Shown here: positions 1-64,000 of the stretch, piece by piece
Layout: each line of letters begins with the position of its first letter
Position numbering within the stretch: position 1 is the stretch's first letter
Assembly: GCA_009392295.1 (NCBI GenBank)
Contig: VFGW01000017.1
Coordinates: 123,933-187,932 of the forward strand
DNA: 64,000 nt
Source of the DNA: SAR202 cluster bacterium
GTDB taxonomy: Bacteria > Chloroflexota > Dehalococcoidia > Lucifugimonadales > GCA-2719675
Reading direction: 5' to 3'
Made by a program: the position numbers and the translations under genes
The notes under the pieces: model-generated
Databases searched by the model: none
The model's input: only the letters and a program-made list of their open reading frames with translations
Told to the model about the DNA's origin: nothing

Positions 1-119
1 GCATCTTCAGCTATTTTTGCTTGATCAGCTGTCACCACATCCATTATAACTCCACCCTTAAGCATTTGAGCTAATCCAGATTTAACTTCCCATGTTCCTG
101 TAGAATTATTATCAGCCAT
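1..119 (-). CDS. pdxS: PdxS, pyridoxal 5'-phosphate synthase lyase subunit (N-terminal 39 residues, cut by window edge)
   Basis: Only the first 39 codons are present; the frame runs off the left edge still open. The peptide begins [20 protein letters not shown] and continues into the very conserved PdxS segment [11 protein letters not shown]27 in that segment corresponds to the family's active-site aspartate that contacts the pentose substrate. PdxS with the glutaminase PdxT makes PLP from ribose 5-phosphate, glyceraldehyde 3-phosphate and ammonia in the cytosol. A strong ribosome-binding site (AGGAGGT, complement of 125-131) sits 5 nt before the ATG and fixes the start. pdxT would be expected further left, outside the window. 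Confidence 0.93.
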
Positions 120-185
120 TTTTTACCTCCTAAGAAAATATTTGTGAATATTCTATTATAATTTTATTATTAGTTAAAGTATATT

Positions 186-938
186 CTAAATAGCTAGCCC
201 ACCATCTACACTTATCACTTGACCAGTAATATATGTTGCATCTTGGCTTGTTAGAAAACCAGCTAATGTAGCTACATTTTCAACATCACCAAATTTTCCC
301 TGAGGAATTCTTTCCAACCAGAATTTTTTCATTTCCGGAGTAAGTACCGAAGTTGTTTCGGTTTCATAATAACCAGGAGTAATTACATTTGCAGTAATAT
401 TTTTTGTAGCCACTTCTTTTGCAAGAGCTTTTGTGAAACCAATAACAGCCGCTTTTGATGCAGTATAATTTGTTTGAGTGGGATTGCCTCTTAAGCCTAC
501 GATTGAACTAATATTGATTATTCTGCCCCATTTACTACTGATCATTTTGCGTAAAACAGCTCTAGTACAATAAAATGTACCATTTAAGTTAGTGTTTATG
601 ACGTTGTGCCATGAATCATCAGACATTCTGATTAAATGTTTATCATCTATAATCCCAGCATTGTTTACAAGAATATCGATGTTACCTAGTTTGTTTTCTA
701 TATCTTTTATCATAGATATTACTGCTTTATTATCAGAAACATCTGCTTGAAATGCTTGTGACTTTATACCTGAAGATTCTATCTTTTTACAGACTTCTAG
801 TGCCTCTGATTCTGAGGATTTATAATTGATTGCTACTTGGATACCCTTTTTTGCTAATTCTAAGGCAATTGCTTTGCCAATCCCTTTAGCGGCTCCAGTG
901 ACTAATGCTGTTTTACTTTTAGTTGATGATTCGTTCAT
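186..938 (-). CDS. fabG: FabG, 3-oxoacyl-[acyl-carrier-protein] reductase
   Basis: This is a classical short-chain dehydrogenase of 250 residues, the normal FabG length. The glycine-rich NADP-binding loop TGAAKGIG is at residues 14-21 and NNAG at 92-95. The catalytic set is S145, Y158 (in YTASK) and K162, and the C-terminal VDGG signature is present. It reduces 3-oxoacyl-ACP to 3-hydroxyacyl-ACP in type II fatty-acid synthesis. It lies 41 nt downstream of plsX on the same strand, with two MaoC-fold dehydratase genes before that. This context favours fatty-acid synthesis over an unrelated SDR role. SDRs are easily over-assigned, so substrate identity rests mainly on length, motifs and neighbours. 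Confidence 0.88.
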   Translation of the reverse strand: MNESSTKSKTALVTGAAKGIGKAIALELAKKGIQVAINYKSSESEALEVCKKIESSGIKSQAFQADVSDNKAVISMIKDIENKLGNIDILVNNAGIIDDKHLIRMSDDSWHNVINTNLNGTFYCTRAVLRKMISSKWGRIINISSIVGLRGNPTQTNYTASKAAVIGFTKALAKEVATKNITANVITPGYYETETTSVLTPEMKKFWLERIPQGKFGDVENVATLAGFLTSQDATYITGQVISVDGGLAI

Positions 939-979
939 GTTGCTCCTGTATTTAGTTAGTAATTATATTGTCTTTTGGT

Positions 980-1984
980 TTAAAATTTACTATGAACTTG
1001 TGAAAGTTCTTGATTTAGCTTTTCAATATATTTAATTTCTACTGTTTGTTTAGCAGATTTTATTGCATTCAATACAGATTTGGAATTTCCTCGTCCATGC
1101 CCTACTACACTGACACCTTTAACGCCTAATATTGGCCCACCTCCATTAACTTCTACCACATTATTTAATTCATAAATTTTATTGGTCAGTTGGTTTAATT
1201 CTTTTTCAGGTAATTTCCCTTTAAGTTCTTCTGACAAATAGTTTGCAATACTTGTTCCTAGGCCTTCAGTTAATTTCATAACTATGTTACCTGTAAATCC
1301 ATCACATACTACAACATCAGCCATATTATTTGTTAAATCATTAGCTTCTATATTTCCAATAAAATTTAAAGGACTGTTATTCAACAGATTTTTTGCTTCT
1401 TGTACAAGTTTATTACCTTTATTTTCTTCCGCTCCCACACTTAGCAAAGCAATTCGGGGGCTTGGTAAGTTCCAAAATACTTTTGCATAAACATGACCTA
1501 TAATTGCAAAGCTCAATATTTGAGATGGTTTACAATCAATATTGGTGCCAAGGTCAATAATAATAGTTTGTGGAGCTAATCCTAAAATTGGTCCGCCTAG
1601 AGAAGGCCTTTCTACATTTTCTATTACTCCAAGAATTACTGCTGCTGCTGCCATTGCTGCTCCAGTCGAACCCATTGTAACTGAAGCATTTGCAAGTCCT
1701 TTTTTTACAAGTGAAGTAGTTACTAAAATTGAGGCTTTTGGTTTTTGCCTTAACGCTAATGCAGGCTTATCACTTTCTAATATCACACCTTCAGATGGAA
1801 TTAATTGTAAATTGTTATTAGAACTATTATGTTTTTTTAGTTCGATTTTTAATTTTTCAGGGTCTCCAACCAATAAGATTTCTACATCTAGGGTTTCTGC
1901 AGCTTCAACAGCTCCAGCAACGATATCATGTGGGGCATTATCTCCGCCCATAGCATCTACAGCTATTTTTATTTTAGAGTTCAT
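980..1984 (-). CDS. plsX: PlsX, phosphate acyltransferase
   Basis: The 334-residue protein starts with the PlsX hallmark VDAMGGDNAP (residues 9-18). It also carries the conserved DGFTGN and late GVKGVSVVGHGR segments. PlsX converts acyl-ACP and phosphate into acyl-phosphate, the acyl donor for PlsY in bacterial phospholipid synthesis. It is a peripheral membrane enzyme. The start ATG lies inside the end of the upstream MaoC gene (11-nt overlap) behind a good GAGGTG ribosome-binding site, so translation of the two is probably coupled. Next in line is fabG, the common plsX-fabG order, although fabD and fabH are absent here. Confidence 0.95.
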   Translation of the reverse strand: MNSKIKIAVDAMGGDNAPHDIVAGAVEAAETLDVEILLVGDPEKLKIELKKHNSSNNNLQLIPSEGVILESDKPALALRQKPKASILVTTSLVKKGLANASVTMGSTGAAMAAAAVILGVIENVERPSLGGPILGLAPQTIIIDLGTNIDCKPSQILSFAIIGHVYAKVFWNLPSPRIALLSVGAEENKGNKLVQEAKNLLNNSPLNFIGNIEANDLTNNMADVVVCDGFTGNIVMKLTEGLGTSIANYLSEELKGKLPEKELNQLTNKIYELNNVVEVNGGGPILGVKGVSVVGHGRGNSKSVLNAIKSAKQTVEIKYIEKLNQELSQVHSKF

Positions 1985-2366
1985 TTGTCACCTCTTGATC
2001 TTCAGGTATTGATGCTTCTCCAGTGATTGCAATTTGATTGTTATTTTTAACAACTTGCACTGAAAAAGAGTTTATTTTCCCCTTTTTAGCTTCGCCTATT
2101 GTAGTGATTTCTTCTCCGGGAAATACAGGAGATTTGAAACGGATTTTAAGTCGTCCTTTAGAAATCCAGTCTATTCCAAATTCAGTTGTAAATGTTTCTG
2201 AAATTGACGATGCAATCATCATTCCGTGTGCAATGCATTTTCCAAATTGTGTATTTTTTGCAAAATTTTCGTCTAAATGGATTGGATTAAAATCACCAGC
2301 TGCATTTGCATATTTTTTGATATCAGTTTTATTAATTTTTTTAGATTTTGATATTATTTTTGACAT
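1974..2366 (-). CDS. MaoC-like (R)-specific hydratase/dehydratase, catalytic subunit (HadB-like)
   Basis: This 130-residue single hot-dog protein carries the hydratase-2 motif: D25 and H30 in AAGDFNPIHLD, followed by the HGMM segment at 47-50. D and H are the catalytic pair that adds or removes water at 2-enoyl/3-hydroxyacyl thioesters. It is preceded by a second hot-dog gene lacking this pair and followed by plsX and fabG. The arrangement resembles mycobacterial HadA-HadB, where the catalytic HadB pairs with a substrate-gripping partner and acts as the FAS-II dehydratase. That role is inferred from context. A PhaJ-like enoyl-CoA hydratase is the alternative. Confidence 0.8.
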   Translation of the reverse strand: MSKIISKSKKINKTDIKKYANAAGDFNPIHLDENFAKNTQFGKCIAHGMMIASSISETFTTEFGIDWISKGRLKIRFKSPVFPGEEITTIGEAKKGKINSFSVQVVKNNNQIAITGEASIPEDQEVTNEL

Positions 2367-2374
2367 GTTTTTCC

Positions 2375-2800
2375 TTAGGGGTTTTCTGAAATTTCAGGCA
2401 TTGTAATTGTACTTTTTGTAGACATAACCAGGTGATTTATTGATGTTTTTGCAAGTATTTCAATAGTTACGAATCGCCAATTGTTTCTTACAGAATTTGC
2501 AGTTATTGATGCTTCATAATTTACTAATTCACCTATTTTTAATGGGGATTCAATAATTAATTCTTGTCCAACGTGTAAAGTTCCTTTTGGGATACTTAAA
2601 AAGTCTATCACCATTTGCAATCCAAACGCAGCAATTGCCATTGGGGGAATATATTTCTCACCTTGTATATCAGATATTAATTTAGAAGTATCTTGAACAG
2701 CTTCCATGTAGTCTGTTATTAATTTCTGGTCAATCATTATTGATTTTTCACAAAGTAATTTACCTAATGTTAATTTTGAATAATCTGTGATTTGTTCCAT
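2375..2800 (-). CDS. FAS1-like/MaoC N-terminal-type dehydratase partner subunit (HadA/HadC-like)
   Basis: The 141-residue hot-dog-fold protein fits the FAS1-like dehydratase N-terminal family. Recognisable segments are the early IPPMAIAAF, the central GTLHVGQEL/IIESPLKIGE, and the closing strands RFVTIEILAK. It has no hydratase-2 D...H pair, as expected for the non-catalytic half of a heterodimer. It ends 8 nt before the catalytic MaoC gene, so the two are almost certainly co-translated. In mycobacteria such partners set acyl-chain length preference; transfer of that idea here is inference. No FabZ or FabA is visible in the window. Confidence 0.7.
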   Translation of the reverse strand: MEQITDYSKLTLGKLLCEKSIMIDQKLITDYMEAVQDTSKLISDIQGEKYIPPMAIAAFGLQMVIDFLSIPKGTLHVGQELIIESPLKIGELVNYEASITANSVRNNWRFVTIEILAKTSINHLVMSTKSTITMPEISENP

Positions 2801-2815
2801 AATTTTATTTTTTAA

Positions 2816-4456
2816 TTAAAACCAGTAATTAGGTACATTGTCTTCCTCTTTAGTAATCATTTCTAGAACAGCTGGTTGGCCTTGAGAATTTGCTTGGATT
2901 GCTAAATTAATGGCTTCTGAAATTTGGTTTGGGGTTTCTACGCGTTTAGAAAAAGCCCCTAGCCCTTCTGCTACTTTTGAATAATTTCCTGAAAATTTAT
3001 TTGAATCCCATTTTTTAGTAGCAACAGGCATATGATCTGAGTAATGGGTCATAACGCCATTATTAAGGATAATAGTTAGAGTTCCGATTTCACATCTTGT
3101 AGCCGTTTCAATATCCATGCCTGCCATCCCGAATGAAGCATCACCCATTATATTGACAACATGTTTTTCTGGTGCAGCAATTTTTGCTCCTATAGCTAAC
3201 CCTAATCCGTATCCTAGTTGGGTTGATTTCCCCCAACCAATGTAACCTCTAGGATTTGTAGGTTGCCAAAATGGAGATAATTGATCCCTAGGATACCCTG
3301 AGTCGTGAGTTATTATTACATTTGCAGAGCCTAATGTTTTGGCTAATTCATGAAAAACTCTGTAAGGACTCATAGGTAATTCGTCTGAAGTAAAGTGAGG
3401 TAACCATTCAGAAATAAATTCATCTTTTAGTTTTTTAATTTTGTTTTTTACTTGATTGGTATCTTGTCTGCCAGATTTGCCGAATTGTATTTTTACTTCT
3501 TCAATCATTTGTTTGAGAACTAGTTTAGAATCTCCAATAGCTCCAAGGTCAATTCTATAATCTTTATTTATATCGTCATTACAATTTGTAGATTGAGCGA
3601 TAGGTACGTTATCAGGCATCGGGGCCTGAAAATTACCTTTGGTAAAACTTGTACCTATACCAAGAATGAAATCTGTATTTTTGAGAAAATAATCACACAT
3701 TTTTGTTCCAGTTCTTGCTGCAGTACCAAGGGCGAGGGGATGGTTTTCTGGGAAAGCGCTTTTCCCTGCCAAAGTAGTCATAACTGGTATGTTAGTTAAT
3801 TCTGAAAATTCAATTAATTCTTTTGTTGCTTCAGCATATAAAATGCCTTGTCCTGCATTAATCACAGGGTTTTTTGAGTTCATAAGAGCTTTAATTATAT
3901 CTTTTATTGAATCAGGATCTGCGCTAGACAAGTGACTTGAAACAGGAGTGTATTTTGATGGGCCTTGGAATTCCTCATTTGCAACATCTTGAGGTATTTC
4001 TAGCAAAACAGGACCAGGCCTACCATGTTTTAGAAGAGAGAACGCTTTACCTAATAATTCAGGGATTCGTTCAACCATATTAATGTTTGCTGACCATTTT
4101 GTGATGCCTTTAAAATGTTCTACAGAATCAAATTCTGGAGATCTTTGAGTTTTGTCTCTTTCATGTCCTCCAGGTAATAGTAAAATCGGAACTGCATCAG
4201 AAAAGGCTTGAGCTACGCCTGAGAAAGCATTTTCAGCCCCTGGGCCTCGTTGCATTACGAAAACTCCAATTTTTTTACCGTTGTTGATCCTGCTAAATCC
4301 ATCAGCAATATTGACCCCGGCTCTTTCTTGTCTGGGAATTATTGGCTTGATATCTAATTTAGCAGCTTCATCAATTAATGAATGATAAGGATAAGCTCCG
4401 ATCCATTCTACGTTTTCTTGTTTAAGTATTTTTGCTATTAATTCATCACCAATCAT
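2816..4456 (-). CDS. Thiamine-diphosphate-dependent enzyme, acetolactate synthase-like
   Basis: The 546 residues follow the three-domain layout of the acetohydroxyacid synthase/benzoylformate decarboxylase superfamily. The N-terminal pyrimidine-binding domain has the cofactor-activating glutamate E44 in PRQERAG. A central domain follows (residues about 190-330). The C-terminal pyrophosphate-binding domain has the GDA...NN motif (about 430-465). It lacks features that would make it clearly IlvB, and no small regulatory subunit gene is adjacent. It is first of a tight minus-strand run with the two MaoC-type genes, plsX and fabG (15-nt gap to the next). This could mean a role in making an acyl precursor or simply shared transcription. 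Its substrate cannot be told from sequence. Confidence 0.72.
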   Translation of the reverse strand: MIGDELIAKILKQENVEWIGAYPYHSLIDEAAKLDIKPIIPRQERAGVNIADGFSRINNGKKIGVFVMQRGPGAENAFSGVAQAFSDAVPILLLPGGHERDKTQRSPEFDSVEHFKGITKWSANINMVERIPELLGKAFSLLKHGRPGPVLLEIPQDVANEEFQGPSKYTPVSSHLSSADPDSIKDIIKALMNSKNPVINAGQGILYAEATKELIEFSELTNIPVMTTLAGKSAFPENHPLALGTAARTGTKMCDYFLKNTDFILGIGTSFTKGNFQAPMPDNVPIAQSTNCNDDINKDYRIDLGAIGDSKLVLKQMIEEVKIQFGKSGRQDTNQVKNKIKKLKDEFISEWLPHFTSDELPMSPYRVFHELAKTLGSANVIITHDSGYPRDQLSPFWQPTNPRGYIGWGKSTQLGYGLGLAIGAKIAAPEKHVVNIMGDASFGMAGMDIETATRCEIGTLTIILNNGVMTHYSDHMPVATKKWDSNKFSGNYSKVAEGLGAFSKRVETPNQISEAINLAIQANSQGQPAVLEMITKEEDNVPNYWF

Positions 4457-4642
4457 TTTAATCTCCAGAGTTTATTAGAAATATTATTTTTTATTATGAT
4501 TGATTTTTTGAATTAATAAATGTTTTTTATGTTGATACTTACTATAAATTGATAAATTCAAGTTACTTACTTCAAAAAAATCAATTTTCTTAAGTGATTT
4601 ATGGATATAATTCTATGATTATCAATTTTTATATTAAGGGAA

Positions 4643-5458
4643 ATGATGTTTGATTTAGTTAGTAAAAGTGGCAAAGATGTAGTTGATGTAGTTAAACAAG
4701 TTGCTTTTGAGGCGGGAGAACTTTTAGTCAGTAGATTTCGGTCTGTTTTGGATATTGAGTATAAAGGTAGAGGGAATATTGTTACTAACGCAGACAAAGA
4801 AGCTCAAGATTTAATTAAAAAATCTTTATTTGCTGAATTTCCGACAATAGAATTTGTGGGTGAAGAATCTGAAAATGCAAAGATTCCAAAAGGCTTTTGC
4901 TGGATAGTTGATCCTATAGATGGAACTAGAAATTTTGCTTCAGGGATACCTATTTTTTCAATTGTTATAGGTTTAGTTTCAGATTCTAAAACAATTGTTG
5001 GTATTAACTATGATCCTGTAAGAGGGGACATGTTTGAAGCAAAACTAGGAGGTGGGACTCGATTAAATGGAGATTTAGTACATGTTTCAAATAAAACTAA
5101 AATTTCTGAATGCATTGTTGGTATGGACATGAGTTACAGTAATCAAGGTGGTTCAAATTCACTTGAAGTAATTCAACATATATGGCCCGGCATGCAAACT
5201 TTAAGAATTATGGGATCATCTGCTTTAGGTTTATCTTATGTTGCATCAGGTATGATTGATTTATATTTTAATCATCAGTTATCTGTCTGGGATCAGGTGG
5301 CTGGGATTATTTTAGTAAATGAAGCGGGTGGTTGTGTTGTTGACAGGTCAAATCAAAAGGTAAAATTAATGTCTGATGGAATAGTAGCAAGTAATAGTAA
5401 ATTGGTACAAGAATTTTTTGATTTTACGAATGGGATGAAATGGCGTAAACCTATCTAG
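4643..5458 (+). CDS. Inositol monophosphatase family protein
   Basis: All signature blocks of the Mg-dependent inositol monophosphatase/SuhB family are present. These are GEES (E74-E75), DPIDGT (90-95) and WDQVAG (216-221, metal ligand D217). The length of 271 is normal. The enzyme dephosphorylates myo-inositol 1-phosphate or related sugar phosphates in the cytosol. The same window encodes myo-inositol-1-phosphate synthase at 20840-21922, which makes an inositol role credible. Histidinol-phosphate or fructose-1,6-bisphosphate phosphatase activity are alternatives within the family. Two tandem ATGs open the frame; AAGGG lies just upstream, and a TATAAT hexamer is at 4606-4611 without a convincing -35. 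Confidence 0.82.
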   Translation: MMFDLVSKSGKDVVDVVKQVAFEAGELLVSRFRSVLDIEYKGRGNIVTNADKEAQDLIKKSLFAEFPTIEFVGEESENAKIPKGFCWIVDPIDGTRNFASGIPIFSIVIGLVSDSKTIVGINYDPVRGDMFEAKLGGGTRLNGDLVHVSNKTKISECIVGMDMSYSNQGGSNSLEVIQHIWPGMQTLRIMGSSALGLSYVASGMIDLYFNHQLSVWDQVAGIILVNEAGGCVVDRSNQKVKLMSDGIVASNSKLVQEFFDFTNGMKWRKPI

Positions 5459-5465
5459 CAAGAAC

Positions 5466-5558
5466 CTACCAATCTTTTCTTTTTGTACCGCATTGATCGC
5501 AGTATACATCTCTAGTAGGTGGATTTGTGTGGCCGCATTTTTGACATTTCCAAGACAT
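5466..5558 (-). CDS. Zinc-finger microprotein of 30 residues (RanBP2-like Cys4 ribbon)
   Basis: A complete frame of 31 codons reads MSWKCQKCGHTNPPTRDVYC and ends DQCGTKRKDW. The four cysteines form CxxC (C5, C8) and CxxC (C20, C23) knuckles. The early Trp and the Asn four residues after the second Cys match the RanBP2 zinc-finger pattern WxCxxC-x3-N closely. An AGGATC ribosome-binding-like site lies 7 nt before the ATG. It sits alone, tail-to-tail with the inositol monophosphatase gene (7-nt gap) and divergent from npdG. Its function is unknown; a protein- or RNA-binding zinc module is the best guess. Short genes like this are easily missed, and expression is not proven. Confidence 0.68.
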   Translation of the reverse strand: MSWKCQKCGHTNPPTRDVYCDQCGTKRKDW

Positions 5559-5687
5559 ATTTAGATCCTATTTATTTTTTCAACAGATTAACTTACAGTT
5601 TGTTTAGAGTCAATATCCTTAAAGTGTTTTATTTCGTTTTATATAATACAATTCGAACACTTTGTAATAGAGGTGAAAGGAGAATGT

Positions 5688-6338
5688 ATGAGAATAGGAT
5701 TTATTGGAGGTACAGGTTCTGAGGGAATAGGTTTGGCGGGTAGATTTGCAATAAAAAATATTGAAGTTGGGATTGGATCTAGAGATATTAAAAACAGTAT
5801 AGATGCTGTTAATAAAATTGCAAAAAATATTTCAAGTTCAAAGAATTTGTTTCCAGGACTAAATATGGAGGTTGTGCGGGATTCAGATATTGTTTTCGTA
5901 TGTGTTCCGTATGATGCTCAAAAAAGTGTATTCAAAGAATTAAAACCTTATTTAATTGGAAAAATTGTTGTGACAGTTGTTGTACCGGTAATGTTTGAAA
6001 ATGGGAAAATATCAGTTGTTCGAACTAAAAGTAGTTGTGCAGCTATCGAATTGCAGGAGATTTTGGTTGAATCTAAGGTGGTTTCAGCTTTTCAAACAAT
6101 TAGTGCGTTGGATTTGAAATTGATCAACAATCCTGTCAATTCTGATGTAATAGTTTGTTCGGATAACAAATATGCGTTAAATACTGTTATGGATTTAGCA
6201 GAAAATATTGACGGTGTCAGGGCAATAAATGGTGGTAAATTATCTAATTCTGTTTTTGTAGAAAATATTACACCTTTATTGCTTAACATCAACATGATTT
6301 ACAAAAAGCATACTGCTATTAGAATTACGGGGATTTAA
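5688..6338 (+). CDS. npdG: NADPH-dependent F420 reductase (NpdG-like)
   Basis: The 216-residue protein begins MRIGFIGGTGSEGIGLAGRF, the NADPH-binding Rossmann loop typical of F420:NADPH oxidoreductase, followed by GSRD for NADPH 2'-phosphate recognition. The later VCVPYDAQ and VVVPV segments also fit. It moves hydride between NADPH and coenzyme F420. An in-frame GTG at 5673 exists, but AAAGGAG at 5676-5682 lies 5 nt before the ATG at 5688, so ATG is chosen. The enzyme implies F420 metabolism, known in actinobacteria, archaea and some Chloroflexota. No F420 biosynthesis gene is in the window. Some family members with different partners exist, so the cofactor is likely rather than certain. Confidence 0.8.
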   Translation: MRIGFIGGTGSEGIGLAGRFAIKNIEVGIGSRDIKNSIDAVNKIAKNISSSKNLFPGLNMEVVRDSDIVFVCVPYDAQKSVFKELKPYLIGKIVVTVVVPVMFENGKISVVRTKSSCAAIELQEILVESKVVSAFQTISALDLKLINNPVNSDVIVCSDNKYALNTVMDLAENIDGVRAINGGKLSNSVFVENITPLLLNINMIYKKHTAIRITGI

Positions 6339-7457
6339 TTGATTTTTACCAATCAAGTTGTACGTATATTAAATGTTAATTTTTCCATACTACTTATGTT
6401 ATGTTTTTCATGTATGAGTTTAAGTTGTTTTTTATTAGATTCTAAAGACCTAGAAAATTTGCCTTTAAAATCTTCAAAGGGAAAAATTCTTTTCCCTGAA
6501 AAAATTATTATTGAACAATCATTTAATTCAAAAATTCAAATCAAAAAAATTAAAATACGATATTCTATTTCTGATTCTACAGTTGTTAATTATGGCTATC
6601 CTGTCATCACATATTCAGATGTAGTGGATACAAAATATATCATTAACACTTCTGGGAACGATTTTTTACCATCAGGAGTTGTCATCAATTATTATTATGA
6701 AATTACTGATATGGAAAACAATGTAACGGTTACCGAATCTAATGAATTGGAGTATTTAGATGATATTTATGATTGGGAAAGAATTATTGGGGATGGGCTA
6801 GAAATTCTTCATCACGGTTTATCGCAAGATAAGGCTACTATTTTACATCGAAATATTTTAGAAAGGATTAATCCTATTAAGAAAACCTTTCTAAAAAATT
6901 CTGATTTATTTGAAATTAAAGGAGTTTTGTTCGATTCCCGTAAAGAATCTAGTGAAGCGTTTCAATATTTGAGTGACACTACCACAAAACAACATTTATT
7001 TGGAGGATTTGCATATTCTGATTATAATCTTTTTTTAGTTAGTGGCTATAACGTTGATGTGATTGTACATGAGGTTACTCATTTAATATTAGCAGAAGCT
7101 ATGCAGAGTAGAAAAGTTTTATTGCCTAAATGGCTGAATGAAGGCTTAGCAATGTATTATCAGAGTAATTCTAATGATTGGAAAGGAGAGTCAAAAAATT
7201 TTGTTAGAAGAACGCAAATTATGACATTAAACAAAATGAATACATTACCTGGTAAAGCTTATGATGTAGGTTTGTTCTATAGAAAATCCGAAAACATTGT
7301 AGGCTATTTGGTATATAGATACGGAATTGAAAAGATTGCTCTTTTAATTGAAAATTTGAAAAATCAGGGAAATTTTGATTCTAACTTTTATAAAACATAT
7401 GGTATAACTACTCAAGAATTGGAAAAAGATTGGGCAGAATCAATTCTGTCAAAATAG
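6339..7457 (+). CDS. Secreted zinc metallopeptidase, peptidase-MA-like
   Basis: The 372-residue protein has an N-terminal hydrophobic segment (about 8-30, ending near C30) that looks like a signal peptide or imperfect lipobox. A beta-rich middle region follows, then a gluzincin active site HEVTH (H244, E245, H248). The third ligand region is WLNEGLAMY (E268), twenty residues on. This spacing is characteristic of the peptidase MA-like family. It probably works outside the cytoplasmic membrane; the substrate is unknown. The start is a TTG directly following the npdG stop codon, so the two genes appear translationally coupled despite unrelated functions. No ATG precedes the signal peptide. Confidence 0.7.
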   Translation: MIFTNQVVRILNVNFSILLMLCFSCMSLSCFLLDSKDLENLPLKSSKGKILFPEKIIIEQSFNSKIQIKKIKIRYSISDSTVVNYGYPVITYSDVVDTKYIINTSGNDFLPSGVVINYYYEITDMENNVTVTESNELEYLDDIYDWERIIGDGLEILHHGLSQDKATILHRNILERINPIKKTFLKNSDLFEIKGVLFDSRKESSEAFQYLSDTTTKQHLFGGFAYSDYNLFLVSGYNVDVIVHEVTHLILAEAMQSRKVLLPKWLNEGLAMYYQSNSNDWKGESKNFVRRTQIMTLNKMNTLPGKAYDVGLFYRKSENIVGYLVYRYGIEKIALLIENLKNQGNFDSNFYKTYGITTQELEKDWAESILSK

Positions 7458-7513
7458 ACTGGGTTATGTTATAAATTTCTTTCTTTTTTAGACATATTTA
7501 ATTGCACATATTT

Positions 7514-8374
7514 TTACAGATCAATTTTCATTAATTCATTTGAGAAAATTACTTCACCGTCGTAAACTTTTTTAATCTCTTTTATAGCCTTTTTATTTTC
7601 TGAATCTTTAGAAAGATTTGGACCTACATGAACTAGTGCTAATTTTTTCACATTTGATGCTTGCGCTAATTTAGCTGCATCTAATGTGCCACATTGTCCT
7701 CTGTTTTCATGATTTTTTTCTATTTCAGTTTGTTCGTCCCAGCACATACATAACATAATGTCTGCGTTTTTTGCTAAATTTTCAACGGATTTACATGGTT
7801 CTGTGTCTCCAGTAAACACCATACTTCCATCTGGTCCATCTATTCTATATGCTAATGAATCTAAGTATGGTTGAGCGTGGACTGCTGTTGCGGCTGTTAC
7901 AGACCAATTTTTTGTGGAAAATATTTTTCCTTCTCCTATATTTTTTGCAGAAATCAGGGGGGGCTTTCTTGGTAATGTGCCACCTCTGTTTACATATACT
8001 TGTTTACTACCTGAAAAATTCATTCTTGCTATCAAATCATGTTTGAATAAACCATTTTCACCAATAATACCTTCTGTAAATTCTTCTGTTAATTTTGGCC
8101 CAAAAATTTGCAAAATATTTTCTTTCCCAATGCTTTGGTCCCATCGAGTAAGCAGAAAACATGGGAAATCTACATCATGGTCAAAATGATGATGAGTAAA
8201 GAACACATAGTCGATTTTGGTAGGCCATAAGCCTGATTTAACTAGTTTATGAGTTGTTGCTGGTCCACAATCTACCATAATTTGATCATTTCCAATTTCT
8301 ACTACAAATGAAGAACCAAATCTTGTAGCTGTTGGAGTAGGTGTTCCTGCGCCAAGGATATGTATTCGTGTCAT
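7514..8374 (-). CDS. MBL-fold metallo-hydrolase (RNase Z/arylsulfatase-like)
   Basis: The 286 residues show the metallo-beta-lactamase fold. HxHxDH is at H61, H63, D65 and H66, a GDTEP metal-ligand block sits near residue 190, and LVHVGP is near the C-terminus. The N-terminal IHILGAGTPTP strand matches the RNase Z/phosphodiesterase branch rather than the lactamases. The long tRNase Z exosite arm is not evident. A hydrolase of small-molecule esters or phosphodiesters is therefore more likely than tRNA 3' processing. It is on the same strand as the neighbouring molybdopterin gene (31-nt gap), which may share its transcript. Confidence 0.75.
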   Translation of the reverse strand: MTRIHILGAGTPTPTATRFGSSFVVEIGNDQIMVDCGPATTHKLVKSGLWPTKIDYVFFTHHHFDHDVDFPCFLLTRWDQSIGKENILQIFGPKLTEEFTEGIIGENGLFKHDLIARMNFSGSKQVYVNRGGTLPRKPPLISAKNIGEGKIFSTKNWSVTAATAVHAQPYLDSLAYRIDGPDGSMVFTGDTEPCKSVENLAKNADIMLCMCWDEQTEIEKNHENRGQCGTLDAAKLAQASNVKKLALVHVGPNLSKDSENKKAIKEIKKVYDGEVIFSNELMKIDL

Positions 8375-8405
8375 AATTTACTCCAAATCTTTTAATGATT
8401 AAATA

Positions 8406-8996
8406 TTAACTAAAACGCTGTTCTTTCCAAGGGTCACCTTCCATATGATAACCTCTGCTTTCCCAAAATCCAGGTATGTTTTTATTAGTTAATTCAATTT
8501 TTTTAATCCATTTTGCACTTTTCCATCCATATCTTTTGGGTACTACTAGTCGTAGTGGTCCACCATGATCTTCATTAAGAGGTTCATTATCATGGCGGTA
8601 TGCTAATATAACATCATCGTCTAATAAGCATTCCAAAGTAAGATTTGTTGTGTAATTGCCGTAGCAATGGATTAATGTGAAATTGGCTGAAGGGAGTGGT
8701 TCTGCAATTTTTATTAGATAATTTAGTTTGACACCTTCCCAAGTGTTTTTCATTTTGCTCCATTTAGTTACACAATGGAATTCGGAAATTATTTGAGATT
8801 TTGGCAATTGTGTAAATTGGTCCCAATCAAGTTTTATTTTATTTTTTACTAATCCTGAAATAGTGAAATTCCATTGATTTAATTCAATATGAGGTGCATT
8901 ACCAAAAGTTAGTATAGGAAATTTTTTTGTAACAAATTGGCCTGGCGGTTGTTTTCTATTTTGTTTTTTAAAGAAGCTGAATAATTTTTTTAACAT
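8406..8996 (-). CDS. Stand-alone molybdopterin-dependent oxidoreductase (YedY/sulfite oxidase-like)
   Basis: This 196-residue protein is mostly one oxidoreductase-molybdopterin-binding domain. The cofactor-ligating cysteine is C75 in SEFHCVTKWS. Conserved blocks include HGGPLRLVVP and KRYGWKSAKWIKKI. MsrP (YedY) has a Tat signal and a haem partner MsrQ; this copy has only a short basic N-terminus with no twin-arginine motif, and no MsrQ-like gene is nearby. A cytosolic or loosely membrane-bound enzyme is implied. The electron acceptor and substrate are unknown; sulfoxide or sulfite chemistry would be typical of the superfamily. Confidence 0.78.
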   Translation of the reverse strand: MLKKLFSFFKKQNRKQPPGQFVTKKFPILTFGNAPHIELNQWNFTISGLVKNKIKLDWDQFTQLPKSQIISEFHCVTKWSKMKNTWEGVKLNYLIKIAEPLPSANFTLIHCYGNYTTNLTLECLLDDDVILAYRHDNEPLNEDHGGPLRLVVPKRYGWKSAKWIKKIELTNKNIPGFWESRGYHMEGDPWKEQRFS

Positions 8997-9020
8997 AGTA
9001 ACTTAGTTGTTTATGGAATA

Positions 9021-9057
9021 TTTTTGCGTTCTAATTCTTTTTGCGTTCTAATTCTTT
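9021..9057. repeat. 17-bp tandem duplication across the stop codon of the 9031-10242 gene
   Basis: The unit TTTTTGCGTTCTAATTC occurs twice head-to-tail (9021-9037 and 9038-9054), with the next three bases also matching. The stop codon of the minus-strand gene lies in the copy at 9021-9037. Because 17 is not a multiple of three, the duplication shifts the frame. With one copy the protein would end ...ERKNIP; with two it ends ...ERKKN. Confidence 0.9.
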
Positions 9058-10242
9058 CAAAAATTGAGTATAGCTTGATATTTGTGCAATTTCCTCAATA
9101 AACTCACCTGTTGTTCCAAAAAAATCTCTAAATTCTCTAAGTTGTTTCCCTATAGGGCTGATAGATCCTGCACTTTCAGCATATATTCCATAAAGTGCAA
9201 AGTAAGCTTGATTGATTTTTCTTATATTGTAACCAGCTAAAGATAGCTCCCACCACCTTTTTTGCATGTATCTTTCAGCATCTGCAATTTGATTGTTTAA
9301 CAAAAGTTTTTCAACTTCTGTTCTTGTTTCTCTCATATGTTTAGTAAATTGTGGATATCGATTAGAATTACTAGGGTTTGATTTTATTAAAGACTTGGAG
9401 TTGCTGTTAAGTCTCATGTAAGTTTGTAAACCTAATTCTCTTCCTGCTATGTCAGCTGCTGTTTCATTTAGTGTTCTCATTTCGTTTGATTTAAATATAT
9501 TTTTTCCAAATGGTTTAAAAAACCAGTATAGATGCAGCCATTCATGTGCGGTGGTAGATAAAATATCTAATGAGTTATACTCGTTTGATATTAGAGTTGG
9601 ATAAGTACTTAAGCCTGATAAATTTGATATGTATGCTGATTTATTATTTTTTTTCAATATTTCATTTTCAATAGAATTTTTTTTAGCAGGTAATAAATCA
9701 GGGGATAAAAAAATAGTTTTTTCGATTTGAATAGTATTTCTTGGCGAAACAACCAAAATCAATGGTGGAGGTTCTAGACTTATATCAACTGGAGGAAAAA
9801 TTGTATTTAATTTTGTTTTAAGGCCATTAATCTTGATTGTTTCTGTCATGGCTTTTTCGCTAAGCTCTTCTACAACAGGTTTTAATTTGTTCATTTCATT
9901 TATTGTTGATGTTAAATTATTTTGAATAATTTTTTTTTGATCTATTGAGAGTACTTCAGTGTCCAATCTATTTTTATAAAGATTTTTTTGTTTTGTAAGG
10001 CTAAGGTACTTTTGTAAAAGCTTTATTGTTTCTGTAGGCTCAGGTTGATCATTTTGAATGAATGTTTTTACTAAATATATCCACTTAGGGAAAATATTTT
10101 TTATTTCCCAATTGATTAAAGAAAATGAATTTTCAAATGTAATTTTTTCGATAGGGCTTAATGGTAGTTTTGAGGCAGGAATTATAAGCATAAAAACCAT
10201 TAAAATAGAAAAAAATATTTTTCGTAATGTAATAATTCCCAT
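9031..10242 (-). CDS. Secreted/membrane-anchored HExxH protein of unknown family
   Basis: The 403 residues begin with a basic start and hydrophobic stretch (8-22), a probable signal peptide or anchor. A helical, lysine- and glutamate-rich region (about 65-145) looks coiled-coil. The C-terminal half contains a zinc-protease-like HEWLH (H233, E234, H237). About 22 residues later comes NETAADIAGRE (E260 or E269), positions suited to a third metal ligand. I do not recognise a named family. The extreme C-terminus has been altered by a 17-bp tandem duplication. It is not related in an obvious way to the other HExxH gene at 6339-7457. Confidence 0.62.
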   Translation of the reverse strand: MGIITLRKIFFSILMVFMLIIPASKLPLSPIEKITFENSFSLINWEIKNIFPKWIYLVKTFIQNDQPEPTETIKLLQKYLSLTKQKNLYKNRLDTEVLSIDQKKIIQNNLTSTINEMNKLKPVVEELSEKAMTETIKINGLKTKLNTIFPPVDISLEPPPLILVVSPRNTIQIEKTIFLSPDLLPAKKNSIENEILKKNNKSAYISNLSGLSTYPTLISNEYNSLDILSTTAHEWLHLYWFFKPFGKNIFKSNEMRTLNETAADIAGRELGLQTYMRLNSNSKSLIKSNPSNSNRYPQFTKHMRETRTEVEKLLLNNQIADAERYMQKRWWELSLAGYNIRKINQAYFALYGIYAESAGSISPIGKQLREFRDFFGTTGEFIEEIAQISSYTQFLKELERKKN

Positions 10243-10310
10243 TGTGTTGTGATTATTCTTTTATTTTGATGTGTAACTTAATGGGGATTGGGCAATGTAT
10301 TTTTATGTTT

Positions 10311-11444
10311 TTACCACTGCACAAACATTGGCATAACTACATGTGTATAATTTTCTTGACCTAAAGGCCTTATAACTCCAGGACTCGAAGGACTGGTTGT
10401 TTCTATGATCACTTTGTTTTCTTTAATTACTGACAGCACATCTGTAAGGTATTTACTATTGAAAGCAATTTTCGCATCTTCTCCATCAACTTTTGCTTCT
10501 ATTTGGCTTTCATTTTCCCCAATTTCCTCTGATCTAGAAAGTATTAATAGTTTTTCAGGGTTTTCATTACTCGAAGAATTAAGATGTAGCCTCAATATGC
10601 CACTGCCGTCTCTTGCAAATACGGATGCAGTTTTTGCAGCTCTTTGAAATTCTTCAACTGAAACTTCAGTTTTAGTTGAAGATGACTCGGGTATTAATTG
10701 AGAATAATTTGGAAACGTACCTTGGACTAATTGAGTGACAATTTCTACGTTAGAAAGTTTAAACATAGCTTGATTCTTGGAAGGAGTTACAGAGAAAACA
10801 ATTGGTTCATCTTGATCTACTATTATCCTATTAATTTCTTGCAGAGATTTAGATGGTAAAATAAACTCATGTTTTTCAGATATTTTTTCGAGTAATTTAC
10901 CTCTGTAAACAGCTAATCTAAATCCATCTGCTCCAGCAAGTGTAAAGTTGTCATCTTCTAATTCCATTTTGATTCCAGTTAAAACAGGTCTGGATTCGTC
11001 TGTTGCTGCAGCTATAGATACTCGAGTTATTGCATCTTGAAAAATCTTACTGTCAACTGTAGCTATCACATCTGCATTAACAGTAGGAATAGGTGGGAAG
11101 TCATCAGGGTTTGTTCCATTAACTTGAGAATTGAATTTATCACAATTTATTTCTATTCCAGCAGAATTATTAGAATTTGAAATATTTATTTGACCTGATG
11201 GCAAAGAGTTGACTAGTTCAGATAATAATTTTGCAGGGACAGCTACTGATCCTCCATCTTCAATTTGTGCACCCACCCAAGTACTTATAGCAATTTCAAG
11301 ATTTGTGGTAACTAGTTTTATTTTTCCATTATCAGTAGTGATTAAAACATTTTGTGTAACGGGAAGAGTTGTGCGTGTAGGTACAGCTCTACTCACAATC
11401 CCTAGTCCTTTATTTAAATTTTCTTGAAGGCATAATAGTCTCAT
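10311..11444 (-). CDS. dnaN: DnaN, DNA polymerase III beta sliding clamp
   Basis: The 377-residue protein shows the three-fold repeated clamp architecture with typical opening MRLLCLQENLNKGLGIVSRA and the closing MPM motif (VVMPMFVQW) near the C-terminus. It encircles DNA and tethers polymerase III. The usual dnaA neighbour is absent; the gene stands alone with its own strong promoter at 11473-11501. GAAAGGG lies 7 nt before the ATG, confirming the start. Confidence 0.95.
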   Translation of the reverse strand: MRLLCLQENLNKGLGIVSRAVPTRTTLPVTQNVLITTDNGKIKLVTTNLEIAISTWVGAQIEDGGSVAVPAKLLSELVNSLPSGQINISNSNNSAGIEINCDKFNSQVNGTNPDDFPPIPTVNADVIATVDSKIFQDAITRVSIAAATDESRPVLTGIKMELEDDNFTLAGADGFRLAVYRGKLLEKISEKHEFILPSKSLQEINRIIVDQDEPIVFSVTPSKNQAMFKLSNVEIVTQLVQGTFPNYSQLIPESSSTKTEVSVEEFQRAAKTASVFARDGSGILRLHLNSSSNENPEKLLILSRSEEIGENESQIEAKVDGEDAKIAFNSKYLTDVLSVIKENKVIIETTSPSSPGVIRPLGQENYTHVVMPMFVQW

Positions 11445-11472
11445 TAATTAACCCTTTCAATTTGTGTATGGT

Positions 11473-11501
11473 AGTATAATTTGGTGCATAAACGCCGTCA
11501 A
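11473..11501 (-). promoter_or_regulatory. Sigma-70-type promoter of dnaN
   Basis: On the minus strand the -35 is TTGACG (complement of 11496-11501) and the -10 is TATACT (complement of 11473-11478), exactly 17 nt apart. Each is one base from consensus. Transcription would begin about 20 nt before the dnaN ATG. Confidence 0.75.
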
Positions 11502-11579
11502 TAGTTTATGAGCGATAGTGCTTACCTTAAATACATAAGTTTTTATTTTGCAACGTTGTTTTGTAATTACATATGATTG

Positions 11580-12992
11580 TTAGGGATGGTAAATTACCAT
11601 TTTTAACTCAGTCATTTCTTCCACAGCATATTTTGGGCCTTCTTTGCCCATTCCGCTATCTTTAAGTCCACCATATGGCATCATGTCAGCCCTCCATTGT
11701 GGCCCAGAATTTATCATTAAATTACCTGAATTAACTCGCTTGGCAAATTGCATTGCATAATCAATATTTTGTGTGAAAATTGCTGCACTTAAACCATAGT
11801 TACTGTCGTTTGCCATTTCTATAGCATCTTCTAAATTATTGCATGGTGTAACTGCTACTGCAGGTCCAAAGAGTTCTTCGCATGAAATTTTCATGTCAGC
11901 TTTAACATCAGCTAAAACAGTTGGTTGGTGCATTGCGCCTTCGTATTCTCCTCCTGTCAAATTTCTTGCTCCTGAATTGACCGCTTCTGTAATCCATTCA
12001 TTAACCCGCGTGGCATCATTGTTTCTAACCATTGGACCCATTTTTACAGATTTATCTAATGGATTTCCTGTTTTGATATTTTTCACTCCAGCTGTTAAGG
12101 CGTCTAAGTAGTCACTATATATAGATTTATTTGCAATAATTCTCTGTGCAGATATACAAACTTGTCCTGAATTTGAAAAACCACTACTTATAGTAGCTTG
12201 AACAACTTTATCTATATCTGCGTCAGGCATAATAATTAATGGAGAATTTGAGCCAAGTTCCATTGTTACTTTTTTTAATCCTGCAGATTTGCAAATTTGC
12301 TCCCCAACATCTTTACTACCTGTGAAAGTGACTTTTCTTACTCTAGGATCGGATACAATTTTATCGCCAATTTCACCTCCTGGACCGGTAATGCACTGGA
12401 TAGAGTCTTTTGGAGCACCTGCTTCAAGTAATATTTTTGTTAATTTCAGGGCTGATAAAGGAGTGTCTGTTGCTGGTTTAACAATTACAGAATTTCCAGC
12501 TGCTAATGCAGGCCCCACTTTATGACAAACAAGATTTAAAGGGAAGTTAAAAGGGCTGATTGCAGCTACAACTCCACATGGGACTCTCATAGTAAATCCA
12601 AATTGACCGGTCCAATGTGGAGCACTATCTAACGGGATAGTTTCTCCATACAGTCTTTTTGCTTCTTCAGCTGAACTAGTCATTGTTTGGATTGCTCTTT
12701 CTACTTCTGCGGTGGCTTCTGTAATGACTTTACCTTCTTCTAATGTTATGGTTTCAGCAAGATCGTCAATATTTTCTTGCATCAAATTTGCAGCTTTTAG
12801 CAATATTTCATATCTTTTATAAGCTGGCATATTTTCCATTATTTTGGAACCATTAACAGCGCTAGCAATGGCATTTTCCACATCTTTGGCGTTGCCTTTT
12901 GGAACAGTGTTAATTATTGTGCCGTCGAATGGATTTATAACGTTGATTTTTTCATCTCTGTCAACCCATTCCCCAGATATATAAAATTTCAT
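11580..12992 (-). CDS. NAD(P)-dependent aldehyde dehydrogenase
   Basis: The 470-residue ALDH-superfamily enzyme has all catalytic positions: N149 in SPFNF, K172 in VKPA, the FTGS cofactor loop (223-226), E245 in ELGS and the nucleophile C279 in SGQVC. It oxidises an aldehyde to the acid in the cytosol. The N-terminal GEWVD and overall layout recall lactaldehyde, phosphonoacetaldehyde or succinate-semialdehyde dehydrogenases, but the substrate cannot be fixed. It is divergent from gyrB and not in an obvious operon. Confidence 0.85.
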   Translation of the reverse strand: MKFYISGEWVDRDEKINVINPFDGTIINTVPKGNAKDVENAIASAVNGSKIMENMPAYKRYEILLKAANLMQENIDDLAETITLEEGKVITEATAEVERAIQTMTSSAEEAKRLYGETIPLDSAPHWTGQFGFTMRVPCGVVAAISPFNFPLNLVCHKVGPALAAGNSVIVKPATDTPLSALKLTKILLEAGAPKDSIQCITGPGGEIGDKIVSDPRVRKVTFTGSKDVGEQICKSAGLKKVTMELGSNSPLIIMPDADIDKVVQATISSGFSNSGQVCISAQRIIANKSIYSDYLDALTAGVKNIKTGNPLDKSVKMGPMVRNNDATRVNEWITEAVNSGARNLTGGEYEGAMHQPTVLADVKADMKISCEELFGPAVAVTPCNNLEDAIEMANDSNYGLSAAIFTQNIDYAMQFAKRVNSGNLMINSGPQWRADMMPYGGLKDSGMGKEGPKYAVEEMTELKMVIYHP

Positions 12993-13182
12993 AATTTTTT
13001 TCCTTTAAAATTTTTTAAACAAATATTAAGAGTAAGTCTAAACTATTTAATTATTCTACATGAAGTAAAATTGTTGCAATTCAACAAGATTTTGTAAAAA
13101 TATGTATTTTTCGGTTTTTTTCGCAAGCTTATTAGAGATATTAAGTATTATTAAAAAGTATTGTAAATTGTTTAAAATAAGT

Positions 13183-13211
13183 TTGAATCAATTTTTATAA
13201 AATGTTAAAAT
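13183..13211 (+). promoter_or_regulatory. Candidate gyrB promoter in the 12993-13291 intergenic region
   Basis: TTGAAT (13183-13188) and TAAAAT (13206-13211) are 17 nt apart, about 80 nt ahead of the gyrB ATG. The 299-nt gap between the divergent aldehyde dehydrogenase and gyrB genes is otherwise plain AT-rich sequence. I saw no DnaA-box cluster and no RNA gene in it. AT-richness raises the chance of a false match. Confidence 0.42.
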
Positions 13212-13291
13212 AATTACTATAAAAAGTTTAGTTATTTACTTAAATTATTTTTAATTTTGTATTTGCATTTTGATACATAGGAGTTTTTTAG

Positions 13292-15337
13292 ATGGCAACT
13301 TTGAAAAATCAAGATCAGTCTTATTCAGCTAGTGATATACAAGTCTTGGAAGGGATGGAAGCGGTTAGACGGCGTCCTGGAATGTATATTGGCTCTACTG
13401 ATCAAAGAGGTGTTCATCAGCTTATCTATGAAGCTGTAGATAACTCTGTGGATGAATTTATGGCAGGATATTGTACTAGTGTAAAAGTAGAAATTGATAA
13501 TGAGGGTGTGGTGGTTGTAGAGGACGATGGTAGAGGTATTCCTGTTGACGTACATAAAAGAACAAAAGTGTCTGGCGTGGAAACAGTAATGACAACTTTG
13601 CATGCAGGTGGAAAGTTTGATAGTAAAGCATATCAGGTGTCAGGAGGTTTGCACGGTGTTGGGATTTCTGTTGTAAATGCTCTTTCATCATTTTTGAATG
13701 TTGATGTTTATCGAGATTCTAAACATTACGAACAAACATTTTCCAGAGGTAAAACAACGTCCGATTTATCTGATAAGGACTTAGAATCAGGCGAGAAAAA
13801 AACTACAGGAACAAGAGTTTCATTTAAGCCGGATACAGAAATATTTCCAGATTTAAATTATGATTTTGGGATTTTATCCCAACGTTTTAAAGAAATTGCT
13901 TACTTAAATAAAGGTTTGAAGATAAGTTTTAAGAGTAATTGGGGCGTTGTTGAATTAATAGAAGAAGATGATGAAATGTTGGATGATGATGATTTGTCAG
14001 AAGATCAACAAATGAATTTATTTGAAAATAAAGAATCTAATCAAGATGTGGCGAAAAATAAAATGCGTGAGGTTGAGTATTTTTTTGAGGGAGGGATTAG
14101 TCAATTTGTAGTTGATATGAATGCTAGTAGGGTAGCTTTGCATGAGGCTCCTGTATATGTTGAAAAAGAAATTGAAGGAACTATAGTAGAAGTTGCATTA
14201 CAGTATAACGATGGATTTTCTGAATCTGTTTATGCATTTGCAAATTGTGTGAATAATGCTGATGGTGGAACACATATCACTGGTTTTAGGGCTGCATTAA
14301 CGAGAGTTATGAATGATTCTGGCCGTAAATATGGTTTGCTTAAAACAGCAGATCCTAATCTTTCTGGAGAGGATGTTCGTGAAGGTTTAGCTGCTGTAAT
14401 TTCAGTTAAGTTAACCGAGCCACAATTTGAAGGTCAGACCAAGAGAAAATTGGGTAATCCTGAAGTTAGGGCTCAGGTTGAAGGTGTGCTAGGTGAAGCG
14501 CTTCAAATATTTTTAGAAGATAATCCAATCGATGCTAAAAGGATTTTAGATAAATGCTTAACTGCACAGAGGGCTAGAGATGCCGCTAGAAAAGCAAGAG
14601 AGTTGATTATAAGAAAGAATGCGATGGATGGAGGAGCTTTGCCTGGTAAATTAGCCGACTGTTCTGATAAGAACCCTGAAAATTGTGAAATATATATAGT
14701 TGAGGGTGATTCAGCTGGTGGAACAGCAAAAATGGGACGAGAAAGATCTAATCAAGCAATATTGCCTCTTAGAGGTAAAGTTTTAAATGTAGAAAAAGCT
14801 CGTGAAGACAAAATGCTTGCACATCAGGAAATTCGCGCTTTAATTATTGCGTTAGGGGCGGGTTTAGGCGATGAGTTTGATTGTTCAAAGTTAAGATATA
14901 ATCGTGTCATAATTATGACAGACGCGGATGTAGATGGTTCTCATATTAGGACTTTGTTATTAACTTTCTTTTTCCGTCATATGTATCCTCTTATCTCTGA
15001 AGGTCATCTTTATATTGCTCAGCCTCCTCTATATAGGGTTTCTAAAGGTAGAAAACAAGAATGGGCTTACAGTGATTCACATAAAGATGAATTGCTTGAA
15101 CAATTTAATGATGATTCTAGAATTAATGTTCAGCGGTATAAAGGTTTAGGAGAAATGAGTGCTGAGCAACTTTGGGAAACAACAATGAATCCTGAAGACA
15201 GATCTTTATTGCAAGTCAATCAAGAGGATGCCATGGAAGCTGATAATGTTTTTTCAATGCTTATGGGTGATGTGGTTGAACCTAGAAGAAATTTTATTCA
15301 AGAAAATGCTTTAGAAGTTAAAAATTTGGATGTGTAA
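13292..15337 (+). CDS. gyrB: GyrB, DNA gyrase subunit B
   Basis: The 681 residues contain the GHKL ATPase blocks NSVDE, DDGRGIP and GGLHGVG. The transducer follows, then the TOPRIM domain with VEGDSAGG and DADVDGSHI, and finally the tail QRYKGLGEM. GyrB powers ATP-dependent negative supercoiling with GyrA, which is not in the window. An acidic insertion (about 226-250, rich in D and E) lies between ATPase subdomains and makes the protein somewhat longer than the usual ~640. GyrB versus ParE cannot be separated absolutely by eye, but the location among replication genes favours GyrB. AGGAG precedes the ATG. Confidence 0.92.
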   Translation: MATLKNQDQSYSASDIQVLEGMEAVRRRPGMYIGSTDQRGVHQLIYEAVDNSVDEFMAGYCTSVKVEIDNEGVVVVEDDGRGIPVDVHKRTKVSGVETVMTTLHAGGKFDSKAYQVSGGLHGVGISVVNALSSFLNVDVYRDSKHYEQTFSRGKTTSDLSDKDLESGEKKTTGTRVSFKPDTEIFPDLNYDFGILSQRFKEIAYLNKGLKISFKSNWGVVELIEEDDEMLDDDDLSEDQQMNLFENKESNQDVAKNKMREVEYFFEGGISQFVVDMNASRVALHEAPVYVEKEIEGTIVEVALQYNDGFSESVYAFANCVNNADGGTHITGFRAALTRVMNDSGRKYGLLKTADPNLSGEDVREGLAAVISVKLTEPQFEGQTKRKLGNPEVRAQVEGVLGEALQIFLEDNPIDAKRILDKCLTAQRARDAARKARELIIRKNAMDGGALPGKLADCSDKNPENCEIYIVEGDSAGGTAKMGRERSNQAILPLRGKVLNVEKAREDKMLAHQEIRALIIALGAGLGDEFDCSKLRYNRVIIMTDADVDGSHIRTLLLTFFFRHMYPLISEGHLYIAQPPLYRVSKGRKQEWAYSDSHKDELLEQFNDDSRINVQRYKGLGEMSAEQLWETTMNPEDRSLLQVNQEDAMEADNVFSMLMGDVVEPRRNFIQENALEVKNLDV

Positions 15338-15338
15338 A

Positions 15339-16265
15339 TCATCCCCATATTCCGGTACTGAAATATCTTTCTCCAATATCGTTTAATATGGTTACTACTT
15401 TACTGTTGTTTTGTTCTTTATGGCATACTTGTATCGCAGCAGTGATATATGCTCCTGATGATTGACCAACAAACAAACCTTTCGAAGCTAACATTTTGGA
15501 AATGTTAGCAGCATTGTCTATGTCGACATGTATTTCGTCGTCAACAAGATTTTGATCAAAAATATCAGGAACGTAATGTCCATCTCCTATCGGTTTCAAT
15601 CCTTCAATTCCTGGCCATTCATCAAAGTTAATTAGAATAATTTTTATTTTTGGGTTAAATTGCTTTAATTTTTTGCCTATTCCTGAAATTGTTCCACCTG
15701 TACCTACTCCAGCTACGAAGTGAGTAATATCTGTAACTTGATTTAAAAGTTCTTCAGAAGTAGTTTCAAAGTGTGCTAATGGGTTCATTGGATTTGAATA
15801 TTGATTACACCAAAAATATTTTTCTGGATTATTTTCATAGAGTCTCCGAACTTCTCTTATAGTTTCGTCATATCCAAGTAGAGGGTCAGTAAAAGTTAGT
15901 TTAGCTCCATGGGCAATTAAACGTTTTTTTCTTTCTTCGCTAGCGTTTTCAGGCATCACAAGTTCAACTTTGCGATCAAGTGTTGTTCCTATCATTGCAT
16001 AAGCAATACCAGCATTCCCTGACGTGGCATCTAGAATGGTTTTGTTTTGATCTAATTTGTTAGTTAATATTGCATCGACTAACATTCTGAGGATAGGTCT
16101 ATCTTTGATTGATCCACCAGGATTTAGGAATTCATATTTTGCGAATAATTTAGAGTTTCCTAGCTTTAGTTCTGGAAAATTAATCTCTGCAGTGGGTGTA
16201 TTTCCTATAGTTGTTAGAGTTGGAAATTTTTCAATAAACTTTAGAATGTTTTTTGGAAAAGGCAA
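15339..16265 (-). CDS. PLP-dependent cysteine synthase/cystathionine beta-synthase family enzyme
   Basis: This 308-residue fold-type II PLP enzyme has the Schiff-base lysine K54 in PGGSIKDRP. It also has the substrate loop TSGNAG, the phosphate-cradle loop GVGTGGTISG and the C-terminal SSGAY serine. O-acetylserine sulfhydrylase (CysK/CysM) activity is the default expectation, and the length fits. Its short N-terminal extension and lack of CBS domains are also typical. It meets gyrB tail-to-tail with a single base between the stops. Reaction specificity (acetylserine, phosphoserine or homocysteine substrates) is not decidable here. Confidence 0.82.
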   Translation of the reverse strand: MPFPKNILKFIEKFPTLTTIGNTPTAEINFPELKLGNSKLFAKYEFLNPGGSIKDRPILRMLVDAILTNKLDQNKTILDATSGNAGIAYAMIGTTLDRKVELVMPENASEERKKRLIAHGAKLTFTDPLLGYDETIREVRRLYENNPEKYFWCNQYSNPMNPLAHFETTSEELLNQVTDITHFVAGVGTGGTISGIGKKLKQFNPKIKIILINFDEWPGIEGLKPIGDGHYVPDIFDQNLVDDEIHVDIDNAANISKMLASKGLFVGQSSGAYITAAIQVCHKEQNNSKVVTILNDIGERYFSTGIWG

Positions 16266-16426
16266 TAGTTTATTTCCTGTAATTATTAAAAATTTGTACC
16301 GAAAACTCTGTTTATTTAGTTTAAGGTTGACAGTGATTTTCTGTTTAGTTAAGTATACCTAGAAATTTTCTTTTTTTCTATCTAATATGTATAGTTACTG
16401 TAAGTGATTTATCTTCAATCAAATAA

Positions 16427-18463
<2,037 letters not shown>

Positions 18464-18487
18464 GAATCAATTTACAAGGAGATAGAA

Positions 18488-19666
18488 ATATATCTTTCAC
18501 AAATTAATTTAACTAACTTACGTAATTATGCTAGTTTAAACATGTCTCTTCCTAAAGGTGTTATTTTAATTAGTGGAAATAATGGACATGGTAAGAGTAA
18601 TTTATTGGAAGCTATTCATATTTTAGCGGCTGGTAAATCTCAAAGAGCAGCAAATGATTCTGAAATTGTATTGAGAGAAAATAATATTGTTAAAGATTAT
18701 GCCCGAATTTATGCGGATGTTGTAAGAAAAAATCAAGATGTTACAAAAGTCCAAATGGATTTAATTCGTAGAGATATTTCTTCTTTAACACCTAAATCAT
18801 CTGATTTAAATAAAGGTAAACCTGTGAAATTTACCAAGGTTTTTAATTTAAACAGTAGTATTATTAAAGTATCTAATTTTATTGGACAAGTAAATGTGGT
18901 AATTTTTACCGCAAAAGATTTAGATTTAGTTTATGGGAGCCCAATTCTGCGTAGGAAATATATTGATCTTTTAATATCACAGATTGATAAAAAATATATT
19001 AAGTCTTTGCAAAATTTTAATAGGGTAGTTGTTCAAAGAAATCATTTACTTAAGATGATACGTGCAAAAAAATCATTTAAAGATCAATTGACTCAATGGG
19101 ATGATATTTTTGTAGATTCTGCTCAATATTTGATCAGATCCAGAGGGAAGATAATTAAATATTTGTGCGAGATAGCTAGGCCTTTGCATCATGATTTATC
19201 TAATAATGATTCGATATTGGATATTAAATATCAACCAAGTATTCCTATAGATTTAGATTCTACTATTGAAGAGGGTTCTAATTTCATTAGAAATTTGTTT
19301 AAATCTAATCAAGACAAAGAATTGAATGAAGGGGTTACTTTATTTGGTCCACATAGGGATGATTTTTTGATGACTTTAGATGGTGCTAGTATATCTAGTT
19401 ATTATTCTAGAGGGCAGAGCAGAACTTTTTTATTGTCCGTGAAACTTGCTGAATCAGAATTATATAAAAAAATGATAGGTCAAGAACCTATAATACTTTT
19501 AGATGATATTATGTCAGAATTAGATAAGTTTAGGCAGTCTTATATTTTGGATAGATTAATGAATTATGAGCAGTGTATTATTACATCTGCTGAGGCAGAT
19601 ATTTTTACTGAAAATATTGTCTCAGCAATCAGTCGTTTCCGAGTAGAAAATGGAACAATTCACTAG
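18488..19666 (+). CDS. recF: RecF, recombination/repair ABC-type ATPase, probable ATA start
   Basis: RecF loads RecA at gaps. The frame encodes Walker A GNNGHGKS, the signature block YYSRGQSRTFLL and Walker B ILLDDIMSELD. The first ATG (18542) would delete the family's conserved opening strand. Upstream codons from 18488 encode that strand: IYLSQINLTNLRNYASLNMS, matching RecF proteins that begin M-Y-L...F/L-R-N-Y. AAGGAG at 18476-18481 lies 6 nt before 18488, but that codon is ATA. No ATG, GTG, TTG or CTG exists in frame between the ligA stop and 18542. I therefore place the start at ATA (392 residues). The fallback is 18542 (374 residues). Confidence 0.85.
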   Translation: MYLSQINLTNLRNYASLNMSLPKGVILISGNNGHGKSNLLEAIHILAAGKSQRAANDSEIVLRENNIVKDYARIYADVVRKNQDVTKVQMDLIRRDISSLTPKSSDLNKGKPVKFTKVFNLNSSIIKVSNFIGQVNVVIFTAKDLDLVYGSPILRRKYIDLLISQIDKKYIKSLQNFNRVVVQRNHLLKMIRAKKSFKDQLTQWDDIFVDSAQYLIRSRGKIIKYLCEIARPLHHDLSNNDSILDIKYQPSIPIDLDSTIEEGSNFIRNLFKSNQDKELNEGVTLFGPHRDDFLMTLDGASISSYYSRGQSRTFLLSVKLAESELYKKMIGQEPIILLDDIMSELDKFRQSYILDRLMNYEQCIITSAEADIFTENIVSAISRFRVENGTIH

Positions 19667-19680
19667 TATGGTAATTAAAT

Positions 19681-19717
19681 GAAAAATCTTTGCGAAGAAG
19701 CAATTCAGAGATTTTTC
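19681..19717. terminator. Hairpin between convergent recF and glycosyltransferase genes
   Basis: GAAAAATCT (19681-19689) pairs with AGATTTTTC (19709-19717) in nine perfect pairs, with an inner TTGC/GCAA stem. It sits just beyond recF and over the last codons of the opposing gene, where a bidirectional terminator would be expected. The stem is AT-rich and no long U-tract follows. Confidence 0.4.
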
Positions 19718-20805
19718 GAAGCGTTTTTGTAAATATTTGAGATTTTTCTTGTTACTTTTTCCCAAGAATATTTATTTGCAGTTTCAATCGCGTTATTGGA
19801 GATTGAAGTTCGAAGTTTTTGATTTTTTATCAAAATCTCAATAGATTTAGCTATAGAGTCATAATCTTTAGGTTTTGTTAATATGCCGTTGTGTCCATCT
19901 CTTATGATACTTGAATAACCTTCAATTTTTGAAGCGACAATGGGTTTTTGTGCTGACATTGCTTCTAATATTACATATCCGAAGCTTTCGTTTCCTGTTG
20001 CAGGAGAGCAAAATATATCAGCTGTATTAAGGTATCGAATTTTGTCTGTTTCTGAAACCTGTCCAATAAAGTGGATATCTTGAAGATTCTGTGCATTAAT
20101 GATTTCCCTGTATTGATTTTTTGTTGGGCCAACTATTAGTAAACGTAAATCAGGATATTTCCATTTCAGTTTGCCATAGGCAAGAATAATATATTTCAGA
20201 CCTTTTCTTTTGTCAGATCTTCCTACAAAAAGTATATTTGTTTTTGAATCTTGAAATTTTGAAATTTGGTGTTTGTTATTTTTATAATCCCCGAGATTTA
20301 TACCGTTGGGAATTATTTCATATTTCCCAGGGAAATATTCGTTAATAAAATTTTTTGCAGGTTGTGACACAGCTATTAAAGAATGTAGTTTTTTAAAATA
20401 TGGTTTGAAAAATTTGGAGACCCCGAGTTTATATATATAAGTTCCATTAAAAGAGTGGAATGTTGCTATATTGATTGCTTGCGAATTTTTAATTATTGCT
20501 GGTTGAATAATTCCGGCAAATGGTTCATGTAAGTGTATGATTTCAAATTTTTCTTGTTCAATTTTTTTAATTGTTTTTGAAATTGCAAACGGATTAATAG
20601 ATATATAAGCAATTGATCCACCGCTTGGTAATGGAAAAGGTTTTCCAGTTGAGAAAAAGTTATTTGAATTGTATTTTTGGCTGGATGGAGCTATTATTTT
20701 AACTTCATGTTGCAACTTTGAGAGTTGTTCAGCTAGTCCAATTATGTGATTATTTACTCCACTGGGTCTAGAGAAATCATATGGAGAAGTTAATGCAATT
20801 TTCAT
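19705..20805 (-). CDS. GT4-family glycosyltransferase, PimA-like
   Basis: The 366-residue GT-B fold enzyme has the N-terminal GVNNHIIGLA loop (16-25), HEPFAG in the acceptor domain, FVGRSDKRKG and the donor-binding ESFGYVILEA (E...E, about 275-284). This layout resembles phosphatidylinositol mannosyltransferase PimA and related sugar-lipid transferases. It lies 34 nt downstream of myo-inositol-phosphate synthase on the same strand, which makes an inositol-containing acceptor plausible. MshA-like (mycothiol) activity is an alternative, because MshA also uses inositol phosphate. It is cytosolic, with probable membrane association. Acceptor identity is inferred from context only. Confidence 0.72.
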   Translation of the reverse strand: MKIALTSPYDFSRPSGVNNHIIGLAEQLSKLQHEVKIIAPSSQKYNSNNFFSTGKPFPLPSGGSIAYISINPFAISKTIKKIEQEKFEIIHLHEPFAGIIQPAIIKNSQAINIATFHSFNGTYIYKLGVSKFFKPYFKKLHSLIAVSQPAKNFINEYFPGKYEIIPNGINLGDYKNNKHQISKFQDSKTNILFVGRSDKRKGLKYIILAYGKLKWKYPDLRLLIVGPTKNQYREIINAQNLQDIHFIGQVSETDKIRYLNTADIFCSPATGNESFGYVILEAMSAQKPIVASKIEGYSSIIRDGHNGILTKPKDYDSIAKSIEILIKNQKLRTSISNNAIETANKYSWEKVTRKISNIYKNASKNL

Positions 20806-20839
20806 TAAAATTGATATTGACTAGTAGTTTGAATGGTGT

Positions 20840-21922
20840 TTAACGGATATCGTCTTTAATGAACTCTTCAAGCATTCTTTTAGCTTCAGAATCAGTAAAT
20901 TGCTTAGGTGGTGATTTCATAAAGTACGCTGAAGGAGCTAAAACAGGTCCACTTATGCCTCTATCAAGTGCTATTTTAATACACCTAATCGCATCAATTA
21001 CTACACCAGCTGAATTTGCTGAATCCCATACTTCTAATTTAAGCTCTATATTTAACGGCATGTCTCCAAAACTTTTTCCTTCAATTCTGATATATGCCCA
21101 TTTTCTATCCTCCAACCAAGGAACATGATCACTTGGACCAATGTGAATGTTTTCACCTCCAATATCGTAATCGATTTGAGATGTAACAGAGCCTGTTTTA
21201 GATATTTTTTTTGAAGTTAATCTATCTTGATCCAGCATATTTAAAAAGTCAGTGTTTCCACCAAAATTTAATTGATAGGCTCTTTCAATATGTGCCCCTC
21301 TATCTCTAAATAAGCGAGTCAATACTCTGTGAACAATTGTTGCTCCGACTTGGGATTTAATATCATCTCCTATAATAGGTACTCCAGCTTTTCTGAATTG
21401 ATTTTGCCAGTAATCTCCCTTGCCGCTAGCAATAAAAACGGGCATACAGTTAATAAATCCACACTTGGCTTTTAAAACTTGTTCTACATACCATTTGGTT
21501 GCTTCTTCTGACCCGACAGGCAGATAATTTATTACTACATCAACTTTATTTTCTACTAATGTCTTTACAATATCTGAGGTTGGACCTTCAGACTTTTTAA
21601 TAATTCCTGATGTAAATTTTCCGATTCCATCATGAGTCATTCCCCTTTGGACAATTACTCCAGTTTTTGGTACATCGGCAAATTTTAACAAATTATTTGG
21701 CTTAGCAAATATTGCTTTAGATAAATCAAGACCAACTTTATTTGAATCCACATCAAATGCGGCAACTACCTTGATATTAGAAATGCCATATTTACCTAAT
21801 ATTGGATGCATCAATCCGGGGATTGAATCCTCATTAGTTGCATTTTTATATTTTTCAATTCCTTGTACTAAAGCGGAGGCACAGTTACCTACACCTATTA
21901 TTGCTACGTTTATATTTTCCAA
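20840..21922 (-). CDS. ino1: Myo-inositol-1-phosphate synthase
   Basis: The 360-residue protein matches the short prokaryotic Ino1 type. It has the N-terminal NAD-binding [13 protein letters not shown], then [31 protein letters not shown], and the closing [11 protein letters not shown]. The enzyme isomerises glucose 6-phosphate to 1L-myo-inositol 1-phosphate, first step toward phosphatidylinositol lipids or inositol solutes. It is followed by a PimA-like glycosyltransferase, and an inositol monophosphatase gene lies at 4643. Its own near-consensus promoter is at 21983-22011. Confidence 0.93.
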
Positions 21923-21982
21923 GACTTCACCACATTCAGTGATTTATTTAATAAGATTTAAAGATTGATTGCACAAGTACAA

Positions 21983-22011
21983 ATTCTATCATTTAAGGCG
22001 AATTGTCTCAA
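21983..22011 (-). promoter_or_regulatory. Sigma-70-type promoter of ino1
   Basis: On the minus strand TTGAGA (complement of 22006-22011) and TAGAAT (complement of 21983-21988) are separated by 17 nt. Each differs from consensus by one base. The predicted start leaves a leader of about 55 nt. Confidence 0.7.
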
Positions 22012-22050
22012 TGTTTTATTATTATTGAATATTCTGATATTGAGTAAAAT

Positions 22051-22902
22051 TTACTTTTGTAACCAACGATTTACGTTAATGCCAGGAGCTTCAGATTTCA
22101 TATCTTTAGGTTTATTGCCGCCATAAAAATCTCCTTTGCGAGAATTTTTATCTTTGAAAAACGCTTTAATCTTGTCAGGTAATTGTTGAACTTGTTCACT
22201 AGGGAAATTTTCTACTTCTTTTACCGGACCGCCCCATTGTGGTCTGTATGCAATAGCTAATAATTCACGTGTGTAATCTCCGTTATTTGGATAATTTCCG
22301 TGAAATGTTTTGTGATTTAATAGCACTGCTGAACCTGCTTTTACTGGAACTTTTACTTCATCAGGATGACTTTCATATCTCAGATAAGGATTGCCCTCTG
22401 AATGTAAGCTTAAATGAGATCTAGGTATTACCCTAAAAGGGGAAACATCTAAAGTTAAATCTTCCAAATAATTTAATACTCTTATTAGTACAGGACAACT
22501 TCCTTCATAACCGAAAATTTCAGAACCCCAAGGTTGCCCATCAGTGTGAAGCGCCATACCTGGGTGTCCAGGTTCAGATCGTGCATAAACATAACTCATT
22601 AAAACTAACTCATCTCCAAATAGTTTTTCTAGGAAAGATATGGTGGGAGGATTAGCAATTAAATTTGTAATTTCACCTCCTAAGAATGCCATTTCGGAAG
22701 TTGTTCTTTGTCTTTCGGAATAATCAGCACCTTTGGTTCTTACACCTTTAAGTTCATCTTGCAATGCTTTGATTTTGGATTCGCTAATTACATCTGGTAA
22801 TACTACATAACCTTCAATTTCAAGCATTTTGACTTGCTCTCCAAATGTTAATTTCGTCCAATCTCTATCATCTACCCGTAGATCTTTATATTTTGTTGAC
22901 AT
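22051..22902 (-). CDS. Phytanoyl-CoA dioxygenase (PhyH) family protein
   Basis: This 283-residue Fe(II)/2-oxoglutarate-type oxygenase has the iron facial triad H119-x-D121 (HTDG) and H201 (FHGNYP), with R212 placed to bind the co-substrate carboxylate. The jelly-roll spacing fits the PhyH family. Substrates in this family range from phytanoyl-CoA to ectoine and small secondary metabolites, so none can be named. It is on the same strand as the neighbouring 2-hydroxyacid dehydrogenase (78-nt gap). Expansions of PhyH-type oxygenases are known from marine SAR202, consistent with the proposed taxon. Confidence 0.82.
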   Translation of the reverse strand: MSTKYKDLRVDDRDWTKLTFGEQVKMLEIEGYVVLPDVISESKIKALQDELKGVRTKGADYSERQRTTSEMAFLGGEITNLIANPPTISFLEKLFGDELVLMSYVYARSEPGHPGMALHTDGQPWGSEIFGYEGSCPVLIRVLNYLEDLTLDVSPFRVIPRSHLSLHSEGNPYLRYESHPDEVKVPVKAGSAVLLNHKTFHGNYPNNGDYTRELLAIAYRPQWGGPVKEVENFPSEQVQQLPDKIKAFFKDKNSRKGDFYGGNKPKDMKSEAPGINVNRWLQK

Positions 22903-22980
22903 ACTGTCTCCGTTTTTTCTAAGTTCAGGAAGGTGTTGTTAGGGATTATATTATCATTTAGTTTATACACACTCAATGGT

Positions 22981-24015
22981 TTATTTTGATGAGTATGGTT
23001 GCCAAGGTTTTAAATTTGAATTCTGTAATACCTCAGGATTTACACATCCAGTTGGCCATTTACCAGATAATACAAGTGAAACTTCTACGCCCATCCTTCT
23101 GCGTCTTGCAGGGTCAAATCTACTAGATGCAGATGCAACATGAGGGGTTAAGATAACGTTTTCAAGTTTAAGTAACGGATTGTCTGGATTGGGGGGTTCT
23201 TTTTCCAGAACATCTAAGGCTGCGCCAGCGATCCAATTTTTTTCAATAGCTTCAATTAAATATTTTTCATCTACAGTGGAGCCTCTGCCATTGTTTACAA
23301 ATAAAGCAGTATTTTTCATTGATTCGAAATGTGTTTTTGTCATCATTTTTTCTGTTTGTTGTCCTCCGGGAGCATGCATAGAGACTATATCAGATTGTGT
23401 AAGTAATTCTTCTAAAGACACAGGCGAAACACCATGATCAATCATTACAGTTTCTGATACGTAAGGATCAAAAGAAATAATATTTAATCCAAAGGGAGCA
23501 GCTCTTTTTGCAACAGACCTTGCTACATTTCCGAATGAAATTAAGCCTAGTGTTTGTCCTCGTAACCTAGGAAATTCATATAAAAAATCCCTTCCTTTAC
23601 TCCATTCATTTGATTTTGCCATTTTATCAAGTTTAAATATACGTCTGTAGGCAGCCAAAATTAAGCAAAGTGTATGTTCTGCTACTTCATCTATAAATGT
23701 ATCAGGTATATTTGTTACAGGTATCCCCTTATGTGTTGCAGCTTTTACGTCCATAGTGTCGGTTCCAACGCTACCCAAAGCAATAATTTGACACTTATTA
23801 AGTGAATTAATAATTTTTGCGCTAAATTTTCCATTTCCAAAGATTGCATCTGCATCCTTTGCCATTGAAATGAATTCGTCTTCTGAGTTATCTGGTGCTA
23901 TGACAATTTCTTGATTTAATTTCGAAAATGATTCTAATTCAATTTTAAAATTATCATTTATGGCATTACTTTTTTCGGCTGAAGATTTAGGTGTAACAAT
24001 TTTAAATTTTTCCAA
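22981..24015 (-). CDS. D-isomer-specific 2-hydroxyacid dehydrogenase
   Basis: The 344 residues show the two-domain NAD(H)-dependent fold. The GxGxxA-type loop here reads SFGNVARSVAKRA (160-172). The catalytic set is R244 (NNGRGS), E273 (LEKEPP) and H292 (TPHVAS). It interconverts a 2-oxoacid and a D-2-hydroxyacid. It resembles phosphoglycerate/glyoxylate-type members, but there is no C-terminal ACT domain, so it is not a typical SerA. It is divergent from the GlmU-like gene. The substrate is unassigned. Confidence 0.82.
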   Translation of the reverse strand: MEKFKIVTPKSSAEKSNAINDNFKIELESFSKLNQEIVIAPDNSEDEFISMAKDADAIFGNGKFSAKIINSLNKCQIIALGSVGTDTMDVKAATHKGIPVTNIPDTFIDEVAEHTLCLILAAYRRIFKLDKMAKSNEWSKGRDFLYEFPRLRGQTLGLISFGNVARSVAKRAAPFGLNIISFDPYVSETVMIDHGVSPVSLEELLTQSDIVSMHAPGGQQTEKMMTKTHFESMKNTALFVNNGRGSTVDEKYLIEAIEKNWIAGAALDVLEKEPPNPDNPLLKLENVILTPHVASASSRFDPARRRRMGVEVSLVLSGKWPTGCVNPEVLQNSNLKPWQPYSSK

Positions 24016-24071
24016 TTCACATCTCCATTAATTTAATATTATATTAGTATTGTTGTATTTTAAGATATTTT

Positions 24072-24100
24072 TTGATAATAATTAATTTTGATGATATAAA
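24072..24100 (+). promoter_or_regulatory. Promoter of the GlmU-like gene
   Basis: TTGATA (24072-24077) and TATAAA (24095-24100) are spaced by 17 nt, each one base off consensus. They lie about 36 nt ahead of the ATG, in the divergent gap with the 2-hydroxyacid dehydrogenase gene. Confidence 0.6.
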
Positions 24101-24136
24101 TATGATCTGCTATTTTAAGGAAGTTTTAATTTTTTT

Positions 24137-24880
24137 ATGAAATCGTTGTCTTTTATCTTATTATGTGCCGGGAAAGGATCTCGTATGGGAACTAAAGTCC
24201 CAAAGGTTCTTAATCATTTTTTAGGAAAAGAAATGGTGGTTCACATTTTTGAAGTAGTTAGAAAATTAACTCCTGAAGAAATTGTTCTTGTAGTACCTGA
24301 AGATTACAAAATGTTTGAAATATTGTTTGGAGACCAAGTTACATATTGTGTTCAAAAAAAACCTTTAGGAACCGGAGATGCTGTATTGCAGGCACTTAAA
24401 GTTCTTGATAGACCAAATGGTAGTTCAAAAGATGTGATTGTAATTAATGGAGATATGCCTAATATTAATTACAAAGTAATTCAAAATTTATATATTAAGC
24501 ATATTAATGAATTCAATTCGATGACAATTACTACTTCGTTTGTTAAAGAGGCGTTTGGTTATGGTCGAATTTTAAGAAATATAAATGGTCAAATTGAAGA
24601 AATTGTTGAACAAAATGATTTGAACTATGAACAGGCTAAAATCAATGAAATTAATGCAGGATTGTATGCATTTAATTTTGATTGGATAAAAAATCATATT
24701 TTGTTAATTAATTCACAAGAATTTGGGGAATATCAATTAACTCAGTTGGTTAAATTAGCATTTTTAAATCAGTTTAAAGTTGGCAATGTTGAAACTGATG
24801 AAAGAATCATTGCTGGTGTGAATACTTTAGGAGAATTGAAGAAACTAGAGCAATTAATATCTGGTGTTTATATTGAGTAA
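24137..24880 (+). CDS. Nucleotidyltransferase, single-domain GlmU-like (UDP-sugar pyrophosphorylase)
   Basis: The 247-residue protein is the pyrophosphorylase half of GlmU. It has the nucleotide loop LCAGKGSRMG with the PKVL lysine, metal-site NGDMP, GYGRI and EQNDL. Bifunctional GlmU carries a C-terminal left-handed beta-helix acetyltransferase of about 200 residues; this protein stops cleanly before it, and no hexapeptide repeats follow downstream. It would transfer UMP to N-acetylglucosamine 1-phosphate or another sugar phosphate. A purine-rich AAGGAAG lies rather far (13 nt) upstream. Confidence 0.72.
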   Translation: MKSLSFILLCAGKGSRMGTKVPKVLNHFLGKEMVVHIFEVVRKLTPEEIVLVVPEDYKMFEILFGDQVTYCVQKKPLGTGDAVLQALKVLDRPNGSSKDVIVINGDMPNINYKVIQNLYIKHINEFNSMTITTSFVKEAFGYGRILRNINGQIEEIVEQNDLNYEQAKINEINAGLYAFNFDWIKNHILLINSQEFGEYQLTQLVKLAFLNQFKVGNVETDERIIAGVNTLGELKKLEQLISGVYIE

Positions 24881-24945
24881 ATTTTTTTAAATTTGATTAA
24901 AATAGTATATAATAATTCTCAGTTACTTTTTGAAAAAGGAATTAT

Positions 24946-26193
24946 ATGGAAATTGATAGTACGATTGCCTGGTTGGTGATAATTTTATCATTGATTGGGC
25001 ACTTATCACTCCTGTTAATTGGAAATAGTTTCGCTTTTGCAGATCCTGAAAACTTGGATCAAAACTCCACTGAAAAATCTTATGGTCTGATTACTGTTAA
25101 GGACAGATTCAGTTCAGCTTTTTTGTTTTTTAGGGTAATTTTTCTGTTCTTAGCTGCATTTTTTTTATTGATAGGTTTTAGTTCTCCTATTTTTGGAAAT
25201 TATTATTTAACTATTTTGGTTTGTATTGCTTATATTTTGATTTCAAATTTTATTGTGGATTTGGTTTTGGTTTTCAATAGTAAATTAATAGCTAGATCTA
25301 GCTCTGGAATATCAAAAGTTGTTGTTACTTTTTTTGATTTAATAAGTAATTTTAATCGTACTATTTTGAAATTCATTTTTAAGAGTAAAAATATTTTACA
25401 AGACGATGATTTAGATGATTCATTGAGAGAAGTTAGTGTTCCTGTTGATAGTGTAGATAGTAGTATTGTTGAACATGAAATTGAAATGATTAAAGGGGTT
25501 GTGAGTTTAGATAGAATTACTGCTAGAGAAGTTATGGTGCCTCGTGTTGATATAGAAGCTTTATCTGTAGATACTCCAATCAATGAAATTGCAAAAAAAA
25601 TGGCTAAATCTGGTCACAGTAGAATTCCTGTTTTTGATCCTGATTTAGATCATGTTAAAGGTATTGTTTATGCACGAGATATTTTGGTTTTGTTTAATAA
25701 TGATGACCAAGTAGATAAAAAAATTAGTCCTCAAAAAATTCGACCTGCTCTTTTTATTCCTGAATCTAAATCGTTATCTGAACTTTTATCTGAATTTAAA
25801 GATCTGAGAGTTCACATAGCTATTGTAGTAGATGAGCATGGTGGGGTCTCAGGATTAGTTACAATAGATGACTTGTTGGAAGAAATAGTTGGTGATATAC
25901 AAGATGAATTTGATTTATATGATTCTGATTTTGAAGTGATTAGCAATAAAGAGTTTGTGATAGATGCACATATGACTTTAGAAAAATTATCAGAAATTTC
26001 AGGCGTGGGGATTGAAGGTGACGGATTTGATACTGTTGCTGGTTTTGTTTATTCAAAACTAGGTAGAATACCAAGCGTTGGTGATTTTGTTGATTTTAAT
26101 CGAATAACCATTGAAGTCGTTGAGACTACCGGCAGAAGAATTAAAAAATTAAAACTTACAGGGGATTTCCCGCAAGTCCTTACAAAGAAATGA
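24946..26193 (+). CDS. CorC/HlyC-family membrane protein with CBS pair
   Basis: The 415 residues have a DUF21-like N-terminal half with several membrane segments (about 8-28, 60-80, 85-112). A tandem CBS pair follows (about 190-320, including VPRVDIEAL and the IVVDEHGGVSGLVT block). The C-terminal transporter-associated domain is at about 330-410. This is the architecture of CorC/MpfA/HlyC proteins linked to Mg2+ export and divalent-ion homeostasis. The hemolysin name is historical. A TATAAT hexamer is at 24908-24913 but the -35 is weak. It is followed 28 nt later by ubiE/menG, probably co-transcribed. Confidence 0.85.
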   Translation: MEIDSTIAWLVIILSLIGHLSLLLIGNSFAFADPENLDQNSTEKSYGLITVKDRFSSAFLFFRVIFLFLAAFFLLIGFSSPIFGNYYLTILVCIAYILISNFIVDLVLVFNSKLIARSSSGISKVVVTFFDLISNFNRTILKFIFKSKNILQDDDLDDSLREVSVPVDSVDSSIVEHEIEMIKGVVSLDRITAREVMVPRVDIEALSVDTPINEIAKKMAKSGHSRIPVFDPDLDHVKGIVYARDILVLFNNDDQVDKKISPQKIRPALFIPESKSLSELLSEFKDLRVHIAIVVDEHGGVSGLVTIDDLLEEIVGDIQDEFDLYDSDFEVISNKEFVIDAHMTLEKLSEISGVGIEGDGFDTVAGFVYSKLGRIPSVGDFVDFNRITIEVVETTGRRIKKLKLTGDFPQVLTKK

Positions 26194-26221
26194 AGAAACA
26201 TATCTTTATTTAGGATGATTC

Positions 26222-26947
26222 ATGTCAAATCTTCATGGTAAAAACAAAGCTAAACATGTTGTAAGTTTATTTCGACGTATTGCACATAATTATGATTTGT
26301 TGAATACGTTGATGTCAGCTGGGCGTCACCATAGTTGGCGCAAACAAGCTGTTAAAATGTTGAAATTGCCAGAACAAAAAGAGGGTATTTCTTTAGACGT
26401 TGCTACGGGAACTGGAGATTTTTCTATTGAAATTTCTAAACTAGAAAACGTCAAAAAAGTATTTGGAATAGATTTTGCAAAAGAAATGGTTGTTTTAGCT
26501 CATAAAAAATCACAAAAATTATCCACGATGAATCAGGATTTTTTTTACTTACAAGCTGATGCATTATTTTTACCTTTTAGGAATGATGTATTTCAATATG
26601 TAACAATCGGTTTTGGTATAAGAAATTTTTATGATTTGTCGAAAGGATTAAGTGAAGTAAGACGAGTTCTTAAAGATGATGGTGAATTGGCAATCTTAGA
26701 AATTGTGAAACATGAAAAAAATATTTTCTCCAAGATATTTTTTAGATGTTTTGATTTTGCAGCTCCTTTATTAGGATACATTTTTGCTAGAGACAGAAGT
26801 GCCTATAAATATTTAACAAAATCTGCAGAAATGTTTTTTACTGCTAATGAACTTACCAACTATATGGATAATCAAGGTTTCAAAATAGTCTCAAAAAAGT
26901 CCCTTGCTTTTGGTAATGTTTCAATTTTGATTTGTATGAAGAAGTAA
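26222..26947 (+). CDS. ubiE: Demethylmenaquinone/ubiquinone C-methyltransferase (UbiE/MenG)
   Basis: The 241-residue class I SAM methyltransferase has DVATGTGDFSIEI as SAM loop. The family-specific IGFGIRNFYDLSKGLSEVRRVL block and late FKIVSKKSLAFGNVSI strand are present. It methylates the quinone ring in the last step of menaquinone (or ubiquinone) synthesis at the membrane. In a Chloroflexota-like host menaquinone is expected. It converges with lysS, with 3 nt between stops. Confidence 0.9.
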   Translation: MSNLHGKNKAKHVVSLFRRIAHNYDLLNTLMSAGRHHSWRKQAVKMLKLPEQKEGISLDVATGTGDFSIEISKLENVKKVFGIDFAKEMVVLAHKKSQKLSTMNQDFFYLQADALFLPFRNDVFQYVTIGFGIRNFYDLSKGLSEVRRVLKDDGELAILEIVKHEKNIFSKIFFRCFDFAAPLLGYIFARDRSAYKYLTKSAEMFFTANELTNYMDNQGFKIVSKKSLAFGNVSILICMKK

Positions 26948-26950
26948 TTT

Positions 26951-28420
26951 TCAAGATCTAAGTTGTGGAAATAGTACTACTTCTCGAATCGATTTTTGGT
27001 TGGTTAAAAGCATTACTAGTCTGTCTATACCCAACCCTAAACCACCTGTAGGTGGCATTCCATATTCGATAGCTCGTAAGAAATCTTCATCTAATCTGTC
27101 AGCTTCTTCATCGTTGAAATTAATTCTCATTGATTCTTGTTCTTCGAACCTTTGCCTTTGGTCTATAGGGTCATTGAGTTCAGAGAAAGCATTACATATT
27201 TCCATTCCTGCTACAAAACCTTCAAATCTCTCAACAATTTTTGGGTTGTTTTCTTTCTTTTTGGCTAAAGGAGACATTTCAATCGGATAATCTACAAGAA
27301 ATGAGGGCTGTATTAGTTTTGGTTCTACAGAATCTGATAATAGTTTGTCGATTAAACCACCAAATGTTGTTTGATTACCTGTTTCAAGATTTTTGGACAA
27401 CATTTCACTTTTAAGAGAGTCAATATTCGAGTGTTTTAATATATCAATTTTAGTATGTTTATATATTTCATCAGGTAGATTTAATTTTTTCCAGGGGGGT
27501 TTAAAATCAATGATGTGTTCCCCAAAGTTTATTTGATAAGATCCTGTAATTTTAATTGCTACGGCTGCAACTAAACTTTCGACCATGGTCATTATTTCCT
27601 CATAATCTGTAAAAGCGGAATAGCTCTCCATCATTGTAAATTCAGGATTGTGGTAATAATCTATTCCTTCATTTCTGAATACTCTACCAATTTCAAATAC
27701 TTTATCTAGTCCACCTACGATTAGTTTTTTTAAATATAATTCGGTAGCAATTCTTAGGTATAAATCTCGATTTAGTGAATTATGATGAGTTACAAAAGGT
27801 TTAGCCATAGCTCCAGCAGCTACTGGAACTAATACGGGAGTTTCTACCTCTAAGTATCCATTTGATTGCATGAATTGCCTAATTTCAGAAACGATCTTAC
27901 TTCTGGTGATTGCAATTTTTCTAGATTCTGAATTAGATATTAGATCTAGGTATCTTTGCCTGTATCGAGTTTCTGTGTCAGTGAGTCCATGCCATTTTTC
28001 AGGAAGAGTGTGCATCGATTTAGATAGAAGAGTTATTTTAGTGCATTCACATGTGATTTCATTTGTACGAGTTTTAAACATTTCTCCAGAAATTCCAATC
28101 CAATCACCTATATCTAAAGTTTCCAGAAAATTGTATTTTTCCTTTAATACATTTTTTCTCATTAGTACTTGTAGTTTTCCAAAACCATCTTGAATGTCAA
28201 TAAAGGAAGCATTTCCCATTTTTCTGATTGCCATTATTCGGCCGGCACTAGAAACTTTTTCGGTCCTATTGTTTTTTTCAGTTGGATTTTCTTGTTCTAG
28301 TTTTTTAAATAAGTCGATGCATTCAATCGTGTTATGTGATCTTGTATACCTAGGAGGGTAAGGATTAATTCCTTGTTTTTTTATTAAATTTAATTTATCT
28401 AATCTAGGGTTTTTGTTCAT
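26951..28420 (-). CDS. lysS: Lysyl-tRNA synthetase, class II
   Basis: The 489-residue protein is a full-length LysRS. It has an N-terminal OB-fold anticodon domain (GRIMAIRKMG...FIDIQDGFGKLQV), motif 2 at FEIGRVFRNEGIDYYHNPEF and motif 3 at GLGLGIDRLVML. It charges tRNA-Lys in the cytosol. greA ends 5 nt upstream on the same strand, a common bacterial greA-lysS pairing. Confidence 0.95.
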   Translation of the reverse strand: MNKNPRLDKLNLIKKQGINPYPPRYTRSHNTIECIDLFKKLEQENPTEKNNRTEKVSSAGRIMAIRKMGNASFIDIQDGFGKLQVLMRKNVLKEKYNFLETLDIGDWIGISGEMFKTRTNEITCECTKITLLSKSMHTLPEKWHGLTDTETRYRQRYLDLISNSESRKIAITRSKIVSEIRQFMQSNGYLEVETPVLVPVAAGAMAKPFVTHHNSLNRDLYLRIATELYLKKLIVGGLDKVFEIGRVFRNEGIDYYHNPEFTMMESYSAFTDYEEIMTMVESLVAAVAIKITGSYQINFGEHIIDFKPPWKKLNLPDEIYKHTKIDILKHSNIDSLKSEMLSKNLETGNQTTFGGLIDKLLSDSVEPKLIQPSFLVDYPIEMSPLAKKKENNPKIVERFEGFVAGMEICNAFSELNDPIDQRQRFEEQESMRINFNDEEADRLDEDFLRAIEYGMPPTGGLGLGIDRLVMLLTNQKSIREVVLFPQLRS

Positions 28421-28425
28421 CGGAT

Positions 28426-28908
28426 TTATGATTGCTTTATTTTTATTATGTTAAATTTGGATTTTCCTGAGGGAGTGTTGACAGTAATTTCATCTCCTAC
28501 TACTTTTCCTAAAGCTGCTTTTCCTACAGGAGATTCTACAGAGATTAAGCCTTCGGAAGGATTGGCTTCGGCACTACTGACTAGTTTATATGTCTTTTTA
28601 GAGTTTTTATTTGTTTGGAGCTTTAAAGTTATTATTGATCCGAATTCAACATTTTTCTTATTTGACTTATGGGTGGGCGCAGGTAATAGAGTAGAAAGTA
28701 TTTGTTTAATTTCAGATATTCTACCCTCAATGAATGCTTGTTCATTTTTTGCAGATTCATATTCAGCATTTTCTAGTATTCCACCCGTTTCGCTAGCATT
28801 ACCTATAGTTTCAGCAATTATTTTTCTCATGTTGTTTTCTAATAAAAATAATTCATCTTCAAGGTTTTTTCTACCTTCTGCAGTCATATATTTGTTTGAA
28901 TCATTCAA
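28426..28908 (-). CDS. greA: GreA, transcript cleavage factor
   Basis: The 160 residues have the N-terminal coiled-coil (MTAEGRKNLEDEL; ENAEYESAKNEQAFIEGRI with the acidic tip) and C-terminal FKBP-like domain with SPVGKAALGK. GreA enters the RNA polymerase secondary channel and stimulates cleavage of backtracked RNA. The chosen start is TTG, 9 nt after AGGAG. A later ATG (at 28887) that begins MTAEG is also possible. Confidence 0.92.
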   Translation of the reverse strand: MNDSNKYMTAEGRKNLEDELFLLENNMRKIIAETIGNASETGGILENAEYESAKNEQAFIEGRISEIKQILSTLLPAPTHKSNKKNVEFGSIITLKLQTNKNSKKTYKLVSSAEANPSEGLISVESPVGKAALGKVVGDEITVNTPSGKSKFNIIKIKQS

Positions 28909-28958
28909 CTATATATTCTCCTGAAAAGTAACGTTAAATTTTGATTTATGATGTTTTT

Positions 28959-28989
28959 AAATTTTATAGATTGACAAATTTTATAGATT
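28959..28989. repeat. 14-bp direct repeat with 17-bp period in the greA-rsmD divergent gap
   Basis: AAATTTTATAGATT occurs at 28959-28972 and again at 28976-28989, separated by GAC. It lies in the 245-nt gap between divergent greA and rsmD, otherwise featureless AT-rich sequence. It could be an operator pair or an old small duplication. Confidence 0.6.
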
Positions 28990-29186
28990 ATTATCACTGT
29001 TGTAAATTAAGTTTAAGTTACTTTTTTAGAAATGTTAAGTTTTACTCTGTTTTTATAAAATTTTTAGAATTAGTTTAATTGTTTTTTAAAATTTTGAACA
29101 AAAATACCCTTCAACTTTATTAGTTGGCGTGTTAAATTCACAACTGTTGTGATTTGAAATTACAATTTTATTGGCTTGGAAAATTT

Positions 29187-29744
29187 ATGAGTGTTAGATT
29201 AACAGGAGGAATGAAAAAGGGATTCCGTCTCAGGGTAGACAAAAAATCCTCTTTAAGGCCTACTTCTGAAAAGGTTAGGTCTGCTGTTTTTTCGATGATA
29301 GGGTTGAAAGTTGTTGATGCTAAAGTGCTTGATTTATATTCAGGTACAGGTGCATTTGGTTTTGAATCTCTTAGCAGAGGAGCTGATTTAGTGGATTTTG
29401 TTGAATTAGATGGAACTAAATGTTTTCAAATACGAAATTTTGCTAATCAACTTGGTTTTAGGGATGTTGTAAAAGTATATAGAGGTCACGCAGAAAAGAG
29501 GATAAAAAATTTCAATGGATATCAATTGATTTTTGTTGATCCACCGTATGACCATGATCCTTGGAAAAAATTAATGGAAATCATTAGTCAAAATTGTATA
29601 GTAAAAGAGGGAGGGGTTTTGGTTGCCGAGCATTCAAAGATGATGAAGATGCAAGACGAATATGGAATTTTAAAGAAAAAAATCAGCAAAAAATATGGAG
29701 ATACTATGATTTCAATATACCATACAGGATTTGATCTATGTTAA
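29187..29744 (+). CDS. rsmD: RsmD, 16S rRNA (guanine(966)-N2)-methyltransferase
   Basis: RsmD methylates G966 of 16S rRNA in the assembled small subunit. The protein shows the family N-terminal block LRPTSEKVRSAVFSMI, SAM loop DLYSGTGAFGFE and catalytic DPPY (in IFVDPPYDHDPW). The start is set at ATG 29187, which gives MSVRLTGGMKKG like other family members. An in-frame TTG 33 nt earlier has no support. Its last bases overlap the coaD start by 7 nt, the conserved rsmD-coaD pair. Confidence 0.9.
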   Translation: MSVRLTGGMKKGFRLRVDKKSSLRPTSEKVRSAVFSMIGLKVVDAKVLDLYSGTGAFGFESLSRGADLVDFVELDGTKCFQIRNFANQLGFRDVVKVYRGHAEKRIKNFNGYQLIFVDPPYDHDPWKKLMEIISQNCIVKEGGVLVAEHSKMMKMQDEYGILKKKISKKYGDTMISIYHTGFDLC

Positions 29745-30205
29745 CAGGTATTTATCCAGGTAGTTTTGACCCTGTTCATAATGGACATTTGGATATAGCT
29801 TTACGGGCATCAAAATTGTTCGACAAGCTTATAGTTGGGGTTTATGACAAGCCTAAGAAAAACAATAAATTTAGTTCCAATGAAAGAACAGAGATGTTTA
29901 GAGTTGCAACTAAAGATGTAGATAATATTGAAGTTGTACAGTTTACAGGATTGGTGACATCATTTGCACGAGAAATGGATGCGAGAATTATTGTAAGAGG
30001 TTTGAGGGCTGGATTTGATTTTGAGACTGAATTTGAAATGGCTCTAATGTGGAGAAATCTTGACCCTGAGTTAGATATTATTTGTCTGATGAGTTCTTTA
30101 AAATACCAATTTATATATTCAAGTAGAATTAAGGAAGTTGCTGATTTGGGGGGAGATATTTCTAATTTAGTGCCCCGAAATGTTTTTAAATCTTTAAGTA
30201 AATAA
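29738..30205 (+). CDS. coaD: CoaD, phosphopantetheine adenylyltransferase
   Basis: The 155-residue protein has the nucleotidyltransferase loop YPGSFDPVHNGHLDI (HxGH), the GLRAGFDFETE block and the C-terminal SSRIKEVA segment. It catalyses the penultimate step of coenzyme A synthesis. It overlaps rsmD by 7 nt, so translation is probably coupled. Confidence 0.95.
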   Translation: MLTGIYPGSFDPVHNGHLDIALRASKLFDKLIVGVYDKPKKNNKFSSNERTEMFRVATKDVDNIEVVQFTGLVTSFAREMDARIIVRGLRAGFDFETEFEMALMWRNLDPELDIICLMSSLKYQFIYSSRIKEVADLGGDISNLVPRNVFKSLSK

Positions 30206-30248
30206 ATTGAATAGTGAAATAAATCAACAAAAATATGGAGGTAAATTT

Positions 30249-30878
30249 ATGAATTCTGTAGAAATGATTGAACAATTGAAATCAATGATATTGGGGACAA
30301 CGAGAGTTCCAGGATTAAAAAATCGAGGTATGGTTGATTTAGATTCTTTAATGGATATAGTTGATGAATTGGAGAAAAATTTACCGGTTGAAATTCAGGA
30401 ATCTAATGAAATTCTCAAGCAAAAAGATAGCATAGTTAAAAGTGCTATGATGGAAGCATCTAGGATGAGGGATGAGGTTCAGAAAGAAATGAATATACAG
30501 AAAGTAGATGCCCAAAAAGAAGTTGATGCAATGATGTTAAAAGCCAACGATGAGTATGAGTTGAAAATTTCTCATTCCGAGGTAATGGCTGAAGCAACAA
30601 AACGTGCAGAAGAGTTAAGTCAAGAGACCCAAAACGATTGTTCACAACTTAAGCTTGATGCTGAAAATGATTCAAAAAGAATTATTGAAGATGCTCAGAA
30701 AAAAGAAAAACAAATTTTGATGACAGCAGATAAATCATCTAAAGAAAAGAAAGATGGCGCTGATCAGTATGCTAGAGAGATCTTATTTCATTTAGAAGAC
30801 AAACTATCATCCCAGCTTAATCAAATTCGTTTAGGAATCGATTCATTAACTGAAATTAAAGAAATAAAAATTTCTTAG
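30249..30878 (+). CDS. Coiled-coil protein downstream of coaD (ATP-synthase-b-like/DivIVA-like)
   Basis: The 209-residue protein is highly charged and predicted almost entirely helical. A short N-terminal domain (MNSVEMIEQLKSMI... VDLDSLMDIVDELEKNLP) precedes a long coiled coil (about 55-190) rich in K, E and A heptads. It has no membrane segment. The start is the ATG at 30249 behind GGAGGT, not the TTG at 30207. Similar proteins follow coaD in some Chloroflexota. Function is unknown; a cytoskeletal or membrane-curvature role like DivIVA is only an analogy. Confidence 0.7.
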   Translation: MNSVEMIEQLKSMILGTTRVPGLKNRGMVDLDSLMDIVDELEKNLPVEIQESNEILKQKDSIVKSAMMEASRMRDEVQKEMNIQKVDAQKEVDAMMLKANDEYELKISHSEVMAEATKRAEELSQETQNDCSQLKLDAENDSKRIIEDAQKKEKQILMTADKSSKEKKDGADQYAREILFHLEDKLSSQLNQIRLGIDSLTEIKEIKIS

Positions 30879-30993
30879 GTTTTTTTCAGGGTTTTCGAAC
30901 AAACTTTTCATTGTTTAGATCGTAGTATTCTAGTTAGTATGTGTCATTAATATTGTAATTTGAGTAAACTTAAACTAATTCATGGTGTAAAAA

Positions 30994-31716
30994 TTGTCTA
31001 AAATATTGTTGTTTTTAATTATAATTATGGCGTTTTCAATTACTTCTTGTAGTAATGAAGTTTCTTCAAAAGGTGTTGTGGAAATTCCAATAGAAATATC
31101 TAAAGGGAAGATAGATTCTGAAATAACGCTCTCTCATAGAGATAAAGTAAAAATTACAGTAACTTCTGATCAAGATGGAGTTTTACATATCCATGGTTAT
31201 GACATTAAGGTCGATGTATTTGAAAATAAATCTTCCGTAGTAGAGTTTGTTGCGGAAGCAACGGGTTTATTTAAATTAGCTTTACATGAAATGTCTGATG
31301 GTGATCATGATCATGATCATGGGCATAAAAAATCACATGGGGATAAAGAATATGATGAACATGGCGCTGTATTTAGTTCTAAAGTTTTAAATCCAAATGA
31401 TAGTTTTTCTTTCAAAATTATTGAAAAATTTAAAGGTTCTACAATACCTTTTCATGACCACATGCAACATTCAGTAAAACCGGGTAACATTATTGTGACG
31501 AATGATTTGGGTGAATCTAGAAATGTAGTAATTCAAATTAACGATGGTAGTTTCACACCAAATCAAGTTACTGTTAACGTTGGAGAAATAGTAATTTGGG
31601 AAAATAATACTGGTAAAAAAGCTGCAATAACAAGTGGCTTGATGGGTGAATCTGATAATCATGAAGGTCATGAAAAAGAAGTTATAATTGGTAATATGAA
31701 AGTTTTGCCGAATTAG
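30994..31716 (+). CDS. His-rich cupredoxin-like lipoprotein
   Basis: The 240 residues open with a lipoprotein signal ending ITSC (C19). A cupredoxin-like segment containing LHIHGYD (about 50-98) follows, then a His/Asp-rich stretch DGDHDHDHGHKKSHGD (103-118). IPFHDHMQ (151-158) and a second cupredoxin-like strand pair FTPNQVTVNVGEIVIWENN (187-205) come after. The histidines suggest copper or another transition metal at the cell surface. Start is TTG at 30994; the nearest ATG upstream runs into a stop. The 6-nt gap to the following polytopic membrane gene suggests a joint function. No exact family is recognised. Confidence 0.68.
   Translation: MSKILLFLIIIMAFSITSCSNEVSSKGVVEIPIEISKGKIDSEITLSHRDKVKITVTSDQDGVLHIHGYDIKVDVFENKSSVVEFVAEATGLFKLALHEMSDGDHDHDHGHKKSHGDKEYDEHGAVFSSKVLNPNDSFSFKIIEKFKGSTIPFHDHMQHSVKPGNIIVTNDLGESRNVVIQINDGSFTPNQVTVNVGEIVIWENNTGKKAAITSGLMGESDNHEGHEKEVIIGNMKVLPN
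31303..31320. repeat. GATCAT x3 microsatellite coding for Asp-His repeats
   Basis: Three exact tandem copies of GATCAT encode DHDHDH in the metal-binding-like stretch of the lipoprotein. Slippage here would change the number of Asp-His pairs without shifting the frame. Confidence 0.85.
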
Positions 31717-31722
31717 AAATTT

Positions 31723-33213
31723 ATGAATAAATTCGGATTATCTATATTAATTCCTTTTTTTGTAACAATTTTATTGTTCCAAAATACTTATGCACATGGT
31801 TTTGGGGAAAGATATGATTTACCACTTCCTTTATATATGTTTATTGTTGGTGGTGCAGTTACAGTAGCAGTCTCTTTTTTATTAGTTTCGTTCTTTATGA
31901 AATTTGAATCTTCTATAAGTAGAAACTTTACATTTGTATTTTTGGATTTATCTAAATTTGGTAGATTAAGAATTTCCAAGTTATTAATTTTTTTAATAAA
32001 GGTTTTGAGTGTTTTAATTTATTTTTTGATAATTTTGACTGGAATTTTTGGGATTCAAAAGCCTTTAGAAAATTTTTCAGTTGTTTTTGTATGGATTGTT
32101 TGGTGGGTTGGAATTGGATATCTGGTAGCTTTTGTTTTAAATATTTGGGATATATTAAATCCTTGGTCTATAATTTACGATTGGATTTTTAAACCAATTT
32201 TAAAAATATTCAACATTTCTTCTAGTGGAATTTATTCCTATGATTTTCGTAGATATGATGTTTTGCCAGCTTTGGTAATGTTTGTGATATTTTGCTGGGT
32301 TGAGAATGTATATTCTAATACTGATTCACCAGCGTTTATTGCATTTTTAATTTTAGGATATTCTCTCGTAACTTTTTGTGGCATGTTTTTATATGGATCA
32401 AAAAATTGGTTAAATTATGGTGAAATATTTTCAGTATTATTTGGATATTATTCAAAGTTCTCCGCTTTGAATTTCAATCGAGATGTTGCAGGAAAGCTGA
32501 GTATGACTTTAAGGCCATATGGCTTCGGTTTAATTGAATCTAAATCTAGTTCGATATATACCACATTTTTAATAATAGTTGTTTTGTCAATGGTAACATT
32601 TGATGGATTGTCAGAAACGCCATTTTGGGTAAGTATGTTAAATTTTTTCTATCCATTTTTTGTTACAATTTTAGGAGAATATACTATTATAATTTTAACT
32701 ACAATCGGAATGTTGATAGTTCCAGCTGTATTTATGTTTTTGTATTTTTTGACATGTTATTTTATGCTGAAATGCGCTAAATTTAACGAGATAGAATTTA
32801 ATAATTGGAATGAAAAAGATTTTTTGCAAATTGGCAATATTTTTATATTTACATTGATCCCAATAGCGCTTGCGTATAATTTGGCCCATTATTTTTCATT
32901 TTTATTAATTCAAGGGCAGTTAATAATTCCACTAATTTCTGATCCTTTTGGTTTTGGTTGGGATATATTTTCAACTGCAAATTATAAAGTAAATATTGCA
33001 ATAATTAATGCAAAATTTGCTTGGTTTCTTTCTTTGTTTTCTATAGTAATAGGTCATATACTATCGATATTTATCGCACATAAAGTTGCATTTAATCAAC
33101 TTAAAAATATTCATGTAGTTTTAAAAACTCAATACCCAATGTTGGTTTTGATGGTTATTTACACGGCTACTAGTTTATGGATAATTGCTCAGCCTATTGT
33201 GGAAATGTCATAG
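31723..33213 (+). CDS. Polytopic membrane protein of unknown function (resembles proteins labelled fenitrothion hydrolase)
   Basis: The 496 residues contain a signal-like N-terminus followed by AHGFGERYDLPLPLYMF and about eleven to twelve hydrophobic spans. The AHGFG.RYDLP start is one I associate with membrane proteins annotated as fenitrothion hydrolase in databases. Nothing resembling a hydrolase active site is visible here, so I treat that name with caution. It lies between a His-rich cupredoxin-like lipoprotein and an MFS permease, suggesting a role in metal or small-molecule handling at the membrane. The real function is unknown. Confidence 0.65.
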   Translation: MNKFGLSILIPFFVTILLFQNTYAHGFGERYDLPLPLYMFIVGGAVTVAVSFLLVSFFMKFESSISRNFTFVFLDLSKFGRLRISKLLIFLIKVLSVLIYFLIILTGIFGIQKPLENFSVVFVWIVWWVGIGYLVAFVLNIWDILNPWSIIYDWIFKPILKIFNISSSGIYSYDFRRYDVLPALVMFVIFCWVENVYSNTDSPAFIAFLILGYSLVTFCGMFLYGSKNWLNYGEIFSVLFGYYSKFSALNFNRDVAGKLSMTLRPYGFGLIESKSSSIYTTFLIIVVLSMVTFDGLSETPFWVSMLNFFYPFFVTILGEYTIIILTTIGMLIVPAVFMFLYFLTCYFMLKCAKFNEIEFNNWNEKDFLQIGNIFIFTLIPIALAYNLAHYFSFLLIQGQLIIPLISDPFGFGWDIFSTANYKVNIAIINAKFAWFLSLFSIVIGHILSIFIAHKVAFNQLKNIHVVLKTQYPMLVLMVIYTATSLWIIAQPIVEMS

Positions 33214-33281
33214 ATTTTAATACTTGTATGATAAACAATAAGTTTGTATTCTATATTTATTAAGAAATTTAGAGGATAGCG

Positions 33282-34445
33282 TTGGGGTACTTTTTACCGA
33301 GATTAATTTTATTAATATCTTTCATAGATTTATTTTTTCATTTTACAACAATTGCACGCTTTGCTGAATTGCTGCAATCATCTTCTTATATGATAGGTGT
33401 GATTGTTGCTATTTATTCTATTTCAAATTTTGCGGGAAATTTAATTTCTGGAATAATTTTAGATCGATGGGGTAGAATTACTCCGGTAAAATTCGGATTG
33501 TTTTTTTCAAGTATTACGGTTGGATCATATTATTTTGTAAATTCCTCGATTCAATTGTTTGTTTTGCGATTATTGCATGGAGTTGGATCATCTGTTTTGG
33601 TACCTGGGGCATATGCAATGCTTGGAGATATTTTAAAAAATCGCAATCATGGAAGAGTGATGGGGATCACAGGAGGGATAATTGCATTTTCTGCAATTTT
33701 GGGTTCATTGGCAGCAGGATTGATTTCAGAGTTTATTAGCGTTAGATCAGTTTTTATGATTGATTCTATCTTGCTGTTTTTTTGTTTTATTTTTTTGTTA
33801 ATATATTCTAATAAGGTTAGCCAAAGTGATACTATTGATTCAGGTAGAGAGTTTTTTTCAAAATCAAATAATTCTTTACTTGACGCTTTGGGGAACAAAT
33901 TAATTATTAGCTATACTTCAATATTTTTTATGTCTGTTGGCGTAGGGTTGTTAGTAGGGAGGCTGTCTCTGGTATTCGAAGATAACGATATGTATAGAGG
34001 TATTAGTTTTACTATATATGCTTTGGTGGCTTTATTTGTAATGATTTCTCCAATAGTCAGAAATTATCATAAAACAAATTTGATTATTGTTGGTTTATTT
34101 TCATTATCTTTAAGTTTTTTAATTATTGCTTTAAATACCAATAATTTTATTTGGGTTTTTATTGCAATGATAATGTTTGGATTGGGGTATGGCGCCTTAT
34201 TTCCTAGTGTAACTAGTATAGTTAGTGAAAATACTGATAAATCAATTAGGGGTAAAAGTTATGGGATATTGTATGCTTGTTATTCTATAGGTGTGGTGGT
34301 GGGGTCAAATTATGCGGGTTTATTAGAACTATTATTTGGGAATGATTTTTTTAATAATGGTTTTGAATTTTATTTAGCATTTGTAATTCTTTTATTAGGG
34401 GCTGTATTTACTTATTACTTCTCAAAATTAAATAATTCTGTATAA
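33282..34445 (+). CDS. Major facilitator superfamily transporter
   Basis: The 387 residues are about twelve hydrophobic helices with the MFS loop 2-3 motif GIILDRWGRITPVKFG. A second-half counterpart near SVSENTDKSIRGKSYG is degenerate. It is a secondary transporter in the cytoplasmic membrane; the substrate is unknown. Start is TTG at 33282, 6 nt after AGAGGAT. It is third in a four-gene plus-strand set (30994-35216) and may export or import whatever the set handles. Confidence 0.82.
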   Translation: MGYFLPRLILLISFIDLFFHFTTIARFAELLQSSSYMIGVIVAIYSISNFAGNLISGIILDRWGRITPVKFGLFFSSITVGSYYFVNSSIQLFVLRLLHGVGSSVLVPGAYAMLGDILKNRNHGRVMGITGGIIAFSAILGSLAAGLISEFISVRSVFMIDSILLFFCFIFLLIYSNKVSQSDTIDSGREFFSKSNNSLLDALGNKLIISYTSIFFMSVGVGLLVGRLSLVFEDNDMYRGISFTIYALVALFVMISPIVRNYHKTNLIIVGLFSLSLSFLIIALNTNNFIWVFIAMIMFGLGYGALFPSVTSIVSENTDKSIRGKSYGILYACYSIGVVVGSNYAGLLELLFGNDFFNNGFEFYLAFVILLLGAVFTYYFSKLNNSV

Positions 34446-34472
34446 TCCATTTTAATTAGGAAGTGTTTAATT

Positions 34473-35216
34473 ATGCGAAATTCAAAAAGATTCATAACGC
34501 CAAAGTTTCAAGAAGTTGAAATAGTACATAGGGAAGATGTTACAGCTGATTTGATGAAGCTTTGGGTTGAAAAACCAGATGGTTTTCAATTCAAGCCTGG
34601 ACAATATTGTACAATCGGTTTGAATGGAGTTGAACGTGCATATTCTATTGTATCAGCACCACATGAAGAAAATTTAGAATTATTTGTTGAGCTTGTGCAT
34701 CCACCAGATGGAGTTTTCACACCCATGATTTGGGATACTGTTGTTGGAGATAAGGTTACTTGCAGATTTAAACCTAAAGGAATTTTTATTTTAAATAATC
34801 AACTTACTAATCATTTTTTAATTGCAACCGTTACAGGAATTGTTCCTTATATAAGTATGATTAGAGATTATATACATAAAAATGAAGATAAAAACTTCAA
34901 ATTCTTTATAGCTCATGGCGCTAGTTATATTGATGAGTTTGTTTATGATTTGGAACTTGAAGGATATGCTAAAAAATACCCAGACTTGGTTCAATATTTC
35001 CCAACTATTAGTAGACCGAACGAGTCAAAAAATGTTAGTTGGATAGGTTTGAAAGGAAGAGTAAATGATTTTACTCAATCGATGATAAATGATTTGAATT
35101 TAACTAATCAGGATACTGTTATTTATGTTTGCGGTCATCCAGGAATGATTGAAAATGTAAAGGAAAAATTGAATCCTCAGGGTTTTAAAGTCGTTGAAGA
35201 AAGGTTTTGGAAATAA
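34473..35216 (+). CDS. Ferredoxin/flavodoxin--NADP+ reductase
   Basis: The 247-residue FNR-fold protein has the FAD-binding RAYSIVSAP (RxYS), the NADP-site TGIVPYISM, and the C-terminal VYVCGHPGMIENV block followed by an aromatic end (FWK). This is the Fpr/FNR type that shuttles electrons between NADPH and ferredoxin or flavodoxin. AGGAAG is 9 nt before the ATG. It closes the cassette starting at 30994, 27 nt after the MFS gene, but may serve general metabolism. Confidence 0.85.
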   Translation: MRNSKRFITPKFQEVEIVHREDVTADLMKLWVEKPDGFQFKPGQYCTIGLNGVERAYSIVSAPHEENLELFVELVHPPDGVFTPMIWDTVVGDKVTCRFKPKGIFILNNQLTNHFLIATVTGIVPYISMIRDYIHKNEDKNFKFFIAHGASYIDEFVYDLELEGYAKKYPDLVQYFPTISRPNESKNVSWIGLKGRVNDFTQSMINDLNLTNQDTVIYVCGHPGMIENVKEKLNPQGFKVVEERFWK

Positions 35217-35217
35217 T

Positions 35218-35946
35218 TTAATTTTGAATTTGATTAATTGCATCTTTTTGTATTATGAAAAGTTGATTAATTACTTCCGAACTTTTTTCAAGCATAGTGT
35301 CTAATTCAGATTTTGAAAAAGCTGCCTTTTCTGCTGTACCTTGAATTTCCACGAATTCAAAATTATCATTCATTACTATATTAAAATCCACATCAGCATT
35401 AGAATCTTCTTGGTAATTTAGATCCACAATGATTTCGTGATTAATTATTCCAACACTAGTTGCTGCAATTGCGTTTTTCAATGGATTTTGTACTAAAGTT
35501 TTTGATTTGATTTGTTTGAAAATTGCTTCATATAGTGCTACATATGCTCCAGTGATTGAAGCTGTTCGTGTACCTCCGTCAGCTTGGATCACGTCACAGT
35601 CTAAAGTGATAGTTTTTTCTCCAATTATTGTTAAATCTATAATTTGCCTTAAGGATCTTCCAATTAACCGTTGTATTTCACTAGTTCTACCTTGAATTTT
35701 ACCCAATTTTGACTCTCTAGGAGTTCTTGTTGAAGTAGATCTGGGTAACATAGAATATTCAGCTGTTAACCAGCCTTGTCCTGAATTTCTTAAAAATCTA
35801 GGTACACCATTTTCGATTGTTGCGGTACATAGAACACTAGTTTTTCCAGTTTGAATTAATGCAGAACCTTCTGCAAATTCTTGAACACCAGGTTGAATTT
35901 TAGTTTTTCTAAGTGTTGAATTATTTCTTCCTTCTAATCTAGACAA
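35218..35946 (-). CDS. rph: RNase PH
   Basis: The 242 residues fit RNase PH: N-terminal phosphate-binding region, GWLTAEYSMLPRST, GRTSEIQRLIGRSLR, DCDVIQADGGTRTASITGA and the C-terminal EIQGTAEKAAFS. The enzyme trims tRNA 3' ends by phosphorolysis. It is third in a tight minus-strand set with the SelA-like and TlpA-like genes (4-nt gap). Confidence 0.94.
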   Translation of the reverse strand: MSRLEGRNNSTLRKTKIQPGVQEFAEGSALIQTGKTSVLCTATIENGVPRFLRNSGQGWLTAEYSMLPRSTSTRTPRESKLGKIQGRTSEIQRLIGRSLRQIIDLTIIGEKTITLDCDVIQADGGTRTASITGAYVALYEAIFKQIKSKTLVQNPLKNAIAATSVGIINHEIIVDLNYQEDSNADVDFNIVMNDNFEFVEIQGTAEKAAFSKSELDTMLEKSSEVINQLFIIQKDAINQIQN

Positions 35947-35950
35947 CTTA

Positions 35951-36583
35951 TTAATCCCTTTCTATTACTCCATTTAGAAATATAGTTAATACTCCTTTGT
36001 TTGCAACATTTCTTATTTCACGCATTACTTCGCCTTTTTGATTTAATATAAAAGTTGTAGGCAATTGTAATACATTATATTCTCTTGTAATTTTACCTTC
36101 TGAGTCTGATGCTAATGTGTAAGATACATTAGTTTGTTTAGCAAAGGCTTTTGCAGTTGGAATTGGATCTGATACAGATATTCCAATAACAGTAACGTTT
36201 TTGTTTTTGAATTTTTGATGTATATCTTCAAAAAATGGCATTTCCCATCTACAGGGTCCACACCATGATGCCCAAAAATTTAGGACTACTATAGAATTTT
36301 CAAAATCGCTGATTTTAATATTTCCTGAATCTAAAAGAGGTATTAGAGTATCATTAGCATTACTACGGGAACCAATTAATGTAGATTTTTTTAATATTGT
36401 AAATTTTTCAGAGACATTTTTTTTAGATGGAGTATTTTGGATTTTTATTGAATTTTTTTCATTTTGTCCAGATGGAGTTGTTGGGTTTGTATTTACTTGT
36501 GTTCGTGTAGTACATGTAATTGAAGAGATTACAAAAAGTATGTAAATGACTACAAAATTGAATTTATAATATTTGTTATTCAT
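35951..36583 (-). CDS. TlpA/ResA-like thioredoxin-fold lipoprotein
   Basis: The 210-residue protein has a lipoprotein signal ending ITC (C24), a low-complexity Thr/Asn/Ser linker (25-60), and a thioredoxin domain with WASWCGPC (C108, C111), VIGISVSD and the cis-proline loop LPTTF. It is an extracytoplasmic thiol-disulfide protein that would act on cytochrome c or other secreted substrates. A CcdA-type electron donor is encoded at 44598-45308. It sits between the SelA-like gene (5 nt) and rph (4 nt). Confidence 0.85.
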   Translation of the reverse strand: MNNKYYKFNFVVIYILFVISSITCTTRTQVNTNPTTPSGQNEKNSIKIQNTPSKKNVSEKFTILKKSTLIGSRSNANDTLIPLLDSGNIKISDFENSIVVLNFWASWCGPCRWEMPFFEDIHQKFKNKNVTVIGISVSDPIPTAKAFAKQTNVSYTLASDSEGKITREYNVLQLPTTFILNQKGEVMREIRNVANKGVLTIFLNGVIERD

Positions 36584-36588
36584 TTAAA

Positions 36589-37728
36589 TTATTTATATTT
36601 TGAAAAAGTTTCTTGCAGTCGTTCAATAATTATTTCCATTTCGTGATCATCTATGTTAAATGGATCTATTCCGGTTTCATCTTGACCTGCAAGTGCTCTA
36701 ATATAAATTCTTGGGTTTTTTTGCAGTAGAATTTCTTGTAATTCATCTCTATAGGGTCCTTTCCAGCCAGATTGGAATTTAATTATTGCCATAGGATTGA
36801 GGTAGTCATATTCATCTTCTTCTACACTCACTTTAATTCCAGGTACATCTTTTAATAAATCTACTACCATTTGAGACATTTTTCGAAATCTATCAAATTG
36901 AATTTTTTCATTTTCGGACACAAAGATTTCTAGAGCAGTGATCAGGCCTATAATTTCTTCTTTTGCTACTTTCATACTTCTTCCGATAAAAGGATTTGGG
37001 GAAGCATTTGCTGCACAAGCTTGGATTAAATTTTTTTTCCCAACTAAAATGCCTGTTCCTTGAGGCCCCCTTATACCTTTACCGCCACTAATTATGACTA
37101 GGTCAGCACCTAGTTCACTAAATTTTTTTAAATTAGCTCTGGGAGGGACTGTTGTTGCCGCATCAACTATGACAGGTAAATTGTTTTTATCAGCAATTTC
37201 TTTAACTTGTTTAAATGTTAATGCAGCACGTGAAGTATGGGGAGCTGATAAATATACAATAGCAGCAGTTTTCTCATTGATTGCTGCTTCCAGTTGCCAT
37301 GGCAAGCATGTTCTTGCATGTCCAACAGAGATTAATTTTCCTCCAGCTATAGTATATGCTTGGTCGTAAGAAAATCTATGTGCATTTTGAATAATTATTT
37401 CATTTTTCATTCCTTCTGTATCAGGTAGTTTTGACATTTTTTTTGGATCATTTCCTGCAATACATGCTGCTGCTTGCAAAACTAATCCTGCAGCAGATCC
37501 ACCGCAAACAAAACCTGCTTCTGAGTTTGTTAATTTGGCTAATATTTCTCCAGCTTTATGATTCAATTCTGCTAAATCAACCATGACGTTACTAGCTTCA
37601 TTCATTGCTTCCGTAATTTCTGGCCTGAGTTTTGAACCTCCCCACTTAGTTGTAGTGCCAGAGGCGTTAATAATCGGCTGTATGCCAATTTTTTTATACA
37701 CACCTGAAGTCTTAGTTGGATTGAGCAT
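36589..37728 (-). CDS. SelA-like PLP-dependent enzyme
   Basis: The 379-residue fold-type I enzyme has D189 in VIVDAAT and the Schiff-base lysine K217 in IISGGKGIRGPQGTG. It resembles the family containing selenocysteine synthase SelA and the sugar-acid ammonia-lyases DgaE/YhfS. It is shorter than true SelA (about 460) and lacks the N-terminal tRNA-binding region. No SelB, SelD or tRNA-Sec is in the window. A PLP lyase acting on an amino acid or amino sugar acid is therefore more likely than selenium transfer. It is first of a three-gene run with tlpA-like and rph. Confidence 0.7.
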   Translation of the reverse strand: MLNPTKTSGVYKKIGIQPIINASGTTTKWGGSKLRPEITEAMNEASNVMVDLAELNHKAGEILAKLTNSEAGFVCGGSAAGLVLQAAACIAGNDPKKMSKLPDTEGMKNEIIIQNAHRFSYDQAYTIAGGKLISVGHARTCLPWQLEAAINEKTAAIVYLSAPHTSRAALTFKQVKEIADKNNLPVIVDAATTVPPRANLKKFSELGADLVIISGGKGIRGPQGTGILVGKKNLIQACAANASPNPFIGRSMKVAKEEIIGLITALEIFVSENEKIQFDRFRKMSQMVVDLLKDVPGIKVSVEEDEYDYLNPMAIIKFQSGWKGPYRDELQEILLQKNPRIYIRALAGQDETGIDPFNIDDHEMEIIIERLQETFSKYK

Positions 37729-37806
37729 TAGTTATATATTCCTTATTAATAAAAGTAATTAATTTTCTGATTATATCATTTGGATTGATATTTTTTAGGA
37801 TTGGAA

Positions 37807-38835
37807 TTATGTAATTAACATTGAATCTCCAAAAGAATAGAATCTGTAATTATTTTTGATGGCATTTTGATATGCAGAAAAAATATTTTCTTTCCCTGCC
37901 ATAGCTGATACCATCATTAATAAAGTTGATTTGGGCAAATGAAAATTTGTAATTAAACCATCCACAACTTTAAAGTTATATCCAGGCAAAATGAAATTTT
38001 TTGCTAATCCATTTCCAGGATTTAACGGTTTGCCAATTTGATCTATAGAATTTTCTAGTAATCGGGTTGTGGTTGTTCCAACAGCTATTATGCGATGTCC
38101 ATTTTGTTTAGCAGTGTTAATTTTATCTGCAGCTAATTGGTTGATTTGCCATCTTTCAGGATGCATTTTGTGTTTTAATGGATCTTTTGAATAAATAGGC
38201 CTGAAAGTTCCAATTCCAATATGTAAAGTTACGAAAGCAAAATTTACTCCAATAGAATTTATTTTTTTTAAAATTTCTTCAGTAAAATGCAATCCAGCAG
38301 TTGGGGCAGCTATACTACCGTCGTGTTTGGCATATATTGTTTGGTATCGTTGTGAATTTTTGATATTAGTTTTAATATATGGAGGTAAAGGAACTACCCC
38401 AATTGTATTAAGATCAATATCCTCAAAAAATTGAATTATTCTAGATCCGTCTGAAAGAGTTTGTTTTATCTTGATATCTACAGAAATTTTTTTAGTATCT
38501 AAATTAATTTTAATGTTTGAATTGTCAGGGATTTTTTTACTGTTTTTGATTAAGCATTTCCAGTTTTTTGAGTCAATTTTTTCTGTAAGGAGAATTTCCA
38601 GATTTTTTTTAATATTCGGAGAATATCCTTTTATTTTTGCTTGTAAAACTTTAGTGTCATTAAAAACTAGTAAATCGTTTTTTTTCAGAAATTTTGTGAT
38701 TTCATGAAATGTTGAGTGTTGAATTTCTCCTGAAATTTTATTTAGAACCATTAATTTGGAAGTATCTCTGATAGATATAGGATGTTGCGCAATTAACTCT
38801 TGCGGAAGATTGTAGTCAAAGTCTGAAGTCAGCAT
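37807..38835 (-). CDS. queA: QueA, S-adenosylmethionine:tRNA ribosyltransferase-isomerase
   Basis: The 342 residues begin FDYNLPQELIAQHP and include APTAGLHFT, the GIGTFRPI block and the late NFHLPKSTLLMM, all typical of QueA. It transfers and isomerises ribose from SAM to preQ1 at tRNA position 34 in queuosine synthesis. It directly abuts fmt (no intergenic base), at the end of a ribF-tyrS-fmt-queA run. Confidence 0.95.
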   Translation of the reverse strand: MLTSDFDYNLPQELIAQHPISIRDTSKLMVLNKISGEIQHSTFHEITKFLKKNDLLVFNDTKVLQAKIKGYSPNIKKNLEILLTEKIDSKNWKCLIKNSKKIPDNSNIKINLDTKKISVDIKIKQTLSDGSRIIQFFEDIDLNTIGVVPLPPYIKTNIKNSQRYQTIYAKHDGSIAAPTAGLHFTEEILKKINSIGVNFAFVTLHIGIGTFRPIYSKDPLKHKMHPERWQINQLAADKINTAKQNGHRIIAVGTTTTRLLENSIDQIGKPLNPGNGLAKNFILPGYNFKVVDGLITNFHLPKSTLLMMVSAMAGKENIFSAYQNAIKNNYRFYSFGDSMLIT

Positions 38836-39795
38836 TTATTTTTTATTTTCAAAATAAGAATTGATTAGATTAGGATATCCAATTATAAATTCGCTTATTG
38901 ATAAAACTTTTTTCCCTTCTAATTGTAGTTTTTTTAATTCGAAAAAATTTGTTGAGGTAACAACGCCGATTGACTGATTTGGTAGTTCAATTATCATTCC
39001 TGGAGTTGATTTGCCTTTTGAATTATTATTATATTCGTTTCCTTCATGAATAATTATTCTTCTACCTTGCCAGTATGTGTAAGTACCAGGCCAGGGAGTG
39101 AAAGCTCTTATTTGATTTTTAATATACTGAGATGTATTTGACCAGTCGATTAAACCATCGGTTTTTTTAATTTTGGTGGTGATGGTTGCTTTTTGATTAT
39201 CTTGAGGAATAGCTTTTATTTTGCCAGAAGCAAAATCAGGAAGAATTTTTTTTATAAGTCTACCTCCTATTTCGAAAAATATTTTTGTTAAATCAGATGC
39301 GTTTTGTTTTGAATCGATTAAGAATTTTTCTTGCGCAATAATAGGTCCAGTATCCATCCCTGCGTCTAATTTCATTATAGATACTCCCGAATTATAATCT
39401 TCATTAAGTAAAGCAGTTGGAATGGGAGATGGGCCTCTATATTTTGGTAGCAAAGAGGGATGTACGTTGATGCATCCTAGAGGAGGAATATCTAAAATTT
39501 TTTTTGGGAGAAGTATTCCGTAGGAGGCAATAATTGCGGCTTCGGGTTGTATTTTTTCGACTTTTTGAAAAATTGCTTCTGTATTGTGTTTGTTGAATTG
39601 AAATACAGGGATGTTGGTTTGTTCACAGTATGCCTTTATGGGGTTTTCTACTGTCACATTTTTTCTTTTAATTAATTTATCTGGTTCTGTAAAAACTGCT
39701 AAAACTGAGTGATTAGAATTAAATAATTCTTTTATTATTGGGAGTGTGTACTCAGGGCTACCCATGAAAATTAATTTTAAAGAGTTAGGATTCAT
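38836..39795 (-). CDS. fmt: Methionyl-tRNA formyltransferase
   Basis: The 319 residues have the formyltransferase catalytic region INVHPSLLPKYRGPSPI, DTGPII, and the C-terminal tRNA-contacting domain with RAFTPWPGTY. It formylates Met-tRNAi for initiation. A peptide deformylase gene, often adjacent, is not seen here. Confidence 0.95.
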   Translation of the reverse strand: MNPNSLKLIFMGSPEYTLPIIKELFNSNHSVLAVFTEPDKLIKRKNVTVENPIKAYCEQTNIPVFQFNKHNTEAIFQKVEKIQPEAAIIASYGILLPKKILDIPPLGCINVHPSLLPKYRGPSPIPTALLNEDYNSGVSIMKLDAGMDTGPIIAQEKFLIDSKQNASDLTKIFFEIGGRLIKKILPDFASGKIKAIPQDNQKATITTKIKKTDGLIDWSNTSQYIKNQIRAFTPWPGTYTYWQGRRIIIHEGNEYNNNSKGKSTPGMIIELPNQSIGVVTSTNFFELKKLQLEGKKVLSISEFIIGYPNLINSYFENKK

Positions 39796-39904
39796 AACAA
39801 TAAATAATAGTTGATTTCTTTGAACTCTTCTACATTTATGGAATAGAAGGTTTTTATTTCTAATTATTTTTATATTGAATAGTGGGCTTTTTAATTTGTA
39901 ATTT

Positions 39905-41191
39905 TTACCTGAATTTCATGATTAATTTTCTACCAACCCTAATAATATTTCCACTTTTTATTGTACTAGGCTTGAAGCTGGAATCTAAGGTTGCTTCGTT
40001 TAATTTAACAGCGTTTTGGGTAATCAAGCGTTTTGCTTCACTAGAGCTATTAGCTAGTTTGATTTCCACTAAGAATTTTTGTAAAGATATTGACTTTATA
40101 TTGGGTAAGTTAGATAAATTATAGATTTTTATATCATCAGGAATCACTCTGTGTTGTACAATATTTTGGAAATTCTTTTCGGCAATTATTGCCTGATTTT
40201 TATCATGAATTTCAGTGATAATTTTTTTTGCCAATAGCTTTTTAATTTCTATTGGATTAACTGAATGGGATTTTATAGCTTGATTAATTTCCATCAAATC
40301 TTTTTGAGGTGTATCAGTTAATAGCTCCAGGTATAGAATAATCATTGATTTCTGGCCATCAATATATATTGAATCGTTGTGAATTTCTCTGTTGGTGTCT
40401 TTATGTTCTTTGGCAAAATCAGGTATTCGCATAATTTTTGTAAACATTTCTGTAGGCGTTTCAGATAATGCGATATGGTTATTTAAGCTTTTACTCATTT
40501 TTTTAACTCCGTCAGTTCCTGGTAATATTGGTACTAACAAGCATTGTTGTTGTCTATAACCCATTATGCCTTGTAATTCCCTGCCAACTAAAAGATTGAA
40601 TTTTTGATCTGTTCCACCAAATTCTATATCTGAATTGATTTCTATAGAGTCATAAGCTTGTAATAGAGGATATAGTAACTCAGTAATTGCTATTGGTTGG
40701 TTTTCTCGAAAACGTTTTGCAAAATCATCTCGTGCTAAAAATTGAGCTACCGTGAATTTACTTGTTAATTTAATTACATCGGCCAATGTAAATTTTCCAA
40801 ACCAATCACTCTGTAATCTAACTTCTGTTTGATCTTTATTAACTATTTTGAAAAATTGAGATAAATATGTTTTAGCATTGCTTTCGACTTGTTCTTTTGT
40901 AAGCATTGGCCTGGTAGCAGATTTGCCGCTGGGATCACCTATTTGAGCAGTCCAATCTCCGACTATAACAATTACTTTATGGCCCATGTCTTGTAGTTGC
41001 CTTAATTTTCTTAAGCCTACAGCATGTCCCAAATGTAAATCAGGGGCACTAGGATCGAAACCCATTTTGAGTCTTAGAGGAGCTTGTTTTGTATTTTCTA
41101 GAAGTTTTTGAAATTCTTTTTTGACAATTACTTCGGCTACTCCTCTTTCAAGGAAGCTTTTTGGAGTAATAATGTTTTCTGATTTTGTCAT
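39905..41191 (-). CDS. tyrS: Tyrosyl-tRNA synthetase
   Basis: The 428-residue class I synthetase has the HIGH motif as HLGH (53-56), KMSKS at about 232-236 and a C-terminal S4 RNA-binding domain (about 355-420). It charges tRNA-Tyr. ribF lies 10 nt upstream on the same strand. The 109-nt gap to fmt contains nothing recognisable. Confidence 0.94.
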   Translation of the reverse strand: MTKSENIITPKSFLERGVAEVIVKKEFQKLLENTKQAPLRLKMGFDPSAPDLHLGHAVGLRKLRQLQDMGHKVIVIVGDWTAQIGDPSGKSATRPMLTKEQVESNAKTYLSQFFKIVNKDQTEVRLQSDWFGKFTLADVIKLTSKFTVAQFLARDDFAKRFRENQPIAITELLYPLLQAYDSIEINSDIEFGGTDQKFNLLVGRELQGIMGYRQQQCLLVPILPGTDGVKKMSKSLNNHIALSETPTEMFTKIMRIPDFAKEHKDTNREIHNDSIYIDGQKSMIILYLELLTDTPQKDLMEINQAIKSHSVNPIEIKKLLAKKIITEIHDKNQAIIAEKNFQNIVQHRVIPDDIKIYNLSNLPNIKSISLQKFLVEIKLANSSSEAKRLITQNAVKLNEATLDSSFKPSTIKSGNIIRVGRKLIMKFR

Positions 41192-41201
41192 TTTAAAAAA
41201 T

Positions 41202-42152
41202 TTAATCCTGACTGTTGTTTAAAATTTCTCTTGATTTTTCAACGTCTAATTGTATTTGATTTTTCAGATCATTAGTACTTTGAAATTTAATTTCATCTCT
41301 TAATTTCTCTATAAATTCTACAGTAATGTTTTGTGAGTAAATATTTTCTTTAAAATCCATTATATATGTTTCTATTGAATATTTTTTCTCTTTGAAGGTT
41401 GGGGCTATTCCGATTGAAGTAGAAGAAAAATATTTTTTACCATTTATATTGGAAAATGTTGCATAAATACCATTTTTAGGCTTAATAATATCTTGATGTA
41501 TTTCAATATTTGCTGTGGGATATCCTAATTGTTTGCCTCTTGAAAACCCTTTTATTATTTTCCCTGACAGTTCGAAGTTTCTATTGAGAAAATTTGATAT
41601 ATTATGAACTTCTCCGGAAGAAATTATTTTTTTTATAATAGATGAACTAACAATCACATTTTTTTGCTTATAAGGAGGTATGTGAGATGTAAAAAAATTA
41701 TATTTTTGACCTAAATTGTCAATTTCTTTTTTAGTTCCATGTCTGTTTTTACCCATTGCAAAGTCATATCCTAAAACGATAGTGTGAATATTTATTGTTT
41801 TTTTTAATGTTTGAATAAATTCTTCAGCAGTTAAACTAGCAATTGAGTTGTTGAATGTTATGGGGATAACAGAATCGATATTACAATTTTTTATTAATTG
41901 AATTTTTTTTTCTATATCATATATATATTTTGGTGAAAAACTTGAATTTAATATGGTGTTTGGGTGGTTGATAAATGTAATTACAGTAGAATGTTGTGTG
42001 GTTTTAGAGGCAATATCATTTAATTTTTCAAATAAGTGTTTATGGCCTTTGTGAACACCATCAAATACACCAATCGTAAGTATAGTTTTTTGATTGTTTG
42101 TATATTGTGATATTTGTTTTGCTAATTCTTTTGGAGAATATGTTGAAGTCAT
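41202..42152 (-). CDS. ribF: RibF, bifunctional riboflavin kinase/FAD synthetase
   Basis: The 316-residue protein has the N-terminal FMN adenylyltransferase with GVFDGVHKGHKHL and GYDFAMGKNRHG. The C-terminal riboflavin kinase has GKQLGYPTANI and the ETYIMDF block. It makes FMN and FAD from riboflavin. It is the first gene of the ribF-tyrS-fmt-queA run. Confidence 0.94.
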   Translation of the reverse strand: MTSTYSPKELAKQISQYTNNQKTILTIGVFDGVHKGHKHLFEKLNDIASKTTQHSTVITFINHPNTILNSSFSPKYIYDIEKKIQLIKNCNIDSVIPITFNNSIASLTAEEFIQTLKKTINIHTIVLGYDFAMGKNRHGTKKEIDNLGQKYNFFTSHIPPYKQKNVIVSSSIIKKIISSGEVHNISNFLNRNFELSGKIIKGFSRGKQLGYPTANIEIHQDIIKPKNGIYATFSNINGKKYFSSTSIGIAPTFKEKKYSIETYIMDFKENIYSQNITVEFIEKLRDEIKFQSTNDLKNQIQLDVEKSREILNNSQD

Positions 42153-42166
42153 TTAATATAGTACGC

Positions 42167-42197
42167 TTGTGAATTTTAATTTTTTGTTAATTCACAA
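42167..42197. promoter_or_regulatory. Perfect 9-bp inverted repeat upstream of ribF
   Basis: TTGTGAATT (42167-42175) and AATTCACAA (42189-42197) flank a 13-nt AT spacer, starting 15 nt before the ribF ATG. This could be an operator dyad or a leader hairpin. The rest of the 289-nt ribF-thrB gap shows no FMN-riboswitch-like conserved core and no RNA gene. Confidence 0.5.
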
Positions 42198-42367
42198 ATC
42201 ATATTTTTACTTCTTACAGTTTAACAGAATTTTTAAATCCCGTTTAATTGGAGTGATTTTTTGTTAGTAGATAATTGAGTAGTGAATCTTATTAATATAT
42301 CTGATAATTTCTTTTTTAGTTTTAGTTAGTATTATTAAATTTATTTTAGATGAGTTGTTTATATAGA

Positions 42368-42397
42368 TTGTATGTTTGTTTTTAACAAGACTATAAT
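42368..42397 (+). promoter_or_regulatory. Promoter of thrB-lysC
   Basis: TTGTAT (42368-42373) and a perfect TATAAT (42392-42397) are spaced 18 nt, about 45 nt before the thrB ATG. Confidence 0.6.
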
Positions 42398-42441
42398 GTT
42401 TAAGTTAGGGAAAATATTTTAGGTTGATTGGTTTTTGATTA

Positions 42442-43341
42442 ATGACAAGTAAAAAAATTATTGTTAAATCGCCCGCAACTGCTGCAAATTTAGGTTCTGG
42501 ATTTGATTGTTTGGCAATTGCATTGGATATTTTTAATACTGTTTCAGTAGAAATTGGGGAGCAAAATATCCAAATTAGTGGGGAAGGTGAAAATGAACTG
42601 CCTAATGATGAAACTAATCTAATTTATCGTATGATTAAATTAGTTATGGATAAATGGGGATATGATATTCCAAGGTTAACAATTACTTGTGATAATAAAA
42701 TCCCTATTTCTAGAGGCTTGGGTAGTAGTTCTTCTGCAATTATTTCCGGATTATTGATAGGAAATGAATTAAGTGGCAGGCAACTTGTAATGAAAGAATT
42801 GCTAGATTTAGGATCAGAGGTAGAGGGCCACTCAGATAATATAGCAGCTACACTGTATGGGGGATTTCAAATTGTGGTTCAAGATAAAAAATTGAATTCT
42901 AATGTGGTAATTCCAAAGGATTTGACGGCTGTTTTATATATTCCCAAAGAACGTATTTCAACTGATGAAGCTAGATCTGTTTTGCCTGATTCACTTGGAT
43001 ATTCAGATGTGATTTATAACCTTGGTCGGGTTGCTTTATTGATCAATGCATTTAATTCGGGAAATTTAAACGATTTAAAAATTGCAACTGAAGATAAATT
43101 ACACCAAAAATATCGACAAACGATTTTCCCGTCGATGAGACTAATTATTGATTCTGCAATAAACGCTGGTGCATATGGTGCATTTTTGTCAGGTTCCGGG
43201 TCTACTATTTTTGCTTTATGTAAGGGTAAAGAGATGACAATTGCGTACGAAATGTTAGATGCAGCTTCTAAGGTAGGAATATTAGGAGATACTCTGGTTA
43301 CTAAACCATCTTTGATTGGTTCAACGATTGATATATTATAG
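42442..43341 (+). CDS. thrB: Homoserine kinase (GHMP family)
   Basis: The 299 residues show GHMP-kinase motif 1 PATAANLGSGFDC (11-23), the ATP loop GLGSSSSA (92-99) and the C-terminal GAFLSGSGST. It phosphorylates homoserine in threonine synthesis. lysC follows after 27 nt; the two early-pathway genes are evidently co-transcribed. Confidence 0.94.
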   Translation: MTSKKIIVKSPATAANLGSGFDCLAIALDIFNTVSVEIGEQNIQISGEGENELPNDETNLIYRMIKLVMDKWGYDIPRLTITCDNKIPISRGLGSSSSAIISGLLIGNELSGRQLVMKELLDLGSEVEGHSDNIAATLYGGFQIVVQDKKLNSNVVIPKDLTAVLYIPKERISTDEARSVLPDSLGYSDVIYNLGRVALLINAFNSGNLNDLKIATEDKLHQKYRQTIFPSMRLIIDSAINAGAYGAFLSGSGSTIFALCKGKEMTIAYEMLDAASKVGILGDTLVTKPSLIGSTIDIL

Positions 43342-43368
43342 TAATAATGTTTTATTTGAGGTAGATTT

Positions 43369-44595
43369 GTGTCTTTAATTGTACAAAAATATGGTGGAAG
43401 TTCTTTGAAAACACCCAATGATATTCAAAGGGTTGCTAATAGGATATTAAAGAAAAAAAATGAAGGTAATGATTTAATTGTTACTGTTTCTGCTATGGGT
43501 GATACTACAGATGATCTCTTAGATTTAGCAAATCAAGTTGCTGATCGTCCAAATCCTAGAGATTTAGATGTGTTGTTGTCTACTGGTGAATTAGTTAGTT
43601 GTTCTTTACTTGCAATTGCATTGAATAATTTGGGTGTAGATGCTGTTAGTTTGAGTGGTTTTCAAGCTGGAGTGATGACAGATGATACACATGGTAGAGC
43701 ACGTATTACTAATGTTGTTTCTGATAGAATTGAAAAAGAAATTTCAAACGGCAGAGTAGTTGTGGTGGCTGGGTTTCAAGGTATTACTGAAAATTTTGAT
43801 ATTACAACTTTAGGTAGACAGTCATCTGATATTACAGCAGTTGCAATGGCTGCTAGTCTTGGTGCTTCATTTTGCGAGATTTATTCAGACGTTGATGGTA
43901 TTTATACTGCTGATCCAAGGCTTGTCACTACTGCTGTAAAATTAGATAATATAGGTTATGATGAAATGCTTGAACTTGCAAGTTATGGTGCTAAAATGGC
44001 ACCTAGATCAATAGAGATGGGAATGAACCATCAGGTTCGAATAGTTGTTGCGTCTACATTTAATGAAAATAAAGGAACTTTGATTACAAAGGAATCTGAA
44101 TTGGGAAATAATATAGGTGAAATTCAAAATAAAGTTCGAGGTATTGCTTCGGATACTAATGTAGCTAAGGTTTCCGTTTTGGGCTTAGAGCCTGGATTTA
44201 CTACATCTGCTGAACTTTTTGAGAAATTAGCACAAGCTGATATTAGTGTTGATGTAATTGTTCAAAATACTGGAGGCGCAGGCAAATCAGATATTACATT
44301 TACTGTTAAAAGAACAGATTTATATAAATCCTTAGATATTGTGAATCAAGTGAAAGAAAGTATTGGTGCTGAGAAAATTCTAAGTTCTAGTAATGTTGCA
44401 AAAGTTACTATAGTAGGTGCTGGAATGCAAGATGCTCCAGGATATGCGGCAAAAATGTTTCGGGCAATTTCTGATCAAGGGATTAACATTGAAACGATTA
44501 CTACTTCGGAAATAAGGATTACTTGCATTATTGATGAATCTAGATTAAAAGATGCAGTTAAAGCGTTACATTCTACATTTGAGTTAGAGAAATAA
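43369..44595 (+). CDS. lysC: Aspartate kinase
   Basis: The 408-residue protein has the amino-acid-kinase start KYGGSS (7-12), TTLGRQSSDITA, and two C-terminal ACT domains (about 265-405) that usually bind feedback effectors. It commits aspartate to lysine, threonine and methionine. The start is GTG, with GAGGT 7 nt ahead. Confidence 0.95.
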   Translation: MSLIVQKYGGSSLKTPNDIQRVANRILKKKNEGNDLIVTVSAMGDTTDDLLDLANQVADRPNPRDLDVLLSTGELVSCSLLAIALNNLGVDAVSLSGFQAGVMTDDTHGRARITNVVSDRIEKEISNGRVVVVAGFQGITENFDITTLGRQSSDITAVAMAASLGASFCEIYSDVDGIYTADPRLVTTAVKLDNIGYDEMLELASYGAKMAPRSIEMGMNHQVRIVVASTFNENKGTLITKESELGNNIGEIQNKVRGIASDTNVAKVSVLGLEPGFTTSAELFEKLAQADISVDVIVQNTGGAGKSDITFTVKRTDLYKSLDIVNQVKESIGAEKILSSSNVAKVTIVGAGMQDAPGYAAKMFRAISDQGINIETITTSEIRITCIIDESRLKDAVKALHSTFELEK

Positions 44596-44597
44596 TT

Positions 44598-45308
44598 TTA
44601 GGGTATTTGTAGTAGTGATGATCCTTTTCCTATAATCCAGTAATGTATTAGGTATGCACCTGCTAAAATCATTGACAATTTCCCCAATATTTCTACGTGT
44701 TTCATAAATTTATTAATGGTAACTGAAACAGCTTCTTTAAAAAATATTGTTCCTAAGCTGGTAAGAATTAATACTGTTCCCATTCCAAGTCCATAAGCTA
44801 TTGATCCTATAACAGTTTCTATGATTTTTCCTGAACTCAAAGATGTTCCAGCTATTAATCCTACAGCGACCAAAAATAGAGGTAGAGCACAACTTAAAGA
44901 AGCAATTCCATATCCTATACCAAATATATACATATTCCGTATACTTTGAGCGTTTCCGATGTTAATTTTGCTGGCACTTTGAATATATATGTTCGATTTA
45001 GTGATTAATAACCAAATTCCAAGTCCACATATTAATAATCCCGTTAGGAGTCCAAAAAGTGGTAAGAATTTACCTATGAAATAGCCCCCGGCTACTAATA
45101 TGATCCCAACAAAAGAAAAAAGGGTTACGAATCCGAGGGTTGATAACAAACCAAAAGAGATTCCATTCAGTGTTAAAGAAACTAAATTTTCTCCGGATTT
45201 ATAAGTACCTAAGTGAAAACCTATATATGCTGGTAGCATTGCAGCTCCACATGGGTTGAAGGCTGCAGCTATTCCAGAGAAAAATGCAAATATTAATGGT
45301 ATATCCAT
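44598..45308 (-). CDS. CcdA-like cytochrome c biogenesis/thiol-transfer membrane protein
   Basis: The 236 residues form about six hydrophobic helices. The redox cysteine pair typical of CcdA is present: C20 in FNPCGAAMLPAY and C140 in SLSCALPLF. It passes reducing equivalents from cytosolic thioredoxin across the membrane to extracytoplasmic thioredoxin-like proteins. Three candidate partners are encoded in this window (35951, 48789 and 49696). It is convergent with lysC and divergent from ilvD. Confidence 0.85.
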   Translation of the reverse strand: MDIPLIFAFFSGIAAAFNPCGAAMLPAYIGFHLGTYKSGENLVSLTLNGISFGLLSTLGFVTLFSFVGIILVAGGYFIGKFLPLFGLLTGLLICGLGIWLLITKSNIYIQSASKINIGNAQSIRNMYIFGIGYGIASLSCALPLFLVAVGLIAGTSLSSGKIIETVIGSIAYGLGMGTVLILTSLGTIFFKEAVSVTINKFMKHVEILGKLSMILAGAYLIHYWIIGKGSSLLQIP

Positions 45309-45436
45309 GTTTTTTTGTCTATTAAGAGTAACTTTGATATTAGTTTTTAAATTTAGTATTCAGTTATAATATATTACTATAGAATAACTGATAATATATG
45401 CAAATATTTATTAAAATTTTTTGGAGTTAGATACCA

Positions 45437-47119
45437 ATGAGTCAAAAGCACTTAAATTTAAAAAAGAAAAGTAGTGTTGTTTCAGAAGGCCCAAATAGAG
45501 CACCTGCTCGCTCAATGTTAAGAGCTGTTGGTTTAAAAGATGAAGATATGAGTAAACCTTTTGTGGCTGTTGCTAATCTTTCTAGTGATGTTACTCCTTG
45601 TAATGTTCATTTAGATAGATTAGCTAAAAAAGTGAAATCAGGTTTGAAAGATGAAAATTCTGTACCTTTTTTATTTGGGACAATTACAATTAGTGATGGA
45701 ATTTCTATGGGTACTGAAGGAATGAAAGCATCATTGGTTAGTAGGGAAGTAATTGCTGATTCTATTGAAACAGTTTGTTTTGGCGAAAGTATGGATGGAC
45801 TTGTTGTTGTTGCTGCTTGCGATAAGAATATGCCAGCTGCGGTAATGTCAATGGCAAGATTGAATATTCCCTCAGTTTTTGTTTATGGAGGAGCTATTTT
45901 ACCAGGTAATTTTAAAGGTAAAGATATTAATATTCAGGATATGTATGAGGCAGTAGGTGCGTATTCCCAGGGAAGTTTATCTTTAGATGATTTAATAGGA
46001 ATGGAAAAAGTTGCTTGTCCGGGTGAAGGAGCATGTTCTGGAATGTTTACAGCTAATACTATGTCCACAGCAATTGAAGCTTTAGGGATGTCATTGCCTG
46101 GCGCTGCTTCTATTCCTGCAGTTGATCCAAGAAATGAAGAAGTTGCATATCAAGTAGGCCAAACAATGTACCATTTGCTTAAAGAAGATATTAAACCAAG
46201 AGATATTATGACTAAAGATTCTTTTGAGAATGCAATTAAAGTAGTTCTATCTATGGGGGGGTCTACAAATTCTGTATTACACCTGTTGGCTATTGCTCAT
46301 GAGGCAAAAGTCAAAATTACAATTGACGATTTCGATAGGTTAAGTAGGAGTACTCCATATATAACTGATTTGAGACCAGGCGGAAGATATGTTATGTCAG
46401 ATGTGGATCGAATTGGAGGAGTTAAAGTATTAATGAAAGAATTACTTAGCTCTGGCATACTCAAAGGTGATGTGATGACTATTACCGGTAAAACTTTAGA
46501 GGAAAATCTTAAAGATGTTCAAACAAAGCCTGATGGTAAGGTGATTTATAATGTTTCTTCCCCTCGTAGCAATACTGGCGGGCTGGTTATTTTGAAAGGA
46601 AATTTAGCTCCTGAAGGTGCTGTAATGAAAGTTGCAGGAACAAAACATCTTAACCATTCTGGGCCTGCCAAAGTATTTGATGGCGAAAGGAAAGCATTTG
46701 AAGCTGTTACTTCTGGAAAAATACAATCTGGAGATGTTTTAGTTTTACGTAATGAAGGGCCAAAAGGAGGACCTGGAATGCAAGAAATGCTTGCCGTAAC
46801 AGGTGCAATCATGGGTCAAGGATTGGGAGATAGTGTTTTATTAATGACAGATGGCCGATTTTCCGGAGCTACATATGGACCAATGATTGGTCATGTTGCC
46901 CCAGAATCAGCTGTAGGAGGTCCTATAGGTTTAGTTCAGGATGGCGATATCATAAACATGGATGTTGAAAGCAGGTCTCTTAACGTGGATATCTCGGAGG
47001 ATGAAATGCAAGAAAGGAAAAAAGCTTGGGAACCACCTGTGTCTAAGTACAAAAGAGGAGTTTTAGCAAAATATGCTAAGTTAGTTGGTTCTGCTTCCAA
47101 GGGTGCAGTTACAAGTTAA
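45437..47119 (+). CDS. ilvD: Dihydroxy-acid dehydratase
   Basis: The 560-residue IlvD carries the Fe-S cysteines in TPCNVH, ACDKNMP and [11 protein letters not shown], and the C-terminal [11 protein letters not shown] and [10 protein letters not shown] blocks. It dehydrates dihydroxy-acids in valine and isoleucine synthesis. The stop overlaps the end of the opposing HesB-like gene by 4 nt. leuB is elsewhere in the window. Confidence 0.96.
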
Positions 47120-47397
47120 TATACATCCAAGGTGAATCCACGGCCTTGTGGAGTTTCTTTAAAATCGAAAGTTGATTTTGTTAATTCTTTTGCTAATTCT
47201 TTATCTACTAGTAGGTTACATGCATTTTCTCCAAAAATTAAGTCGCTGGTTAATTTTTTGTCTTTTACTATTCCGAAGTCCCCAGGTCCAGTCCATAAAG
47301 GTTTTATAGCTAGTCTATAATATAAGCCTTTATCTAAAGGTGATTTTTTTAGCATTTTTTCCAGTTCGTTTATGGCAACTTGGCTGATTTTCAGCAT
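47116..47397 (-). CDS. HesB/IscA-like small protein lacking the metal-binding cysteines
   Basis: The 93-residue protein starts [15 protein letters not shown] and has the fold pattern of the HesB/IscA domain, including a final GRGFTLDVY strand. True A-type carriers use three conserved cysteines, two of them in a C-terminal CxC. Only one Cys is present here (in [10 protein letters not shown]) and the C-terminus has none. It cannot bind a cluster in the standard way. It may be a degenerate or repurposed relative. It ends inside the ilvD stop region (4-nt overlap) and starts 6 nt after the MetE-like gene. Confidence 0.55.
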
Positions 47398-47403
47398 TAT
47401 TTT

Positions 47404-48417
47404 TTATCCTTTAATGAGTTGAGAGCCTTTTACTAAGGCTTCTAATTTTAATTTAGTGATCCATCTAGGTAATTGTGAAAATCCACAATCGGGGTTTAAG
47501 AGGAGTTTTTCTGGAGGTCCAAATTTTAATATTTCCTCAATTTTATTGGCAACATTTTCAGGAGTTTCTATATAGAATGATTTTACATCAATTACTCCGG
47601 CACTTAATTCAGTTTCAGGAGACAATTCTTGCCATATTTCGACTTCTTTAAGTTCTCTATTTGCAAATTCTAAAACTAATTGATTTGTATTTGCGTTATT
47701 TAAATTTGGAAACATCCATTTATAAGTGCGGTTTCCTCGAGGTCTACTTGATAGGTTTCCGAAGCAAATATGGAGTGCAATTTTTGCATGGACATCTTTT
47801 ACTGTTTCATTGAACAATTTGATCCATTCGTCTAATTCTCCAGGTACTATTGCAAATGAAGGTTCATCGATTTGTATAAAATCCGCACCATTTTTAACTA
47901 ATTCTTTTAGTTCTGAATTAATAATTTTTGAGAATTCCCAGGCTAAATCAAGCCTTTTTTTGTATATTTGATCTGGCCGGATATGAATGGTTAATGTTAA
48001 TGGACCCGGACAAGTAACTTTTATTGGTTTATGTGTATTTTTTTTTGTATATAAGAATTCTTCAGTAATTCCTAATCCATTTGGTAGAGTGATTTTTTCT
48101 TTGCAAATATATCTAATATGAGAATCATATGATTTTAGGCCTGTTTTTCTTAGAGGTTCACGAATTTCAAGTCCTGTCATTTTTTTATAAAAACTTTGTA
48201 TGAAATTATTGCGGCGCATTTCTCCATCGGTGATTATATCAATACCTGCTCTAGTTTGATCAAGAATTGCTATATCAACAGCATCATCATATGTTTCTTT
48301 GATGTCTGTAATGCCATAATTTCCAGAATTAATTTCATTAATTGCTGACCACATCCAACTAGGATTTGCATGACTTCCAACAACAGTAGTTGGGATAATT
48401 GAACGGATTTTTTTCAT
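47404..48417 (-). CDS. Cobalamin-independent methionine synthase-like methyltransferase (MetE C-terminal type)
   Basis: The 337 residues match the catalytic barrel of MetE. It has PTTVVGSH at the start, QIDEPSF, the zinc-ligand region LHICFGN, and NPDCGFSQLP at the end. The N-terminal folate-binding half of full MetE is absent. Such core proteins often use other methyl donors or act as methylcobalamin:homocysteine methyltransferases. Methyl transfer to homocysteine is likely but the donor is unknown. Confidence 0.78.
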   Translation of the reverse strand: MKKIRSIIPTTVVGSHANPSWMWSAINEINSGNYGITDIKETYDDAVDIAILDQTRAGIDIITDGEMRRNNFIQSFYKKMTGLEIREPLRKTGLKSYDSHIRYICKEKITLPNGLGITEEFLYTKKNTHKPIKVTCPGPLTLTIHIRPDQIYKKRLDLAWEFSKIINSELKELVKNGADFIQIDEPSFAIVPGELDEWIKLFNETVKDVHAKIALHICFGNLSSRPRGNRTYKWMFPNLNNANTNQLVLEFANRELKEVEIWQELSPETELSAGVIDVKSFYIETPENVANKIEEILKFGPPEKLLLNPDCGFSQLPRWITKLKLEALVKGSQLIKG

Positions 48418-48503
48418 GTTTGTACTTAGTGATTATTCTTTAAAATCAATGAGTTTAATTATCAAATTTTAACCTTTATATTAAAATAGGTCTACTTATT
48501 GAA

Positions 48504-48523
48504 TCAATTATATTATTAATTGA
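48504..48523. repeat. Short perfect inverted repeat ahead of the Tat microprotein gene
   Basis: TCAATTA (48504-48510) and TAATTGA (48517-48523) flank TATTAT. It lies just upstream of a possible promoter, TTGATT (48532-48537), 16 nt, TAAAAT (48554-48559), so it is placed like an operator. AT-only dyads arise by chance in this genome. Confidence 0.35.
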
Positions 48524-48589
48524 AAATTTAATTGATTATGCTTGATAAGATGGTAAAATTATTGATGATATCTTTTTGGGGAGATTTAA

Positions 48590-48769
48590 ATGTTAAAAGA
48601 TTTTCGACATAATGAAATACAAACTCGAAGAGCATTTTTAAAAACGATTTTGTTAAGTTTGGCTGGTACTTTATTCTTTGTGTCAGCTGCTAAACGTTTA
48701 TTAAAATCAAAATCTAGTCAGCCTGTTTTTTTGAAAGATTCAATTTTCAAACCAGCTTCTAAAAAATAA
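48590..48769 (+). CDS. Tat-signal microprotein of 59 residues
   Basis: A 60-codon frame begins MLKDFRHNEIQTRRAFLKTI. It contains a twin-arginine motif (TRRAFLK), one hydrophobic helix (about 19-34) and a short basic tail ending FKPASKK. GGGGAG lies 6 nt before the ATG, and a promoter-like TTGATT-16-TAAAAT precedes it. Tiny Tat-motif proteins of this form sometimes accompany membrane oxidoreductases, but none is adjacent. The flanking genes are a MetE-like enzyme and a thioredoxin-like lipoprotein, both on the other strand. A single-span Tat-inserted or Sec-inserted membrane peptide is likely; function is unknown. Confidence 0.72.
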   Translation: MLKDFRHNEIQTRRAFLKTILLSLAGTLFFVSAAKRLLKSKSSQPVFLKDSIFKPASKK

Positions 48770-48788
48770 TTTTTTACTATGAGATATA

Positions 48789-49727
48789 TTAGTTGAGTAT
48801 TTTTTGAAGATCTGAAAGGATTTCTTCCTTTGTAACAAATCCTTCGTATTTTGCAGCTATTTTCTTTTGATTTATGATGAAAGTCCATTCGGAAGAAGGT
48901 AAATTCCAATCAAGTACTACTTGAGATAATTTTTTATTTATTGGATTCCCTAATATTTTTTCAGGATTTTCATATAGCTCAACATGAATAAAAAACAAAT
49001 TCAAGTTATCTGATTTTTGTATTTGGTCTATCACTTCAGTTTGAGGGCCACACGAACGTTCTATGCAGTATCCAGGGCTAGAAAATGTTACAATCACTGG
49101 TTTGTTTGAATTCACTGCGTTATCAAGGGAATTTTGATATAAATTTGGAAAAATTTTTGATCCTGTTGATAATTCTTTTAAGGAATTTACATCGTTAATT
49201 GTTTTTGTTTTTGAAAGATTAGCATTTTTTCCAATTTTTGTTGTGTATTCAGCTTTTTTGACTTCGAATTCAATACTAGTACTTTGAGATATATTATTTT
49301 TTCCATCTATTATTTCAATCTGAGCATTCCAAATTCCAGGTTGGTCGAAATTGAAATTTGTGACATAAGATCCTTTAGGAAGGTTTTCCCATTGATAGAA
49401 ATTAGGTTTTTGTTTTTGATGGATTTTATTTTGTGTTTGTTTTTCCGTGAATGAAGTTGAAATATACACAGTTTCGTTTGTGACAAACCCAGTTTTAGAA
49501 ATTAAAAGGATAGCAAATCTTTGGTTTCCAACAGCTAAGTCTCTAGTAGATAAAATTGCTTTTAATCCATTTGAGGAATAATCACTTTCAATTTGAGGTG
49601 ACATATCTAATCTGTGAGGAACTGTCGGTGATTCTGAATTATTTATCCCACATGATATTAAAGCGTAAACAATTAAAATTATTATAAAATTGATATTAAT
49701 TAATTTTTGTATCAACATAAGCACCAA
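48789..49727 (-). CDS. Lipoprotein with C-terminal thioredoxin-like domain (CxxxxC)
   Basis: The 312 residues have a lipoprotein signal ending ISC (C26). A beta-sandwich-like middle region (about 45-157) resembles accessory domains that bind or present ligands. A thioredoxin-fold region (about 180-310) has VIVTFSSPGYCIERSCGP, whose cysteines C221 and C226 are spaced CxxxxC rather than CxxC. That spacing suggests metal binding or a non-standard redox pair. It overlaps the end of the upstream DipZ-like gene by 32 nt, so they are co-expressed. An internal ATG three codons in is an equally good start. Confidence 0.68.
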   Translation of the reverse strand: MVLMLIQKLININFIIILIVYALISCGINNSESPTVPHRLDMSPQIESDYSSNGLKAILSTRDLAVGNQRFAILLISKTGFVTNETVYISTSFTEKQTQNKIHQKQKPNFYQWENLPKGSYVTNFNFDQPGIWNAQIEIIDGKNNISQSTSIEFEVKKAEYTTKIGKNANLSKTKTINDVNSLKELSTGSKIFPNLYQNSLDNAVNSNKPVIVTFSSPGYCIERSCGPQTEVIDQIQKSDNLNLFFIHVELYENPEKILGNPINKKLSQVVLDWNLPSSEWTFIINQKKIAAKYEGFVTKEEILSDLQKILN

Positions 49728-50838
49728 AAGTTAAGGCAAAGAGAGAGAATTTTTCCTGAGAACTTATAGTCAATTCACCAGATTGTATTTCAGGTAAACT
49801 AATAATATTGTATAAATTTGCTTGATCAACATGAATATAAGATATACCATTTTCAGAGAATTTTATATCTGTTCCAGCTTGTGATTTAGTTAGATATTTG
49901 TTATTTAGCATTATTTCAATTTTTACAGATTCTTGATTTGATAATGGTTTAGTAACCATATTAACACTTCGGGCAAAAAATGGGATTGCTATGTAGCTTT
50001 CATGGATTGATTTAGAATTATTTGCTTTAGTAATATTTTGGGCTTCATTTAACCAATTTCCATGGAGATATATGAATTGATTCAAATGATTTCCAGGGTC
50101 TTTAAAATTGATTACTGAATCTTTTTGAGAATAATATTCATTATTGTATATATATGGTGGAATTTCTTTTTGTTGGGCTAAGGAAAAATTTCTTACATAT
50201 CCTGCGTAAAGTTCTCTGGTAACAGTTTGTAAATAATCATTTGAAAATGCTCTGTGATCTATAGGCTTGATTGGATAATTACCTATAGGGATATGACTGA
50301 TATTTTTTTTAGATTGAGATAATAATTCTCTAATTTTTTTTTCAGTTTGATTGTAATTACCTTCACCGAAGTATTGGAATTGGATTTTTCCGGTTTGATC
50401 AATTAAATATTTTGATGGCCAGTACATATTGTTAAAAGATCGCCAAGTTGAATATTCATTATCTAAACCTACAGCATATTCGATTTTGTTTGATTCAACG
50501 AATGTTTTAACATTATTAATATTTTTTTCAAATTCGAATTCTGGTGTATGAATTCCTATAACTACTAATCCTGAATCTTTATATTTTGAATGCCAGTCTT
50601 TTAGATAATCAAGTGTTCTAATACAGTTAATACAAGTATATGTCCAGAAATCTATTAGAACAACTTTACCTTTCAACGATTCCAATGTGAGGGGATTTGT
50701 ATTTATCCAGTGCGAAATATCAGATATTTTTTGGGAGTTTTGATTTAATTTCAATCTGTTATCAGATTGATTATCTTCACATCCGTTTAAAATGAAAATA
50801 ATTGTTATGCAAATCAAGATTGAAGTTAAATATTTCAT
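49696..50838 (-). CDS. Thioredoxin-like lipoprotein, DipZ C-terminal-type
   Basis: The 380-residue lipoprotein (lipobox LNGC, C20) has a redoxin domain with FWTYTCINC (C69, C72), VVIGIHTPEFEFE and YWPSKYLID. A beta-rich C-terminal domain follows (about 215-375). The same two domains form the extracytoplasmic part of actinobacterial DipZ, where they are fused to a CcdA-like membrane half; here that half is missing. CcdA at 44598 could supply electrons. Likely role: surface disulfide or peroxide chemistry. It is followed by an overlapping second thioredoxin-like lipoprotein gene. Confidence 0.8.
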   Translation of the reverse strand: MKYLTSILICITIIFILNGCEDNQSDNRLKLNQNSQKISDISHWINTNPLTLESLKGKVVLIDFWTYTCINCIRTLDYLKDWHSKYKDSGLVVIGIHTPEFEFEKNINNVKTFVESNKIEYAVGLDNEYSTWRSFNNMYWPSKYLIDQTGKIQFQYFGEGNYNQTEKKIRELLSQSKKNISHIPIGNYPIKPIDHRAFSNDYLQTVTRELYAGYVRNFSLAQQKEIPPYIYNNEYYSQKDSVINFKDPGNHLNQFIYLHGNWLNEAQNITKANNSKSIHESYIAIPFFARSVNMVTKPLSNQESVKIEIMLNNKYLTKSQAGTDIKFSENGISYIHVDQANLYNIISLPEIQSGELTISSQEKFSLFALTFGAYVDTKIN

Positions 50839-50896
50839 CAGAATAAATCAACTCCACGCGTTAAATTTAACACACTTAATCATTTGTGCTTGAAAG

Positions 50897-51571
50897 CTAT
50901 TTATTTTTGGTAAATTGAACTAAGTTCCATGCAGCAGGTAGCATCATAGATGCAACTACAAGTTTGATAGCATCGCCTGCAAGAAAAGGCCACAAACCCC
51001 ATTCTAATGTTTTAGACAACCCAATACCTAGATTTATTGATAGCCAAGGTAGTCCAAAAATATAAATGACTGTATTGCCAAGAAAAAGGGAAAGCAATAA
51101 ATTAGATTTTCGATCCCAACCTTTTTCAGCTAATTTTCCAATTAAGTATGCAGCAGCAATAAAACCTAATATATAGCCCCCTGATGGCATACTCCATAAA
51201 AGATTTTGTGTTCCAGACCATGGAAATATGAAATGAAATACTCCTGAATCTCCTAAAGATGTTTTAATTGCTTCTGATCCTGGAGCAAATACAGGAAACA
51301 AAAACATTCCAATTAATGAGTATATTAGCATGCTTAATGCACCTTTTCTGCTGCCAAGTGCACCGCCAGCAAGTAACACGCCAAATGTTTGTCCAGTTAT
51401 AGGCACAACGGTATATGGTATCCTGATTGCTATTTGTGCACAAAGGGACATTAAAACAGCAAATCCTAAAATTAAAATTGATTCTCGTACGTAGATTCCA
51501 TATTTTGAATTTAATCCAAAATTAGGGAAAAGTGCGTCTACTAATACTTGCTGTTTAATTCCAGCTTGCAT
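50897..51571 (-). CDS. bioY: BioY, biotin transporter substrate-binding component
   Basis: BioY is the S-component of an ECF-type biotin importer. The 224-residue protein is hydrophobic with about six helices and family blocks RIPYTVVPITGQTFGVLLAG, GALGSRKG, and SGGYILGFIAAAYLIG. The ATG at 51571 is preceded by GGAGGT and is preferred over an upstream in-frame TTG. Energy-coupling genes (ecfA, ecfT) are not in the window, so a shared module elsewhere or solitary function is implied. Confidence 0.92.
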   Translation of the reverse strand: MQAGIKQQVLVDALFPNFGLNSKYGIYVRESILILGFAVLMSLCAQIAIRIPYTVVPITGQTFGVLLAGGALGSRKGALSMLIYSLIGMFLFPVFAPGSEAIKTSLGDSGVFHFIFPWSGTQNLLWSMPSGGYILGFIAAAYLIGKLAEKGWDRKSNLLLSLFLGNTVIYIFGLPWLSINLGIGLSKTLEWGLWPFLAGDAIKLVVASMMLPAAWNLVQFTKNK

Positions 51572-51740
51572 AATTATTACCTCCAAATTTTAAACATTGT
51601 ATTCCAATATCCATGAAATTTTAGTTTATGTCAACAATTTGATGGGCTTAACGTGATGTTAATATATCTGCTGTTGAGGTGAAATTAAGAGTTTTTGATG
51701 TTAAATTATCAATATCATTTTTAGAAAGTTTAGGTGTTTT

Positions 51741-52838
51741 ATGAAAATCGTAGATGTAATAATGGAATCTTATGAATGGAAACGTCAAAATCCAATCAGA
51801 AATGGAATGTATGTATATGATACGGGTGGAATAGATTTAATTAAAATTTTAACAGATGAAGGGATTACTGGAATTGGTTTGTCTCTTGGAGTTATGGGTA
51901 ATGTAAATATTGGACAAACAATATTGAGTCATTTTAAAAAAGTGCTTATAGGTGAAAATCCATTAAATTCAGAAAAGATTTGGGATAATATGTGGCAACC
52001 TAAACTTGTTGGACGTAGAGGTATTACTACTAGAATAATTAGCGGTATCGATATTGCTTTATGGGATTTAAAGGGTAAAATTTCAGGATTACCATTAAAT
52101 AAACTACTTGGAGGATTTACAGATAAGATTCCTGTTTATATAGCTGGAGGATATTATCAGGAAGGTAAAGGGTTATCTGATTTAGCATCTGAAATGGAAG
52201 AAGCTGTTCAGTTAGGTGCTAATGCAGTGAAAATGAAAATTGGTGGAGTTTCAATTAAAGATGATATTGAAAGGGTACGTGTAGTACGAGAAACGCTAGG
52301 AGGAAAAATTGATTTGATGGTTGATGCAAATTGTGCATATAAACGTTATGATGCTATAAAAATAGCAAAAGAGATTGAAAAATATGACATCTTTTGGTTT
52401 GAAGAACCTATTAATCCTGATGATTACAAAGGGCATAAGATTATTAGTCAATCTACAAGTATTCCAATTGCTACAGGAGAAAATGAATACACGAAGTTTG
52501 GGTTTCGGGATCTGATTGAACAAGGAAATGTTTCAATTTTGCAACCAGATGTATTAATTATGGGAGGCGTAACAGAGTTTATGAAAGTTGCTGCTATGTC
52601 TCAAGCTCATGAAATTCCTATAGCGCCTCATGGTAGCCAAGATGTACATATTCATTTGGTAACGGCAATTCCTAATGGGTTGATTTTAGAATATTATGCT
52701 GGAGCGACTGATCCAATGTACGGAAAAACTTTTAAATATAATTTAGAAGTCAGAGACGGCTATGTACACGTTCCTGACAGGAGTGGTTTTGGTATTGAGG
52801 TTGATGAGGAAATATTATTGCCGTTTAGAGTTGCCTGA
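51741..52838 (+). CDS. Mandelate racemase/muconate lactonizing enzyme family protein
   Basis: The 365-residue enolase-superfamily enzyme has an acid-base lysine motif K164-M-K166, metal ligands D195 (VDAN), E221 (FEEP) and E247 (TGENE), D270 and catalytic H297 (PHGSQD). The KxK plus His-Asp arrangement is that of the mandelate racemase subgroup, which abstracts the alpha-proton of carboxylates (racemases, sugar-acid dehydratases). It ends 2 nt from the stop of an opposing DadA-like oxidase. The substrate is unknown; D-galactonate- or other acid-sugar dehydration is a typical option. Confidence 0.85.
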   Translation: MKIVDVIMESYEWKRQNPIRNGMYVYDTGGIDLIKILTDEGITGIGLSLGVMGNVNIGQTILSHFKKVLIGENPLNSEKIWDNMWQPKLVGRRGITTRIISGIDIALWDLKGKISGLPLNKLLGGFTDKIPVYIAGGYYQEGKGLSDLASEMEEAVQLGANAVKMKIGGVSIKDDIERVRVVRETLGGKIDLMVDANCAYKRYDAIKIAKEIEKYDIFWFEEPINPDDYKGHKIISQSTSIPIATGENEYTKFGFRDLIEQGNVSILQPDVLIMGGVTEFMKVAAMSQAHEIPIAPHGSQDVHIHLVTAIPNGLILEYYAGATDPMYGKTFKYNLEVRDGYVHVPDRSGFGIEVDEEILLPFRVA

Positions 52839-52840
52839 AA

Positions 52841-54103
52841 TTAATTAAATCTATTAAGAGAAAATGGTTTGGTATTGATTGTAGTTGGCTTTTCAGTAAT
52901 TATTTCAGCAACTGTTAATCCAGTGATGGGACCTAATGTCATTCCTAATACTCCGTGTCCTGATGCAAATGTTAAATTTTTAACTTTTGAAGATTTTTCG
53001 ATGATTGGTAATCCGTCTGGAGTAAGCGGTCGAAACCCGTACCAAATTTTTGATGTTGATATATGTTTGAAATATTCTTTTCGCAAATAATCTTGACCTG
53101 AATCAATAATTTTTTGAACCCTTTTTTTGTTTACAGAAAAATTTAATCCACTAAGTTCTAGTGTGCCTGCTAGTCTAAAAGATTTATCAGATAATGGATT
53201 TACGCCAACTCTTGCTTCAGCTAACATCATGGGAGTATCAATTTTATTTTCATCTTGAGGTATGGTGATGCTATATCCTTTTGCGGGTTGTATAGGCAGT
53301 TCACTTCCAATTATTTTGGAAAGTATAGGGCTCCATGCACCAGCCGCTATTATTATGTGGTCAGCAGAAAAATCTTTTAGTTTAGTTTGTATTTTTACGA
53401 TTTCATCAGATTGAATTTCAAATCCTGTAACTTTAGTATTTTCCAGAATTTCTCCACCATTAGATGTTACTATTTTTGATAATTCTTTTACAAATTTTTG
53501 AGGATTAATGTGTGCGTCACCTTTTTTAAAGAGTCCACCTGCAATATCAGGTTTAACATGAGGATATGTGTCACAGATTTCTTTTGTTGACATTTTTTTG
53601 ACTGATATTCCATTTTCTTCTAATAATTTGTATTTTTTGAAATATTGATTAAACATTTCTTTAGATGCAAATAAAGATAAGTTGCCGTTTTGAACGAAGT
53701 TACAATTTAAATTTTCTTCGTTAATTAATTTACTGTATTCATTAGCACTAGCAAGAGAAAAATCTATGCAAGTTTTCGTTACTTTTTTAATATTTTTTGG
53801 GTTGCAGTTTTTTGCAAAATTAAATAACCATCTAAATAATTTTAAATCGAATTTTGGTTGGATATATAGTGGGTTTTGCTTTTGAAATATTGATTTGAAT
53901 CCCATTTTAAGTGCTTCTGGGCTAGGTAAAGGAATACTATGAGATGGAACTATTAGACCTGAATTTCCTGATGAAGCCCCGCTACTGATTTGATTTTGTT
54001 CAAGAACAGTTACTTGAGCACCAAATTTTTGGAGATAATATGCTGAACAAACTCCTATAACACCTGCGCCAATAATGATTACATTAGGCTTGCTATTTTT
54101 CAT
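52841..54103 (-). CDS. FAD-dependent D-amino-acid dehydrogenase-like oxidoreductase
   Basis: The 420-residue DAO-family flavoprotein starts with the FAD loop IIGAGVIGVCSAYYL (GxGxxG at 12-17) followed by VTVLEQN. It has SSGNSGLIVPS, typical of DadA, and the C-terminal YGFRPLTPDGLPIIE and GHGVLGMTLGPITG. DadA oxidises D-amino acids to keto acids and passes electrons to the quinone pool. Glycine or sarcosine oxidation is an alternative within the family. It ends 2 nt from the enolase-superfamily gene and begins 3 nt after the permease fusion gene. Confidence 0.82.
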   Translation of the reverse strand: MKNSKPNVIIIGAGVIGVCSAYYLQKFGAQVTVLEQNQISSGASSGNSGLIVPSHSIPLPSPEALKMGFKSIFQKQNPLYIQPKFDLKLFRWLFNFAKNCNPKNIKKVTKTCIDFSLASANEYSKLINEENLNCNFVQNGNLSLFASKEMFNQYFKKYKLLEENGISVKKMSTKEICDTYPHVKPDIAGGLFKKGDAHINPQKFVKELSKIVTSNGGEILENTKVTGFEIQSDEIVKIQTKLKDFSADHIIIAAGAWSPILSKIIGSELPIQPAKGYSITIPQDENKIDTPMMLAEARVGVNPLSDKSFRLAGTLELSGLNFSVNKKRVQKIIDSGQDYLRKEYFKHISTSKIWYGFRPLTPDGLPIIEKSSKVKNLTFASGHGVLGMTLGPITGLTVAEIITEKPTTINTKPFSLNRFN

Positions 54104-54106
54104 GTA

Positions 54107-56701
54107 TTATTCTCTTGGTTCTGAAAGTGATAAATGTTGATTCACATCTATATTTTTGTATTCTGAAATTTTTCCATTTGGCCAAAAAACAGTTAGTGAT
54201 TTGATTGATTTTGATTCTCCAAGACCAAAGTGTATTTTTGAAGAACTTTGGCTTGCTTGACCTACATTAGTATTGAGGTTTTTTATTTGTGTTCCATTTT
54301 CGGTTGATATATGTATTTGTGCTCCAATAGCATTTTTATTAATTGATTTTCCTTCAAGTTTTAAATTCAACCAATTGTTTTGTGATTTACAACTATTGTG
54401 GAAGATTTTTAATGGTGCTTTGTATGGAGAAACTACTATGTCTAAGCAGCCATCTAGGTCGAGGTCGGAATAGGCAACTGCATTGATTTGTGTATTATCT
54501 GAAGGGATATTTTCTGTTAAGATTGGGCTAAATTTTTCAATATCTTCATTGATAGATAGTTGAATTGGTAATTGATTAGAGTTATTTGATTCTTGATCGT
54601 AATCAGGGGGGTTTTTTGAAATAAAAATATCATCATAACCATCGTTGTTATAGTCAAAATTAATGGCTCCCCATCCAATTTTAAAGTGCCTGAAAAATGT
54701 TGCGAGAATAGGATTGTTGATTAAATTTACTTCTCCAGTTTCAGATATAACAATATTATTTCCGAAGTAGATTTTCTTTACTCTTGATTTTTGGTCAAAC
54801 TCAGGACTCAATAGGAATTCTTTGTTGAATATAAGGTTAATTTGTTTTTGGTTATTTAAAGTTTGAATTTGATTGATCCAAATTAATTGATTTAAAGTAT
54901 TAGTATTAAGATTTTTGTAGATTATTACTACATCTAAGTTATTATCGGAATTTATATCTATTAAAGCAGGTTGGAGTATTTTTAGGTTATTATTTATATA
55001 ATTAGTGAGATCATTTTTGATTGAATTGAATTCTTCAAATTCATTGTTTTTAGTATTGATGAAAAGTTTGATTGAGTTGACTGGGTTATTGGTATGATTT
55101 GTGTAAATTAAATCTAACCAACCATCATTATTAATATCTCCCCACGCACATCCTATAGAATGGGAATTATCGTTTAGAATATTTGTTTTAGTTTTTGAGA
55201 ATGTTCCATCTCCGTTATTTTTAAATAGCGTATTTTGGCCTTGATTGGTTACAAAAATATCTTCATCTCCATCATTATCATAATCTGCCGCACACCCACC
55301 TGTTCCCAAAGCATTTATGTCATAAGTATTAGATGATTTTGTAACGTTTAAGAAAGATTTATCACCTTGGTTATGGAATAATTCATTTGGTCCCTCACCG
55401 TTAATTATATAAATATCTTCAAAACTATCGTTGTCAAAATCAAGTATGACAATTCCTGTATTGTTATAGTTTTGCAGGTTTGAATTAGTAGTGAAATTTA
55501 CTCCTGAAGTTTCTGTGATATCAGAATAAGTATTGATTTTTGATTGCTGCATCTGTATTTTTAGTGGCTGTGTATCTTTCCATAAAATTGTCCCGACACC
55601 AAGAACTATGAGTCCACCGAGAAAGCCAATAATCCAAGTGGAAATTGCAAATGATGCTATTGATTTTTTAGGGAGAATACCAGCTAATCCCCAAAATGTG
55701 ACAGGACCTGCTGCTGCAGCTGTAAAAAGTAATGTAGCTGCAGGTGCTGTACCCATTCCTAGCAGTAATAAAAGAGCAACTAAAGGTATTTCAAATAATA
55801 GGGGCACATTAATTAATATTCCAAAAGTTGCAGCGATTGCCAACCCAAGTAAATTATTTCCTAAATAAGTGTTAACAATTCCAGGGTTAAGCCATTGGAT
55901 TGCGAGACCGCTTGCAAATCCTGCTACTATCATGATTGGACCCATTCTAGTTAAATACCCTAAGGTGATTTTTGACCATTCCCTAAGAGTTTCTATGAAG
56001 ATTGTTTTCCAAGGTAGTATGGATTCCAGAATAGTATTATTTTCAACTATGTCAATTAAATCTTTTTGTTGGGGTTCTTTTTTGATAGTTAATGCAACTA
56101 ATGGCGGTATAGTTAATGCACCGACTACTGCTAATATAAGCCTACTTAAACCAAGTAGTGGATTAAATACAAAGAACACCATTGATAAAGCAGGAATATT
56201 CATAGTGGCAGAACCTTGCACCATTCCAAGAGCACCTTCAACTCCAGCCCTTCTATGAAATGCCGATGAAACTGGTACAATACAAGCTGAGCATAGGTTC
56301 ATTACAGGACCTGCAGCGGCCCCTTTTATAGTCCTTGAAAACCAGCTACCTGATTCGAAACCTCTAGTTGAATTTGGAGGGAAAATAAATGCTTCAGAAA
56401 GTCCTGCAATTACAAACGCAAAAGTCATTCCGACTGTAACTAGACGTAAATATGTTGTTGAAAATGTTACCCATTTAGAAATGAAAGATGTTCCTTCTTC
56501 TCTTTCTATACAAAATCCTTGAAAACATTGTTGTCCTGGTGATGTGACTGCACTTAAATCTTCTCCAACAATATCTAATTTTGGCAGTCGATTAAAGGAG
56601 AAAAATAATGCTAATATAATAATAAATAATAGGATTCCAATAAGTCTTTTTCTTCCATCATTAGTATTTGTTTTTAATTTTGATGAGATGTAGTTTTGCA
56701 T
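54107..56701 (-). CDS. Fusion protein: DUF318/ArsP-type permease + FG-GAP repeats + ASPIC/UnbV domain
   Basis: The 864 residues split in two. Residues 1-375 hold about ten hydrophobic spans and the permease pattern GPVMNLCSACIVPVSSAF (C137, C140) with NIPALSMVFF, resembling DUF318/ArsP_1 transporters. Residues about 412-770 contain FG-GAP/VCBS-type calcium-loop repeats such as DFDNDSFEDIYI, DYDNDGDEDIF, DINNDGWLDLIY and DLDLDGCLDIV. The last ~90 residues form an ASPIC/UnbV domain (NWLNLKLEG ... SLTVFWPNG). Both halves are in one unbroken frame. I do not know this combination. A membrane transporter with a ligand-binding or adhesive extracytoplasmic propeller is the simplest reading. It is followed 3 nt later by a DadA-like gene and preceded by a 48-residue membrane peptide. 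Confidence 0.8.
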   Translation of the reverse strand: MQNYISSKLKTNTNDGRKRLIGILLFIIILALFFSFNRLPKLDIVGEDLSAVTSPGQQCFQGFCIEREEGTSFISKWVTFSTTYLRLVTVGMTFAFVIAGLSEAFIFPPNSTRGFESGSWFSRTIKGAAAGPVMNLCSACIVPVSSAFHRRAGVEGALGMVQGSATMNIPALSMVFFVFNPLLGLSRLILAVVGALTIPPLVALTIKKEPQQKDLIDIVENNTILESILPWKTIFIETLREWSKITLGYLTRMGPIMIVAGFASGLAIQWLNPGIVNTYLGNNLLGLAIAATFGILINVPLLFEIPLVALLLLLGMGTAPAATLLFTAAAAGPVTFWGLAGILPKKSIASFAISTWIIGFLGGLIVLGVGTILWKDTQPLKIQMQQSKINTYSDITETSGVNFTTNSNLQNYNNTGIVILDFDNDSFEDIYIINGEGPNELFHNQGDKSFLNVTKSSNTYDINALGTGGCAADYDNDGDEDIFVTNQGQNTLFKNNGDGTFSKTKTNILNDNSHSIGCAWGDINNDGWLDLIYTNHTNNPVNSIKLFINTKNNEFEEFNSIKNDLTNYINNNLKILQPALIDINSDNNLDVVIIYKNLNTNTLNQLIWINQIQTLNNQKQINLIFNKEFLLSPEFDQKSRVKKIYFGNNIVISETGEVNLINNPILATFFRHFKIGWGAINFDYNNDGYDDIFISKNPPDYDQESNNSNQLPIQLSINEDIEKFSPILTENIPSDNTQINAVAYSDLDLDGCLDIVVSPYKAPLKIFHNSCKSQNNWLNLKLEGKSINKNAIGAQIHISTENGTQIKNLNTNVGQASQSSSKIHFGLGESKSIKSLTVFWPNGKISEYKNIDVNQHLSLSEPRE

Positions 56702-56712
56702 GGGAATAGATT

Positions 56713-56859
56713 TTATTTTTTTACCATTTTGATGATTAAAGATCTTATTTTGCTTCCGAAATCATCTTCATTATTTTTTGGAGGAATGATTATCCATAAA
56801 ATTAGCATTAATCCAAAAATTGTACTAGGTAAAACTACCTCTAACCACCATTCAGGCAT
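56713..56859 (-). CDS. 48-residue single-span membrane microprotein
   Basis: A complete 49-codon frame starts MPEWWLEVVLPSTIFGLMLI. It has one strongly hydrophobic helix (about 5-25), a PPKNNEDDFGSK hydrophilic stretch and a basic end. It stops 11 nt before the permease-fusion gene on the same strand, so it is likely its small partner. The ribosome-binding site (AGAAAGAT) is weak. No family is recognised. Confidence 0.55.
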   Translation of the reverse strand: MPEWWLEVVLPSTIFGLMLILWIIIPPKNNEDDFGSKIRSLIIKMVKK

Positions 56860-56942
56860 ATTTATTTATCTTTCTTTTATAATGGAATTGATTTCAAGTT
56901 TGTAGAATAGTTATTATTTGATCACCTGAGTTAAAAATTGCT

Positions 56943-58214
56943 TTATCCCACGTAATTTGGATCAGATTGAAGTGATTCTTCGATTCTTAATAGTCTGTTA
57001 TATTTAGCTGTACGTTCGCCTCTAGCAGGAGCACCTGATTTTATAAATTTTGAATTTGTCCCTATAGCAAGATCCGCAATGAAAGTATCTTCTGTTTCTC
57101 CTGATCTATGACTAATGATTGTAGTGAAATTTGAATTTCGAGCAATCTTGATAGCTTCAAATGTTTCTTTAAGTGTGCCAATTTGGTTAGGCTTAATTAG
57201 AATTGCATTACTAGATTTATGTGAAATTCCATATTTTAAAGTTTTAGGATTTGTTGCATATAGGTCATCGCCTACAATAAGAATTTTCTCACCTAATTTT
57301 TTTGTCATTATTTTCCAACCATCCCAATCATCTTCTGTTAAACCATCTTCAATACTAAATATAGGATATTGTTCGATCCATTTGGAGTATTTTTCGATCA
57401 TTTCTGTAGTTTTAAGAGTAACATTTTCTTTTTCAAGAAAATAATCTTGATTTTTATTAAGTAATTCAGATGCGGCAACATCTATTCCGATCACACAATC
57501 ATTTCCAGGTATATAATCAGATTTTTTAATAGCTTCACATATTATATCAATTGCATCTGAATTATTTGAAATATTAGGAGCAAATCCGCCTTCGTCTCCA
57601 ACTGTAGCTTGAAATCCTCTTTCAGTGATGATTGATTTAATTTTTTGATATATTTCAGATCCAATACGTATAGATTCTTGAAATTTTTGAGAATTAATAG
57701 GTATCAACATAAATTCTTGAAAATCTGTTGAATTAATGGCATGTTTGCCTCCATTTAGGATATTAAACATTGGAATAGGCATTGAAAGCTTATTTACTTG
57801 GTTTATTTCAGAGATGTATTTGTATAGAGGTATTGATTGATTTTTTGCTCCAGCTCTTGCAACTGCCATTGATATACAAATCATTGTATTCCCACCCAAA
57901 TTGGTCTTGTTGGGAGTGCCATCAATTTCCAATAACTTTTCATCAATCTTTATTTGATTTGAGATTGACATTCCTTTGATTTGAGGAAGAATTTCAGATT
58001 CAATTTTTTTGATTGCAACTAGTAATCCTAAACCACTATATCTATTTTGGTCTTGGTCTCGAATTTCTAAAGCTTCTCGGGATCCTTTACTTGCTCCTGA
58101 TGGAACAGCTGCGCGCCCAATTAGGCCATTAGACAATATTATGTCAACTTCTAATGCCGGATTCCCACGGGAATCCAGGATTTCTCTAGCTTTGACTTGT
58201 GAAATATTGCTCAA
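56943..58214 (-). CDS. eno: Enolase
   Basis: The 423-residue glycolytic enolase has AREILDSRGNPALEVD, the GDEGGFAPN loop, SIEDGLTEDDW, the catalytic-lysine block ILIKPNQIGT and SHRSGETEDTFIADLAVG-type sequence, closing with KSGAPARGERTAKYN. It converts 2-phosphoglycerate to phosphoenolpyruvate. The start is TTG (58214), with AGGTG 7 nt before it. Confidence 0.96.
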   Translation of the reverse strand: MSNISQVKAREILDSRGNPALEVDIILSNGLIGRAAVPSGASKGSREALEIRDQDQNRYSGLGLLVAIKKIESEILPQIKGMSISNQIKIDEKLLEIDGTPNKTNLGGNTMICISMAVARAGAKNQSIPLYKYISEINQVNKLSMPIPMFNILNGGKHAINSTDFQEFMLIPINSQKFQESIRIGSEIYQKIKSIITERGFQATVGDEGGFAPNISNNSDAIDIICEAIKKSDYIPGNDCVIGIDVAASELLNKNQDYFLEKENVTLKTTEMIEKYSKWIEQYPIFSIEDGLTEDDWDGWKIMTKKLGEKILIVGDDLYATNPKTLKYGISHKSSNAILIKPNQIGTLKETFEAIKIARNSNFTTIISHRSGETEDTFIADLAIGTNSKFIKSGAPARGERTAKYNRLLRIEESLQSDPNYVG

Positions 58215-58347
58215 ATTTTACACCTATATTTATTCAATTATTTATATCATAAATTATTGTAAAATGAGAAATGTAATTATTAACAGTATTATTAAGTACA
58301 GTAAGTGTGAGATTTTCTTTTCAAAAACCTTGAATATAGGGAGTTAA

Positions 58348-59451
58348 TTATATATTTTTAGATATCAAGTCACCCATCTTAGATGTTGAGACAGTAATAT
58401 CTTGATTCGAGGCAATATCAGCAGTTCTGTATCCTTGAGACAGGATTTTTTTCACAGATTTTTCTATTGCTTTAGATTCTTTAGATAGGCCAAAAGAAAA
58501 TTCAAGCATCATTGCTAAGCTTAAGATAGAGCCTATAGGATTAGCTTTATTTTGACCAGCAATATCAGGAGCACTACCATGAATTGGTTCATACAAGAAT
58601 GGGAATTTTGATTTATATTTAGACTTGTTGTTTGAATTTAAATTAGAGATGCTGGCTGAAGGCAACATACCTAATGAGCTAGAGATTATTGCTGCCTCAT
58701 CTGAAATAATATCTCCAAAAGTGTTTTCAGATACTACTACATCAAATGATTTTGGTTGGGAAATTAATTTCATTGCCATGTTGTCAACAAGAATGTGTTC
58801 AAGTTCAACTTCAGGATAATGATTGCTAATTTTTATAGCTAATTCTCTCCATAATCTAGAAGATTCCAGGACATTAAATTTATCTACTGAAGTTAGTTTT
58901 TTACGTCTTTGTTGAGCTAATTGAAATCCTACATTTAGAATTCTTTCTATTTCTTTTTCAGTATATTTTAGAGTGTCAATTCCTCGTTGTCCTGTAGAAG
59001 TGTTCCATCTTTTTTTTGGTTTTGCAAAATATAGACCACCAGTGAGTTCTCGTACAATTAATATGTCTACGCCTCTAATATATTTTGGTTTGATAGGACT
59101 TGAATTAATTAATGAAGGAAAAACTTTTACAGGTCTTAAATTTGCAAATGTTTTTAATTTTTTTCTGAGTGCTAAAATTCCTCCTTCAGGGCGTACATTA
59201 AATGTGTTATTATCCCACTTTGGACCACCTACAGCACCAAAAAGTATTGCATCTGATTTTTCACACAAAATTTCTGTTTTTTGTGGGAAAGGGTTGCCTG
59301 TGCTATCTATAGCTGTTCCACCAATGAGTCCAAATTCTATATCAAAAATATGATTAAATTTTTCTCCAATAATATTTAGACATTTGATAGATTCAGAAGT
59401 GACCTCAGGTCCAACTCCATCTCCTTGTAGGATAGCTATTTTATATGCCAT
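58348..59451 (-). CDS. leuB: 3-isopropylmalate dehydrogenase
   Basis: The 367-residue LeuB starts MAYKIAILQGDGVGPEV and contains GGPKWDN, the substrate-arginine region, GGLYFAKPKK and the metal site in FGDIISDEAA. It oxidises 3-isopropylmalate in leucine synthesis. The open frame continues upstream, but that part is the tRNA-Leu gene read as protein. AAGGAA 10 nt before ATG 59451 fixes the real start. Confidence 0.95.
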   Translation of the reverse strand: MAYKIAILQGDGVGPEVTSESIKCLNIIGEKFNHIFDIEFGLIGGTAIDSTGNPFPQKTEILCEKSDAILFGAVGGPKWDNNTFNVRPEGGILALRKKLKTFANLRPVKVFPSLINSSPIKPKYIRGVDILIVRELTGGLYFAKPKKRWNTSTGQRGIDTLKYTEKEIERILNVGFQLAQQRRKKLTSVDKFNVLESSRLWRELAIKISNHYPEVELEHILVDNMAMKLISQPKSFDVVVSENTFGDIISDEAAIISSSLGMLPSASISNLNSNNKSKYKSKFPFLYEPIHGSAPDIAGQNKANPIGSILSLAMMLEFSFGLSKESKAIEKSVKKILSQGYRTADIASNQDITVSTSKMGDLISKNI

Positions 59452-59479
59452 TTTTTCAATATTCCTTAATAATAAGATA

Positions 59480-59565
59480 TGGTGGGGAAGGGGGGACTCG
59501 AACCCCCACGCCATTATGACACATGATCCTAAATCATGCTCGTCTACCAATTCCGACACTTCCCC
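59480..59565 (-). tRNA. tRNA-Leu (anticodon UAG, CCA encoded)
   Basis: On the minus strand an 86-nt cloverleaf has acceptor stem GGGGAAG/CTTCCCC, D-loop GGAATTGGTAGAC, anticodon stem-loop CATGA-TTTAGGA-TCATG with anticodon TAG, a long class II variable arm and T-loop GGTTCGAGTCCC. It ends in ACCA. It reads CUA and probably other CUN leucine codons. It lies 28 nt upstream of leuB and may share its transcript. Confidence 0.96.
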
Positions 59566-59585
59566 AAATTAATATCAACTATGAT

Positions 59586-59615
59586 ATTATACCTTAGCTA
59601 AGCATTTTGATTCAC
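59586..59615 (-). promoter_or_regulatory. Promoter of tRNA-Leu (and probably leuB)
   Basis: On the minus strand a perfect -10 TATAAT (complement of 59586-59591) lies about 20 nt before the tRNA 5' end. A weak -35 GTGAAT (complement of 59610-59615) is 18 nt further up. Confidence 0.5.
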
Positions 59616-59675
59616 ATAATAAAATCAAAAAAATCAAAGAAATTTTATTTCAACAAATTATTTAGAGGTGTTTAT

Positions 59676-62600
59676 ATTAATACGGATAAATTTTTAAAAG
59701 ATATTTTATACTACAGATGTATTGGTCCGTTTCGTGGAGGTCGGGTTGTTGCTGTAGTTGGCGATCCTAAGGATGCAAATATATTTTATTTTGGAGCTTG
59801 TGCTGGTGGTGTTTGGAAAACGTATGATGGAGGCTTGTTTTGGGAAAATATTTCAGATAATTATTTTAATTCGGCATCTATTGGTGCGATAGCAGTTTCT
59901 GATTCAAATCCTAATATAATTTATGTTGGTACAGGGGAAGCATGTATTAGGGGAAATGTGACTACTGGTGACGGTGTATATAAATCAACAGATGCTGGCT
60001 TGACTTGGGAGAATATTGGATTAGAAAAAACCCGTCATATTTCTAGGATTCGTATTCACCCTACAAATCCTGACTTGGTATATGTTGCTGCGTTTGGAGA
60101 TGCTTTTGGACCAAATGAAGAGAGAGGTATATTTCGTTCTTCTGATGGTGGTCAGAATTGGGAAAAAATTTTATATAATTCACCGGATAGTGGCGCATCT
60201 GATCTTTCAATTGATTCAAATGATCCCAATATCTTACTTGCATGTTTATGGGAAGGTAGGCGTAGTTTTTGGGAAATGAAAAGTGGTGGAAATTATAGCG
60301 GATTATATAGATCAATTGACGGAGGTGATTCTTGGATTGAAATTTCACAAAAATCAGATCTGCCAAAGGGTGTTAAAGGTAGAATGGGGGTATCAATATC
60401 TCCTGCTAAACCTGGTAGGGTGTGGACTTTGATAGAATCTGAATTTGGGGGATTATTTCGTTCTGAAGATTATGGAGAAACTTGGGAAAAAATTAATCAA
60501 GACAAAGATATTAGAGACAGGCCTTGGTATTATACACATGTTTTTGCTGATCCAAGTGATGAAGAAACAGTTTGGGTTTTAGCAAATAAAGCTTGGAAAT
60601 CTATTGATGGGGGAAAAACTTTTACAGAAGTAGTAACACCACATGTAGACAATCATGACATTTGGATTGATTCTAATAATTCTCAGAGAATAATTGAAGG
60701 TAATGATGGAGGAGCTTGTATTTCATATAACGGAGGTGAATCTTGGTCTTCATTGTACAATCAACCAACCTCTCAGTTTTATTTTCTTGATACTGATAAT
60801 CAGTTTCCTTACAGAGTCTACGGGACTCAACAGGATAATAGTGCTGTAAGCGTTCCAAGTATGTCTGCTAAAGGTTCAATTCGCTGGGATGATTGTTTTA
60901 CTGTTGGACTATCTGAGAGTGGGAAAATTGCCGTTAATCCAAATAACCCTAATATTGTCTATTCCTCTTATCCAGGTGGTGCTTTACAGAGATATGATCG
61001 TGAAACAGATCAAGTGAGATTAATTTCTGTTTGGCCTGAATATGAACAAAATACTCCACCTGAAAAATTTAAATATCGGTTCGCTTGGGAATTTCCAATC
61101 ATAATATCTGTTCATGATTCTAAAACGCTTTATGTTTCTTCAAATTTTGTTTTTAAATCAACAAATGAAGGTGAAAGTTGGGAAATAATTAGTCCAGATT
61201 TAACAAGAAATGATACTTCTAAGCAACAATTATCAGGGCCAATAACTTCGGAAGGAGTTTGGGCGGAAGTTTATGGCACTGTTTATGCATTGGCTGAGTC
61301 CAAATTTGATTCAAAAATTCTTTGGTCGGGTACAGATGATGGTCTTATTCATATTACATATGATGGAGGTAAAACTTGGAAAGATATTACGCCCAATGAC
61401 TTGCCTGAATATTCAATGATTTCATGTATTGAAACATCTAATTATAAGCCAGGAATTGCATATGTTGTTGCTTCAAGATATAAACTTGCTGACAATGTTT
61501 CAATTGTATATAAAACTGAAGATTTTGGAAAGAATTGGCATAAGTTGACCAATGGTATTCCTTCTGACGAAGTAACTAGAGTTCTTCGAGAAGATTCTGA
61601 GGATTCAGAAATATTGTTTTTAGGTACTGAAAAAGGCATATACATTTCTTTTGATCAAGGAAGTTCATTTGAAACACTTCAATTAAATTTACCAGTTGTA
61701 CCTGTTTATGATATTAAAATTAAAAATGATGAATTGATTGTCGCAACACATGGTAGATCATTTTGGATTTTAGAAGGTATTAATTTGTTAAGACAATTGA
61801 GGGTTGGAATTAACAAAGATAAGCCATTTTTATTTAAATCATCTGATAAGATACGTACAGTTCAACAGCTCGGAGGTGGTTTGTCTGATATTAATACTGA
61901 AAGTTTTGGGAAGAGATATTCGTCAAAAATTTTTGGAGAACCAGCTACATATATCGATAAAAAATTAAATTCGGGAGAGATTATTCAGGTTTATTTAGAT
62001 GCAGGTCAAAATCCGCAGGAAGGCTTAAGTATAATTTATTATGTGCCTGAAAATTTTGAGTCAGAACTGTCTATATCGATTATTGATTCTTCAAATCATG
62101 TAATACGAATTTTTAATACAGAAAATACAAAAACATTTTCCTTAAAACCAGGGTTAAATCGAATTGTTTGGGATTTGAAAAATGAAGAAATTCCTGAATT
62201 GCCAGACATTCCAGGAGGTCAAAGTCCTTTTATTGCGAAGGAGACTTCAATTTTGTTAATTCCAGGGACATATAATATTAGATTGAATGTAGGAGATGAA
62301 TATTTTTATGAACAAAGCTTTAATTTTATACAAGATCCTAGGTCCAAAGTTTCTTTAGATGATTTAGTTTTGCAATATGACCTTCAGAAACAGATACAAG
62401 AAAAATATTTAGAAATTTTTCACAAGGTAAAGTGGTTTAGAAAAATTCGTGATGAACTTAGGCAAGTTGACGTGAAACAGATTAGTCAATACAAAGAAAA
62501 TAACTTTCAAGAATCTTTAGATTTAATATTACTAAAATTATCAGAAATTGAGAATGAAATAGTGCCTTTCAAATCATATTATCAGACTCCTCCTGTAGGT

Positions 62601-62813
62601 ATTCCTGTGGGGATATATGGAAAATATAAAGAATTAAAAGGTGGAGTTTCTGGAGGAGATTATCGTCCTACTCAGCAATCGTACGAATTGTTTGAAGACT
62701 TAAATTTGAGACTAGAAGAAAAATTTTTAGAGATTGATAACATCATTAAAAATGATATATTTGGAATATTTAAGATATTGAAATATATAGATATTTCAGA
62801 TACTACTATATAA
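59676..62813 (+). CDS. Large BNR/Asp-box repeat protein (VPS10/sialidase-like beta-propellers), probable ATT start
   Basis: About 1045 residues. At least ten Asp-box repeats (SxDxGxxW), such as STDAGLTWENI, SSDGGQNWEKI, SIDGGDSWIEI and STNEGESWEII, form tandem beta-propellers (to about residue 700). A C-terminal domain with a helical segment (about 900-1040) follows. The front RCIGPFRGGRVVAVVGDP is the start signature of a family abundant in marine bacteria and often named glycosyl hydrolase without proof. No signal peptide is apparent. No ATG precedes the fold. AGAGGTG at 59664-59670 is 5 nt before an ATT at 59676, my preferred start; the only in-frame TTG (59607) has no ribosome-binding site. 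Confidence 0.72.
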   Translation: MNTDKFLKDILYYRCIGPFRGGRVVAVVGDPKDANIFYFGACAGGVWKTYDGGLFWENISDNYFNSASIGAIAVSDSNPNIIYVGTGEACIRGNVTTGDGVYKSTDAGLTWENIGLEKTRHISRIRIHPTNPDLVYVAAFGDAFGPNEERGIFRSSDGGQNWEKILYNSPDSGASDLSIDSNDPNILLACLWEGRRSFWEMKSGGNYSGLYRSIDGGDSWIEISQKSDLPKGVKGRMGVSISPAKPGRVWTLIESEFGGLFRSEDYGETWEKINQDKDIRDRPWYYTHVFADPSDEETVWVLANKAWKSIDGGKTFTEVVTPHVDNHDIWIDSNNSQRIIEGNDGGACISYNGGESWSSLYNQPTSQFYFLDTDNQFPYRVYGTQQDNSAVSVPSMSAKGSIRWDDCFTVGLSESGKIAVNPNNPNIVYSSYPGGALQRYDRETDQVRLISVWPEYEQNTPPEKFKYRFAWEFPIIISVHDSKTLYVSSNFVFKSTNEGESWEIISPDLTRNDTSKQQLSGPITSEGVWAEVYGTVYALAESKFDSKILWSGTDDGLIHITYDGGKTWKDITPNDLPEYSMISCIETSNYKPGIAYVVASRYKLADNVSIVYKTEDFGKNWHKLTNGIPSDEVTRVLREDSEDSEILFLGTEKGIYISFDQGSSFETLQLNLPVVPVYDIKIKNDELIVATHGRSFWILEGINLLRQLRVGINKDKPFLFKSSDKIRTVQQLGGGLSDINTESFGKRYSSKIFGEPATYIDKKLNSGEIIQVYLDAGQNPQEGLSIIYYVPENFESELSISIIDSSNHVIRIFNTENTKTFSLKPGLNRIVWDLKNEEIPELPDIPGGQSPFIAKETSILLIPGTYNIRLNVGDEYFYEQSFNFIQDPRSKVSLDDLVLQYDLQKQIQEKYLEIFHKVKWFRKIRDELRQVDVKQISQYKENNFQESLDLILLKLSEIENEIVPFKSYYQTPPVGIPVGIYGKYKELKGGVSGGDYRPTQQSYELFEDLNLRLEEKFLEIDNIIKNDIFGIFKILKYIDISDTTI

Positions 62814-62835
62814 AAAATAAGAGATCCTATTTTTT
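62812..62835. terminator. AT-only dyad between convergent genes
   Basis: AAAAAATA (62812-62819) and TATTTTTT (62828-62835) flank eight bases between the converging BNR-repeat and methyltransferase genes. It may serve as a weak bidirectional terminator; the stem has no G-C pair. Confidence 0.3.
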
Positions 62836-63642
62836 AACAGCTACGATTTCTAGCCAATTTCTAGGTACAGTTTCGATAGCTAAATCTCTAAATGTTTCTT
62901 TTACAGCTGTTTGCAATGCAAGGCTAGCTTCTTTTAATGGTACTCCTGGCATTGCTCCTTCGATAAAGTCTTTAAATTCACTTATATCAAGCCATCCGCT
63001 TATAGGTACCATTACACGTGCAACATTTTGTTTTTGAAGAACGAATCCTTGTCTTTCTAGAATTTCTTGATATTCTTCAGGGGTTAAATGGATTCTGGAT
63101 TCTACTTTGTTTTCTTTTTTAGGAAACATACCGTAATTTTTTTTCAGTATTTTTGCAGCTTTAAACATCCATTTTTTATAAAAAAGTAAACTGTCAGAAG
63201 GATGCGATCCTTCGTAAAAAGATGTATTGAATGCCAATTTACCACCTGGTTTTAATGTTTTAGAAATATTATCTATTAGAGAGTCTTTATCATTAATATA
63301 ATGAATAGCATTACAAAAGAAGACAGCATCAACATTTTCTTTTACTGAATCTGCAACATTTTCAACTTGGCTTTGAATAAATTTTATAGCAGCTGTTTTA
63401 ATTGAATTTAAATCTTGTTTAGCAATTTTCAGAGCTGATGAAGAGTGGTCGATTGCAAAAATTATTGATTGTTTTGCACCAGTCATTTTTTTTGCAATTA
63501 TTTTTGTGACTCCACCAGTAGCGCAAGCTAAGTCAATTACCGTGGTGTCATTTGTTAGATCTGCAAGATCTACTAAATTTTCATTCTGTTTTTTGTAAAA
63601 ATCATTATCGGCAAACTTTGAGAAACTGAAATCTTCTGACAT
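62827..63642 (-). CDS. Class I SAM-dependent methyltransferase
   Basis: The 271-residue protein has SAM-binding motif I DLACATGGVTKII (37-49), the acidic IFAIDHSS, motif IV FFCNAIHYIND and post-motif LKPGGKLAFNTS. The substrate is unknown; small molecules are typical for this branch. It lies 48 nt downstream of the DapA-family gene. Confidence 0.8.
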   Translation of the reverse strand: MSEDFSFSKFADNDFYKKQNENLVDLADLTNDTTVIDLACATGGVTKIIAKKMTGAKQSIIFAIDHSSSALKIAKQDLNSIKTAAIKFIQSQVENVADSVKENVDAVFFCNAIHYINDKDSLIDNISKTLKPGGKLAFNTSFYEGSHPSDSLLFYKKWMFKAAKILKKNYGMFPKKENKVESRIHLTPEEYQEILERQGFVLQKQNVARVMVPISGWLDISEFKDFIEGAMPGVPLKEASLALQTAVKETFRDLAIETVPRNWLEIVAVKK

Positions 63643-63690
63643 ATTTTTGCATCCTTAATATTTTGTTTTTACAGTCTAAGTCTATATTAT

Positions 63691-64000
63691 TTATGTTGAT
63701 AAAGCACTGATTAAACTTTTTATTTTTTGTTTTTCAGTTTGACTTAGTGTTTTGAAAGGCTTAGTCATTTGATCGGAATTTAAAATTCCAAGATAATATA
63801 ATCCAGCTTTAATGCAGGAAATTCCATTTTCACCAAGGTTCATAATTCTAACTGCTTTAGTCATTTCATTTTGTAATAATTGCATTTCAGATTTTTTTTG
63901 CAATAATCCGTTTTCCCAAGCTTTAACAAAAGTTTTTGGAATTAAATTTCCTAATCCTGGTATCACTCCGTCCACTAGAATGCCCTCAGTTAGTGCGGTC
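63691..64000 (-). CDS. Dihydrodipicolinate synthase (DapA) family protein, C-terminal part (cut by window edge)
   Basis: The frame runs open to the right edge and gives the last 102 residues. They include TEGILVDGVIPGLGNLIPKT, matching the strand-helix GxIPGLGN of DapA/NanA-type class I aldolases, followed by the helical C-terminal domain. The Schiff-base lysine region lies beyond the window. Members include dihydrodipicolinate synthase, N-acetylneuraminate lyase and 2-keto-3-deoxy-sugar-acid aldolases; the type cannot be chosen from this end. Confidence 0.75.
   Translation of the reverse strand, partial: TALTEGILVDGVIPGLGNLIPKTFVKAWENGLLQKKSEMQLLQNEMTKAVRIMNLGENGISCIKAGLYYLGILNSDQMTKPFKTLSQTEKQKIKSLISALST

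Follow-up and report, generated by a model that had tools for sequence, protein, structure and literature searches.

The stretch of DNA analysed here (the window, 64,000 nucleotides) carries on its minus strand a gene that a first-pass annotation had read as an ArsP-like permease continuing in frame into FG-GAP repeats and a UnbV domain, and it raises the question of whether such a protein is real and what a membrane carrier would do with a propeller of the CRTAC1 type. CRTAC1 is a secreted protein, and to our knowledge nobody knows the role of CRTAC1-like propellers in bacteria; a conserved carrier partner would offer a handle on the function of one branch of them.

The fused gene and its surroundings

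The gene, its parts and the neighbours considered below are:

54107..56701, minus strand: fused permease-propeller-UnbV gene, 864 residues, ATG start, reading frame uninterrupted
55577..56701, minus strand: permease half, residues 1-375, an N-terminal extra span followed by two predicted hairpin-plus-broken-helix halves
56510..56527, minus strand: CFQGFC motif, residues 59-64, in a loop that follows the first span and is predicted to be extracytoplasmic; both cysteines in 119/120 homologues (best 120 of 4,158)
56249..56344, minus strand: predicted re-entrant hairpin 1, residues 120-151, with CSAC 137-140 (56282-56293) at a helix break present in both models
55763..55852, minus strand: predicted re-entrant hairpin 2, residues 284-313, with INVP 297-300 (55802-55813) at a helix break present in both models
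55532..55576, minus strand: junction or linker, residues 376-390, pLDDT below 50 at 377-389
54377..55531, minus strand: CRTAC1-type beta-propeller, residues 391-775, six calcium-type loops, cysteine pairs 470/518 and 752/771
54131..54331, minus strand: UnbV/ASPIC domain, residues 791-857 (Pfam PF07593, 64.7 bits)
56713..56859, minus strand: one-span microprotein of 48 residues (MPEWWLE...), starting 158 nt upstream of the permease start codon
52841..54103, minus strand: DadA-like FAD amino-acid dehydrogenase (PF01266, 227.8 bits), downstream of the fusion across a 3-nt gap
49696..50838, minus strand: ResA/TlpA-like thioredoxin (PF00578) with a C-terminal domain (PF17991) that we take to be DipZ-type, 3.3 kb downstream of the fusion; possible thiol partner
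48789..49727, minus strand: putative lipoprotein, thioredoxin-like on reading of the sequence, paired with the ResA/TlpA-like gene

Pfam searches with the whole protein matched ArsP_1 (PF03773) over residues 89-366 (48.9 bits against a cut-off of 32.3), FG-GAP_3 in four stretches (115.1 bits) and FG-GAP (48.1 bits), both above their curated cut-offs, and UnbV_ASPIC over residues 791-857 (64.7 bits against 23.4). Together with the single intact reading frame, these matches bear out the fusion as first described, including the permease identity of its membrane region. The calcium-loop-type repeats, which had been put at five or more, number six (starts at 421, 473, 522, 582, 683 and 746), and four of these (473, 522, 683 and 746) have a strict Dx[DN]xDG loop. 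With FG-GAP-type repeats and UnbV above their cut-offs and a CRTAC1 fold, the cap belongs to the CRTAC1/ASPIC-UnbV family.

The window genome is an assembly of 1.45 Mb in 25 contigs, 90.6% complete, and the obvious threat to the fusion was a merger of two genes through a missed stop or frameshift, a reading in whose favour solo and split versions occur elsewhere (L038, L041). The entire fusion is present in a genome of the same genus (G001), at 75% identity over residues 1-862 and with zero internal stops, and it is also present in a homologue of 80% identity (P0002, 42 member sequences) and in genomes of another class (G132, G303). Of 7,995 candidates scored in a homologue search, 4,158 proteins fell at E <= 1e-3; in the best 120 of these 4,158, a ranking by full-length score that favours two-domain proteins, the permease and propeller profiles both match in 120/120, with 11-193 residues (median 28) between the two matches. 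These independently assembled fused homologues exclude a missed stop or frameshift and leave an artefact with next to no probability.

The permease half had been given about ten hydrophobic spans. Its membrane character stands, and the helices of both models, compared with those of ArsB, suggest that seven crossings plus two re-entrant hairpins describe it better. It is predicted to be a two-hairpin elevator-type carrier as in ArsB, with the N-terminus inside and the C-terminus outside. The best structural matches of the permease model were ArsB and elevator carriers of the ion-transporter superfamily (DASS, TRAP, AbgT), at scores below the tool's safe level for helical proteins. Foldseek returned nothing for this model at E <= 0.001, which is no proof of a novel fold; comparison of the permease half with PDB sequences gave no match to ArsB-type elevator carriers, and its two halves gave no significant alignment as an internal repeat (hhalign P 0.13). 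Two loops count against the predicted topology: loop 203-247, predicted to lie inside, is net acidic (K+R 5.37 versus D+E 7.98), and the long loop 37-72 on the outside is not free of basic residues (K+R 3.28 versus D+E 6.38). The whole-protein model (pTM 0.60) leaves the position of the cap relative to the carrier unfixed. The propeller probably faces the outside of the cell, as the extracytoplasmic module first proposed would; the pointers to its export, namely its cysteine pairs, the loop charges and exported relatives, are all indirect.

Residues at the predicted hairpin tips rank among the best conserved of the protein. The CxxC noted earlier at residues 137-140 was confirmed as CSAC, and among the best 120 of 4,158 homologues C137 and C140 are kept in 120/120, C[SA]AC occurs in 120/120 and [IL]NVP in 118/120; C137, S138, A139, C140, N298 and P300 are invariant in a 91-sequence alignment. 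Exactly four cysteines are found in the permease half of 114/120 and in the propeller part of 103/120 of the same best 120.

The 48-residue partner that had been proposed upstream is genuine. In G001, 41 of its 48 residues are identical, and 18 codons have changed (10 silent, 8 not; 7/3/13 by codon position). Of 52 permease or permease-like genes screened with a profile built from eight copies, 15 have it upstream, eight of these being the seeds, and 37 do not; over 12,495 frames of the same loci no further match rose above threshold. The conservation in G001 and the profile matches exclude a chance origin. The stop codon of the microprotein lies between 98 nt before and 17 nt past the called permease start, which it overlaps nine times. 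The microprotein accompanies fused permeases, solo permeases and the site-less L170 described below; no copy turned up at L043, L102, L082, L041 or among members of the clade holding the other class, and its distribution requires 6 changes on the permease tree.

The DadA-like gene had been named as a further partner. Its 3-nt gap is as stated, but among 72 stretches a close relative (92% identity) adjoins the fusion only in the same-genus genome (L027), although DAO-domain proteins do account for 3/129 neighbour ORFs of other loci, one of them from the window genus. We therefore rejected it as a part of the system; it is probably a co-transcribed neighbour. The thioredoxin and putative lipoprotein genes (48789-50838, minus strand) show the same pairing in L027 and L036, the pair in the latter (G022) lying ~4 kb from the fused gene; the product of 48789..49727 matched no Pfam or NCBIfam family. 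Elsewhere in the window, a tRNA-Leu (59480-59565, minus strand) covers the 5' end of a leuB-like ORF (58348-59559), which means that leuB must begin downstream of the start given for this ORF, and a 1068-residue Sortilin/VPS10-BNR propeller protein (59607-62813, plus strand) has similar counterparts near the fusion in L027 and L033.

Spread of the family and exchange of its caps

The first-pass annotation regarded the gene as perhaps the window's best candidate for an undescribed system. The permease-propeller family is apparently undescribed, and titles and abstract starts of open-licence papers yielded no account of such a fusion; however, the gene is not unique, and the fusion is one state of a widespread modular family whose members may carry a different cap, have it on a separate gene or do without it. 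At E <= 1e-10 the permease occurs in 62 of 250 genomes of the order, and in 22 of the 95 good ones, some copies being partial or degenerate. A phylum-wide sample of 301 genomes has it in 3 at E <= 1e-20, two of which belong to another class and have four copies each. Some genomes keep three or four family copies. A peptide-pattern search for the family found only 3 loci.

The 72 stretches examined contain 50 ORFs with a permease above 100 bits, of which 40 also have a propeller and 10 lack one; the latter figure follows removal of L110 and L113 (29.4 and 34.5 bits) from 12 'permease only' ORFs, and removal of L102 and L082 likewise reduced 28 'propeller only' ORFs to 26. By regular expression, 36 of the 40 hold CxQGxC, CSAC and INVP, two are without INVP only and two are without both CSAC and INVP. 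The 10 propeller-less ORFs comprise five solo permeases of family f23, standing in five genomes, a solo permease in G475, and L041, L168, L180 and L170. The solo permeases (L038, L163-L167) keep both cysteine pairs despite the absent cap. L041 is a split pair in a stretch with masked bases; with TTG as the propeller start, its separate permease and propeller genes share 11 bases, and its permease is sister to a fused protein (support 100/98). In L168 (4905-7079, plus strand) the permease is joined to DUF3179 (277 bits) and has CAAC replacing CSAC, in L180 (4775-7144, plus strand) it is followed by repeats that resemble a right-handed beta-helix and have no Pfam match, and L170 is cut by the contig end. 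L171 bears a PD40 propeller and a TIG domain ahead of its CRTAC part, a layout and length shared by L172.

On the permease tree, which is unrooted, drawn at its midpoint and built with no outgroups, a single supported clade (97/85) holds the window genus and L025/L026/L176/L177, whose propellers come from distant parts of the propeller tree. On the propeller tree, from which the FG-GAP protein L031 6989-8833 was omitted, the label fused or stand-alone changes 17 times, at least 8 of these changes being forced by starred branches; shuffled labels gave a mean of 20.3 changes, and 27/500 shuffles on a quick tree were as low as 17. The label changes and the distant propellers within one permease clade show that caps have moved between permeases and stand-alone anchors, and the cap looks like an interchangeable module.

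Five proteins in four genomes are without both CSAC and INVP: L102 in the window genome, L082 in G001, L043 twice in G002, and L170 in G542. All five keep C[FL]QG[FGY]C and four retain the propeller, the fifth (L170) stopping at its contig end. The two L043 proteins have lost the hairpin-1 segment and have LGAWS or VGAWP at the INVPL position; L102 and L082 are more diverged. Their permease-profile scores (117.7 and 107.2 bits for L043, 21.9 for L082, 15.1 for L102) compare with at most 2.5 in 100 shuffles; L170 scores 283.9. L102 (2756-5419, minus strand; G000 contig 9, ~70.8-73.4 kb) is a second family member in the window genome, with a degenerate permease half, ECFQGGC kept and propeller and UnbV intact, and L082 is its orthologue. 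A DNA pattern for CxQGxC[IV] matched twice in the window genome, at the window gene and at L102, and its reverse not at all; in eight further genomes, picked because they carry the permease, 14 matches all lay in family genes by coordinates, against 3 for the reversed pattern. One of the 14 lies in G023, whose permease is solo: there, a lipoprotein-like propeller (L090, 1702-4017, minus strand) has its own CVQGVC and is a possible partner in trans. Taken together, the pattern matches and L090 indicate that the motif goes with the carrier and, in the L090 case, with the cap.

Proposed roles of carrier and cap

The reading that we favour, at a probability of about 0.4, is that the protein is an ArsP_1-family carrier of a thiol-binding metal or metalloid whose outward CRTAC1-type cap binds the cargo or a partner. 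In the models, CSAC and INVP, which lie at the tips of hairpins 1 and 2 respectively, would form the transport site. Comparison with C(S/T)C in ArsP and UxC in the SO_0444 family suggests that the CSAC cysteines are ligands for a soft metal. The last span and the disulfide-type CxQGxC loop would keep the calcium-type propeller at the outer mouth, where it would catch the cargo, retain it or pass it on. The one-span microprotein would act as an accessory subunit, and export is the default direction by analogy. As the carrier is conserved while its caps are replaced, detached or dropped, the chemistry would lie with the carrier and the choice of partner or ligand with the cap. Two points speak for a metal carrier: the CxxC at its predicted site is nearly invariant, and the superfamily has metal(loid) links. 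Against it, no metal-resistance gene was seen adjoining the family: no ars genes were seen flanking the window locus, and no metal or arsenic genes were found among 20 proteins (18 neighbours, the split propeller of L041 and one FG-GAP protein) or among the 25 commonest of 137 families formed by 129 of 168 neighbour ORFs, the other 39 being left out mostly as members of near-duplicate loci. No substrate hint emerged from the gene neighbourhood. Multiple copies and surviving CxxC-less paralogues are also hard to square with simple metal resistance.

Redox-active cysteine pairs classically have the CxxC spacing, and the same hairpin could instead work as a transmembrane thiol-redox shuttle. It would be reduced at the cytoplasmic side, move outward and there reduce the cap, a periplasmic thioredoxin or the CxQGxC disulfide, doing the job of CcdA/DsbD. 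We consider this rather improbable. Besides the spacing, the recurring four-cysteine counts of both protein parts suit it, and of the 12 genomes with both a ResA/TlpA-like gene and a family gene, 4 (G000, G003, G022, G006) have the two no more than 10 kb apart, where ~0.46 were expected by estimate (P 0.0013), although the 10-kb limit was chosen after the window was seen and the G006 case adjoins a stand-alone propeller. The G003 gene, ~9 kb off, moreover has a stop in frame, and ResA-like genes, found in 25/40 genomes, are present both with and without the permease, while several permease genomes lack one. The window genome and G001 have no DsbD_TM match, and at E <= 0.001 DsbD_TM is rarer in genomes of the order with the permease than in those without (9/62 versus 60/188, p 0.008), as it is in a smaller set (3/14 versus 16/26, p 0.022); these genome sets overlap and their genomes are not independent, and at curated cut-offs the difference is not significant (5/62 versus 26/188, p 0.27). 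The solo permeases, which keep both cysteine pairs without a cap, also argue against the shuttle.

That the permease half is a membrane anchor only, a retired transporter tethering a propeller receptor at the cell surface, seems unlikely to us. The five site-less proteins, all with the CxQGxC loop and four with the propeller, would fit such a role, as would the movement of propellers between anchors that the label changes record; yet the window protein and most relatives examined conserve few residues as strongly as those of the site, and cap-less permeases stand in five f23 genomes and G475, neither of which a pure anchor would keep. Less likely still is uptake, in which the protein would import an organic or oxyanionic compound captured by the propeller, like TRAP or solute-binding-protein systems. 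DASS and TRAP are among the carriers of the matched fold, and a binding domain on the outside suits uptake better than efflux. Neighbours are also rich in peptide-type ABC components (BPD_transp_1 14/129, SBP_bac_5 8/129) and catabolic enzymes, although these gene classes are abundant ones. A CxxC at the predicted site would however be odd for a carboxylate or oxyanion carrier.

Metal carriage with an outward cap is the reading that we retain. A broader and more speculative picture, which we hold to be improbable as a whole, is that of a modular surface machine in which a CxxC elevator carrier, with the microprotein in part of the family, is fitted with one outer cap or another, as a tool takes different heads (several CRTAC propellers, DUF3179, a beta-helix, a PD40 propeller as an addition), and can be disarmed into a receptor that keeps the shape of a transporter. 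At its most daring, this picture would make the CxxC hairpin an elevator-borne thiol shuttle that powers the cap and replaces DsbD/CcdA. The fused, split, solo, cap-swapped and site-less versions within one bacterial order are natural experiments that let the roles of the cap, the CxxC site, the CxQGxC loop and the microprotein be told apart, and the redox reading, if true, would be a new route for reducing power through the membrane.

Comparison with known systems

The window protein shares its Pfam family with ArsP, over the cut-off, and has its cysteine motif at the same place, the first cysteine six residues before a proline. Passages of PMC4435449 give C(S/T)C as common to all 49 ArsP homologues surveyed and link ArsP to metal(loid). 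A reading of the window protein as a normal ArsP permease is not supported, since CSAC replaces C(S/T)C and no ars gene adjoins; the extra N-terminal span with the CxQGxC loop and the propeller cap are further differences. Among other ArsP_1 proteins encountered, L053 (G016:C21) is a canonical CSC-type permease with a very cysteine-rich, possibly metal-binding linker between its halves, and two adjacent half-size matches in G008 (C8:64954-65911; open frames of 167 and 200 residues) are apparently a permease split in half.

The SO_0444 Cu/Zn efflux family (NF033936) has in common with the window protein a metal-linked cysteine motif in a membrane permease and matches it weakly over residues 93-212 (E 0.0015); membership was rejected at 17.8 bits against a cut-off of 300. 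Parts of PMC3219624 link this family to metal, and parts of PMC13188914 record a UxC selenoprotein form within it.

ArsB, DASS, TRAP and AbgT carriers have two hairpins with adjoining broken helices and an outside C-terminus, as predicted for the window permease. ArsB has five crossings per half, whereas three per half plus the extra N-terminal span are predicted here, and the CxxC at hairpin 1 and the propeller cap set the window permease apart from ArsB-type carriers. We know of no other member of this elevator superfamily with a propeller cap.

CcdA, DsbD and DipZ (PF02683) resemble the window protein in a membrane cysteine pair and nearby thioredoxin-like genes. CcdA and DsbD place one cysteine in each half, while the pair here lies within one hairpin; Pfam gave no DsbD_TM match on the fusion at E <= 1, none in the window genome at E <= 0.001 and none in G001. 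Among CRTAC1/ASPIC-UnbV proteins, finally, most stand-alone relatives bear a signal peptide or lipobox, whereas the window propeller is tethered to a carrier.
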